A stretch of DNA of 39,608 bases from Prevotella sp. (GTDB lineage: Bacteria; Bacteroidota; Bacteroidia; Bacteroidales; Bacteroidaceae): contig JAFUAY010000019.1 of NCBI GenBank assembly GCA_017460515.1, forward strand, positions 1 through 39,608, read 5' to 3'. This document shows positions 1 to 39,608 of the stretch, one piece after another; the first letter of the stretch is position 1; every line of letters starts with the position of its first letter. The notes beneath the pieces were generated by a model. That model was not told the DNA's origin and did no database searches. It saw nothing but the letters and a program-made list of their open reading frames with translations. A program made the translations under genes and the position numbers.

Positions 1-32
1 CGTTGACTCTTGAGAACAACTAATAAATAATT

Positions 33-120
33 AGGAGGCTAATGTATTCGAACCCTGTGGTCTATTTACCGCCCTCTGGTTTTCAAGACCAGTGCAATAG
101 ACCAACTCTGCCAAACCTCC
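33..120 (-). tRNA. tRNA-Ser (anticodon UGA), degenerate T arm
   Basis: On the minus strand the acceptor stem GGAGGTT pairs with AGCCTCC, and the anticodon stem CTGGT/ACCAG encloses loop CTTGAAA, giving anticodon UGA for serine UCN codons. A long class II variable arm is present. The T arm is abnormal: CAGGG-TTCGAAT-ACATT makes only 2 of 5 pairs, and position 61, normally C, is A. The variable arm also carries AATAGACC, the reverse complement of GGTCTATT in the D loop. The identity is clear but function is doubtful: this may be a decaying copy. Confidence 0.75.
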
Positions 121-126
121 AATTTG

Positions 127-244
127 CGGAAGCAGAAGGATTCGAACCTCCGAAACCTTTCGGTTTTACTCGTTCTTGCTCTGGCAAGCGTCTCCTTCGT
201 CGCCGAGCGAGCAGCGTGTCGCCTTACCACTCAGCCATACTTCC
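127..244 (-). tRNA. tRNA-Ser (anticodon GCU) interrupted by a 35-nt hairpin in the anticodon loop
   Basis: Minus strand. Acceptor stem GGAAGTA/TGCTTCC, D arm, a variable arm AAACC-GAAA-GGTTT, and T arm GGAGG-TTCGAAT-CCTTC are all intact, with discriminator G. The total is 118 nt. Removing 35 nt at 175-209 leaves a standard 83-nt class II tRNA with anticodon stem ACACG/CGAGT (one A-A mismatch) and loop CTGCTAA, anticodon GCU. The insert lies right after anticodon base 36 and can fold as GCTCGGC...GCC(A)GAGC. It is either a pseudogene or a tRNA carrying a palindromic element. The identity rests on my manual folding. Confidence 0.6.
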
Positions 245-259
245 ATTGGCTTTCGGATG

Positions 260-267
260 CAAAGGTA
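260..267 (-). promoter_or_regulatory. -7 element for the tRNA-Ser pair
   Basis: CAAAGGTA on the plus strand is TACCTTTG on the minus strand, the commonest Bacteroidota -7 form in this window. It lies 16 nt upstream of the tRNA-Ser(GCU) 5' end. No good TTTG -33 box is seen. Confidence 0.5.
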
Positions 268-421
268 CTATACCCCTATGCAGCCTTTCTGCGTAACGAG
301 AATTATTTTTCATTTTTCTTTGAAAACTAGCTGTTGACAGTTGAAATCACATAAGCATTTTCAACTTGTCAACATTAGAACTTGACAACGCTTTGCAAAG
401 ATTATCTTTTGCAGGATTAGT

Positions 422-494
422 GGCTACAAATTCTGCAAAGGTAAAACGCTGAATGGCTACAAATAATATGATATTGGCTACAATTTGGCTACAA
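422..494 (-). repeat. Four GGCTACAA repeats
   Basis: GGCTACAA occurs at 422, 455, 476 and 487, spacings of 33, 21 and 11 bp, so nearly on one face of the helix. A TACCTTTG motif on the minus strand (436-443) lies among them. No convincing gene is found in 245-510. A short minus-strand reading frame ends near 347 but resembles nothing I know. Confidence 0.5.
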
Positions 495-510
495 ATTTGA
501 AATATGAGAA

Positions 511-552
511 AAAGAAGAGTCCCGTAAATCGTTGATTTACGGGACTCTTTCT
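511..552. terminator. Hairpin terminator
   Basis: A perfect stem GAGTCCCGTAAATC / GATTTACGGGACTC with a GTT loop is flanked by TTTCTT on the plus side and, on the minus strand, by TTCTTTTTC. It can terminate minus-strand tRNA transcription and possibly transcription in both directions. Confidence 0.75.
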
Positions 553-555
553 TAG

Positions 556-640
556 GCGCTTCAGGATGGGCTTGCGCTCGAGCTTTGCTCGCTTCGCTTT
601 GCGAAGAACCACGACCGGTCGTTGGTGATGGCCCTCCTGA
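556..640 (-). pseudogene. tRNA-Asn 3'-half pseudogene with a hairpin insert in the T loop
   Basis: Positions 556-574 are identical to the 3' end of the intact tRNA-Asn at 675-693, and 606-616 match its T-arm 5' side with one base lost. Between them, 575-606 (32 nt) is two back-to-back perfect hairpins, CGAGC-TTT-GCTCG and CTTCGC-TTT-GCGAAG. Beyond it, 617-640 is an imperfect inverted copy of the same T-arm/acceptor segment. There is no anticodon arm, so this cannot be a working tRNA. Confidence 0.65.
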
Positions 641-645
641 AAACA

Positions 646-674
646 AAAATCCTCAACCTTTCGATTGAGGATTT
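646..674 (-). terminator. Terminator of tRNA-Asn
   Basis: Read on the minus strand directly after tRNA-Asn, AATCCTCAA / TTGAGGATT forms a stem followed by TTTTTGTTTT, a good intrinsic terminator. Confidence 0.75.
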
Positions 675-675
675 G

Positions 676-749
676 CGCTTCAGGATGGGCTTGAACCAAC
701 GACCCCCTGATTAACAGTCAGGTGCTCTAACCAACTGAGCTACTGAAGC
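676..749 (-). tRNA. tRNA-Asn (anticodon GUU)
   Basis: A 74-nt cloverleaf on the minus strand: acceptor GCTTCAG/CTGAAGC, D arm with AGTTGGTTAGAGC, anticodon stem CTGAC/ATCAG region with anticodon GTT, T loop TTCAAGC and discriminator G. The T stem has one T-T mismatch (GTTGG/CCATC). It has its own promoter at 778-809 and a terminator right behind it. Confidence 0.93.
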
Positions 750-777
750 AGTGCGTTCGATTTCTCGATTGCGGGTG

Positions 778-809
778 CAAAGGTAAGTCGTTTTTTTGAA
801 TTGTGCAAA
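778..809 (-). promoter_or_regulatory. Promoter of tRNA-Asn
   Basis: On the minus strand TTTG (809-806), a 20-nt spacer and TACCTTTG (785-778) match the Bacteroidota -33/-7 consensus. The -7 box lies 28 nt upstream of the tRNA 5' end. Confidence 0.75.
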
Positions 810-890
810 CTTTTAAGCGAAAAATTTCATTGAAATCAAAAAAAACTGCAATTTTTCGGTCGAAAGAGGGATTTTTACGAAGCAATCTTG

Positions 891-898
891 TAATTTTG
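891..898 (+). promoter_or_regulatory. -7 element for the S41 protease gene
   Basis: TAATTTTG fits TAnnTTTG and lies 32 nt before the ATG at 931. The upstream region is AT-rich, without a perfect TTTG -33 box. Confidence 0.55.
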
Positions 899-930
899 CA
901 TGCTGAGAAGCAATAAAAAGAAAGATACTG

Positions 931-2700
931 ATGAAAAAAAATCTGACAATACTGATGCTCTTCTTCCTCCCAATGATGATGAGCGCACAGGAGGAACAGC
1001 AGAATGCGCCTAAGAACCACAATTTGGAAGTGGGGAAAAACCTGGATATCTTTAATGCGGTATACAGGAATCTGGATCTGTTCTACGTGGACACGCTGAA
1101 CCCCGAACGGACTATCACTCAGGCCATCAAAGGAATGCTACGCTCGCTGGACCCCTATACAGAGTACTACCCGGAGAGTGAGACAAAGAACCTGCAACAG
1201 ATGATCACGGGAAAGTATGCGGGCATCGGTTCTATCATCAAGTATCACGCCAAGCGCAAGCGCATCGTCATTGACGAGCCCTACGAGGGTATGCCTGCCG
1301 CTGAGGTAGGACTGAAGAAGGGTGATATCATCCTTTCGATTGACGACTCGGTGATGACTGATAAGTCGACGAGCTATGTCTCTTCGCACCTGCGCGGTGA
1401 TGCCGGCACCAGTTTCATGCTGAAGGTGCTGCGCCCTTCGACAACTGCACAGCAGGCAAAGAGCAAAAAGAAGACGAAGGGTGAGGAACTGAAGTTCAAG
1501 ATTACACGACGGAACATCAAACTGCCCGAACTGCCTTGGTACGGGATGTTAGAAGAAAAAGGAGAGAGGAAAGAGGAGAGCAAGAAGATTGGCTATATCA
1601 ACCTGAATCAGTTTACAGAAGGATGTGCACGCAGTGTGCGTAATGCGCTGATTGAGCTGAAGCAGCAGGGCGCGGAGGCTCTGATCTTCGACCTGCGCGG
1701 CAATGGCGGCGGATCAGAGATGGAGGCAGTAGATATTGTGAGCCTATGGGTGCCCAAAGAACAGACGGTGGTAGAGAACCGAGGCAAGGTGCTGCAGGCA
1801 AACCACATCTACAAAACGCGACTGGAACCAATAGACACGGTGATGCCAATGGTGGTGCTGGTGAATGGTGAGACGGCTTCGGCCAGCGAGATTACCGCTG
1901 GTGCGCTGCAAGACTTGGACCGTGCAATCATTATAGGTACGCGCACGTATGGAAAAGGCCTCGTTCAGGTGCCGATGGACCTGCCCTATAACACGAATGT
2001 GAAGATTACTACCTCGAAATACTATATCCCCAGTGGTCGCTGTATACAGGCGATTAACTATAAAAAGAGGAGAGAGGAAAGAGGAGATAGAAGAGAGATG
2101 GAGAGTCTGTATGGCGAACGGCTGCCAGACTCGCTGACACAGGTGTTCCATACACGTGCAGGTCGCGAGGTGCGCGACGGTGGTGGCATCAAACCTGACG
2201 TGGAGGTAAAGGCAGACACTATACCGAACATACTCTACTACCTGTCTGTAGGCGGGCTGGACTCTACAGAGGTGATGTTCGACTATGTGGTGGACTACAT
2301 CTCGCGCCACACATCGATTGGTGACGACCCTACCCTCTTCCATCTGACGGATGCCGACTATGCAGAGTTCCGCCAGCGCGTCATAGACAGCGGATTTACC
2401 TACGACCCTGTATCACGCAAGCAGTTTGACGAGTTGGTGAAGACGGCGAAGATAGAAGGCTACTACGAGGATGCCAAGGATACATTTGATGCACTCGCAG
2501 AAAAGCTGAAGCACAACGTGGCCAGCGATCTGGACAAGCATCGCGAGGATATCATGCACGCACTGGAGCTGGATATTATCTCAGCCTACCACTACCAGCG
2601 GGGAGCACTCAGGGCAGGACTTTCCGACGACCGCCAACTGAAAGAGGCCGTCAGACTGTTGAACGACAAGCAGGAATACAGCAAACTGCTGAAACCCTAA
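931..2700 (+). CDS. S41 family C-terminal processing protease
   Basis: A 589-residue exported serine protease of the CtpA/Prc family, which trims or degrades envelope proteins. The N-terminus is a signal peptide ending ...MMMSAQ. A PDZ domain spans roughly residues 90-165 (GxG...GDIILSIDD). The S41 core carries FDLRGNGGG (253-261), nucleophile Ser317 in TASASE and general-base Lys342 in YGKG, with the usual 25-residue spacing. Two charged low-complexity insertions, around 209-219 and 388-400, come from the same 19-bp purine-rich word (1561-1579 and 2069-2087) read in different frames. The gene is monocistronic behind the -7 box at 891 and converges on the HerA-like gene with only 9 bp between stops. 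Confidence 0.95.
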   Translation: MKKNLTILMLFFLPMMMSAQEEQQNAPKNHNLEVGKNLDIFNAVYRNLDLFYVDTLNPERTITQAIKGMLRSLDPYTEYYPESETKNLQQMITGKYAGIGSIIKYHAKRKRIVIDEPYEGMPAAEVGLKKGDIILSIDDSVMTDKSTSYVSSHLRGDAGTSFMLKVLRPSTTAQQAKSKKKTKGEELKFKITRRNIKLPELPWYGMLEEKGERKEESKKIGYINLNQFTEGCARSVRNALIELKQQGAEALIFDLRGNGGGSEMEAVDIVSLWVPKEQTVVENRGKVLQANHIYKTRLEPIDTVMPMVVLVNGETASASEITAGALQDLDRAIIIGTRTYGKGLVQVPMDLPYNTNVKITTSKYYIPSGRCIQAINYKKRREERGDRREMESLYGERLPDSLTQVFHTRAGREVRDGGGIKPDVEVKADTIPNILYYLSVGGLDSTEVMFDYVVDYISRHTSIGDDPTLFHLTDADYAEFRQRVIDSGFTYDPVSRKQFDELVKTAKIEGYYEDAKDTFDALAEKLKHNVASDLDKHREDIMHALELDIISAYHYQRGALRAGLSDDRQLKEAVRLLNDKQEYSKLLKP

Positions 2701-2709
2701 CAAGCCACT

Positions 2710-4278
2710 TCATTTTATAATATTGCCCAGAATATCGCGAGTTATCTCTTTCGTGAAAGTACGGGTGGCTGCACTCGTCGCATTCCTAACCACGCGTTGC
2801 TTGGTAGAAGTGCGACGCTTAGTGGTCTTCCCACTCACCTTGTCACTGACATAACTACCTAAAACGGCAGCAAGCGTAGAGGTAATGGCGGTAATGACAG
2901 CCTTCAGCACCTTGCTCATGATGCCAGGTTTCTGCTTGCCTTTTTTCTCTTCCTGCTCAGACGACTCCGCTGTTTCTTCTTCCACGGCAGCCTCATCAGC
3001 CTCAGCCATCAGCTGCTCATAGGCACTGACACGATCTATCGGATTATCGTATTTACCGAAGATACTGCTCTGCTTGATGAGGTCAAGACGCTGACCCTCG
3101 GTGATGGCGCCTATCTGAGATAACGGGAAGAGAATCTTGGCACGCTCAACCATCATGGGAGCACCTTTCTCATCAAGGAAAGAAACGAGTGCCTCGCCTG
3201 TTTCAAGGTTCATGATGGCCTCATCAGTCTTGAAGGCGGGATTCGGGCGGAAGGTGTCGGCAGCCGTCTTCACAGCTTTCTGATCCTTTGGCGTATAGGC
3301 ACGAAGGGCATGCTGAACACGATTGCCTAACTGTCCGAGGATATTCTCAGGAATATCTGTAGGGCTCTGGGTAATGAAATAGATGCCCACGCCCTTGGAG
3401 CGAATGAGACGGATAACCTGTTCAATCTTGTCGAGCAGGGCCTTGGAGGTACCATCAAACAGCATGTGGGCCTCATCGAAGAAGAACACAAGCTTAGGAA
3501 GGGGCTGGTCGCCAACCTCAGGCAGCGTACTGTAGAGTTCGGAAAGAAGCCAGAGCAGGAATGTAGAGTAGAGCTTGGGCTGCATCATCAGCTTATCAGC
3601 AGCAAGCACGCTCATCACACCCTTGCCACCCTCCGTCTGCATAAGGTCGCGGATATCAAACGAGGGCTCGCCAAAGAACTTGTCGGCACCCTGATTCTCC
3701 AACTGCAACAGGGCGCGCTGAATAGTGCCTACAGAGGCGGTGGAGATATTGCCATAGCGGGTGGTATACTCCTTGGCATGCTGGGAAACATAGTCGAGCA
3801 TAGAGCGCAGGTCCTTCAGGTCGAGGATCAAGAGACCACGCTCGTCAGCAATACGGAACACAATGTTCAGCACACCATCCTGCGTATCATTCAGCTGCAG
3901 CAGTCGTGATAGCAACTGTGGACCGAGCTGTGACACAGTAGCCCGCATGGGATGGCCCTGTTCGCCATACACATCATAGAGGCGAACGGGACACGGCTGG
4001 AATTCTGCATTCTCAATACCGAACTCAGGCAATCGTTTCTCGATGAAACCACTCATTTTGCCTGCCTGAGAGATACCAGAGAGGTCGCCCTTCATATCAG
4101 CCATGAAGCAGGGCACACCTGCCTGACAGAATGTTTCGGCCAATACCTGTAGGGTGACCGTCTTACCTGTGCCTGTAGCACCTGCTATGAGTCCGTGGCG
4201 ATTAGCCATCTTTCCAGTGATGGAGAGGGCGCCGTTGTCACTATGAGCAATGTAGAGCCCGCGTTGATTGTCGTACAT
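2710..4278 (-). CDS. HerA-like / DUF853 (YjgR family) ATPase
   Basis: A 522-residue P-loop ATPase of the HerA/FtsK superfamily. The Walker A motif is GATGTGKT (33-40) and the Walker B is LVFFFDEA with Asp268-Glu269. A Gln-containing motif follows ([10 protein letters not shown], from about 301). Length and motif order fit the YjgR/DUF853 family, whose members are predicted DNA- or protein-pumping ATPases of unclear role. The C-terminus has an acidic stretch, then a hydrophobic segment (about 450-475) and a basic tail, so membrane contact is possible. It is transcribed alone from a region with TACTTTTG (minus, 4307-4314). Confidence 0.9.
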
Positions 4279-4356
4279 ATCGTTAAATAATTATAGTTTT
4301 ATTCAGCAAAAGTATAAAAAGAAGTCGGAATATGCAAGCATTTTAGAAAAAGTATG

Positions 4357-4364
4357 TACCTTTG
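4357..4364 (+). promoter_or_regulatory. -7 element for murF-alr
   Basis: TACCTTTG lies 22 nt before ATG 4387. An in-frame ATG at 4354 overlaps this box and would lie upstream of the transcript start, which argues for 4387 as the true start. Confidence 0.7.
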
Positions 4365-4386
4365 TGCATCAAAAAATGTAAATACT

Positions 4387-6951
4387 ATGACATACAGCAT
4401 TGAAAAAGTGACCACACTGATAGGTGCGCGCCGCTATGGTGAAGCCGAGGCAACCATAGGATGGCTCCTCACAGACAGCCGTTCGCTTCGATTCCCGGAA
4501 CAGACCCTGTTCTTTGCCCTGCATACACAGCGCAACGACGGACATAAGTATATCGCTGAACTGTATCGGCGCGGAGTGCGCTCGTTCGTAGTAGAGCAGG
4601 TACCTGAAGGATATGATACGCTCTTTCCCAACGCCAACTTCCTGAAGGTGCCTTCAACACTGGCGGCCCTGCAGCGACTGGCTGAGCGCCACCGTGACGA
4701 GTTCCTGGCCAGCAGCAAGAGGGGAACAGAGGTGCCTATCGTGGGTATTACGGGTTCGAACGGCAAGACCATCGTGAAGGAATGGCTCTACCAGTTGCTA
4801 TCGGCAACGAAACAACAGAAAGGCGGAATGATTACCCGTTCACCCAAAAGCTATAACTCTCAGATAGGCGTACCCCTGTCAGTATGGCTTTTGAATGAGC
4901 ATACCACTGTGGGCATCTTCGAGGCAGGTATCAGTCAGCTTGGCGAGATGCAGGCACTGCATGATATCATCCAGCCAACAGTAGGTGTATTCACCTCATT
5001 AGGTATGGCCCATCAAGAGAACTTCCGTTCGATGGAAGAGAAATGCATGGAGAAGCTACTGCTGTTTGGCGACACCGAGGCTATCGTCTATCCCAGTGAC
5101 AACGACATCGTCAGCCGTTGTATACGCAGAATGGACTTTAAAGGAGAGCGCATAGGCTGGAGCCACATGAACGAACGGGCAGAGATGTACGTGAAGAGCG
5201 TGAAGGAGAACCAGCAGGCCGAGGCTGAGGATAGAAGCAAGAGCCACACGACGACCATTACGTATATATATAAAGGTGAGCAGGGCTGCTATACCATCCC
5301 GTTCATCGACGAGGCCTCTATTGAAGATAGTATCGCCTGCGTAGCAACAGCACTCCACCTGGGAGTAACGAAAGAAGAGGTTGCCAAGCGCATGCCACTG
5401 CTGGAGCCCGTCGCCATGCGTCTGGAAGTTAAGCAGGGACAACGCGGCCTGACACTCATCAACGACTCGTATAATTCAGACATCAACTCGCTGGATATAG
5501 CACTCGACTTCATGAATCGCCGAGGCGAAGAAAAGAAGACGCTGATACTAAGCGACATCTACCAAAGCGGAGAGACCCCTACCTCACTCTACCGACAGGT
5601 GTCAGACCACTGCATTCAGCGTGGTGTTGACACTTTCATTGGCATAGGAGAGGTCATCAGCCAACAGCAAGAGCTAATCAAGGTCGAGAAGAAATACTTC
5701 TTCCCCAACGTAGAACAGTTCACGCAGAGTGAAGTGTTCCGCAACATGCACGACGAGATGATCCTGCTGAAGGGCTCACGAAACTTCGGCTTTGAGCACA
5801 TCACGGAACTACTGGAGCAGAAGGTACACGAGACCATCCTGGAGGTGAACCTGCAAGCTGTGGTCGACAACCTGAACCACTTCCGCAAGTTCCTAAAGCC
5901 TGAAACGAAGATGGTCTGCATGATCAAGGCTGACGGCTACGGCGCTGGTGCCATCGAGATAGCAAAGACACTACAGAACAATCGTGTGGACTATCTGGCA
6001 GTAGCCGTTGCTGATGAGGGCGTCGCACTGCGTAAGGCTGGCATCACAGCCAATATCATGGTGATGAATCCGGAAATGACCTCGTTTAAGACTCTGTTCG
6101 ACTATGACCTGGAACCAGAGGTCTACTCATTCCGCCTGATGGATGCGCTGATAAAAGTGGCTCGTCAGGAAGGTATCACAGGCTGGCCTGTACATATCAA
6201 GCTGGATACAGGCATGCACCGACTAGGATTCAACGTGGAAAGTGGCGAGATTGATGAGCTCATAGAAAGGCTGAAGCACCAGACAGCTATCATACCGCGC
6301 TCAGTGTTCTCTCATTTCGTAGGCTCTGACAGTGATGACTTCGACACGTTCTCAACCCAACAGTTCGAACTGTTCCAGAAGGGCAGCCAGCAACTACAGG
6401 CAGCTTTCTCTCACCATATCCTCCGACATATGGACAACTCGGCAGGCATAGAGCACTTCCCAGAACGACAGATGGACATGTGCCGACTGGGCATCGGACT
6501 CTATGGCGTAGAGCCGTATTTAAGTGAAAAGCCCAAAGGCCGAGCAGCTACCGATCCTCTGAAGACGGTGTCAACGTTAAAGACGACGATCCTACAGATG
6601 AGAAAGGTGAAGGCTGGCGACTCAATAGGCTACAGCCGTAGGACAGTACTTGACAGAGACAGCATGATAGCCGCTATCCCTATCGGCTATGCTGACGGAC
6701 TGAACCGTCGGCTGGGTAACCGTACAGGCTACTGTCTGGTGAATGGACAGAAAGCGCCCTACGTAGGCAATATCTGTATGGACGTAGCAATGATTGACGT
6801 TACGGGCATTGACTGTCAGGAAGGCGACACCGCCATCATCTTTGGCGAAGACCTGCCCGTCACCGTACTTAGCGACCTCTTAGGAACCATCTCGTACGAG
6901 GTGCTCACAGGCGTCTCGAACAGAGTGAAACGCATCTATTTCCAAGACTAA
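4387..6951 (+). CDS. Bifunctional MurF / alanine racemase
   Basis: An 854-residue fusion acting in cytoplasmic peptidoglycan synthesis. The N-terminal half is MurF, which adds D-Ala-D-Ala to the UDP-MurNAc-tripeptide; its ATP loop GITGSNGKT is near residues 120-128. The C-terminal half, from about 490, is a PLP-dependent alanine racemase that supplies D-Ala. The PLP lysine is Lys514 in MIKADGYGAG and the catalytic tyrosine is Tyr749 in GYSRR. MurF-Alr fusions are usual in Bacteroidota. The start was chosen because the promoter -7 box overlaps the earlier ATG. A strong hairpin terminator follows. Nothing appears broken. Confidence 0.95.
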   Translation: MTYSIEKVTTLIGARRYGEAEATIGWLLTDSRSLRFPEQTLFFALHTQRNDGHKYIAELYRRGVRSFVVEQVPEGYDTLFPNANFLKVPSTLAALQRLAERHRDEFLASSKRGTEVPIVGITGSNGKTIVKEWLYQLLSATKQQKGGMITRSPKSYNSQIGVPLSVWLLNEHTTVGIFEAGISQLGEMQALHDIIQPTVGVFTSLGMAHQENFRSMEEKCMEKLLLFGDTEAIVYPSDNDIVSRCIRRMDFKGERIGWSHMNERAEMYVKSVKENQQAEAEDRSKSHTTTITYIYKGEQGCYTIPFIDEASIEDSIACVATALHLGVTKEEVAKRMPLLEPVAMRLEVKQGQRGLTLINDSYNSDINSLDIALDFMNRRGEEKKTLILSDIYQSGETPTSLYRQVSDHCIQRGVDTFIGIGEVISQQQELIKVEKKYFFPNVEQFTQSEVFRNMHDEMILLKGSRNFGFEHITELLEQKVHETILEVNLQAVVDNLNHFRKFLKPETKMVCMIKADGYGAGAIEIAKTLQNNRVDYLAVAVADEGVALRKAGITANIMVMNPEMTSFKTLFDYDLEPEVYSFRLMDALIKVARQEGITGWPVHIKLDTGMHRLGFNVESGEIDELIERLKHQTAIIPRSVFSHFVGSDSDDFDTFSTQQFELFQKGSQQLQAAFSHHILRHMDNSAGIEHFPERQMDMCRLGIGLYGVEPYLSEKPKGRAATDPLKTVSTLKTTILQMRKVKAGDSIGYSRRTVLDRDSMIAAIPIGYADGLNRRLGNRTGYCLVNGQKAPYVGNICMDVAMIDVTGIDCQEGDTAIIFGEDLPVTVLSDLLGTISYEVLTGVSNRVKRIYFQD

Positions 6952-6973
6952 GGAAATAAAGCATACAAACACT

Positions 6974-7008
6974 AAAAAAGGCTCTGACAATCGTCAAAGC
7001 CTTTTTTA
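6974..7008. terminator. Bidirectional terminator between murF-alr and the tubulin-like operon
   Basis: AAAAAAGGCT...AAGCCTTTTTT with inner TGAC/GTCA pairs forms a stem with A and T runs on both sides. It ends the convergent murF-alr transcript (+) and the eight-gene operon (-). Confidence 0.85.
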
Positions 7009-7027
7009 TATATGAGTTTCAGACAAA

Positions 7028-7834
7028 TCAGCCTAATTCCTTCTCCAGATCATCATCGCTTGGCATCTGGTCAAGGCTCTTACTCTTGTCTTCAGGAAGA
7101 ACGGTAGCCTTTGCAATATCGTTGGCAACACCGTTGGCCTCCTGAGCAAGCTCTTCGGGAGTCTTACCAGTGAATTTCTTCACCACCTCTTCGTATTCAG
7201 GCGACTCGGCAGTAATTTCCTTCACATAGTAGCACTCGTTCAGCTTCTCAGCAACGGCAGGAGAGAATCCAATCTTAGTAGGATCGCTGATGGCACCATC
7301 CTTCACAGCCTTCCACTTACGAGAGTTGCCAATCCACTTACCACGAACAGCCTTGATAGACTCGATACCCGACTGGATAACAGCAGGACCACCCTTCACA
7401 TACTTAGCAAACTTCAGTGCCTTAAAGCCCAGCTGAGGTAAAGCCAGGGCTGCAGTAGCAGAACCCAGACCAGCGCTGGTCATATCCAGCACGATATTGG
7501 CACCCATCGTCACTGCCTGAACGCACTGCCAGTTGACAGTACCACGGGTCAACAGCTGTCCCTGTGAATCCTCCATCCAGTTGAGCTGATAATACTTTCC
7601 GTTGATGCAGAGTGTGGTATCTTTCAGCTGGTACTGTTCCAGATTATCCTTATAGTCACGAACCTTGTTGTAGAGTGTGTCAATCTGCAAGAGATATTTA
7701 TCGATGGTCTCGTTACCGCTTGTGGTACCATCCCACTCCCACTTGATCTCGTTCTTGTCCTTCTTGGCAGCAGATACCTGCATCTGACTACCGAGCGTCA
7801 GCATTGCCAACGCCAAAAACAGAATTTTCTTCAT
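7028..7834 (-). CDS. Exported protein of unknown function (last gene of tubulin-like operon)
   Basis: A 268-residue protein with a signal peptide (MKKILFLALAMLTLG...VSAA). It is charged near the mature N-terminus. A Gly/Ala-rich hydrophobic stretch lies near residues 105-150 (VTMGANIVLDMTSAGLGSATAALALPQLG), which could insert in or pack against a membrane. The C-terminus is acidic (DKSKSLDQMPSDDDLEKELG). No family is recognised. It sits 43 bp behind the preceding gene and ends at the shared terminator at 6974-7008, so it should be co-transcribed with the tubulin-like gene. Periplasmic or outer-membrane location is inferred from the signal peptide; no lipobox is seen. Confidence 0.85.
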   Translation of the reverse strand: MKKILFLALAMLTLGSQMQVSAAKKDKNEIKWEWDGTTSGNETIDKYLLQIDTLYNKVRDYKDNLEQYQLKDTTLCINGKYYQLNWMEDSQGQLLTRGTVNWQCVQAVTMGANIVLDMTSAGLGSATAALALPQLGFKALKFAKYVKGGPAVIQSGIESIKAVRGKWIGNSRKWKAVKDGAISDPTKIGFSPAVAEKLNECYYVKEITAESPEYEEVVKKFTGKTPEELAQEANGVANDIAKATVLPEDKSKSLDQMPSDDDLEKELG

Positions 7835-7877
7835 AATGTTTTGTGATTATAACAAATTTATAAAAGTTGTTTGATTC

Positions 7878-9317
7878 TTAATACTTATCCTTAACCACGA
7901 TATCCAGTCGGGTCTGACCTTCCGCTACAGGGTGAGCATCATCTTTCTCGCCCGTGACGTAGATATACAGCGGCTTGATATGATCAGGCTTCACCACCTG
8001 ATAGGTTCCATCGTCATTGATCCTACCAATATAATGGCTCTGGCCTGACTGGATGGTAGCATTGCTGGTGGCATAGACGCGCATCTTGTTGAACGGGATG
8101 GCCATATACTCATTCTTGAAGGAGACCCTTCCGCTGAGCGTCTCGCGCTGCTTGGTCACCACCTGTTCGGTAACGTTCTGTCCCTTGGGGTGCTTCTGCA
8201 GACGGGCAATGAGCTCATCACGAATCTGCTGCACCTTTTTGATTTCCGGATGCGACTGCAGGATGCGGTCGGCAAAGCGTGCCTCACCACCCAGGTAGCG
8301 ATAGACCTCGTCACACTCAAAGCCTTTCTCGCTCTCAAACTGACGGGCTTTCTTGTCAGCCATCTCCATGAGATAGGTTGTGCGACGGATGCTCGCCATT
8401 GTATCACGCTCAGCACGGATAGCCTCCAACTGTGACTGCGGACAGTCCTTATGTTCAAGGGCCTTGTCGTAGGCAATGCGGGCAGCATCATAGAAACTGC
8501 TCTCAGCATGCTGGGGATAGTCGGCCCAGTACTCACGGGCAGTAGTGATCAGCTCGTCGAAGGTGGCCTCCTTGAAAGCTGTCTTGATGGCGGGCGATAC
8601 GGTGTAGGGAATCTTCACGTTAGAACCCACCGTCTCCATATCGGCAGCAGGCATCTGAACGACGTTGGTACCATCGCCATAGACCTTGATGGTGCTCTTC
8701 AGGATTTCCTGATAAACAGGCTGATTGCCTTCCTTGGCAGCCTTGAGCGCGTGGGTATCAATGATCACCTGGATGATGTTGGCACCTGTTGCTGACTTGG
8801 AGTGATTGATCTTGTACTTCAGGTTCTTACTGGGTTCAACCTTCAGGTCGCTCAGTTCAGTCGTGAACTCAATGCAGGCCTCACCCTGAACGAAGTGGGC
8901 TGCACCATGCATGCTCTGCTTGACCATCTCCAGGAAAGTCTGCCACGAAGCCAGTCCCTCCACGAGGAAGGTCAGCTTATGATTGGGTTTCAGCCCCTTC
9001 TTGACAAGGGGGGCAGTCATAAAGGTAGTACCCTTACGAGAGATATTGAAACGACGCTCCTTGGAGGTCGAGATATCCAGGAGCATGGAGTAGACATACT
9101 CGCCCTTACCATTGGCCTTAGCCTCTGGAATGGCATCGCTGGGGTTGTTGGTCTTGATAATCAGGTCTTTGGTACGAGCAATGAAGTCAACCCCCGACTT
9201 ACCACCGAGGTTCACATCAGCCTCCTGCATTTTCTCCTTATCAATGGTCAGCTCGTCTTGAGCCTGCATGGGGAGAGCGAGCAGGATGCCCGCCAGAAGA
9301 TAGAGAATCTTTTTCAT
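7878..9317 (-). CDS. Exported protein with TPR-like helices and a beta-sandwich-like C-terminus
   Basis: A 479-residue protein with a signal peptide (MKKILYLLAGILLALPMQAQ). The first 250 residues are probably beta-rich. A helical stretch (ADYPQHAESSFYDAARIAYDKALEH... to about 370) resembles TPR-type hairpins. The last 85 residues (LSGRVSFKNEYMAIPF...DIVVKDKY) look like the transthyretin-like or carboxypeptidase-regulatory fold common in exported Bacteroidota proteins. A TTG codon three codons upstream is in frame, but ATG 9317 gives the normal signal peptide. It lies within the tubulin-like operon, with 38-47 bp gaps. The function is unknown and the fold assignments are by eye. Confidence 0.85.
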   Translation of the reverse strand: MKKILYLLAGILLALPMQAQDELTIDKEKMQEADVNLGGKSGVDFIARTKDLIIKTNNPSDAIPEAKANGKGEYVYSMLLDISTSKERRFNISRKGTTFMTAPLVKKGLKPNHKLTFLVEGLASWQTFLEMVKQSMHGAAHFVQGEACIEFTTELSDLKVEPSKNLKYKINHSKSATGANIIQVIIDTHALKAAKEGNQPVYQEILKSTIKVYGDGTNVVQMPAADMETVGSNVKIPYTVSPAIKTAFKEATFDELITTAREYWADYPQHAESSFYDAARIAYDKALEHKDCPQSQLEAIRAERDTMASIRRTTYLMEMADKKARQFESEKGFECDEVYRYLGGEARFADRILQSHPEIKKVQQIRDELIARLQKHPKGQNVTEQVVTKQRETLSGRVSFKNEYMAIPFNKMRVYATSNATIQSGQSHYIGRINDDGTYQVVKPDHIKPLYIYVTGEKDDAHPVAEGQTRLDIVVKDKY

Positions 9318-9364
9318 ATCATTCAAACTTTAATGAGAATCGTCATCGTGAGCGCGACAACGGA

Positions 9365-10372
9365 TTACAGGTCGAAATCAGTAAGTGAGAAAATCTCGTC
9401 CTGATCCATCTTCTTACCACCCACATACTCAGGCTGCCAGGTGCGAACATGAATCTGAGGAGCATCCTCGTTGGTGAAGTCCCACAACAGGAACACATAT
9501 CCGGTATCGCTGTAGTTGCTGGACTTCCACTCCTGGCGCAGACGGACACCATACATATTCTTATTGTTGACAGAACGAGTCACAGTTCCGCAACCGCCTT
9601 CCTCACCATTATCGCCAATCTCGGAGAATTTCACGTCGATATACTTATTACGGTTGAAGGCATTCTGAAGATTCTTCAGATACTGTTCCTTGGTCTGCTG
9701 AGTATAGGTCACCTTCTGAGACATACCGCCTTCGGGTTTCTTCACTGTGATGACATTACCCGTGATAATCAAGGCATCATCGCTGAACACCTGCTTCAGG
9801 AAGGCCATATCCTTCGTACAGTAAGCCGTACGGAAACGGTCGCAATACTTCAGGATCTGCATCTTACGCTCCAGTTCAACCACAGCACCGCACTTCTCCA
9901 TGCTCTCTGAGAGCTGGGTATCAAAGACGAAACGAAGGTCGGTAATTACGCCCTGCTTATTGAACTCAACGACACACTCCTGATAGGTGCCGGAGCCGAA
10001 CTGTTCACCCTGAGGATTCATAATCAGGGGAATCTGACGGAGCATATAGCCATTCTTCAAGGGCCAGCAGCGGTCAACGACCTCGCTGTCGTCACAATAG
10101 AAATGGATGTTGTTCCACAACTGCACGAGCGTTCCCTTGGCAAAGTGGTCAAGAGCCAGGCCGCCCACGTTGAGAGCACGGTTCTCGCTGTTGGCAGTAT
10201 TGATTTCAGAGAGTACCTTACCCAGGTTACGCTGCATGGTCTCAATAATGCCGCCCGTATTCTCAAAGCCTTGGTCAGTTGTAATCGTTACGGTAACTTC
10301 TTCGGCCTGCATAGTCGTCATAGAACAGAGTGCCATGAAAAGGAACAGACCTTTCAGAAAAAACTTTTTCAT
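9365..10372 (-). CDS. Exported protein with an NTF2-like domain
   Basis: A 335-residue protein with a signal peptide (MKKFFLKGLFLFMALCSMTTMQA). From about residue 165 to 320 the pattern LKYCDRFRTAYCTKDMAFLK, then FSDDALII and later strands ending ...QIHVRTWQP, matches the layout of SnoaL/NTF2-like cone domains, which bind ligands or serve as scaffolds. The N-terminal half is of unknown fold and includes several cysteines. It sits mid-operon, 32 bp after the preceding gene and 47 bp before the next ATG. NTF2-like is a moderate call; no catalytic role is claimed. Confidence 0.85.
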   Translation of the reverse strand: MKKFFLKGLFLFMALCSMTTMQAEEVTVTITTDQGFENTGGIIETMQRNLGKVLSEINTANSENRALNVGGLALDHFAKGTLVQLWNNIHFYCDDSEVVDRCWPLKNGYMLRQIPLIMNPQGEQFGSGTYQECVVEFNKQGVITDLRFVFDTQLSESMEKCGAVVELERKMQILKYCDRFRTAYCTKDMAFLKQVFSDDALIITGNVITVKKPEGGMSQKVTYTQQTKEQYLKNLQNAFNRNKYIDVKFSEIGDNGEEGGCGTVTRSVNNKNMYGVRLRQEWKSSNYSDTGYVFLLWDFTNEDAPQIHVRTWQPEYVGGKKMDQDEIFSLTDFDL

Positions 10373-10404
10373 ATCTTATACGATTAATGATTCGTTTATA
10401 TTGT

Positions 10405-11118
10405 TTAGTCATTGACAATCACACCAAAGGCACCGCGGCCAGGATAGTTCTTCACATCATCAGCCTGCTGAGTGCGCAGGTTGCTGCGTGAGGCACCATC
10501 GCTGAGCAGCGCCTCGATATTGCCCTCTTTGTTATAGATGATGAGCACGTACTTCTCAGGCGAACTGAGTTCCTTGTACTTGGCATACTCACCGATACGT
10601 CCTTCCTGCTTGAGTTGCTTCAGCATGTTGGGCAGCTCAGCAAACTTCTTCAGCGTCAGCAGGCGCTGATAGGTCTCCGTGCGCTTGGCTGAGATGGCGG
10701 GCTGAACGGGAGCCGCAATGACGTTGCCTTTCTCATCGACCTTCACCGTGTTGGCACGAACCTCAATCTTGCCAGCAGGGAGGATATCGTCTTTCTTCAC
10801 ATACTTGAAGGCGCGGAACATATTGCCACGAGGCAGGCTGACGCTTTCAATCACCTCCTCACGATTGCGCAGCACGATATTTTCAGCCGTACGCAACTTC
10901 TTCTGTTCAGCAATATACTTGTTGATCTCCATGTTCAGCATATCCTCAGCCATATCGAGCGAGGTCTGCTGGTCATTGGTTGTTATCTCAGCATAAAGGT
11001 ACGCATTGTCCTTCTTAATACTGTTAATCTTCTTTTTCTGCTCTTCTGTAGAGGTCTGGGCAAAGGCTGCCGCAACAAACAACAACAGGAGAGAGAACAC
11101 ATAAATTCGTCTGTTCAT
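10405..11118 (-). CDS. Exported protein, unknown function
   Basis: A 237-residue protein with a clear signal peptide (MNRRIYVFSLLLLFVAAAFAQ). The mature N-terminus is highly charged and probably alpha-helical (about 25-95), with coiled-coil tendency. The C-terminal half has short strands (KYVLIIYNKEGNIEALLS) and a Gly-rich end. No family is recognised. It starts 12 bp after the preceding gene stops, so tight coupling in the operon is very likely. It is probably periplasmic. Confidence 0.85.
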   Translation of the reverse strand: MNRRIYVFSLLLLFVAAAFAQTSTEEQKKKINSIKKDNAYLYAEITTNDQQTSLDMAEDMLNMEINKYIAEQKKLRTAENIVLRNREEVIESVSLPRGNMFRAFKYVKKDDILPAGKIEVRANTVKVDEKGNVIAAPVQPAISAKRTETYQRLLTLKKFAELPNMLKQLKQEGRIGEYAKYKELSSPEKYVLIIYNKEGNIEALLSDGASRSNLRTQQADDVKNYPGRGAFGVIVND

Positions 11119-11130
11119 TCTGCGTAGGTA

Positions 11131-12222
11131 TTATTTCTTGTTTTGTTGAAAGAAACGATCCGACACGTTGTGCATCGGGATATAGACATAGAGTCGTCCA
11201 GAGATAGTGCCATTACCCTTATCGGCAATGGTCTTTGCAGGAATAACGGCAGAGAGCATGTGGACATAGCCGCCACGACGGTTGACCAGCATGACCGTTC
11301 CCGTATAGGAGCCGTCTTCCTTACGTTCCTTGATACCGAAATAGGGGGTACATCCATCCTCAATGGTCATATTGAGCAGATTCTTGTATGGAACAACGGC
11401 CTTGTCAGTCTCATAGCCATACTTGTCGATGGTGAGATCCAGCGTAGGATTGCCCCTGAACTGTGTGCTCAGCATCATGTTGGGCACCATCTTCGAAGCC
11501 ACATCAGACTTGTCGGACAGGTACCAGTCCTTGCCACTACGTTCAAAGAAGAGGTCGTTGCGCATCTCGGCAATGAGGAAGGAGTCGCCCTTGGCAACAT
11601 AAGCATTGCCCGATTCCGGGAAGATGTCGACATCACTGCCTGTATCAATGAGCTTATGGCGCTTCAGGCGGCGAAGGAACTGCTGTTCCAGTTCGATGGC
11701 ATTACAACCCGTAAGCATCTCAATATCCATATCGAACGAGATTTTCAGCACTTCACGCCCGCCTCGTGTCCAAGTGACACGATAGCGTTTCAGGTCGACA
11801 CGCTCCTCAGAGAAGTTCTCGTCACCCTTAAATGTGAAAGGCGTATTGGCACTACCCACCACGAAGGTGAGATGCTCACTGTTCAGCTTGTGACGAATCT
11901 CGCCATCAAGATTGGTGAGCTGACGCTCCAACAGGTCACGTTCCAAGAAGTCGTAGACAGGCGACGGTGACAGTTCGACCAATTCTTTGGGGAACAAAGC
12001 CAGTCCGATATGCTCTATCTCACCAAAGCGGTTGGCCCTTACCACCAGCTTCTTGCCACGATACTGATAATCGTAGCTGGTCTGGTTGTTCAACTCATCG
12101 ATACCTGGCAGTGAAAGACACTGGGCAATGCTCTGCAACCGCTTGGTTGCAAAATTGGCTGCGCTGACGGACAGCAAGCCCGCCAGCAGCAGCATTGTGA
12201 TCATAACCAGTCGGTGCTTCAT
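11131..12222 (-). CDS. Exported protein, unknown function
   Basis: A 363-residue protein with a long signal peptide (MKHRLVMITMLLLAGLLSVSAA). The mature part is rich in beta-strand-like segments and has no recognised motif. A TTG codon three codons upstream (12231) is in frame, but ATG 12222 gives a normal signal peptide. It lies 46 bp after the zinc-ribbon gene and 12 bp before the next. Its place among exported partners of a tubulin-like protein is the only clue to function. Confidence 0.85.
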   Translation of the reverse strand: MKHRLVMITMLLLAGLLSVSAANFATKRLQSIAQCLSLPGIDELNNQTSYDYQYRGKKLVVRANRFGEIEHIGLALFPKELVELSPSPVYDFLERDLLERQLTNLDGEIRHKLNSEHLTFVVGSANTPFTFKGDENFSEERVDLKRYRVTWTRGGREVLKISFDMDIEMLTGCNAIELEQQFLRRLKRHKLIDTGSDVDIFPESGNAYVAKGDSFLIAEMRNDLFFERSGKDWYLSDKSDVASKMVPNMMLSTQFRGNPTLDLTIDKYGYETDKAVVPYKNLLNMTIEDGCTPYFGIKERKEDGSYTGTVMLVNRRGGYVHMLSAVIPAKTIADKGNGTISGRLYVYIPMHNVSDRFFQQNKK

Positions 12223-12268
12223 ACGCTTCAAAAAGAATGTTTAACCGTGGTTGGAAAATCGTTTCAGC

Positions 12269-12898
12269 TTAGATCACCTTGATACCCTTGACGACAACAG
12301 CATTGCCATCCTTCTTGTACCAGGTGCCCATGTTCACATAACCATCACGGAACACGCCCTCGATTGTCTCACCGGGCTGTGCCGTCTCACCATTGATTGT
12401 GGTGGTGCTGGTAATGCGCAGGATACCATTTCCATGAGGCTTGCCTTCAGCATTGCGGGCACCTTCATACTTACCCCAGCTAGGGTTCTTGGCTGACGGA
12501 GCGGGCTTGGCGGGAGCAGGATCAGCCTTCTTGGGTTCAGGCTTTGCTGCCTCTGGAGCGGGAGCCTCTGGAGCTTCAGGTGTAGCCACAGCAGGTGTGT
12601 CAACCTTCTGAGAGTCTACTGCCTCAACAGGAGCTTCAGCGGGCTGCTCTTCACCGCCACTGAGGGCGATAGCAGCACCGCCACCGCCTAATATCAGCAC
12701 AGCGGCTGCAATGATTCCGATCTTCTTCATATCCATACCCTTCTTTGGAGGAGGACACTCGCGGAGCGGCTTACCGCACTCTGCACATACGAGTTCCTTA
12801 CGGGCTGGTATTTCCTGTACTTCCTTTGATTTGCACTTCGAGCAGCTGTCATTCAGACAGATACCATATCTGAAGCGCACACGTTCTTCTCTTGCCAT
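12269..12898 (-). CDS. Zinc-ribbon, single-TM protein with a MORN-like C-terminus
   Basis: A 209-residue protein of unusual layout. Residues 14-48 hold a zinc ribbon (Cys14, Cys19, Cys22, Cys38, Cys41, Cys48). Residues 49-57 are Pro/Lys-rich (PPPKKG), and 59-80 form one transmembrane helix preceded by Lys-Lys, which predicts the ribbon inside the cell. Residues 83-150 are a long Ala/Pro/Glu linker. Residues 152-209 contain a MORN-like motif (YEGARNAEGKPHGNGILRI, then GVFRDGYVNMGTWYKKDG). Inference: it links a cytoplasmic partner, possibly the adjacent tubulin-like protein, to the periplasm. It lies behind a terminator-like hairpin at 12942-12961. Confidence 0.88.
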   Translation of the reverse strand: MAREERVRFRYGICLNDSCSKCKSKEVQEIPARKELVCAECGKPLRECPPPKKGMDMKKIGIIAAAVLILGGGGAAIALSGGEEQPAEAPVEAVDSQKVDTPAVATPEAPEAPAPEAAKPEPKKADPAPAKPAPSAKNPSWGKYEGARNAEGKPHGNGILRITSTTTINGETAQPGETIEGVFRDGYVNMGTWYKKDGNAVVVKGIKVI

Positions 12899-12941
12899 TT
12901 TCTTATTTGAAATTTAATTGTTTGTATTGGGGTTAAAAGAA

Positions 12942-12961
12942 GGTGGGAGACAGCTCCCACC
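12942..12961 (-). terminator. Intra-operon hairpin (attenuator) after the tubulin-like gene
   Basis: On the minus strand GGTGGGAG-CTGT-CTCCCACC forms a perfect 8-bp GC-rich stem followed by TTCTTTT. It lies 11 bp after the tubulin-like stop and 43 bp before the next gene. It probably terminates part of the transcription or protects the 3' end of the upstream message. No strong new promoter is seen behind it. Confidence 0.7.
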
Positions 12962-12972
12962 CTATTGATTCA

Positions 12973-15900
12973 TTACATTGCTGGGGGAGGAGGAGGCACT
13001 GAGCCGGGTCCTGGAGGAGGAGGAACAGCGCCTGGAGCGGGAGGTGCGGGTGCAAACAGCGGCTGCAACTCAGGCACCTGTCCGGCAGGAGTCCAACCTG
13101 GCAGCGAAGCCATCCATACCAAGCTCTGGGCGGTGATGCTTCCTGCCTTTACGTACTGCTCTACCTGGTCGTAGTTGTAAGGACCATACTGCTGTCCGCC
13201 TACGCTCAGGTGCAGTTGAATCTGAGGCTTGACGAATGCTCCGGGAGGGGGAGGAGGAACGGTTCCACCAGGAGGAGGCGGGGGAACGCCAGGACCACCC
13301 ATGGGAGCTGCTGCCTGTTGTGGAGCGAATCCCTGTGGCTGCTGTGGAGCGAATCCCTGAGGCTGCTGTGCTGCCTGACGTGCGGCACGAACCTTCTCGA
13401 TCTCGGCCTCGCTGAGTGCGAAGAGTGAAGGCAGGTCTTTGCCGTCGCCCTCGCTATGGAGCAGGATAGAGTTGACCACATCGGTAGCGCTGTTGCCTGT
13501 GTTGAGGAAGCGATCATAACGCTCCTTGTAGGTTGACAGCCAGTCGATGGCGCGCAGCGGGAAGCAGTACTGGATGGTGATCACTGACAACTCATCCTTA
13601 CGCTGGCTCTGCTTGTTGATGATAATGCTATTCTGGGCAGCGCCATTACCAAACTGGCTCTTGAAGGCGTCCTCCAACTTCTGGGCAAACTTGCTCAGGT
13701 TGGGGTTATCATCAGGTGAGGGGAAGGACACGAGAATGGTCTTCTTGTTGACTGAAGCGGGGTTGGTAGGACTCAGGGGGCCCTCGTTGTTGCGCAGGTG
13801 CAACTGCATCTGGTCGTTGTTCAAACGCAGATAGACGCCACTCTGACGCACGATCTTAGAAGCGAACTCCTTGATATCGTCTTCCGTCTTCAGCTTCTGC
13901 TGCAGCTGGGTGAGGATGTTCAGTCCGAGCACCTTCTCGTCGCTGTCGGCCTTCTCGTCATGCTTAGCCTTGACAATCTTTGACAGCTTGATATCGAATG
14001 CATCTGTCACGTCATCGATGCTGATGTCAGCAGCCAGGCGTCCGAAGTTGACGAAGTCGCCCTGTGGCAGGATGCTCTCACGAATCTGACGGGCAATGTT
14101 AGGCATATCGATCTTGTCAGTCTTCAGGTCTACCTCAAACTCGCCCATAGCTTCTTCCTCGCTGACCTCAACGATGGCGCCACGCATGTCTTCCAGACCC
14201 TTGTTCACCTTCTTCTGAGCAGCAACCAGGCGCTCGGTTTCCTCGATGGCCTCGTTGATCTTCTGCGAGAATGCCAGGATATCGGCATCCATCTTGCCCA
14301 GTTCTACGAACACCTTGGCAGCAAGCTTCTTGGCGAACTCGATAGCCACCAGCTGGGTTTTCAGCTCGTAATAGTCAGTCAGGATGTTCTGGTGGTCAGC
14401 ATAGCGACGGGCACCTACACCCACCATGCGCTGCAGAATGCCCAGACGACTCCACTCGTTCACGTTGGCATCGCGATCCTCATCGGTAGCATCGTAGTTC
14501 TCCTTGAGTTCCTTGGTGCGGCTCTCCAGCTCCTGACGAATCTCGCCCATGCGCTCCAACAGGAGTTTAGACACCTTCTGGAGTTCAACGATAGACACAT
14601 CGCCCACCTTCCACTTATCAAACAGCGTGTTCTCAATCTTGTAGCGAATCTCCTTCGAAATCTCAGGAATAGCGCGCTCCTTGCCTGCATAGAAGGCCTC
14701 AACACCCTCCTCGCGGAAGTGCTTCTCATAGAACTCAGCCAGGATATTGTCGAGCTCGTTCAGCGGACAGTCGGCCTTCTTGGCTTCCTCGGCATAGGCA
14801 ATCGACTTGTCGTGCCAGTAGTCGTTGAACGAAGGATAGTCGGCATCGCTCTCCAGCACCTTAGCCTCATAGGTCAGGTGACGCTCGTCCAGGTTCCATG
14901 CCTGAAGGTTGTCGCTGTTCAGGTAGTCCTTGCGGTAGTCCTTGTTGCGCTCCTCGTCGACGAAGCCCTGGTTCTCGCGCCAGTTGTTGTACTTAAACTG
15001 GTAGAGCACGCTCTCGCCCACGGTATAGGTGATGTGCTTCAGCACGCGCAGCTCTGGATACATCACGCGCTTGATGCCGATAGAGTTCACCTTCTTGGTG
15101 CGAGCCACGGGAACCTTTCCGCCTTCGCGATCGGCAGCCTCGTCAAACTCGTTGGCGAAGTCGTCCATATTTTCATAATTGTACGCGCGCAAGATGTCAC
15201 CAAAGTGCTTGTCGTCCTCTTCGTTGATGAAGAAAATACGGGCGAAGATATAGTCACTCAGAATCTTGGGCAGTTCGCTGAGCGAGTTGACAGTCATACC
15301 GTTCTCGTTCACGTTGCTGTAGACGGTAAGACCGTTTGCTACGCCATGAACGGCATCGGTATAGATATTCTTGCTGATGGGACCGGTGCCAGTCACGTCC
15401 TGGGGGAAGAAGCGACCTGCCTGGATAGCGTTCAGCTCATTGATGGCAGCATAGCCGTTCTGATAGTAGCGTCCCTGGTCCATATTGCTCTTCGGCAGGT
15501 TCATCTCAGGAATCATACAGTAGACAGAGATGATGGCATCGGGGAAGGTCTTACGAGCCTGCAACAGGGCATCGACGACAGAACCTGAACCAGTACCACC
15601 GCACAAGCCTGCGAAGATATAGATGTACTTCTTGTTGGCATCGCCAGAAATAGCCTCGCAACGGGCATAGGCATCCTTCAGCGCGTTCACGTAAGCCACA
15701 GCATTGGCAGCGAAGAGCAGACGACCTGCGCGACGCTTCTGACCAGCAGCCTGACCCAGCGAACCGATTGCTGAGCGCACGGCTTCAGCATTCTCAACGA
15801 TACCCTTTACGGCAGGATAGTTGCCGATATGATCGAGGATATGCTCTACGTCAACAGCCTTGATGTTCAAGAATTCCTTCGGAGTGAACGATGCATCCTG

Positions 15901-16116
15901 TCCCATCACGCGGAAGTCGGCACGGGCACGACCGTCCTTCGGCATCATTTCGTCAGTAGAGTCTACATAGAGTAGTGCCACTGGCAGTTTGCGCTCTTCA
16001 GCCGTTGGAAACTCTTCGAACAAGCGCATTTTGAATTCACGGAGAATCTTACCTCCGGTACCTCCCAATCCCACGAGGATATGGTTGGCAGTGCAGAAAC
16101 TTTTTGATGTTGCCAT
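12973..16116 (-). CDS. Tubulin/FtsZ-like GTPase protein with C-terminal GYF_2 domain
   Basis: A 1047-residue cytoplasmic protein. Residues 10-23 (HILVGLGGTGGK) form a Rossmann-type first strand and phosphate loop. Residues 169-179 (AGLCGGTGSGS) carry GGTGSG, the tubulin/FtsZ nucleotide signature. NMDQGRYYQNGYAAINEL (211-228) resembles the following nucleotide-contacting helix. This fits the poorly known 'Tubulin like' family (Pfam Tubulin_2) rather than FtsZ. Residues about 480-700 are long charged helices, probably coiled coil. A Gln/Pro linker has two QQPQGFAP units and two PPPPPG tracts. A GYF_2 domain (966-1021; GGQQYGPYNYDQVEQYV...LVWMASLPGW) follows, then a PPPPG-rich tail. I found no convincing T7 catalytic loop. 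It is the second gene of the operon. Confidence 0.9.
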   Translation of the reverse strand: MATSKSFCTANHILVGLGGTGGKILREFKMRLFEEFPTAEERKLPVALLYVDSTDEMMPKDGRARADFRVMGQDASFTPKEFLNIKAVDVEHILDHIGNYPAVKGIVENAEAVRSAIGSLGQAAGQKRRAGRLLFAANAVAYVNALKDAYARCEAISGDANKKYIYIFAGLCGGTGSGSVVDALLQARKTFPDAIISVYCMIPEMNLPKSNMDQGRYYQNGYAAINELNAIQAGRFFPQDVTGTGPISKNIYTDAVHGVANGLTVYSNVNENGMTVNSLSELPKILSDYIFARIFFINEEDDKHFGDILRAYNYENMDDFANEFDEAADREGGKVPVARTKKVNSIGIKRVMYPELRVLKHITYTVGESVLYQFKYNNWRENQGFVDEERNKDYRKDYLNSDNLQAWNLDERHLTYEAKVLESDADYPSFNDYWHDKSIAYAEEAKKADCPLNELDNILAEFYEKHFREEGVEAFYAGKERAIPEISKEIRYKIENTLFDKWKVGDVSIVELQKVSKLLLERMGEIRQELESRTKELKENYDATDEDRDANVNEWSRLGILQRMVGVGARRYADHQNILTDYYELKTQLVAIEFAKKLAAKVFVELGKMDADILAFSQKINEAIEETERLVAAQKKVNKGLEDMRGAIVEVSEEEAMGEFEVDLKTDKIDMPNIARQIRESILPQGDFVNFGRLAADISIDDVTDAFDIKLSKIVKAKHDEKADSDEKVLGLNILTQLQQKLKTEDDIKEFASKIVRQSGVYLRLNNDQMQLHLRNNEGPLSPTNPASVNKKTILVSFPSPDDNPNLSKFAQKLEDAFKSQFGNGAAQNSIIINKQSQRKDELSVITIQYCFPLRAIDWLSTYKERYDRFLNTGNSATDVVNSILLHSEGDGKDLPSLFALSEAEIEKVRAARQAAQQPQGFAPQQPQGFAPQQAAAPMGGPGVPPPPPGGTVPPPPPGAFVKPQIQLHLSVGGQQYGPYNYDQVEQYVKAGSITAQSLVWMASLPGWTPAGQVPELQPLFAPAPPAPGAVPPPPGPGSVPPPPPAM

Positions 16117-16178
16117 AATTTATGATTGTTTTAAGATAATGATTTTCATTATGAATGGTTTGTAAGAGAATTCCTTTC

Positions 16179-16835
16179 TCAGCGACGATGGCTCACACGA
16201 CGCAGATCGCGCCCCACCCGCTCGCTGGTCCGACTGCTGCCGCGACGATCCAGACGATCCGTATTGCGCTGGCGAATATTGCTGTTACTCTGCTTCTTGA
16301 TAGTCAAGATAGCAATGATGCCCAGCACGATGGCGAAGCCCAGAGCCCACAAGACACGACGCCAGATAAAGGCGCTAAGAAGTTCTCTAAGATAATCAAT
16401 CAAACCATGAGGAAGGTCACGAGCAGCATAGCCTTCACCCCAGATATAGCCACTACCCTCAATGCTAGCACCATAGATGGCGCCCAAATAGTTACGAATG
16501 AGCGGATATTCATCCATAATCTCGCCAAACATCTCAATACTTGCCTCTTTCGGGACAATCTCGCCTGGACGGTAACGAGAATCAACGATTTCAGTCAGCA
16601 TCTGCTCGTACTCATCACACGAGCTTTTGATTTTCAATGCACCTACCATTAAAATACATTGAAAAGCAAGCAAGATGGCCAGTACTACACCCGTCACGTA
16701 GGTCCACACGGTGAAAAGGGCATCTTTCCACCAACCGCGTACTATAAATATGAACAAACCTACCATAGCGACAGCCATCAGGATGCCCCAGAAGATGCTT
16801 GACGCAGCGAATTGAAGTATGCTGAAAAATATCAT
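16179..16835 (-). CDS. Inner-membrane protein with arginine-rich cytoplasmic tail (first gene of tubulin-like operon)
   Basis: A 218-residue integral membrane protein. Hydrophobic segments lie at about 5-32 and 41-67. A hydrophilic region (70-150) contains many acidic and aromatic residues. A third segment lies at about 157-178 and is followed by a strongly basic tail (RQRNTDRLDRRGSSRTSERVGRDLRRVSHRR region). By the positive-inside rule the tail is cytoplasmic. It could contact the acidic body of the tubulin-like protein encoded 62 bp downstream, or nucleic acid. No family is recognised. It follows a textbook promoter at 16900-16930, so it leads the operon. Confidence 0.87.
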   Translation of the reverse strand: MIFFSILQFAASSIFWGILMAVAMVGLFIFIVRGWWKDALFTVWTYVTGVVLAILLAFQCILMVGALKIKSSCDEYEQMLTEIVDSRYRPGEIVPKEASIEMFGEIMDEYPLIRNYLGAIYGASIEGSGYIWGEGYAARDLPHGLIDYLRELLSAFIWRRVLWALGFAIVLGIIAILTIKKQSNSNIRQRNTDRLDRRGSSRTSERVGRDLRRVSHRR

Positions 16836-16899
16836 TCTGTTGTTTGATTAGTTAATGTTGTTCTTGGTTTTTAATCGAGCTTAGCTCAATAATTGGATG

Positions 16900-16930
16900 C
16901 AAATATAATAGTTTTTTTTAGCAAGACAAA
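16900..16930 (-). promoter_or_regulatory. Promoter of the tubulin-like operon
   Basis: On the minus strand TTTG (16930-16927), exactly 19 nt, then TATATTTG (16907-16900). This is the full Bacteroidota consensus, 64 nt before the first ATG. The 11-bp repeat array begins 55 bp upstream of it. Confidence 0.85.
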
Positions 16931-16984
16931 AAAATAGCGACATTTTTTGCGTCAATGACACGAAAATTGTTTTTCTGAACCTAA

Positions 16985-17138
16985 GAACGCTGGGAGCAAA
17001 GCCTAAGAACGCATGCAGCAAAGCCTAGGAACGCTGGGAGCAAACCATAGGATTGCAAGGCGTAAACCATAGGATTGCAAGCTGTAAACATGGTGTTTAC
17101 ACGGCGTAAACATGGTGTTTGCAAAAGGTAACCATATC
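16985..17138. repeat. Array of fourteen 11-bp repeat units
   Basis: Fourteen consecutive 11-mers, every one beginning with G: for example GCAAAGCCTAA, GAACGCTGGGA, GTAAACCATAG, GATTGCAAGGC, GTAAACATGGT and GTTTACACGGC. Units alternate between two types, giving a 22-bp higher period that drifts in sequence along the array. The last third forms palindromes such as GTAAACATGGTGTTTAC. The 11-bp step is close to one helical turn, which suggests phased protein binding or a structural role. There is no spacer diversity of the CRISPR kind and no coding potential. Confidence 0.9.
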
Positions 17139-17155
17139 TTTCATTTCTCATCTTT

Positions 17156-17209
17156 CATCTTGACACAGTCATCTTTCATTTTTCATTTTTCATCTTGACG
17201 CAGTCATCT
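17156..17209. repeat. Two 19-bp direct repeats in a pyrimidine-rich tract
   Basis: CATCTTGACACAGTCATCT (17156-17174) recurs as CATCTTGACGCAGTCATCT (17191-17209), 35 bp apart, within T/C-rich sequence full of TCTTTCAT words. Part of the flanking tract (17133-17152) matches 36906-36925 in reverse complement at 19 of 20 bases. Confidence 0.75.
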
Positions 17210-17215
17210 GAGCAG

Positions 17216-17355
17216 GGCGTGACAGGCGTGACAGGCGTGACAGCAAAATTTAGACGGAAAAGTTGACTCCGACTTTTTATTATTATAATAATAAAGCTCT
17301 AAGCTGAGGTTGAAGGGTCGAAAAAAGGCTGTCACGGGTGTCACGGGTGTCACGC
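17216..17355. repeat. Large imperfect inverted repeat with triplicated 9-bp units
   Basis: The left arm holds three tandem GGCGTGACA units (17216-17242). The right arm (17328-17355) is GCTGTCACGGG plus two more TGTCACG units, complementary to the left at about 24 of 28 bases. The 83-bp loop contains a small hairpin (AAAAGT...ACTTTTT, 17258-17278) and TATTATTATAATAATA. A run of nine T follows the right arm on the plus strand, so transcripts reading toward cysS could form a giant terminator-like stem. It may also be a miniature dispersed element. Confidence 0.75.
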
Positions 17356-17409
17356 TTTTTTTTTGTAACATTATTTTTAATTATTTTTTCTATTATGCAG
17401 AAAAAAGCG

Positions 17410-17417
17410 TAATTTTG
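17410..17417 (+). promoter_or_regulatory. -7 element for cysS
   Basis: TAATTTTG fits TAnnTTTG and lies 28 nt before ATG 17446. The -33 position (TTTC) is a partial match. Confidence 0.6.
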
Positions 17418-17445
17418 CAGGCAAAATCAAGAAACAGAAAGAATC

Positions 17446-18939
17446 ATGGAATCGAAACTCGTTATCTACAACACGCTGACACGACAGAAAGAGCGTTTTG
17501 AACCCCTTCATGCTCCCAATGTGGGCATGTATGTTTGCGGACCTACCGTCTATGGCGATCCACACCTGGGCCACGCGCGCCCTGCTATCACCTTCGACCT
17601 GGTGTTCCGCTACCTGAAGCACCTGGGTTATAAGGTACGCTACGTGCGCAACATTACTGATGTGGGCCACCTGGAGCACGATGCCGACGAGGGCGAGGAC
17701 AAGATTGCCAAGAAGGCACGACTGGAGCAGCTGGAGCCTATGGAGATTGCACAGTACTACACCAACCGCTATCATGCGGCAATGGATGCGCTGGGCTGTC
17801 TGCGCCCCTCTATCGAGCCACATGCCACGGGCCATATCATCGAACAGCAGCAGCTGGTGCAGCAAATCCTGGATCATGGCTTTGCCTACGAGTCGAATGG
17901 CTCTGTCTATTTCGACATTGAGGCATACAACAAGCAGTATAAATACGGAATCCTTTCAGGGCGCTCGCTGGAGAACATCAAGGATGCGAGTCGCGAGCTC
18001 GATGGCGTAGGCGAGAAGCACAACCAGGCCGACTTCGCCCTCTGGAAGAAGGCACAGCCTGAACACATCATGCGTTGGCCAAGTCCCTGGAGCGACGGAT
18101 TCCCCGGTTGGCACTGCGAGTGCACAGCGATGGGACGTAAGTATCTGGGCGAGGAGTTCGACATCCACGGAGGTGGTATGGACCTGGTGTTCCCCCACCA
18201 TGAATGCGAGATAGCACAGGCACAGGCCTCAATGGGTCATCCCGCTGTGAAGTACTGGATGCACAACAACATGCTCACCATCAACGGACAGAAGATGGGC
18301 AAGTCGTACAATAATTTCATCACGCTGGAACAGTTCTTTACGGGCAAGCACGAGCTGCTGACGAAGGCCTACGCACCGATGGTGATCAGATTCTTCATCC
18401 TCTCTGCCCACTATCGCGGCACTGTGGACTTCAGCGACGAGGCATTGCAGGCTGCTGAGAAAGGACTGGAGAAACTGACCAACGGACTTGCCGACCTGGA
18501 GCGCATTCAGGTCTCCGACAAGTGTGATGTTGAGACGGAAAAGGTGGTCAAGTCATTGCGCCAGAAGTGCTACGACGCCATGAACGACGACCTGGCTACG
18601 CCACAAGTACTGAGCAATCTGTTCGAGGCTTGCACCACTATCAACAAGCTGGTTGACCACAAGGCGACAATCTGTGCTGACTGTCTGAAGGAACTGAAGG
18701 ACACTATGCACCTGTTCACATTCGACATCCTCGGCCTGCAGTCACAGGCAGCTGGTGCTGACAACAAAGGACGTGAGGAAGCTTTCGGAAAGGTTGTCGA
18801 CATGGTGCTGGAACTGCGCGCTAAGGCAAAAGCCAACAAAGACTGGGCCACCAGCGATCAGATTCGCGACGCGCTGGCACAGGCTGGCTTCGAAGTGAAA
18901 GACACCAAGGACGGTGTCACCTGGAAGCTGAACAAGTAG
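17446..18939 (+). CDS. cysS: Cysteinyl-tRNA synthetase
   Basis: A 497-residue class I aminoacyl-tRNA synthetase that charges tRNA-Cys. The zinc/Cys-binding start [10 protein letters not shown] has Cys31. The HIGH signature is HLGH (40-43), a GWHCECTAM zinc-binding stretch lies mid-protein, and the KMSKS signature is KMGKS (283-287). Length and layout are normal. It is preceded by the repeat-rich spacer and its own -7 box. The last 23 bases of coding sequence are duplicated just past the stop (18939-18961), reaching into the convergent peptidase gene. Confidence 0.97.
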
Positions 18940-18961
18940 TGTCACCTGGAAGCTGAACAAG
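18914..18961. repeat. 25-bp tandem duplication of the cysS 3' end
   Basis: A 23-nt identical word starting GTGTCACCTGGAAGC occurs at 18914-18936 and again at 18939-18961, period 25 bp, spanning the cysS stop. The second copy, read on the minus strand, encodes the last residues (CSASR) and stop of the convergent peptidase gene. Confidence 0.9.
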
Positions 18962-19712
18962 CGAATGCTTCTTTTGTCATCTCAACGGCTAACGTTTTCC
19001 TGGCAAAAGACTTAAAGGATAGGAAATCCAATCCATCATTCGGACGATTGGAGCCCCACGAGTTCTTCATCACGAAGCCTGGGGCTCCCTTTTCGTTATG
19101 GCCTATTCCAACGATTGCCATCGCATGGTTCTTGCTCTCCCAGCACACCCCGTGATGCTGACGGACAGCACGTTCAGTCTTCGCCAACAGCGAATCCATC
19201 GGGATATTATAGAATCGGTTGTGGAGCCAATTATCAGGCAGGTCGATGTCAACATACTGATAATAAGGCTGTTTATCGGTACTGGTGAGGGCGATATACT
19301 CATCAGGGGCACACACGCTGCGGGCAAACTCAAGTGGCGTATAGGTGACACCCAACATAAAAGCATGCTTCGGTGGAATATCGTCAGCAGACTTCATGGC
19401 ATCGTAGGGCACCACTCCATGTTGCTGAATCAGCTGGAGCAAGGTGGCACCCATACCCCGTTTCGACTGCGGTGCCTGCGGATGCTGTTCTACCACGCGC
19501 TCTATCCATGCTACCGACAGGTGAACGGAGTCGCCCCGCATGATATGTTCCGTCTCGATGGCTGCAAGCATCGCATAAGCCCAACAGGTCTGGTTCTTGC
19601 CCTGATTCTTGACGGGTGTATAGCTGTTCATCATATCAATGGAGAACCGCACCTCACGCTGATGACAGCCCATGAGGAGCAACACCATTATTATATAAAG
19701 TAAGCGCTTCAT
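18942..19712 (-). CDS. Papain-like (C1-type) cysteine peptidase lipoprotein
   Basis: A 256-residue predicted lipoprotein (MKRLLYIIMVLLLMGC, lipobox Cys16). The papain-type motifs are Gln37-x5-Cys43-Trp (NQGKNQTCWAY), His196 (NHAMAIVGIG) and Asn217 (MKNSWGSN), the canonical order. It is probably anchored at the envelope and degrades peptides or modifies surface proteins. ATGs at 19715 and 19712 are equally possible; a TTG at 19724 is less so. It follows the nuclease gene by about 30 bp and likely belongs to the same operon. Its last five codons are a duplicated piece of cysS, so the original C-terminus has been replaced. Confidence 0.88.
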   Translation of the reverse strand: MKRLLYIIMVLLLMGCHQREVRFSIDMMNSYTPVKNQGKNQTCWAYAMLAAIETEHIMRGDSVHLSVAWIERVVEQHPQAPQSKRGMGATLLQLIQQHGVVPYDAMKSADDIPPKHAFMLGVTYTPLEFARSVCAPDEYIALTSTDKQPYYQYVDIDLPDNWLHNRFYNIPMDSLLAKTERAVRQHHGVCWESKNHAMAIVGIGHNEKGAPGFVMKNSWGSNRPNDGLDFLSFKSFARKTLAVEMTKEAFACSASR

Positions 19713-19741
19713 CATCTCAATCAATCAGAGTGAGCCTTCCG

Positions 19742-21067
19742 TCACTCCGCAGGCGACGTGGTCAGATGCCAGAAATCCAGATCAAGGGTGCTTTCAACTG
19801 CATTCTCAATGTAATCGGGCAGATTACAGAAGAAGTCGATACCCGTACGCTTCTCCAGTTCGTCAATGCTGATGGCATAGTCGCCCAGGTACTTCACCGA
19901 CTGGTTTTCGTCAGTATGATTTGTCCAGAAAGCCAAGGCATGATAGGTGTCGGTATCCTTATTGTAGTGGAGCAGGGCCATATAGAAATATTTGGGGATG
20001 ATGAGTCCCTTGCAAGTCTCGCTATAGACTCTGTCAACCTCCGTTTCGTTGATGGTCACCTTGTCGGATATCGTAGCAGCTTTGACAATGTAAAGCGTGT
20101 CGCAGTGACTGGCGGTATAGCTGTCATCAGTAGCATAATTACGCACCTCGGCCTCCAGTCGTCCCCATAGTCCGCCATTATGCGACTGATACTGCGGTTG
20201 CATATTGGTCAGGAAAAAAGTCTGCTTGTTCTGCTCCGTAGAGCACAGGCGATCAGCTGACGGACAGAGGTGTCCGCGAGAGAACCCACTGCCCGAATAC
20301 TGGCTCAGCGTGGACGATACGGCCACTTCAGCGTCTGCCTTGAAATCATCATTACGGCTGACTGCCGAGAGCGAGTTGCCTGCGTGCAGCTGGTAGCATG
20401 TCCAGCGGTTGGCCACCTTGCTATTGTCCCATTCCAGCGAGTAGGTGATGCCGTAGTCGACAGTACGCTTCACGATAATCTGATTCTTCGTCTCAGCACC
20501 ATCCTTGCTGACGGACAGGTTGTTATAGCTGAGCTGAGGGTATTCCAGTCGCCAAGCTTCGGGGTAGTTGGTCCACAGAGTTGCCACTTTCTCCCAGTTG
20601 GCATTGCTGTTTCCATCCTCAGCATACTCGATTTTCGTCATCTGAGAATACAGATAGTCGACTGACTGAGCAGCACTTTTCAGATACACCTTCACACCGA
20701 TTCCAGGCAGATAGGTCACGTGATCGAGGGCCTCCAGCCCGTATTCCACGATGGACTCGCTCTTCAACGTAATCCTCATGGCGTGTGTCTTGCCATCGGG
20801 GGCAGGACCAACGGGCGATACCTCTGTGTAGCTCTGTGCCTGAGCAAAGAGCGCTGTGGTCATCATCACCAGGACGAGCAGCACCTTGACCAGGATGTCA
20901 TCGAAGAGGTCTGTCCCGCGACTACATCCGCCATCGGCATCTGCTGCTTCCTCGCCACCAGAAATCACAACATTGCCATCGCCTGTAAGTCCGCTCGAAA
21001 CTGTCTGCTTCACCTCGTTCTGCTGTTGATATGTCTCTATAGTCGGTTGGATATATATTCTTTTCAT
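19742..21067 (-). CDS. DNA/RNA non-specific endonuclease (EndoG/NUC1 type) with unusual N-terminus
   Basis: A 441-residue protein. Residues 215-435 match the beta-beta-alpha metal nuclease family: GFSRGHLCPSADR with catalytic His266 (the usual DRGH has Ser for Asp), then FLTNMQPQYQSHNGGLWGRLE with metal-ligand Asn297 and Glu305. Residues 80-150 form a small domain (DHVTYLPGIGVKVYL). The first 55 residues (MKRIYIQPTIETYQQQ...GGEEAADAD...) resemble a separate short Bacteroidales peptide rather than a signal sequence. A true signal-like segment appears only at 58-78 (VKVLLVLVMMTTALFAQAQ). It is 18 bp behind the large secreted gene, so the two are co-transcribed. It is probably exported and may scavenge nucleic acid. 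Confidence 0.85.
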   Translation of the reverse strand: MKRIYIQPTIETYQQQNEVKQTVSSGLTGDGNVVISGGEEAADADGGCSRGTDLFDDILVKVLLVLVMMTTALFAQAQSYTEVSPVGPAPDGKTHAMRITLKSESIVEYGLEALDHVTYLPGIGVKVYLKSAAQSVDYLYSQMTKIEYAEDGNSNANWEKVATLWTNYPEAWRLEYPQLSYNNLSVSKDGAETKNQIIVKRTVDYGITYSLEWDNSKVANRWTCYQLHAGNSLSAVSRNDDFKADAEVAVSSTLSQYSGSGFSRGHLCPSADRLCSTEQNKQTFFLTNMQPQYQSHNGGLWGRLEAEVRNYATDDSYTASHCDTLYIVKAATISDKVTINETEVDRVYSETCKGLIIPKYFYMALLHYNKDTDTYHALAFWTNHTDENQSVKYLGDYAISIDELEKRTGIDFFCNLPDYIENAVESTLDLDFWHLTTSPAE

Positions 21068-21085
21068 AGGACGTAAGGTCTAAGG

Positions 21086-23068
21086 TTACCGGATAACGAT
21101 TTTCTTGCCACGAACGACGTAGATGCCCTTCGGCATACTTGCAGATACGCTCACAGGACGGCCCTGCAGGTCATACACCTGATCAGAATGGCTATCGACT
21201 GTGCTCATCTTCTGTATTTCCGTCAACTCATCATCAAAGACGAGTACACGTGCAGTCACTCCAGCAGGTGCACGGAAGAAGGCGCGCATGCCTCTCAACT
21301 GTGTTCCGAGGGCGGTGGGGTAATAGAGTTTGCCATCCGTCTTCAGGAATAATTCGGTTTTGTCTGTTGCCAAGTCGGTGGGCTGGTAGATGGCCGCAAA
21401 ACTGTAATCGCCCTTGGTAATGGTCTGTGCGGCTGTGGCACTCAGCGTGACATCACTATAGGTAGGGTTCACGATGTCGGCAGCGGGCTTCACCAGATAA
21501 GGAGTTCCCGCCACAATGCTACTGGCGTTCTTAAACTTCAACACGTTACCGTCAGCCTCATCAAACTCGCGGATATATCCGTCCAGCGAGGCTATGTCGA
21601 AAGGAACGGCAAAGGTATTCCAGTTGTCACTGCTCAGTGTGCGGTTCAGTCGAACGGTGACATGATTTATATCTGATGCGGGCGCGACAAATGATTTCGT
21701 CTCGTCGATGACATACACCACACCTGGTATTCCGTTCTGCGTCACAGGAGCAATCAACTTGTCGCCACCGTTAGGAATCACGATGCCAGAGAGGTCTGTC
21801 AGTGCTCCTGTGTAACTTCCTGTTCCGAAACGATCGGTGACTGCGACATCAGTGCCTACGCGCATATCTTGGAGCACCACCCAGTCGGCAACGTTATCGT
21901 CAATGTACGCAAGGTTAATATCCTTGGGCGCTGTCTGTCCTTCCGTCACTTGGTTGGCAATGGCAAGATAAGAGGTGGTGGTGTTATCGGTAGCCACCAA
22001 CTTTGGCAGTCCGCTATCATCAGCCCTTCTGCCCACTACCCATCCGGCAATATGCTGATTGTACTGGGGCGTAGGATTGAACGTGGCTGTTGACCCGAAA
22101 TCGATGCAAAGGGCTCCCGTTTGATCACGAACGAAGAGCTGGTGGCGTGTTTCGTCATAATACAGCACACGTGCCTCATGACTGTTATCGTCGTCCAGGA
22201 ACAGGCGTGCTTCAGTATCTACCGACAGGTCGCGGAATGCTGAAATGCTGTTGACGGTGCTGCCCTGGGTGTAAGTACTGCTTACTACGCTACTGACAAC
22301 GCTGCCATAGTAGCCGATGGCCTTCACCGTAGTTGTTCCGTTGATGACAATGTTGGAAGTCATAGTGGCTACAGCGCCATTCGACGAAGATGGTTCGCTA
22401 CCATCAGTAGTATAATAGACTGTTGTGCTGTCTGATGGGGTCAAGGTGATATTGCTGGTGGCAATGGCTTCAGTGGTCTTGGGCCAGAAATAGAATCCAT
22501 CACTCAGCGTGGGTGCATTGATAGCAGTGACTGTCTCCTGCACTTTCACGTCATCCAGGAAGCCACGTTTGCCTGTAAAGGTCAGCTGAACACTCTTAGC
22601 TGTGGTCAGCGTAACGGTAACAGTATAAGATGTCCAAGTCGAATTGCCCAGCGTAACCTCAGTATCGCCAGAGAGGGTGACGCCCTCATTGGCTGTAACA
22701 GTCAGCTTATTGGTGCCAGATGACCATCCTGCTGCATTAAACGTCAAAGTGGCTGTCTTAGCCGTTCCGATTAAAACGATCTCAGGAGTGCTGCAGGTAC
22801 CATTATCCGTGCTTGTGCCGATACGAATGCATTTATTCGCGCCATAAACCTTATTGGTATTCGTTCCACTCCAACCATCCAAATCATAATGAGGAGTTCC
22901 GCTACCTGCGCCATAATCGCCATCGCGTCCTCCAGTAACATTATTGGAACTGAATGCCTCCGAGAAAGCCACATGCAAGACGCCATCAGCCTTTGCCGTT
23001 TGAAGCACTGGCGACAGCATACCAAGCAAAAGGCTGATAAAGAATAATCTTTTCATTGATATATTCAT
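21086..23068 (-). CDS. Large secreted protein with chitobiase-type and C-terminal tail domains
   Basis: A 660-residue exported protein with a signal peptide (MKRLFFISLLLGMLSPVLQTAKA). The next 170 residues are beta-rich and lectin-like (GGRDGDYGAGSGTPHYDLDGW). Around 205-265 a chitobiase/hexosaminidase C-terminal-type domain is suggested by STTVYYTTDGSEPSSSNG and VKAIGYYG. The end, VYDLQGRPVSVSASMPKGIYVVRGKKIVIR region, is the tail found on many secreted Bacteroidales proteins and may direct type IX secretion. No catalytic residues are identified. It follows a perfect -33/-7 promoter at 23091-23121 and leads the operon with the nuclease and peptidase. ATG 23056 is an alternative start. Confidence 0.85.
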   Translation of the reverse strand: MNISMKRLFFISLLLGMLSPVLQTAKADGVLHVAFSEAFSSNNVTGGRDGDYGAGSGTPHYDLDGWSGTNTNKVYGANKCIRIGTSTDNGTCSTPEIVLIGTAKTATLTFNAAGWSSGTNKLTVTANEGVTLSGDTEVTLGNSTWTSYTVTVTLTTAKSVQLTFTGKRGFLDDVKVQETVTAINAPTLSDGFYFWPKTTEAIATSNITLTPSDSTTVYYTTDGSEPSSSNGAVATMTSNIVINGTTTVKAIGYYGSVVSSVVSSTYTQGSTVNSISAFRDLSVDTEARLFLDDDNSHEARVLYYDETRHQLFVRDQTGALCIDFGSTATFNPTPQYNQHIAGWVVGRRADDSGLPKLVATDNTTTSYLAIANQVTEGQTAPKDINLAYIDDNVADWVVLQDMRVGTDVAVTDRFGTGSYTGALTDLSGIVIPNGGDKLIAPVTQNGIPGVVYVIDETKSFVAPASDINHVTVRLNRTLSSDNWNTFAVPFDIASLDGYIREFDEADGNVLKFKNASSIVAGTPYLVKPAADIVNPTYSDVTLSATAAQTITKGDYSFAAIYQPTDLATDKTELFLKTDGKLYYPTALGTQLRGMRAFFRAPAGVTARVLVFDDELTEIQKMSTVDSHSDQVYDLQGRPVSVSASMPKGIYVVRGKKIVIR

Positions 23069-23090
23069 AGTTAGGATTCTTTATTGGCTG

Positions 23091-23121
23091 CAAAGTTAAG
23101 AAAAGTTGAGCGCAAAACAAA
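23091..23121 (-). promoter_or_regulatory. Promoter of the secreted-protein operon
   Basis: On the minus strand TTTG (23121-23118), a 19-nt spacer and TAACTTTG (23098-23091), 22 nt before the ATG at 23068. Confidence 0.82.
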
Positions 23122-23137
23122 GAAACTATTTTCTTTT

Positions 23138-23246
23138 TTTGCATTTTCGCTCACTTAATCGTACCTCTGAGACAAGGTCTCTAAGGTACTTACGTTCGGA
23201 AAATTGCAAATAAATTTGCATTTTCGCTCACTTAATCGTACCTTTG
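23138..23246 (+). promoter_or_regulatory. Duplicated promoter with palindrome upstream of the U32 gene
   Basis: A 32-nt word runs from TTTG through a 20-nt spacer to the -7 box. It occurs at 23138-23169 (-7 box TACCTCTG) and 23215-23246 (-7 box TACCTTTG), with one difference. The upstream -7 box lies inside an imperfect palindrome (23161-23189, GTACCTCTGAGAC / GTCTCTAAGGTAC). The downstream copy ends only 5 nt before ATG 23252. Confidence 0.8.
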
Positions 23247-23251
23247 CACCC

Positions 23252-24514
23252 ATGAAATTGAAAGATTTTGAAATCATGGCCCCTGTGGGGAGCCGCGAAT
23301 CACTGGCTGCCGCTATTCAGGCTGGTGCCGACAGCATCTATTTCGGTATTGAGAAACTGAACATGCGAGCCCATTCAGCTTCAACATTTACCATCGACGA
23401 CTTGCGCGAGATAGCTGCTATCTGTGAGGAGCACGACATGAAAAGCTATCTCACCGTCAACACCATCATCTATCAGGAAGACATCGAACTGATGCATCAG
23501 ATTATTGATGCGGCTAAAGAGGCACGTATCTCTGCAGTCATTGCAAGCGATGTGGCGGTGATGACCTATTGTCAGAAAGTGGGACAGGAGGTGCATCTCT
23601 CCACCCAACTGAACATCTCGAATGTAGAGGCGCTGCGCTTCTATGCCCAGTTCGCTGATGTGGTCGTTCTGGCGCGTGAGCTGAAGATGGACCAGGTGGC
23701 TGAGATCTACCGTCATATCGAGGAAGAGCATATCTGTGGCCCCAGTGGTGAACAGATTCGTATTGAGATGTTCTGTCACGGGGCACTATGCATGGCCATC
23801 AGCGGCAAATGCTATATGAGTCTCGACAACGCCAACCGCTCTGCCAACAGAGGCGAGTGTGTACAGATTTGTCGTCGCAGCTATACCGTCACGGATAACG
23901 AGACTGGCAACCAACTGGAGATTGACAATAAGTATATCATGTCGCCCAAGGACCTGAAAACCATCCGTTTCATCGATAAAATGATGAATGCTGGCGTCAG
24001 GGTGTTTAAGATTGAAGGACGCGCCCGCGGACCAGAATACGTCTATACAGTGGTGAAATGCTACAAGGAGGCTATTGCTGCTGTGCTGCACGATAACGAG
24101 AACGAAAGCGAGAAGCTGTTTACTGAAGAGCGAAAAGACGAGTGGGACACTCAGCTGGCACGTGTCTTCAACAGAGGGTTCTGGGATGGCTACTATCAAG
24201 GACAGAAGCTGGGCGAATGGAACAGCAGCTACGGATCGAATGCCACAGAGCGCAAGGTCTACGTAGGACGCGGTGTGAAATACTTCTCAAAACTGGGCGT
24301 TGCTGAGTTCACCGTCGAGGCTACAACCTTTAAACTGGGCGACAAACTGCTGGTGACTGGTCCTACGACAGGTGTGATGTACCTGACTGCTACTGAGATT
24401 CACGACAACGACGGCAATCCTGTAGAAGAGACCCCACAAGGTACCCGCATCGCCATTCCCGTTACAGGAAAGGTGCGCCCCAGTGATAAACTATTTAAAT
24501 TAGAACAAGCATGA
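23252..24514 (+). CDS. Peptidase U32 family protein (TrhP/YegQ-like)
   Basis: A 420-residue protein of the U32 family. Members such as TrhP act in 5-hydroxyuridine formation at tRNA position 34, not classical proteolysis. Seen here: the N-terminal TIM-barrel-like start (EIMAPVGSRESLAAAIQAGADSIYFG), the family signature IEMFCHGALCMAISGKCYMS, and clustered cysteines (ECVQICRRSY) that would suit a metal or Fe-S site. The C-terminus is a small beta-barrel (VYVGRGVKYFSKLGVAEF). ATG 23252 is chosen because an earlier in-frame ATG (23204) lies between the two duplicated promoters. From the nearer promoter the mRNA would be almost leaderless. It overlaps sufE by 4 bp. Confidence 0.9.
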   Translation: MKLKDFEIMAPVGSRESLAAAIQAGADSIYFGIEKLNMRAHSASTFTIDDLREIAAICEEHDMKSYLTVNTIIYQEDIELMHQIIDAAKEARISAVIASDVAVMTYCQKVGQEVHLSTQLNISNVEALRFYAQFADVVVLARELKMDQVAEIYRHIEEEHICGPSGEQIRIEMFCHGALCMAISGKCYMSLDNANRSANRGECVQICRRSYTVTDNETGNQLEIDNKYIMSPKDLKTIRFIDKMMNAGVRVFKIEGRARGPEYVYTVVKCYKEAIAAVLHDNENESEKLFTEERKDEWDTQLARVFNRGFWDGYYQGQKLGEWNSSYGSNATERKVYVGRGVKYFSKLGVAEFTVEATTFKLGDKLLVTGPTTGVMYLTATEIHDNDGNPVEETPQGTRIAIPVTGKVRPSDKLFKLEQA

Positions 24515-24930
24515 CTATTAACGAACGACAAGATGAGATCATCGAAGAGTTTGAGGGCTTCGATGACTGGATGGACAAATACCAGTTACTCATCGATTTA
24601 GGCAACGAGCAGGAACCGCTCGACGAAAAGTATAAGACAGAGAACAACCTGATTGATGGTTGTCAGAGCCGTGTGTGGCTACAAGCTGACTACGAAAACG
24701 GAAAGATACAGTTTACAGCAGAGAGTGATGCCCTCATCGTAAAGGGTATCGTGGCACTGCTCATTCGTGTCTTAAGCGACTCTACCCCTCAAGAGATTCT
24801 GGATGCCGACCTCTATTTCATTGAGGCCATCGGATTGAAAGAGCACCTGTCCCCCACCCGTTCCAACGGACTGCTGGCAATGGTGAAGCAGATGCGCATG
24901 TACGCGCTCGCCTTCCAGTCGAAAGGCTAA
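24511..24930 (+). CDS. sufE: SufE family sulfur-acceptor protein
   Basis: A 139-residue cytoplasmic protein that accepts persulfide sulfur from the SufS cysteine desulfurase during Fe-S cluster assembly. The motif DGCQSRVW holds the acceptor Cys51, and the helix-strand pattern and length match SufE. The start overlaps the U32 stop (ATGA), so translation is coupled. The pairing makes sense if the U32 protein needs an Fe-S cluster. It is convergent with the phosphatase gene, 4 bp apart. Confidence 0.93.
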   Translation: MTINERQDEIIEEFEGFDDWMDKYQLLIDLGNEQEPLDEKYKTENNLIDGCQSRVWLQADYENGKIQFTAESDALIVKGIVALLIRVLSDSTPQEILDADLYFIEAIGLKEHLSPTRSNGLLAMVKQMRMYALAFQSKG

Positions 24931-24934
24931 AAAG

Positions 24935-26242
24935 TTACTTTGAACGAGACCCTGACTTATAGGCACTAAGGATTTCCTTGAAATAGCGGCGCACGTCAGA
25001 CCAATGATAATACGGAGCTATCTCGCTTTGAATGGGCAGGGTAGCTTCGTTTTCGTTGAGCAGGATCTTCACAAGCACATCTTCATCCTTGAAATTCTTG
25101 CGGTAGAACACGAATTGCAGATTTCCTGCCATCGGGAACGCACGATAGTCAATCCATCCGCCATCTACCAACTGTTCGAAATCGCTATACGAAGCGCCAT
25201 ATCCATTCAGATTCATCAGACACACCAGCGGAAGAACCATCGTGTCATGACCATAGCGCAGGAACACACTCGGCTCATCCTTCTTAATGGCAGAATCAGC
25301 CTGCAGCATGATATTACGAAGCAGATTGCGCTGGGTATAGGGCTGACAGTTTCCATTCAGCGGAGTAAAGCCAAAGCCTGAGAACCAGTAGGCATTGCCC
25401 GTCAACCAGTTTTGATAGATTTCATCGGAGGTGAAAACATCATAAAGAGTCAACTCATCGCGATAATCCGTATTCTGAATACTGCCTGCCAAACGGAACA
25501 GATAGAAGCTGATCTGATGAATATCAATGTTCTGATTGATATAGGCGGTATCGTTGAAAATAGACTCTGACAGGCGACGCTCATTCCAATGACGCTGACA
25601 GAAGTCATTGTAAGCATTTACCAGCTTTTCACTCTTGGTCATATCACGAATCACACGATCCTGAAGATTCATATAATAGAGGTCGTAGGAGCTGGCATCA
25701 AAATTGAACCGTAGCTTCGGATTCAGTGCGGTCAGCTCCTGCACAGCACTCATCATCGACAACACGCAGCGGGGAACAAGTGTACTACGGGCAGTTACGA
25801 CGGTATTCCCCTTAAACACCTGGGGGAAATTCTCTACCATACGGCGTGCTATGTCACGATGCTGCTGGCGTCCCAGCTCAGTCAGGTCACCCCAACGGTT
25901 CTTGGCCTGCCTGCTAAGCATACGCACCCTCCGATACACATCCACACCCAGCGGAGTCAGTTTGCTGGCAGAGTCTGCACTGCGGAATACACGGTTCAGA
26001 TACTCATAGTCCTCAGTCTTCGTCAGATAGCGCGACCCATGACGACCATAGTGGCTGATATAGAATGCTTTCTTTCCGCCTGGAGCAGGAGTATAATTAC
26101 GCGTCTTCGGTTCGGGATAGGCAACCATATTGCTTGCTGACAATGAAGGATTGGCAAGAAGGTCCTCACGAGGTGAACTCTGAGCGAATATCGATACTAA
26201 AACGACGTGCAAAAGAGCCGTCAAGAGCATTTTTCTCAACAT
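24935..26242 (-). CDS. Histidine-type acid phosphatase (MINPP/phytase-like), exported
   Basis: A 435-residue protein with a signal peptide (MLRKMLLTALLHVVLVSIFAQ). The phosphohistidine motif is RHGSR (67-71, catalytic His68) and the proton-donor motif is GHD (His332-Asp333), the layout of branch 2 histidine phosphatases. Inositol-polyphosphate phosphatases of gut Bacteroides belong here, so phytate or another phosphate ester is a reasonable substrate; this is inference. It is periplasmic or outer-membrane associated. Upstream on the minus strand TACCTTTG lies at 26314-26307. It is a single gene. Confidence 0.9.
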   Translation of the reverse strand: MLRKMLLTALLHVVLVSIFAQSSPREDLLANPSLSASNMVAYPEPKTRNYTPAPGGKKAFYISHYGRHGSRYLTKTEDYEYLNRVFRSADSASKLTPLGVDVYRRVRMLSRQAKNRWGDLTELGRQQHRDIARRMVENFPQVFKGNTVVTARSTLVPRCVLSMMSAVQELTALNPKLRFNFDASSYDLYYMNLQDRVIRDMTKSEKLVNAYNDFCQRHWNERRLSESIFNDTAYINQNIDIHQISFYLFRLAGSIQNTDYRDELTLYDVFTSDEIYQNWLTGNAYWFSGFGFTPLNGNCQPYTQRNLLRNIMLQADSAIKKDEPSVFLRYGHDTMVLPLVCLMNLNGYGASYSDFEQLVDGGWIDYRAFPMAGNLQFVFYRKNFKDEDVLVKILLNENEATLPIQSEIAPYYHWSDVRRYFKEILSAYKSGSRSK

Positions 26243-26391
26243 AAAACAACTACAAAAAATTAGCTTGAAACCCTTTCGGGAACCACTTCATAACGAGTAT
26301 TGAGCACAAAGGTAACAAAAAATACTGGACACATTTCTATTTTTTATATTTCTTAACAAAGATTTTTATCCGAATGATAGAGAAAAATGCG

Positions 26392-26399
26392 TACCTTTG
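26392..26399 (+). promoter_or_regulatory. -7 element for the 26422 gene and rpoN
   Basis: TACCTTTG lies 22 nt before ATG 26422. It is located inside the reading frame that begins at 26374, which rules out that earlier ATG. Confidence 0.65.
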
Positions 26400-26421
26400 C
26401 ACCATATTAAATATAGAGAAT

Positions 26422-27072
26422 ATGGCAAAGAACACTGTTTGGCAAGATGACTACTGGTTGCCGCTGATGCAAATCTATCTGAAGCGTCCCGTGGGAACGA
26501 AGCCTACTTACAGTCGGGAACTGGTCGATTTGAGCATGGAACTGCATATTGCGCCAACGGTTCTCTCGACCAAGATGCAGCAGATTGCACAGCTCAGTAC
26601 GCCACGCATAGAACGCTTTTGGAACACTTACAAAGACAATCCCCGCCGTTTGTCAAGAGCCGTAAGACTCTGGCGCGAGATGAGGGGCTTTGGCGATGCC
26701 GGACTGTTCTATGAAGGTGTGGATGTGAGTGAGTCGTTCGAACGCGACTTCCGTCCGATTGACGGGGATCCACAGGTGACCCGTATCGTCCTGATCCTCG
26801 TGCTCGACCTGTATTTCCGCCTGACACCTATTACGATGGTCACGGAAACGCCCGAAGTCATCGAACTCTCCCGACTCGTCAAGCTAACTCCGAAGAAGGT
26901 TGTCGCAATCCTGAACATCTTCCAACTATGCGATCCCTATCTGAACAGGAAGGAGACGCAAACGGATGTCCTCTATCAGCCCTGTCAGGAAATCTGGCAG
27001 CGCTTCGGCAATAGCGACCCAGAGCAGTTGGCTGCTTTTGCTGACGATCTGAAAGCTTACTTCAAAGGATAA
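26422..27072 (+). CDS. Conserved-looking protein of unknown function upstream of rpoN
   Basis: A 216-residue soluble protein, mostly helical, with no signal peptide. Motifs visible: DDYWLPLMQIYLKRPVG at the start, SRELVDLSMELHIAP, RRLSRAVRLWREMRGFG, and RIVLILVLDLYFRLTPITMVTETPEVIEL in the middle. The RELVDLSMEL and VIELSRLVKLTPKKV segments look helix-turn-helix-like, but I do not recognise a family. It has its own promoter and is 38 bp upstream of rpoN, so the two are probably co-transcribed. Confidence 0.85.
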   Translation: MAKNTVWQDDYWLPLMQIYLKRPVGTKPTYSRELVDLSMELHIAPTVLSTKMQQIAQLSTPRIERFWNTYKDNPRRLSRAVRLWREMRGFGDAGLFYEGVDVSESFERDFRPIDGDPQVTRIVLILVLDLYFRLTPITMVTETPEVIELSRLVKLTPKKVVAILNIFQLCDPYLNRKETQTDVLYQPCQEIWQRFGNSDPEQLAAFADDLKAYFKG

Positions 27073-27110
27073 AAGCATCACCCTATTCACAAACGTCATT
27101 AGCAGGAAAG

Positions 27111-28607
27111 ATGGCACAAAGTCAGATACAAGAACTGAAACAGGAGCAGAAGTTGCAACAGGCGATCTCTGCCCAACAGCTTTTGTTGTCACAGCTTGTG
27201 GAGTTGCCTATCTCACAACTGGAAGAACGTATTGAGACTGAGATGCACGACAACCCTGCTCTGGAGGCCACTGACGAAGGCCCTGATTACCCAGAGTATC
27301 AGGATCATTCCGAAAACACGGAAAGCGCTCCCGATGATTTCGACAGCCAGCGAGAGCGTGAAGAGCGCAATGACGCCCTGGATGCCGCCCTTGAGAACAT
27401 TGGTCGCGACGATGAGGAGCTGCCTGTCTATCACGGAGGCAGTTCGTCGAGCGAAGAACGTGAGGAGCTTATGTATGGCGAGTCTCGCTCTTTCTATGAC
27501 ATACTAATGGAGCAAGTCCAGGAGACACAACTCTCTGAACGCGAGCGCGATATCATAGAATACCTGATAGGCTCCCTCGATGATGATGGTCTGCTTAGGA
27601 AAGACCTGGATTATATCTGCGACGAACTGGCCATTTATCACAACCTGGAAGTGTCAAAGACTGAGGTAGAGGGTGTCTTGAAAAAACTGCAGGAGTTTGA
27701 TCCTGCTGGCATCGGAGCCCGCACGCTTCAGGAATGTCTTCTCCTTCAGATTGAGCGACGCAATGACTCAGTGCTGAAGACAAAGATGGACAAAGTGATA
27801 CGCCATTATTTCGATGAGTTCATCAAGAATCATTGGAAGCGCATCCAGTCTGCTATGCATCTTTCTGACGAACAGGCAGAACTGCTTCAGAGAGAGCTAC
27901 GCAGACTGAACCCCAAGCCTGGTGCTGCTATGGGAGAGACTGTTGGAAGATCCATGCAGCAAATAACGCCTGATTTCATCGTTGACACTCAAGACGACGG
28001 AACCATTTCACTCTCACTGAACCACGGTGATTTACCACAGCTGCAGGTCTCACAGTCCTTCTCCGACCTTTTGAAAGACTACCAACAGAACAAGGAAGGC
28101 CTGAGCAGACAAATGAAAGAGGCACTGCTATACACCAAGCAGAAAGTTGACGCAGCCCAAAGCTTCATTGAGGCAGTACGCAGTCGACAGCGCACACTGA
28201 CAGCAACGATGAAAGCCATCATCCAGCTGCAACACCGGTTCTTTGAAGACGGTGATGAAGCATCCCTGCGCCCCATGATTCTGAAAGACGTGGCTGACAA
28301 GACGGGATTAGACCCGTCAACCATTTCGCGAGTCAGCAATTCAAAATATGTGCAGACCCGTTGGGGCATCTTCCCACTGAAATTCTTCTTCAGCGACGGG
28401 TTCGTAACGGAAAGTGGCGAAGAGCTGTCCACACGTGAAATAAAGTCTGTTCTGCGCGACATCATCAACACTGAAGAGAAAGGTCATCCGCTGAGTGATG
28501 ACGACCTGAGTGCCATTCTGAAAGAGCGAGGCTTCCCTGTGGCCCGTCGCACAGTGGCCAAATATCGTGACCAGATGGGCATACCTATTGCAAGACTGAG
28601 AAAATGA
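27111..28607 (+). CDS. rpoN: RNA polymerase sigma-54 factor
   Basis: A 498-residue alternative sigma factor. Region I is the Gln/Leu-rich N-terminus (QELKQEQKLQQAISAQQLLLSQLVELP), followed by an acidic region II. The core-binding domain is in the middle. The HTH (SNSKYVQTRWGIFPLKFFF region) precedes the invariant RpoN box ARRTVAKYR (478-486). The protein depends on AAA+ activators; none is encoded in this window. The stop overlaps the next start (ATGA). Confidence 0.96.
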   Translation: MAQSQIQELKQEQKLQQAISAQQLLLSQLVELPISQLEERIETEMHDNPALEATDEGPDYPEYQDHSENTESAPDDFDSQREREERNDALDAALENIGRDDEELPVYHGGSSSSEEREELMYGESRSFYDILMEQVQETQLSERERDIIEYLIGSLDDDGLLRKDLDYICDELAIYHNLEVSKTEVEGVLKKLQEFDPAGIGARTLQECLLLQIERRNDSVLKTKMDKVIRHYFDEFIKNHWKRIQSAMHLSDEQAELLQRELRRLNPKPGAAMGETVGRSMQQITPDFIVDTQDDGTISLSLNHGDLPQLQVSQSFSDLLKDYQQNKEGLSRQMKEALLYTKQKVDAAQSFIEAVRSRQRTLTATMKAIIQLQHRFFEDGDEASLRPMILKDVADKTGLDPSTISRVSNSKYVQTRWGIFPLKFFFSDGFVTESGEELSTREIKSVLRDIINTEEKGHPLSDDDLSAILKERGFPVARRTVAKYRDQMGIPIARLRK

Positions 28608-29224
28608 GCAGAGAGAAAAACATTATCTTTTTTGCACGTTTCGTGAGCGTGCTCTTCACTCCCTTCTACCTACCGCTGATGGGACTTGTTCTGCTGTTCA
28701 CACTCAGCTATCTGGCATTATTGCCTATTTTCTATCGACTGGAGATCATCGCACTGGTCTATTTGTTCACCATCCTCCTGCCTACCTATATCATTCATTT
28801 CTATAGGCGTCATCAGGGATGGACACTGATTGAACTGGGACATCGTGAGCGTCGTATGGTGCCTTACGCCATCTCCATTCTCTGCTATTTCACCTGCATT
28901 TGGCTGTTGAAGCACCTGAATGTGTTCCATTTCGTGAGCAGCATCCTCATGGCAGCACTGTTGGTACAGATAGTCTGTGCCATCATCAACGTCTGGTGGA
29001 AAATATCCACCCACACAGCAGCTATCGGAGGCGTTGCTGGTTCGCTGTTTGCCTTTGCCGAGATCTTCGGTTTCAATCCTGTCTGGTGGCTTTGCGTCGT
29101 GTTCTTTGTGGCAGGCATCATGGGTTCAGCCCGCATGATTCTCCGACAGCACTCCCTGGCACAGGTAGTGGCAGGCTTCTTCATTGGCCTTATCTGTGCC
29201 TCTATGGGCATACTTCTACTATAA
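28604..29224 (+). CDS. PAP2-like membrane protein
   Basis: A 206-residue protein with about six transmembrane helices. The C-terminal half echoes the PAP2 phosphatase motifs: THTAAIGG for motif 2 (usually SGH/SHT) and ARMILRQHSLAQVVAG for motif 3 (R...H...D), with Gln at the usual Asp position. Motif 1 is not evident. Catalysis is uncertain; it may be a degenerate lipid-phosphatase relative. It is translationally coupled to rpoN by a 4-bp overlap and followed 31 bp later by purE. Confidence 0.82.
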   Translation: MSREKNIIFFARFVSVLFTPFYLPLMGLVLLFTLSYLALLPIFYRLEIIALVYLFTILLPTYIIHFYRRHQGWTLIELGHRERRMVPYAISILCYFTCIWLLKHLNVFHFVSSILMAALLVQIVCAIINVWWKISTHTAAIGGVAGSLFAFAEIFGFNPVWWLCVVFFVAGIMGSARMILRQHSLAQVVAGFFIGLICASMGILLL

Positions 29225-29255
29225 CTCAGACAAAAAGAATTAATCGAAAAAGAAT

Positions 29256-29762
29256 ATGAAACCATTAGTTAGCATTATCATGGGCAGCACCAGTGACCTG
29301 CCTGTTATGGAGAAAGCCTGCAAGTTACTTGATGAGATGCAGGTGCCGTTTGAAGTCAACGCACTCTCTGCCCATCGCACCCCCGATGCTGTGGAGCAGT
29401 TTGCCCGTACCGCTAAAGAGCGCGGACTGAAAGTGATTATTGCTGGAGCAGGAATGGCAGCTGCCTTGCCAGGTGTCATCGCAGCCTCCACCACCCTACC
29501 CGTCATTGGTGTTCCCATCAAGGGCATGCTCGATGGTCTCGATGCCATGCTGTCCATCATCCAGATGCCCCCAGGCATCCCCGTTGCTACCGTTGGTGTC
29601 AATGGTGCACAGAACGCGGCTATCCTGGCTGTCGAGATGCTGGCATTAGCAGATGAGTCATTAGCACAGCGACTCAGTGACTATAAGAACAATCTGAAAA
29701 CGAAGATTGAAAAGGCCAACAAGGAACTGGCAGAAGTTAAATATGAGTACAAGACGAATTAG
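29256..29762 (+). CDS. purE: N5-carboxyaminoimidazole ribonucleotide mutase
   Basis: A 168-residue class I PurE, which converts N5-CAIR to CAIR in purine synthesis. Seen: GSTSDLPVM near the start, SAHRTP, AGAGMAAALPGVIA and the conserved PVIGVP plus GxxGLDAMLSI...PPGIPVATV. Length is standard. The 3' end overlaps the ispG start by 20 bp, so the pair is co-transcribed. Confidence 0.96.
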   Translation: MKPLVSIIMGSTSDLPVMEKACKLLDEMQVPFEVNALSAHRTPDAVEQFARTAKERGLKVIIAGAGMAAALPGVIAASTTLPVIGVPIKGMLDGLDAMLSIIQMPPGIPVATVGVNGAQNAAILAVEMLALADESLAQRLSDYKNNLKTKIEKANKELAEVKYEYKTN

Positions 29763-31143
29763 TAGTGTTACCCATGTGGGGCCAATAGCCATTGGTAGCG
29801 ACAACCCCATCCGTGTTCAGTCGATGAACACCACCGATACTAACGATACCGAGGCATGTGTGGCACAGGCCAAGCGGATTATCGATGCTGGAGGCGAACT
29901 GGTTCGTCTGACGACCCAAGGCACCCGCGAGGCTGAGAACATGAAGAATATCTCCGCCCGACTGAAGCAGGACGGCTATCAGCAGCCATTGGTTGCCGAT
30001 GTTCATTTCAATGCCCGCGTGGCTGATGTGGCAGCCCAATATTGTGAGAAGGTGCGCATCAACCCCGGTAATTATGTAGATCCTGCCCGCACCTTCAAGC
30101 ATCTGGAGTATACCGATGCGGAATATCAGGCAGAGCTGCAACGCGTTGAGGAGCGCCTTATACCTTTTATTAATATATGTAAGGAACATCACACGGCAGT
30201 GCGCATTGGCGTCAATCACGGATCGCTCTCAGATCGCATCATGTCACGCTATGGCGATACGCCCGAAGGCATCGTAGAGAGCTGTCTGGAGTTCCTGCGC
30301 ATCTTCAAAAAGCACGATTTCAACGATATTGTCATCTCTATCAAGGCTTCCAATACGGTTGTCATGGTGCAGTCAGTACGTCTCTTGGTTCAGGCCATGG
30401 ACAAGGAGGATATGCACTATCCGCTTCATCTGGGTGTCACAGAGGCTGGCGAAGGTGAAGACGGACGTATCAAGAGTGCTGTGGGAATAGGCGCGCTGCT
30501 TACCGAGGGTATTGGCGACACCATCCGTGTATCGCTCAGCGAGGAGCCTGAATGCGAGATTCCCGTAGCCCGGAAGCTCGTAGAACTCATTCCTGAATGT
30601 ACCCGTCTGCGTGCTGAAGCCGAGGCCAGCATCCACGATGATACGATTACGCTGAGTCTCGATGCTCCCGATTGGGAGACGTTCCAGCTCAAGGCAGCGA
30701 TGGCAGTAGGTGCTTTGCTCATAGACCGCAAGGCCACAAAGCTCATTTTGTCCCCTAAGTTCTTGGACGAGCCAAGCGACAAAGCCGAGCGAGGAGACTA
30801 CAGGGGCCTGAGCGACGCCATTCTCCAGGCAGCCCGCATCAAGTTCACCAAGACTGAGTATATCTCCTGTCCTGGCTGCGGACGCACCCTGTATAATCTT
30901 CAGGAGACCATTGCGAAGATCAAGGCAGCCACCAGTCACCTCGTAGGACTGAAGATTGGCATCATGGGCTGCATCGTGAATGGTCCTGGCGAGATGGCTG
31001 ATGCCGACTATGGATATGTGGGAGCAGGGCGCGGCAAAATCTCGCTCTATCGGAAGAAAGAGTGCATTGAGAAGAATATCCCTGAAGAAGAAGCAGTAGA
31101 GCGTCTGCTGCAGTTCATCGAGGAAGATCGTAAAAAAAGCTAA
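29743..31143 (+). CDS. ispG: 4-hydroxy-3-methylbut-2-enyl diphosphate synthase
   Basis: A 466-residue Fe-S enzyme of the MEP isoprenoid pathway. The TIM barrel carries VQSMNTTDTNDTEA, VADVHFNARVA, VRINPGN and GVNHGSLSDRI. The cluster-binding cysteines are Cys376, Cys379 (CPGCGRT) and Cys410 (GCIVNGPGE). About 85 residues (roughly 285-370) lie between the barrel end (LSEEPECEIPVARKLVE) and the cluster domain. They correspond to the extra domain of plant/Bacteroidota-type IspG but look short for it. ATG 29743 matches the usual N-terminus (MSTRRISS); an ATG 12 codons upstream is in frame. The stop lies in the terminator hairpin at 31139-31166. Confidence 0.95.
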   Translation: MSTRRISSVTHVGPIAIGSDNPIRVQSMNTTDTNDTEACVAQAKRIIDAGGELVRLTTQGTREAENMKNISARLKQDGYQQPLVADVHFNARVADVAAQYCEKVRINPGNYVDPARTFKHLEYTDAEYQAELQRVEERLIPFINICKEHHTAVRIGVNHGSLSDRIMSRYGDTPEGIVESCLEFLRIFKKHDFNDIVISIKASNTVVMVQSVRLLVQAMDKEDMHYPLHLGVTEAGEGEDGRIKSAVGIGALLTEGIGDTIRVSLSEEPECEIPVARKLVELIPECTRLRAEAEASIHDDTITLSLDAPDWETFQLKAAMAVGALLIDRKATKLILSPKFLDEPSDKAERGDYRGLSDAILQAARIKFTKTEYISCPGCGRTLYNLQETIAKIKAATSHLVGLKIGIMGCIVNGPGEMADADYGYVGAGRGKISLYRKKECIEKNIPEEEAVERLLQFIEEDRKKS

Positions 31144-31166
31144 GCCTCATCATTCAGAGGCTTAGC
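31131..31166 (-). terminator. Terminator of rnr overlapping the ispG stop
   Basis: A perfect 10-bp stem GCTAAGCCTC / GAGGCTTAGC (31139-31148, 31157-31166) is followed on the minus strand by seven T, so it is a strong intrinsic terminator for rnr. On the plus strand the T tract is weak (CATTTCC). Confidence 0.85.
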
Positions 31167-31174
31167 CATTTCCC

Positions 31175-31229
31175 CTTATTAATCGTAAGCGAGGATAAAA
31201 TCTTATTAATCGTCAGCGAGGATAAAATC
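31175..31229. repeat. 27-bp tandem duplication of the rnr 3' end
   Basis: A 27-bp unit beginning CTTATTAATCGT occurs at 31175-31201 and again at 31202-31228, differing at one base (GTAAGC versus GTCAGC). On the minus strand the second unit encodes the true end of RNase R (DFILADD and stop). The other unit repeats those codons after the stop. Confidence 0.9.
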
Positions 31230-33455
31230 CAGCTGACGTTTTTCTATGTTTGCCCTTGCCACTTTGATACGGATGGCATCGCCCAACTGGTACTTCTGAT
31301 GATGACGACGACCCACCAACTGGTAGTTTCGCTCATCAAACTCGTAATAGTCACCATCCAGGTCGTGCATGCCCACGAGTCCTTCACAGTGGTTCTCATC
31401 AATCTCACAGTAGATGCCATACGACTGAATGCCTGAGATATGTGCATCATACTCCTGTCCCACCTTGTCAGCCATAAACTCCACCATCTTATACTTGATG
31501 GAGTCGCGCTCCGCGTTCTGAGCCGTCTGTTCCATCTCGCTGGAGTGTTCACACAACTGCTCATAATGTTCCTGGTTGACTGAGCGTCCACCCTCCTGAT
31601 AACGGGTAAGCAGACGATGAACCATTGTATCGGGATAACGACGGATGGGCGACGTGAAATGCGTATAATAGTCGAAGGCCAGTCCGTAGTGGCCTATATT
31701 ATGGGTAGAGTATTTCGCCTTCATCATGGCTCTCAAGGCCAGTGTCTCCACGAGTTTCTGCTCACGCTGTCCCTGTACGTCATCCATCAGTTTGTTCAGG
31801 TTCTTCGAGATAGCCCCACGCGTTCCGCTGGTCTTCACCTTATAACCGAAAGGAACCAATGCTGCGCGTAGCGACTCCAGCTTCTGCGGGTCAGGCTGGT
31901 CATGTATACGATAGACGAAGGTCTTGCCTTTAGGCTTACCGGAATTCCCGGATTTACCGGAATGTGCAGAGGACTTTCCAATGAACTCTGCCACCGTACG
32001 GTTGGCCAACAGCATAAACTCCTCGATGAGTTTGTTGGCATCCTTTGATTTCTTGAAATAGCAGCGTGTAGGCTTACCCTTTTCATCGACGTCAAAATGT
32101 AGTTCCTCGCGATCGAACTTCACAGCTCCGTTCTTGAATCGCTTGTCACGGAGTTTCTTGGCCAGTCTGTCCAGCATAATCAGTTCCTCGGCATATTCTC
32201 CCTGATAGGGCTTTGCCTTGGTTGGCGGAGGAGCGGGTTGTCCTGTTCCGTCTATCACTCCGTTCTGTTCAAGTATGTCCTGCACCTCTTCATAGGCAAA
32301 GCGACGATTGCTCTTGATAACGGTATGTGCCAGGTGCCAGTCCTTGATGTTGGCCTCCTCGTCCAACACGAAGATCACACTATAGCAAAGTTTCTCTTCG
32401 TCAGGACGCAGCGAACAGATGAAGTTGCAGAGTCGTTCGGGCAACATCGGGATGGTGCGGTCCACGAGATATACACTCGTTGCCCGCTGCTCAGCCTCAC
32501 GATCTATGACTGAGCCTTCCGTCACGTAGTGGCTGACGTCGGCAATATGAACGCCTACTTCATAAAGCTGAGCGTAATGAGTTGAGGGTTGAGAGACTTT
32601 ACTCAATGGTCTGATGGAGAGTGCATCGTCGAAATCCTTGGCATCCTTCGGGTCGATGGTAAAGGTGGTGACGTCACGGAAATCCTCACGACGTGCAATC
32701 TCCTCTGGCGTAATCTCCGTAGCAATCTTATTGGCAGCGTCCTCCACCTTCTTCGGATACTTATAAGGCAGTCCGTACTGAGCCAGGATGGCATGCATCT
32801 CCACATCATTATTACCCTGTTCGCCCAACACGTCGATGACCTCTCCCACCAGATTCTTCGAGTCTTTCGAAGGCCATTGCGTAATCTTCACCACTGCCTT
32901 CTGCCCCGTCTTTCCGCCTTTCAGCTTGTTTTTCGGAATCAGGATATCATGATTGAAGATGTTTCCTTCAGTGACCAGGAAGGCGAAGTCCTTCTCTACC
33001 TGAAGAATGCCTACGGCCTGGTCGTGCTTCCGTTCCAGGATATCGGTGACGATTGCCTCTTTGATATGGTTCTCACGACGTGCCATCATAGCCACTCGCA
33101 CGCGATCGCCACCCAGTGCGAACATGGAGTTACGCTCTGAGACGAAGATAGGGTTTCCGCCATCATCTGGCAGGAACGAGTTCTTTCCGTTGGCCTTTCG
33201 GATGAAAGTACCCTCCTGCACCTGTGTCTTCAAGTTCAGTCGGTAGGTACTGTTATCCACCTTGCTGACATAGTCGTCCCATGCCATTTCGTCCAGGACA
33301 TCTACTGCCAGCATCTTGGCAGGATGCGTGTCCAGGCGAAGGGCCTTAAACACTTGTTTCAAGGAGAATGCCTCGTTAGGATGTGCCTGAAACAATCCCT
33401 GTACGGCATCCGCCACCTCACGTTTTGACAGTCGTTTTCCACCTCTTTTACCCAT
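31206..33455 (-). CDS. rnr: Ribonuclease R
   Basis: A 749-residue 3'-5' exoribonuclease that degrades structured RNA. It has an N-terminal winged helix (about 10-75), cold-shock domains (about 80-220), the RNB catalytic core starting TIDPKDAKDFDDA (metal-binding Asp near 268-277) and a C-terminal S1 domain ending ...KRQLDFILADD. Two in-frame insertions look recent: SKVSQPSTHYAQ (285-296), within a conserved stretch that normally runs straight into LYEVGVHIADVSHYV, and a Ser/Gly/Lys run (HSGKSGNSGKPKGK). It has its own promoter (33487-33518) and terminator. Confidence 0.95.
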   Translation of the reverse strand: MGKRGGKRLSKREVADAVQGLFQAHPNEAFSLKQVFKALRLDTHPAKMLAVDVLDEMAWDDYVSKVDNSTYRLNLKTQVQEGTFIRKANGKNSFLPDDGGNPIFVSERNSMFALGGDRVRVAMMARRENHIKEAIVTDILERKHDQAVGILQVEKDFAFLVTEGNIFNHDILIPKNKLKGGKTGQKAVVKITQWPSKDSKNLVGEVIDVLGEQGNNDVEMHAILAQYGLPYKYPKKVEDAANKIATEITPEEIARREDFRDVTTFTIDPKDAKDFDDALSIRPLSKVSQPSTHYAQLYEVGVHIADVSHYVTEGSVIDREAEQRATSVYLVDRTIPMLPERLCNFICSLRPDEEKLCYSVIFVLDEEANIKDWHLAHTVIKSNRRFAYEEVQDILEQNGVIDGTGQPAPPPTKAKPYQGEYAEELIMLDRLAKKLRDKRFKNGAVKFDREELHFDVDEKGKPTRCYFKKSKDANKLIEEFMLLANRTVAEFIGKSSAHSGKSGNSGKPKGKTFVYRIHDQPDPQKLESLRAALVPFGYKVKTSGTRGAISKNLNKLMDDVQGQREQKLVETLALRAMMKAKYSTHNIGHYGLAFDYYTHFTSPIRRYPDTMVHRLLTRYQEGGRSVNQEHYEQLCEHSSEMEQTAQNAERDSIKYKMVEFMADKVGQEYDAHISGIQSYGIYCEIDENHCEGLVGMHDLDGDYYEFDERNYQLVGRRHHQKYQLGDAIRIKVARANIEKRQLDFILADD

Positions 33456-33486
33456 AATCCGAAGGTTTTTAGTATTAAATTTTTAG

Positions 33487-33518
33487 CAAAGATAGATATT
33501 TTTCTGGAAACATCCAAA
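33487..33518 (-). promoter_or_regulatory. Promoter of rnr
   Basis: On the minus strand TTTG (33518-33515), a 20-nt spacer and TATCTTTG (33494-33487), 31 nt before the rnr ATG. Confidence 0.78.
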
Positions 33519-33559
33519 TGTTTTGTCCGGAAAAACAATCATAAACAAGAATTATTGCG

Positions 33560-33567
33560 TACCTTTG
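33560..33567 (+). promoter_or_regulatory. -7 element for the epimerase gene
   Basis: TACCTTTG lies 19 nt before ATG 33587. No good TTTG -33 box is seen at the usual distance. Confidence 0.6.
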
Positions 33568-33586
33568 CACGCAAAAATCAGAAAAC

Positions 33587-34594
33587 ATGAAAATTCTTGT
33601 GACGGGAGCCAGTGGATTTATCGGCTCGTTTATTGTGGAAGAAGCGCTGAAAAGGGGTATGGAGACATGGGCAGTCGTTCGCGGCACCAGTTCCCGCCAA
33701 TACCTGCAAGACGAGCGTATTCACTTCGTGGAGCTCGACTTCGATGACCAGAGTCAGATGGAGAAGAAGCTGAGTGGCTTGGCGTTCGACTATGTCATCC
33801 ATGCGGCAGGTGTCACGAAATGTCTGGACAGCGAGGATTTCTACCGCATCAACACGAAGGGCACGAAGAATTTCATCCGTGCGCTCATCAAGCTGAAGAT
33901 GCCACTGAAGAAGTTCGTCTACCTGAGTTCGCTGAGCGTCTATGGCGATATCCATACCCATCAGCCCTATAAGCCCATCCGTGAAAATGATACTCCACGC
34001 CCGAATACCGACTACGGACAGAGCAAGCTGGATGCCGAACAGTGGATTACCAACAGCCTGGAATGTCGCGAAGCCCAGTTTCCTTACGTCTTCCTGCGCC
34101 CCACAGGTGTCTATGGTCCACGTGAGCGCGACTACTTCCTGATGGCCAAGAGCATCAAGCAGCACGTCGACTTTGCTGTTGGTTTCAAACAGCAGGACAT
34201 CACCTTCGTCTATGTCCTTGACGTGGTGCAGGCCGTTTTCCTGGCTTGCGAGAAGGGACAGGCAGGGCGTAAGTATTTCCTCAGCGACGGACAGGTCTAT
34301 CAGAGTTCTACCTTCAGCGATCTCATCCGTCGGGAGCTGGGCAATCCCTGGTGGATCCGCATCACCGCTCCCATCTGGCTGTTGCGTGTGATCACTGCCA
34401 TTGGCGACAAGTGGGGGCACATCACTGGTAAGATCTCTGCACTCAACAACGACAAATATCATATTCTGAAGCAGCGCAACTGGCGTTGCGACATTCAGCC
34501 AGCCATCGACGAACTGGGCTATCATCCTGAGTATACACTCGAACGGGGTGTTCCCCTGACCATCAGTTGGTACAAGGAAAACGGCTGGTTATAA
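33587..34594 (+). CDS. NAD-dependent epimerase/dehydratase (extended SDR)
   Basis: A 335-residue cytoplasmic oxidoreductase-fold protein. The nucleotide-binding loop is TGASGFIG (6-13), the structural motif VIHAAG is near residue 70, and the catalytic pair is YGQSK (Tyr and Lys near 143-147) with the upstream Ser in YLSSLSVYGD. It could act on a nucleotide sugar or a sterol/lipid-like substrate; the sequence does not decide. It is 31 bp upstream of a PAP2-family gene, suggesting a shared role in lipid or glycan head-group chemistry. Confidence 0.9.
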   Translation: MKILVTGASGFIGSFIVEEALKRGMETWAVVRGTSSRQYLQDERIHFVELDFDDQSQMEKKLSGLAFDYVIHAAGVTKCLDSEDFYRINTKGTKNFIRALIKLKMPLKKFVYLSSLSVYGDIHTHQPYKPIRENDTPRPNTDYGQSKLDAEQWITNSLECREAQFPYVFLRPTGVYGPRERDYFLMAKSIKQHVDFAVGFKQQDITFVYVLDVVQAVFLACEKGQAGRKYFLSDGQVYQSSTFSDLIRRELGNPWWIRITAPIWLLRVITAIGDKWGHITGKISALNNDKYHILKQRNWRCDIQPAIDELGYHPEYTLERGVPLTISWYKENGWL

Positions 34595-34625
34595 AAAACA
34601 TGTATAAGGACAAGACACGAGGCCG

Positions 34626-35588
34626 ATGAAGCTATTCAAAAGATTGTTTTCGATAGAGAAGAAGCCCAGGAAAGGCCTGATACTCGTGGAATGGGTGATG
34701 CTGATATATGTGCTGTTCACCCTTCTGCTTCTTCTGCTCACCTTTACCAAGATACAGAACCCGATGTCCATCATCTGGCTTCGCGTGCAGGCCATTATGA
34801 TGGTGCTGGGCCTATGGCTGGTCTACCGCATGATTCCCTGCGGACTCACCATGCTGCTGCGCATTCTCGCTCAGTTTGCCCTCCTGGGGTCATGGTATCC
34901 TGAGACGTTCGAGTTCAACCGCATCATGCCGAACCTGGACCATGTCTTTGCCTCCTACGAACAACAGCTGTTTGGCTGTCAGCCCGCCCTGCTCTTCTCG
35001 CAGAAGTGGAGCAGTCCTGTGGTCAGCGAACTGCTCACGATGGGGTATGTGAGCTATTATCCCATGATGGTGCTGGTGCCCCTGTTCTACTTCTTCTATC
35101 GCAGCGAACAGTTTGTCAAGTCGGCATTCATCACCATCACCTCGTTCTTCCTGTTCTACGTCATCTTCATCTTCCTACCCGTAGCCGGACCACAGTATTA
35201 TTATCCTGCAGCAGGCATCGACCAGATAGCGCAGGGCGTGTTCCCCAACATCGGCAATTATTTCGAGACCCATAGCGAAGGTCTGCCTGCTCCTGGCTAT
35301 ACCGATGGCTTCTTCTATAAAATCCTGATGTGGTTCCATGAGGCAGGCGAGCGTCCCACCGCTGCTTTCCCCAGCAGTCATGTAGGCGTCACCGTCATCC
35401 TGCTCTGGCTGGCTTGGGCCACAGGCAACCGTCGTTTCTTCTGGTTGCTCGTTCCCTTCGGTATGCTCATGTTCTTCGCCACCTTCTACATCCAGGCCCA
35501 CTATGCCATCGATGCTATTGCAGGCTTGGTAGTCGGAACGCTCATGTACTTCCTGCTACTGGGAGTCTATAAGATTCGTAGCTTTTAG
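34626..35588 (+). CDS. PAP2 superfamily phosphatase/phosphotransferase, membrane
   Basis: A 320-residue integral membrane protein with about six helices. PAP2 motifs are clear: RPTAAFPSSHVG (motif 2) and HYAIDAIAGLVVG (motif 3, His and Asp). Upstream, FEFNRIMPNLDHVFASYEQQLFG resembles the segment seen in AUR1/inositol-phosphorylceramide-synthase-like PAP2 proteins, so head-group transfer to a sphingolipid is possible. This is inference. It is co-transcribed with the epimerase, and its stop codon overlaps the convergent thiN stop. Confidence 0.9.
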   Translation: MKLFKRLFSIEKKPRKGLILVEWVMLIYVLFTLLLLLLTFTKIQNPMSIIWLRVQAIMMVLGLWLVYRMIPCGLTMLLRILAQFALLGSWYPETFEFNRIMPNLDHVFASYEQQLFGCQPALLFSQKWSSPVVSELLTMGYVSYYPMMVLVPLFYFFYRSEQFVKSAFITITSFFLFYVIFIFLPVAGPQYYYPAAGIDQIAQGVFPNIGNYFETHSEGLPAPGYTDGFFYKILMWFHEAGERPTAAFPSSHVGVTVILLWLAWATGNRRFFWLLVPFGMLMFFATFYIQAHYAIDAIAGLVVGTLMYFLLLGVYKIRSF

Positions 35589-36268
35589 TTTTTTCCGTCT
35601 GTTGAAAACGTGCGATAGACCAGATAAGGTCCATCTGCCTGGATCGTGAAATGATGGTCGGAAGCTTCGTTGAGCGTGCCCTGCCACCACTCTGAGAAGG
35701 GATAGCCGTCGTAAACGAGGCCTTCCGTCTTCAACTCACGACAGCCAAAATTGAAGATGCTGACCTGCTGGCCAGGGAAAGAATCGAATTGGGTAGTACC
35801 TCTCGCAGGAACGAACCAGCCGTAGTTAGTGACCATCATGGGTTCAACGTCGAAATCGCGCACATAGCGCATGATGAGCGAGATGTTGCCGAGTGTATGA
35901 TCCTCGCGCAGGCCTGTGGCTCCCAGGTAGACAATGCGCTTGTAGCCTTTCTCCAGACAGAAGCGCGTGGCCTTCGTCAGGTCGTTATCATCCTGTTCGT
36001 CTACCTGTCGGAAGATGCATTCATACTTCTTCTTGGCCCACGAGGGGATGGAGTCGCCATCGCCTACTACAGCATCGGCCTTGTCATAATGACTGATAGC
36101 GCCATCGCAGCACACCACGTAGGAAGCATCTTTCAACAATCCCACAGGAACAGCATGCGTAGGCTGTTCGCCATTTGCTAGGATAGCGGCCCACCCCCCA
36201 GCCCCTCCCGAGGGGAGGGGGGATTGGTTAGATACATTGTTGAAGAATTCAAAAGGAATATCTATCAT
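35585..36268 (-). CDS. thiN: Thiamine pyrophosphokinase with a repeat-encoded N-terminal insertion
   Basis: A 227-residue enzyme converting thiamine to thiamine pyrophosphate with ATP. Family motifs: AILANGEQPTH, CCDGAISHY, VVGDGDSIPS, QDDNDLTKATRF and GATGLREDHTLGNI. Residues 13-26 (SNQSPLPSGGAGGW) are translated from a GC-rich palindromic repeat (36188-36226) that has landed in frame near the start. The normal protein would run almost directly into AAILANGE. It is the last gene of the TPP-riboswitch operon, 24 bp after pnuT, and its end overlaps the convergent PAP2 stop. Confidence 0.93.
   Translation of the reverse strand: MIDIPFEFFNNVSNQSPLPSGGAGGWAAILANGEQPTHAVPVGLLKDASYVVCCDGAISHYDKADAVVGDGDSIPSWAKKKYECIFRQVDEQDDNDLTKATRFCLEKGYKRIVYLGATGLREDHTLGNISLIMRYVRDFDVEPMMVTNYGWFVPARGTTQFDSFPGQQVSIFNFGCRELKTEGLVYDGYPFSEWWQGTLNEASDHHFTIQADGPYLVYRTFSTDGKN
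36188..36226. repeat. GC-rich palindromic repeat, copy A (within thiN)
   Basis: GGCCCACCCCCCAGCCCCTC followed by CCGAGGGGAGGGGGGATTGG contains the palindrome CCCCTCCCGAGGGGAGGGG. It is the inverted counterpart of copy B at 36301-36336 and lies inside the thiN coding sequence. Confidence 0.88.
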
Positions 36269-36292
36269 CGTTATACTATTCGTTTTTCGAGT

Positions 36293-36892
36293 CTATTCAG
36301 ACTCCCCTCCCTTTGGGAGGGGCAGGGGGTGGGCCCTTTCCTTCCACTTTCGATACCCCATCACGGCAATGACAACATAGAGCCCGTAAAGGCCTGCCTT
36401 GAAGGGGATGCCCTTCTGTACATAGAGCACGGTACATACCATATCAACCACTATCCAGAAGAGCCATTGCTCCAGATACTTGCGAGCCAAAGCCCACATG
36501 CCCACGAACGAGAGGGCATTGGTGAACGAGTCGAGCACGGGAACGGTAGAGTCGGTCCAGTTCTTGAGCACATAGTAGATAGCCGCCCACGAAACGAAGA
36601 AAAACACCGTCGTGCCCAGATACTGGCTACGGGGCATGTGGATGATGGGCAGCTCCTGTTTCAACTTGCGCGTCTTCTTGAACTTCCAGATGCAGAGACC
36701 GTAGACGGCAGCCAGCGTATAGTAGACTGCCATACCCGCATCGCCATAGAGTCCGTGACTGTAATAGAGGTACACGTCGAGTGCAGGCATCACGATACCC
36801 ACCACCCAGAGGGCAATATGCGCACGATACTCCAGCCAGATGTAAATCAGGCCGAGTATCGTGGTCACTATGTCAAGCCAGTCGAGGGACAT
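36293..36892 (-). CDS. pnuT: PnuC-family transporter, probably thiamine-specific PnuT
   Basis: A 199-residue inner-membrane protein with seven likely helices of the PnuC fold (LIYIWLEYRAHIALWVVGIV, NALSFVGMWALARKYLEQWLFW, VLYVQKGIPFKAGLYGLYVV). PnuC proteins carry nicotinamide riboside. This one lies between a TPP-riboswitch-controlled TonB receptor and thiN, the known context of thiamine-transporting PnuT, and that sets the substrate call. The last codons (HPLPLPKGGESE) come from a GC-rich repeat (copy B, 36301-36336) that has replaced or extended the C-terminus. It is 42 bp after the receptor gene. Confidence 0.9.
   Translation of the reverse strand: MSLDWLDIVTTILGLIYIWLEYRAHIALWVVGIVMPALDVYLYYSHGLYGDAGMAVYYTLAAVYGLCIWKFKKTRKLKQELPIIHMPRSQYLGTTVFFFVSWAAIYYVLKNWTDSTVPVLDSFTNALSFVGMWALARKYLEQWLFWIVVDMVCTVLYVQKGIPFKAGLYGLYVVIAVMGYRKWKERAHPLPLPKGGESE
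36301..36336. repeat. GC-rich palindromic repeat, copy B (3' end of pnuT)
   Basis: ACTCCCCTCCCTTTGGGAGG followed by GGCAGGGGGTGGGCCC. It is inverted relative to copy A. In the pnuT-thiN mRNA the two copies could pair and enclose the thiN start codon (36268). Confidence 0.88.
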
Positions 36893-36934
36893 GTTTTTAG
36901 ATAGAGATGAGAGATGAAAGATATGATTAGATAT

Positions 36935-39202
36935 TTAGAAGTTCAGGGAGAGATGGGCCATGAAGTTGAAGGGTGCTGAAGGTGCGAAGCCTGCCTCGTA
37001 GAGGTCGTCATTGCGATAGGCCTCGACGCTTCCGTCAGCCTTCTGGCGGAACTTCGGACTTGCCCAGCCGTTGTTGTCGAACTTAGCTGAGAAGAGGTTG
37101 TAGAGCGTAACGCCAACGGTAGCCTCCTTCATGCCGAACTGCTTCAGTGCAAACGTGTAGCTCAGGTCCAGATTGGTGGTGAAGTGGCTGTCGAGCATCA
37201 TGCTTACTTCGCTTTCCGGATTACCGTTTGCGTCATAGTTCGTGTAGCTCTTAAAGCCTGAGTTGGTCAGATACTGTTCGCCCACATACTGGCTCTGTAT
37301 TGAAGCCTTGAGATTGTCGTAGCTGAAAGTAAAGATGTTGTTGGCAATAGCGTCAGGCGAGAAAGCCAGATGCGTGTCGCCCACATTGACTGTGGTCACC
37401 TTGTCCTTGAGGGTCACAGCGGCATTCTTCACCTTATTGGTGCTGAACGTTGCGTTGACATCCCAGCGGAACCAGCTGACAGGCTTCCACGCAGCTTCCA
37501 GTTCCACACCCATGCGATAGCTCTCAGCAACGTTCATGGCCTTTGCCTCGCCAATGGGGTTGAGCTCGCCTGTCAGCACGAACTGGTCCTTATAGTCCAT
37601 CCAGTAGAAGTTGGCACCAGCAGAGAAGCTTGGAGAGAGAAACTTGTAGCCAATCTCCAGATCATTCAGTCGCTCTGCCTTCAGTCCGATACCGAAATTG
37701 TCTTCATAGTCGTTACGTGTAGGCTCCTTATGAGCGATGGCATACGATGCATAGACACGATGGTTGGGAGTGATCTCGTAGTTCAGTCCAAACTTCGGAT
37801 TGAAGAAGTTATAGTTGTCGTTGAAGTCGAACACCTTCTGCGTATGGTCATCGTTCCACTTATCCAACGGACCGTTCATCTTGTAGTTCAGATGGCGATA
37901 TTGCAGGTCGACAAATGCGCTCATACCCTTCAGGAATTCCCAGTTCACCTTACCATAGACGTTCATGTCGGTCTTCTTACCCGTATTACGGTAATACTCC
38001 TTGTCGGGATAGACCGTTGTCACGGGCTGTGACCACTTCACCAGTCCGAAATGATCGCCCACGTATTTGTTCCATCCGCCACCAATGGTAGCCTGCAGTC
38101 CCTGATGGTTATCAAAGTTGAGCGAGGCGATGGCTCCATAGAAGTCATTATCCATCTTCTTCTGGTTCACCAGCGTTCCCACTGCCGTCCAGTCGTTGGT
38201 GATACCATATTTAGCCAGCTTCTCGTCGTCATAGCCATAGTCATTCTTGTACTGCTCATAGTAGCCCTCGCCCTTGGTATAGTGGAGGGCAACATTCATT
38301 GACAGCGTACGTGAGAGGAGCTGGTTCCACAGCAACTGGTAGTGCTGCTGATGATAGTTATCAGTCTGGTTGTCGTAGTAGTGCTTGTTGCCGTCAGCAT
38401 CGGTATACATTAATCCGCAGGAGTTGTAGGTACGTCCATACAGGCTTTGCTCATACTTTGAAGTGTAGTTCCATGCATGGTAAGTCTCCTCCTGACCGTT
38501 GAAGGTGATGAACTTCACTACCGTGTTCTCCCCGAAATAACCCGCCTGCAGGAAATAGCTGTTCAGCTTGGCTGAGGCACGATCCAGGTAGCCCTTCGAG
38601 CCGATGTTCGACAACCGTCCCTGGAGTCCCCAGTGGCCATTGATGATTCCGGTGCTGAAGCGCACAGTCTCCTTGTGTGAGTAGTAGCTGCCCCCGCTCA
38701 TATCCACCCCCACGTAGGGCTGCATGCCAATATTCTCCGTCTGCATGTTGAGGGTGGCACCGAAAGCACCTGCACCGTTGGTCGACGTGCCCACACCACG
38801 CTGAATCTGCATCGACTGCACACTGCTGGCAAAGTCGCCCATGTTCACCCAGTAGAGCCCTGCACTCTCAGCATCGTTCATGGGAATACCGTTAGCTGTC
38901 ACGTTCACACGCGTAGCATCGGTACCACGCACACGTATGGAGGTGTAGCCGATACCATTGCCTGCATCGCTGGTCACGGTGACACTGGGCGTGAGCGACA
39001 GCAGGAAGGGAATGTCCTGTCCGTAGTTCACCGCCTTGATCTCGTCGCGATTCATGTCACTAAACGCCATAGGCGTATTCTTCGAAGCACGTGTAGAGCT
39101 CACCTGCACACCCTGCAGTTCAACTGCTTTGAGTGAATCGATAGGTGCTGCCGTCACTGTCGTTGCTGTGAGCAGCATCGAGAAAATGAATGTTTTCTTC
39201 AT
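36935..39202 (-). CDS. TonB-dependent outer-membrane receptor, probably for thiamine
   Basis: A 755-residue outer-membrane receptor with a signal peptide (MKKTFIFSMLLTATTVTAAP). The TonB box region and plug lie at about 28-150 (VELQGVQVSSTRAS, IRVRGTDATRVNVTANGIPMND, VGTSTNGAGAFGATLNMQT). A 22-strand-type barrel follows, ending with the usual terminal Phe (MAHLSLNF). There is no SusD partner and no N-terminal carboxypeptidase-like domain. The substrate is inferred from the TPP riboswitch upstream and pnuT-thiN downstream: it should import thiamine or a precursor. Confidence 0.94.
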   Translation of the reverse strand: MKKTFIFSMLLTATTVTAAPIDSLKAVELQGVQVSSTRASKNTPMAFSDMNRDEIKAVNYGQDIPFLLSLTPSVTVTSDAGNGIGYTSIRVRGTDATRVNVTANGIPMNDAESAGLYWVNMGDFASSVQSMQIQRGVGTSTNGAGAFGATLNMQTENIGMQPYVGVDMSGGSYYSHKETVRFSTGIINGHWGLQGRLSNIGSKGYLDRASAKLNSYFLQAGYFGENTVVKFITFNGQEETYHAWNYTSKYEQSLYGRTYNSCGLMYTDADGNKHYYDNQTDNYHQQHYQLLWNQLLSRTLSMNVALHYTKGEGYYEQYKNDYGYDDEKLAKYGITNDWTAVGTLVNQKKMDNDFYGAIASLNFDNHQGLQATIGGGWNKYVGDHFGLVKWSQPVTTVYPDKEYYRNTGKKTDMNVYGKVNWEFLKGMSAFVDLQYRHLNYKMNGPLDKWNDDHTQKVFDFNDNYNFFNPKFGLNYEITPNHRVYASYAIAHKEPTRNDYEDNFGIGLKAERLNDLEIGYKFLSPSFSAGANFYWMDYKDQFVLTGELNPIGEAKAMNVAESYRMGVELEAAWKPVSWFRWDVNATFSTNKVKNAAVTLKDKVTTVNVGDTHLAFSPDAIANNIFTFSYDNLKASIQSQYVGEQYLTNSGFKSYTNYDANGNPESEVSMMLDSHFTTNLDLSYTFALKQFGMKEATVGVTLYNLFSAKFDNNGWASPKFRQKADGSVEAYRNDDLYEAGFAPSAPFNFMAHLSLNF

Positions 39203-39270
39203 CCTTTAAACTTTTTAACCTGTTAGAACTTAAATAAAAAATTAAAGGGGGAAACGTATACCAATCTTAT

Positions 39271-39352
39271 CATCCCTACGTCGGCATTACCCGCATCAGG
39301 TTATGAAGGGTATCATCTCAGCCATTTCCACATGGGAAACAGCACCCCTTGA
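39271..39352 (-). promoter_or_regulatory. TPP riboswitch (THI element)
   Basis: On the minus strand GGGGTGCT...GGCTGAGATGATACCC...ACCTGATGCGGGTAATGCC and CGTAGGGA appear in the canonical order: P1, the pyrimidine-sensor CTGAGA core, and the pyrophosphate-sensor helix with its ACCTGAT...GTAATGCC signature. It ends 69 nt before the receptor ATG and should switch off the operon when TPP is plentiful. Confidence 0.97.
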
Positions 39353-39376
39353 CAAGCCACTTTGGCAAATCGGGTG

Positions 39377-39407
39377 CAAAGTTACGAAAAAACGGGCGAA
39401 ATGCAAA
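39377..39407 (-). promoter_or_regulatory. Promoter of the thiamine-uptake operon
   Basis: On the minus strand TTTG (39407-39404), a 19-nt spacer and TAACTTTG (39384-39377), just upstream of the riboswitch. A second TAACTTTG (39465-39458) lies in a repeated 16-nt word, CAAAGTTACGAAAAAA, and may be a weaker upstream promoter. I see nothing else in 39485-39608. Confidence 0.8.
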
Positions 39408-39608
39408 AGGAAAACTTGTTTTTCTTCATTTCCGAGTGCAAGTAACTTCGGCAATGCCAAAGTTACGAAAAAAGGTTGTAACAAACGAGGGATTTTGGAG
39501 AATTAACGCAAATCGGCCTGAAATAAAGGCAATACGGGGAAGAACGAGGAAGTCCAGAAATCGGGATTATGCAAATTTGGGAGGATTGAAGAAGAAGTTA
39601 GGTTGCCA

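Follow-up and report, generated by a model that had tools for sequence, protein, structure and literature searches.

What does a tubulin-like GTPase do in an operon whose other genes code for membrane and exported proteins? The question is raised by a contig of Prevotella sp. (GCA_017460515.1, JAFUAY010000019.1, positions 1-39,608 of the forward strand), whose 39,608 nt are called here the window. Eight open reading frames, A to H, lie on its minus strand, separated in order by 62, 74, 37, 12, 32, 38 and 43 bp. A preliminary description had reported eight minus-strand genes 12-74 bp apart, one promoter (16900-16930), one terminator (6974-7008) and no vWA or MoxR partner, and all of this was recovered. 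The Bacteroidales-type promoter pattern TTTG-N-TAnnTTTG is present at 16900..16930 (minus strand), and TTTG-N(17-21)-TAnnTTTG matches six times in the whole window for a mean of 0.31 in shuffles. A hairpin search placed a terminator with a 16-pair stem at 6973..7008 (minus strand); since it lies between two convergent genes, it may serve both. Neither a vWA nor a MoxR domain was matched in the eight proteins by Pfam at E values up to 1. A GC-rich hairpin between B and C (12942..12961, minus strand), absent from the preliminary description, was also computed; with the TTCTTTT read by eye after its stem, it is a possible partial terminator within the operon.

Gene B (12973..16116, minus strand) encodes the protein of 1047 residues in which a tubulin-type GGTGSG had been noticed. 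It matches Pfam Tubulin_2 (PF13809) with an E value of 1.9e-42 and 146.2 bits, the cut-off being 27. GGTGSG, the T4 loop, is found in all 88 B proteins counted (those differing within their first 600 residues), the window's copy included, and 81 of them, again including the window's, have the T1 glycine loop GLGGTGG in their N-terminal 60 residues. The catalytic T7 loop was not located in B. The match to Pfam Tubulin (PF00091) reached 22.9 bits, under its cut-off of 33, and hhalign of B against 17 FtsZ-type proteins from related genomes covered 67 columns at a probability of 26%. Structure prediction, which had been proposed as a check, gave a model that a fold search assigned to the tubulin fold. 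The model aligns with the whole CetZ/tubulin chain across residues 9 to 878 or 902. It comprises a GTPase part (about 9-376), a mainly helical part (about 395-780) for which no relative stood out in the fold search, an outcome with no bearing on the fold of that part, and an alpha/beta part (about 785-900), followed by a Pro-rich linker and a GYF_2 domain (969-1017, Pfam E 8.6e-15). The model suggests that in Tubulin_2 proteins the tubulin fold is complete and surrounds a large insert of mainly helical structure. B would be a nucleotide-binding protein of tubulin fold located in the cytoplasm, which may use GTP and polymerise.

Makarova and Koonin described this family in 2010 as FtsZ-like 1 (FtsZl1, Pfam Tubulin_2) and predicted a role in membrane remodelling; a Bacteroides caccae sequence is named in an alignment legend of their paper (PMC2875224). 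The earlier statement that no function is assigned in Bacteroidales holds as far as we found, but it has to be completed by that prediction. No published account of this Bacteroidales operon was found in the open-access literature, preprints apart. Like the FtsZl1 proteins, as the main text of PMC2875224 presents them, B has a Tubulin_2 domain with GGTGSG and an extended helical part, and its neighbours are membrane or exported proteins. In contrast, none of the eight genes here codes for their usual though not universal partners (vWA protein, GTPase, kinase, OmpA), and neither the GYF tail nor genes C-H are among the features described in that part of the text. The 2010 analysis, as presented there, found neither T6-H7 nor a tubulin-like C-terminal domain, whereas the B model spans the whole chain, which makes polymerisation directly testable.

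Gene C (12269..12898, minus strand) is the proposed connector. Alignment and profiles delineate a zinc ribbon, an ECPPPK motif, a transmembrane (TM) segment and a MORN-like extracytoplasmic domain. Cysteines 14, 19, 38 and 41 of the zinc ribbon are invariant in 22 aligned homologues, and the single hydrophobic segment covers residues 59-82. C had been reported as a zinc-ribbon/TM/MORN protein; a MORN match (E 0.1 or better) is found in 11 of the 22 homologues and not in the window's own copy. The zinc ribbon would lie inside and the MORN-like domain outside the inner membrane. In some homologues the TM segment is followed by PBP and OmpA, or by TPR, domains, for example PBP_like_2 and OmpA in a distant genome of the phylum (L157), and in two loci C resembles a lipoprotein lacking a cytoplasmic part. 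Gene A (16179..16835, minus strand), already recognised as a membrane protein, encodes a predicted inner-membrane protein of 218 residues with three hydrophobic segments and an Arg-rich tail; its family is present in 49 of 61 related loci.

The five other genes, D (11131..12231), E (10405..11118), F (9365..10372), G (7878..9326) and H (7028..7834), all on the minus strand, show the signal-peptide features previously ascribed to them, as judged by eye from a basic start, a hydrophobic stretch and an A-x-A-like end. D and E are of unknown fold, and the profiles of D, E, F and G gave no convincing match to solved structures (best values 0.021, 0.19, 0.22 and 0.058, respectively). F, the best conserved exported gene, shows a weak NTF2-like hint in its C-terminal part (DUF4440 0.017, Cds6_C 0.081, both below cut-off). 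G is the most variable, and its homologues contain PEGA, CarboxypepD_reg, FGE-sulfatase, Sel1 or TPR domains. Many homologues of H have a glycine/alanine-rich middle. Assignment of E as LPP20-like was rejected, only 1 of 36 members having matched, at 0.0096.

The gene-neighbourhood survey, also named beforehand as a check, revealed that the eight genes are conserved together. All eight were called in 22 of 61 loci, in identical order and on one strand in each of the 22, while the A-F order is retained in 58 of the 59 loci having such genes. The next recurring neighbour family occurs in only 6 of the 61 loci. The operon is found in named isolates such as Xylanibacter brevis ATCC 19188 (L018, A-F and two G genes) and Phocaeicola faecium (L051, A-H). 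On a Paraburkholderia plasmid, and also in L157, whose contig stops 1 kb past C, B and C are present but D-H are not; B-C is the deepest pair. Within the genus, Tubulin_2 scores above cut-off in 8 of 60 genomes, and only three of nine such loci belong to this operon type, a patchiness that argues against a core envelope function. We do not assert that the other six are vWA operons, as Pfam support is weak: vWA reaches 1.2e-4 in L080, just under its cut-off, and 0.007 in L081, and the candidates of L074, L075, L076 and L077 have no Pfam match at 0.01. DxSxS-like strings were read by eye in some of the six. Plasmid carriage was rejected, 72,556 plasmid records having yielded one distant match. 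In the 19 other loci, which come from 20 genus genomes and include two short fragments, murF-alr is never within about 1.5 kb of cysS; no empty site between them was seen there, and mobility is therefore not claimed.

To what extent do the exported genes depend on the tubulin? D and F are also found without it, as is C, the membrane protein, and in many cases E. Among 72 F loci fetched from 399 genomes of the family, 44 have the tubulin, 15 a TPR protein, 4 a kinase and 1 a caspase, 8 being other or cut; homologues of D are shared by operons with a tubulin, a kinase, a TIR or a TPR module. A profile of the C outer domain matched 62 of 1547 ORFs, 49 from the C family and 13 others, each of which lies in an operon with D or F. 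Among these 13, the domain is fused to a Ser/Thr kinase in L146 and L172, more weakly in L148 and L149, and to a TIR domain in L170. Other D/F operons contain FHA/LytTR genes or an exported TPR protein. On the F tree, at least 7 changes of the front-end module are required (122 rows, 112 classified), or 6 on a careful tree of 114 rows. Tubulin versus other needs 3 changes, of which well-supported branches force 2; leaving out eight long or suspect rows, which include the TIR row and three of the six kinase rows, lowers these numbers to 2 and 1. As far as this tree can tell, module changes are few.

The tubulin is thus not the obligatory engine of the exported genes. The exported core also occurs with an exported TPR protein or a lipoprotein-like C where no cytoplasmic partner was seen, so transmembrane signalling is not obligatory for the core either. 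Some of the modules found in place of the tubulin, kinase, TIR and FHA/LytTR, suggest signalling as much as force. The preliminary description had proposed a cytoskeletal NTPase organising or driving an envelope process. Neither of the two outcomes named as refuting it, a predicted structure lacking the tubulin fold or a neighbourhood in which the eight genes do not stay together, was obtained, and the proposal is supported in part. The envelope part is supported by the connector C and by its homologues with PBP and OmpA, or TPR, domains after the TM segment; this support does not extend to a cytoskeletal NTPase that drives the process.

These data suggest that the device serves signalling or control of the envelope, and not division. 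In the reading we favour, to which we give an even chance, the operon encodes an envelope-spanning control or sensing device. C would be the point at which different cytoplasmic modules connect, the tubulin-like GTPase being one of several. B would act in the cytoplasm, in the place of the Ser/Thr kinase or TIR that sister operons fuse directly to the TM-MORN part of C. C would span the inner membrane, and the exported D-H would act with its outer domain; contact with the outside or with a ligand would fall most probably to G, the most variable of them. By assembling beneath the membrane in a GTP-dependent manner, B would cluster or release C, linking its own state with that of the outer complex, in a direction that may be inward or outward. 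More tentatively, the GTPase might be the signalling module of a transmembrane receptor-like device, docked on the zinc ribbon of its connector, a kinase or TIR taking this role in other species. It would then be a tubulin relative used for signal relay, and not for division, DNA partition or cell shape. For the study of Tubulin_2, the locus provides a defined gene unit with an inside-outside connector, and the natural alternatives (kinase, TIR or none) are controls for what the tubulin does.

The 2010 prediction offers another view, which we consider rather unlikely: filaments of B would shape or position the envelope, with D-H as anchors or tools. It is consistent with the full tubulin fold of the model and with the statement in PMC2875224 that all superfamily members characterised by then form filaments, and a mixed polymer could include, as inactive partners, the degenerate second copies of B that a few loci carry. 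However, the occurrence of C, D, E and F with a kinase, TIR, TPR or no visible cytoplasmic module speaks against such a machine, as does the patchy distribution in the genus.

A conflict or defence system is clearly less probable. C would relay an outside trigger to a cytoplasmic effector, be it TIR, caspase-like, kinase or a tubulin-like protein disturbing division, along the lines of the NTP-dependent conflict systems that Kaur et al. described in 2020. The TIR and caspase genes of sister operons and the rapid divergence and domain changes of G agree with this view. So do the GAP1-N2 GTPase-centric systems, in which, in the sections of PMC7159879 dealing with them, the themes tubulin, HSP70 and kinase/zinc-ribbon/PP2C remain separate and tubulin alternates with the last of these within one system type; TM segments are combined there with PEGA, NTF2 and GYF domains, and a role near the membrane is proposed. 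Their TRAFAC GTPase, GAP1, FNIII and vWA components, in contrast, have no Pfam counterpart in the eight genes, and those sections describe no fusion of a TIR or kinase domain with a TM-MORN connector. The best PADLOC matches reached only E 0.013 and 0.031, short of a match to a known anti-phage defence model, no neighbour family other than the eight occurs in more than 6 of the 61 loci, and among the eight genes B shows the highest conservation, unlike what is expected for an effector. A viral origin was rejected, as none of 138 pattern matches of the B alignment in viral contigs was confirmed. An ordinary pathway that exports or assembles a surface product, in which B would be the scaffold placing the exporter, is very unlikely. 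The five exported proteins speak for it, as do the outer-membrane barrel domains that G-like genes encode in the sister operons L141 and L142, but Pfam found neither a transporter nor a chaperone or ATPase domain among the eight and, for A, no transporter match above cut-off.

In the control or sensing device that we favour, B would contact C through the zinc ribbon, perhaps with its GYF domain on the PPP motif of C. GYF, detected with a profile built without L072, and PPP agree in 71 of 79 B-C pairs (43 both, 28 neither, 5 GYF only, 3 PPP only), the 9 remaining B rows of the 88 having no called C. GYF changes just once on the tree, so this co-occurrence amounts to one event, and a GYF tail is also present in a distant Tubulin_2 protein (L161) that lacks a neighbouring C; GYF-PPP docking is kept as a proposal. 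Among solved structures, the GYF domain of B is nearest in sequence to that of AgmX (GltJ; 7z3c, E 1e-6) from the gliding machinery Glt of Myxococcus. GltJ combines a zinc ribbon and a GYF domain. Unlike Glt, the eight genes have no Pfam motor (MotA/TolQ/ExbB-type) or MglA-type GTPase domain, and no such Pfam match was obtained for other envelope genes. In PMC3169522, the proteins listed for the envelope machinery Glt include FHA, autotransporter-like and OmpA-like ones.

The eight genes re-derived from the window sequence agree with the preliminary description in number, strand, gaps, promoter and terminator. They all lie on the minus strand and encode the membrane protein A (16179-16835), the Tubulin_2 protein B (12973-16116), the proposed connector C (12269-12898) and the exported proteins D (11131-12231), E (10405-11118), F (9365-10372), G (7878-9326) and H (7028-7834). 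Pfam recognised Tubulin_2 and GYF_2 in B, and no family above its curated cut-off in A or in C-H. A single Tubulin_2 gene, B, was found in the genome of the window (65% complete). The minus strand between B and C contains a GC-rich hairpin (12942-12961) with TTCTTTT after it; it may lower the expression of C-H relative to A-B.

We scanned genome contigs for B and obtained 61 loci. The majority are from metagenome genomes and nearly all carry a Bacteroidales or Bacteroidetes label; the two others, labelled Clostridium (L058) and Clostridiales (L069), may reflect misbinning. When every ORF called in these loci was grouped by single linkage, eight large families resulted, one for each gene of the window. 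They occur in 53 (B), 51 (D), 49 (A, C and F each), 47 (G), 45 (E) and 29 (H) loci. The ninth-ranked family is found in 6 loci only. Membership in the G and H families is loose: the window's own protein is matched directly by just 27 of the 65 G members and 16 of the 29 H members. All of A-H were called in 22 loci, always in identical order on a single strand. Of 59 loci, 58 keep the A-F order, and the one that departs from it (L029) does so through an additional, shorter tubulin-like ORF downstream. All these counts are lower bounds because the greedy ORF caller missed some genes and contig ends cut several loci. Averaged over all pairs of the 22 complete loci, sequence identity is 0.72 for B, 0.52 for F, 0.36 for A, 0.35 for C, 0.33 for E, 0.29 for D, 0.24 for H and 0.22 for G. 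The cytoplasmic protein B is thus the most conserved and the last exported ones, G and H, are the most variable. At E values up to 0.1, the 33 aligned G homologues matched PEGA (8), CarboxypepD_reg (7), FGE-sulfatase (5) and Sel1 (4).

Tubulin_2 was found above cut-off in 8 of 60 genomes of the genus, the window's counted, at 9 loci. Three are of the A-H type (the window, L078 and L079), and the remaining six are different operons without C-H. L079 is of particular note: within the set, the best match to its B, in L072, is just 30% identical, while its F is 75% identical to another F. Across the phylum, 10 of 395 genomes had Tubulin_2 above cut-off, again counting the window's. The eight other contexts fetched comprise one A-H operon (L159), one B+C pair (L157, whose contig stops 1 kb past C) and six loci with neither C nor D-H. 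At L161:6032-9658, a remote Tubulin_2 protein carries a GYF domain at its end, and no C or D-H was detected beside it. At L074:5264-8752, a protein of 1162 residues that includes a papain-like domain (Peptidase_C1) is the partner of a different Tubulin_2 gene next to it. Degenerate second tubulin-like genes lie near the main one at L182:1363-3687, L183:1355-3679, L220:13038-15623 and L174:13021-14706. Their T1 or T4 loops are altered or missing, and they are possibly inactive partners.

D and F also occur without the tubulin. In the genus, a profile of F detected near full-length proteins at 12 loci in 11 of 60 genomes: 3 with tubulin, one cut before D by the contig end (G039) and 8, including the 4.4-kb contig G047, with other genes around D/F. 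The genes near tubulin-less D/F include some that encode LytTR (7.8e-12), FHA (6.4e-8), caspase C14 (6.2e-19), PP2C (3.1e-14) and Ser/Thr kinase (5.7e-33, 7.2e-42) domains. In the order, the D profile matched 10 of 294 genomes, the window counted. Four of the nine other loci are of the tubulin type (L159, L165, L166, L171), L172 encodes a kinase-C fusion (kinase 4.7e-28), L170 a TIR-C fusion (TIR_2 3.5e-14, MORN 5.8e-6), and L167-L169 have a TPR/Sel1-like first gene whose product was judged by eye to be exported. In the family, F matched in 117 of 399 genomes at least 85% complete, the window's own apart. We fetched the 72 loci with near full-length F among the matches listed, the window's own excluded: 44 carry B, 15 a TPR gene, 4 a kinase-C fusion and 1 a caspase gene, the last three labels being assigned with phmmer (E 1e-4) from seeds in the genus- and order-survey loci. 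The other 8 are of another type or cut (L190, L193, L201, L209, L213, L221, L225 and L227), and the end of a B is present in L193. As judged from sequence, the exported proteins of about 600 residues at L152:4545-6359, L153:7027-8871 and L154:8352-10208, which end in the C-terminal domain of F, are a further set of relatives; that of L152 also contains LPP20, and their neighbours are PEGA/FGE-sulfatase or G-like proteins.

In C, a zinc ribbon precedes a single TM segment, which a variable linker joins to the MORN-like end. B and C form the most widely shared pair of the set; both are present, and D-H missing, on a megaplasmid of Paraburkholderia (L155:9872-13716; B 27.8% identical over 82%) and in L157. 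The Paraburkholderia C ends in TPRs, while in L157 the C homologue directly following B (5339-6916) combines a zinc ribbon with PBP_like_2 (E 6.9e-28) and OmpA (E 8.7e-17). The position of these PBP_like_2, OmpA and TPR domains past the TM segment fits the predicted topology, with the zinc ribbon inside and the C-terminus outside. At L221:7788-8510 and L227:7347-8102, C resembles a lipoprotein with a MORN-like end and no cytoplasmic part; it lies beside D, F, G and H, and B is absent from both loci.

Searched against the 1547 ORFs of the loci collected up to that point, a profile of the outer domain of C (67 residues) matched 62, of which 49 belong to the C family and 13 do not. All 13 have D or F in their operon; 11 stand immediately upstream of D, and the weakest matches, L148 and L149 (3.3e-4 and 8.4e-6), are elsewhere in the operon. 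The matching domain is terminal in a kinase protein in L146, L172, L148 and L149 (Pfam was run on the kinases of L146, L149 and L172; that of L148 is assigned by similarity to L149's) and in a TIR protein in L170. Thus one inner domain is swapped for another, and the TM-MORN part and D/F are retained. On a tree of 122 F proteins (81 with tubulin, 18 TPR, 6 kinase, 5 FHA, 1 TIR, 1 caspase and 10 unclassified, left uncounted), the front-end module changes at least 7 times, with 3 changes between tubulin and any other. With eight rows taken out as long or suspect (three kinase, three tubulin, one unclassified and the only TIR), a carefully built tree of the remaining 114 needs 6 changes, 2 of them for tubulin versus other. 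The trees support infrequent module exchange.

From its GGTGSG motif and the fold in one structure model, B would bind GTP at T1-T4, and by analogy with other tubulin-fold proteins it may assemble. B would meet C at the inner face of the membrane, with the zinc ribbon as its obvious partner, because this is the part replaced when a kinase or TIR domain is fused instead. GYF tails of B accompany a PPP motif just before the TM segment of C in most B-C pairs, a co-occurrence that amounts to a single evolutionary event; that GYF and PPP touch each other is thus more speculative still. Outside, the MORN-like domain of C would work with D-H, as their shared occurrence, the sole basis for annotating D-H, suggests. 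Sensing from the outside in fits the kinase, LytTR, FHA, PP2C and TIR modules, and control of the envelope from the inside out fits a filament.

In a 2023 FtsZ/tubulin phylogeny, the Tubulin_2 proteins are treated separately because of their divergence and serve to root a tree (PMC9871819). The GAP1-N2 systems of Kaur et al. 2020 (PMC7159879) show mutually non-overlapping tubulin, HSP70 and kinase-zinc ribbon-PP2C themes. The Bacteroidales set resembles them in overall plan but lacks the core features of GAP1-N2 systems. The comparison also drew on the FtsZl1 family paper (PMC2875224) and two other works (PMC5906684, PMC3169522).

Outside the operon, a papain-like cysteine protease gene (18942-19724) adjoins cysS in the window, and relatives do so in 3 of the 19 other loci of the genus that were compared.
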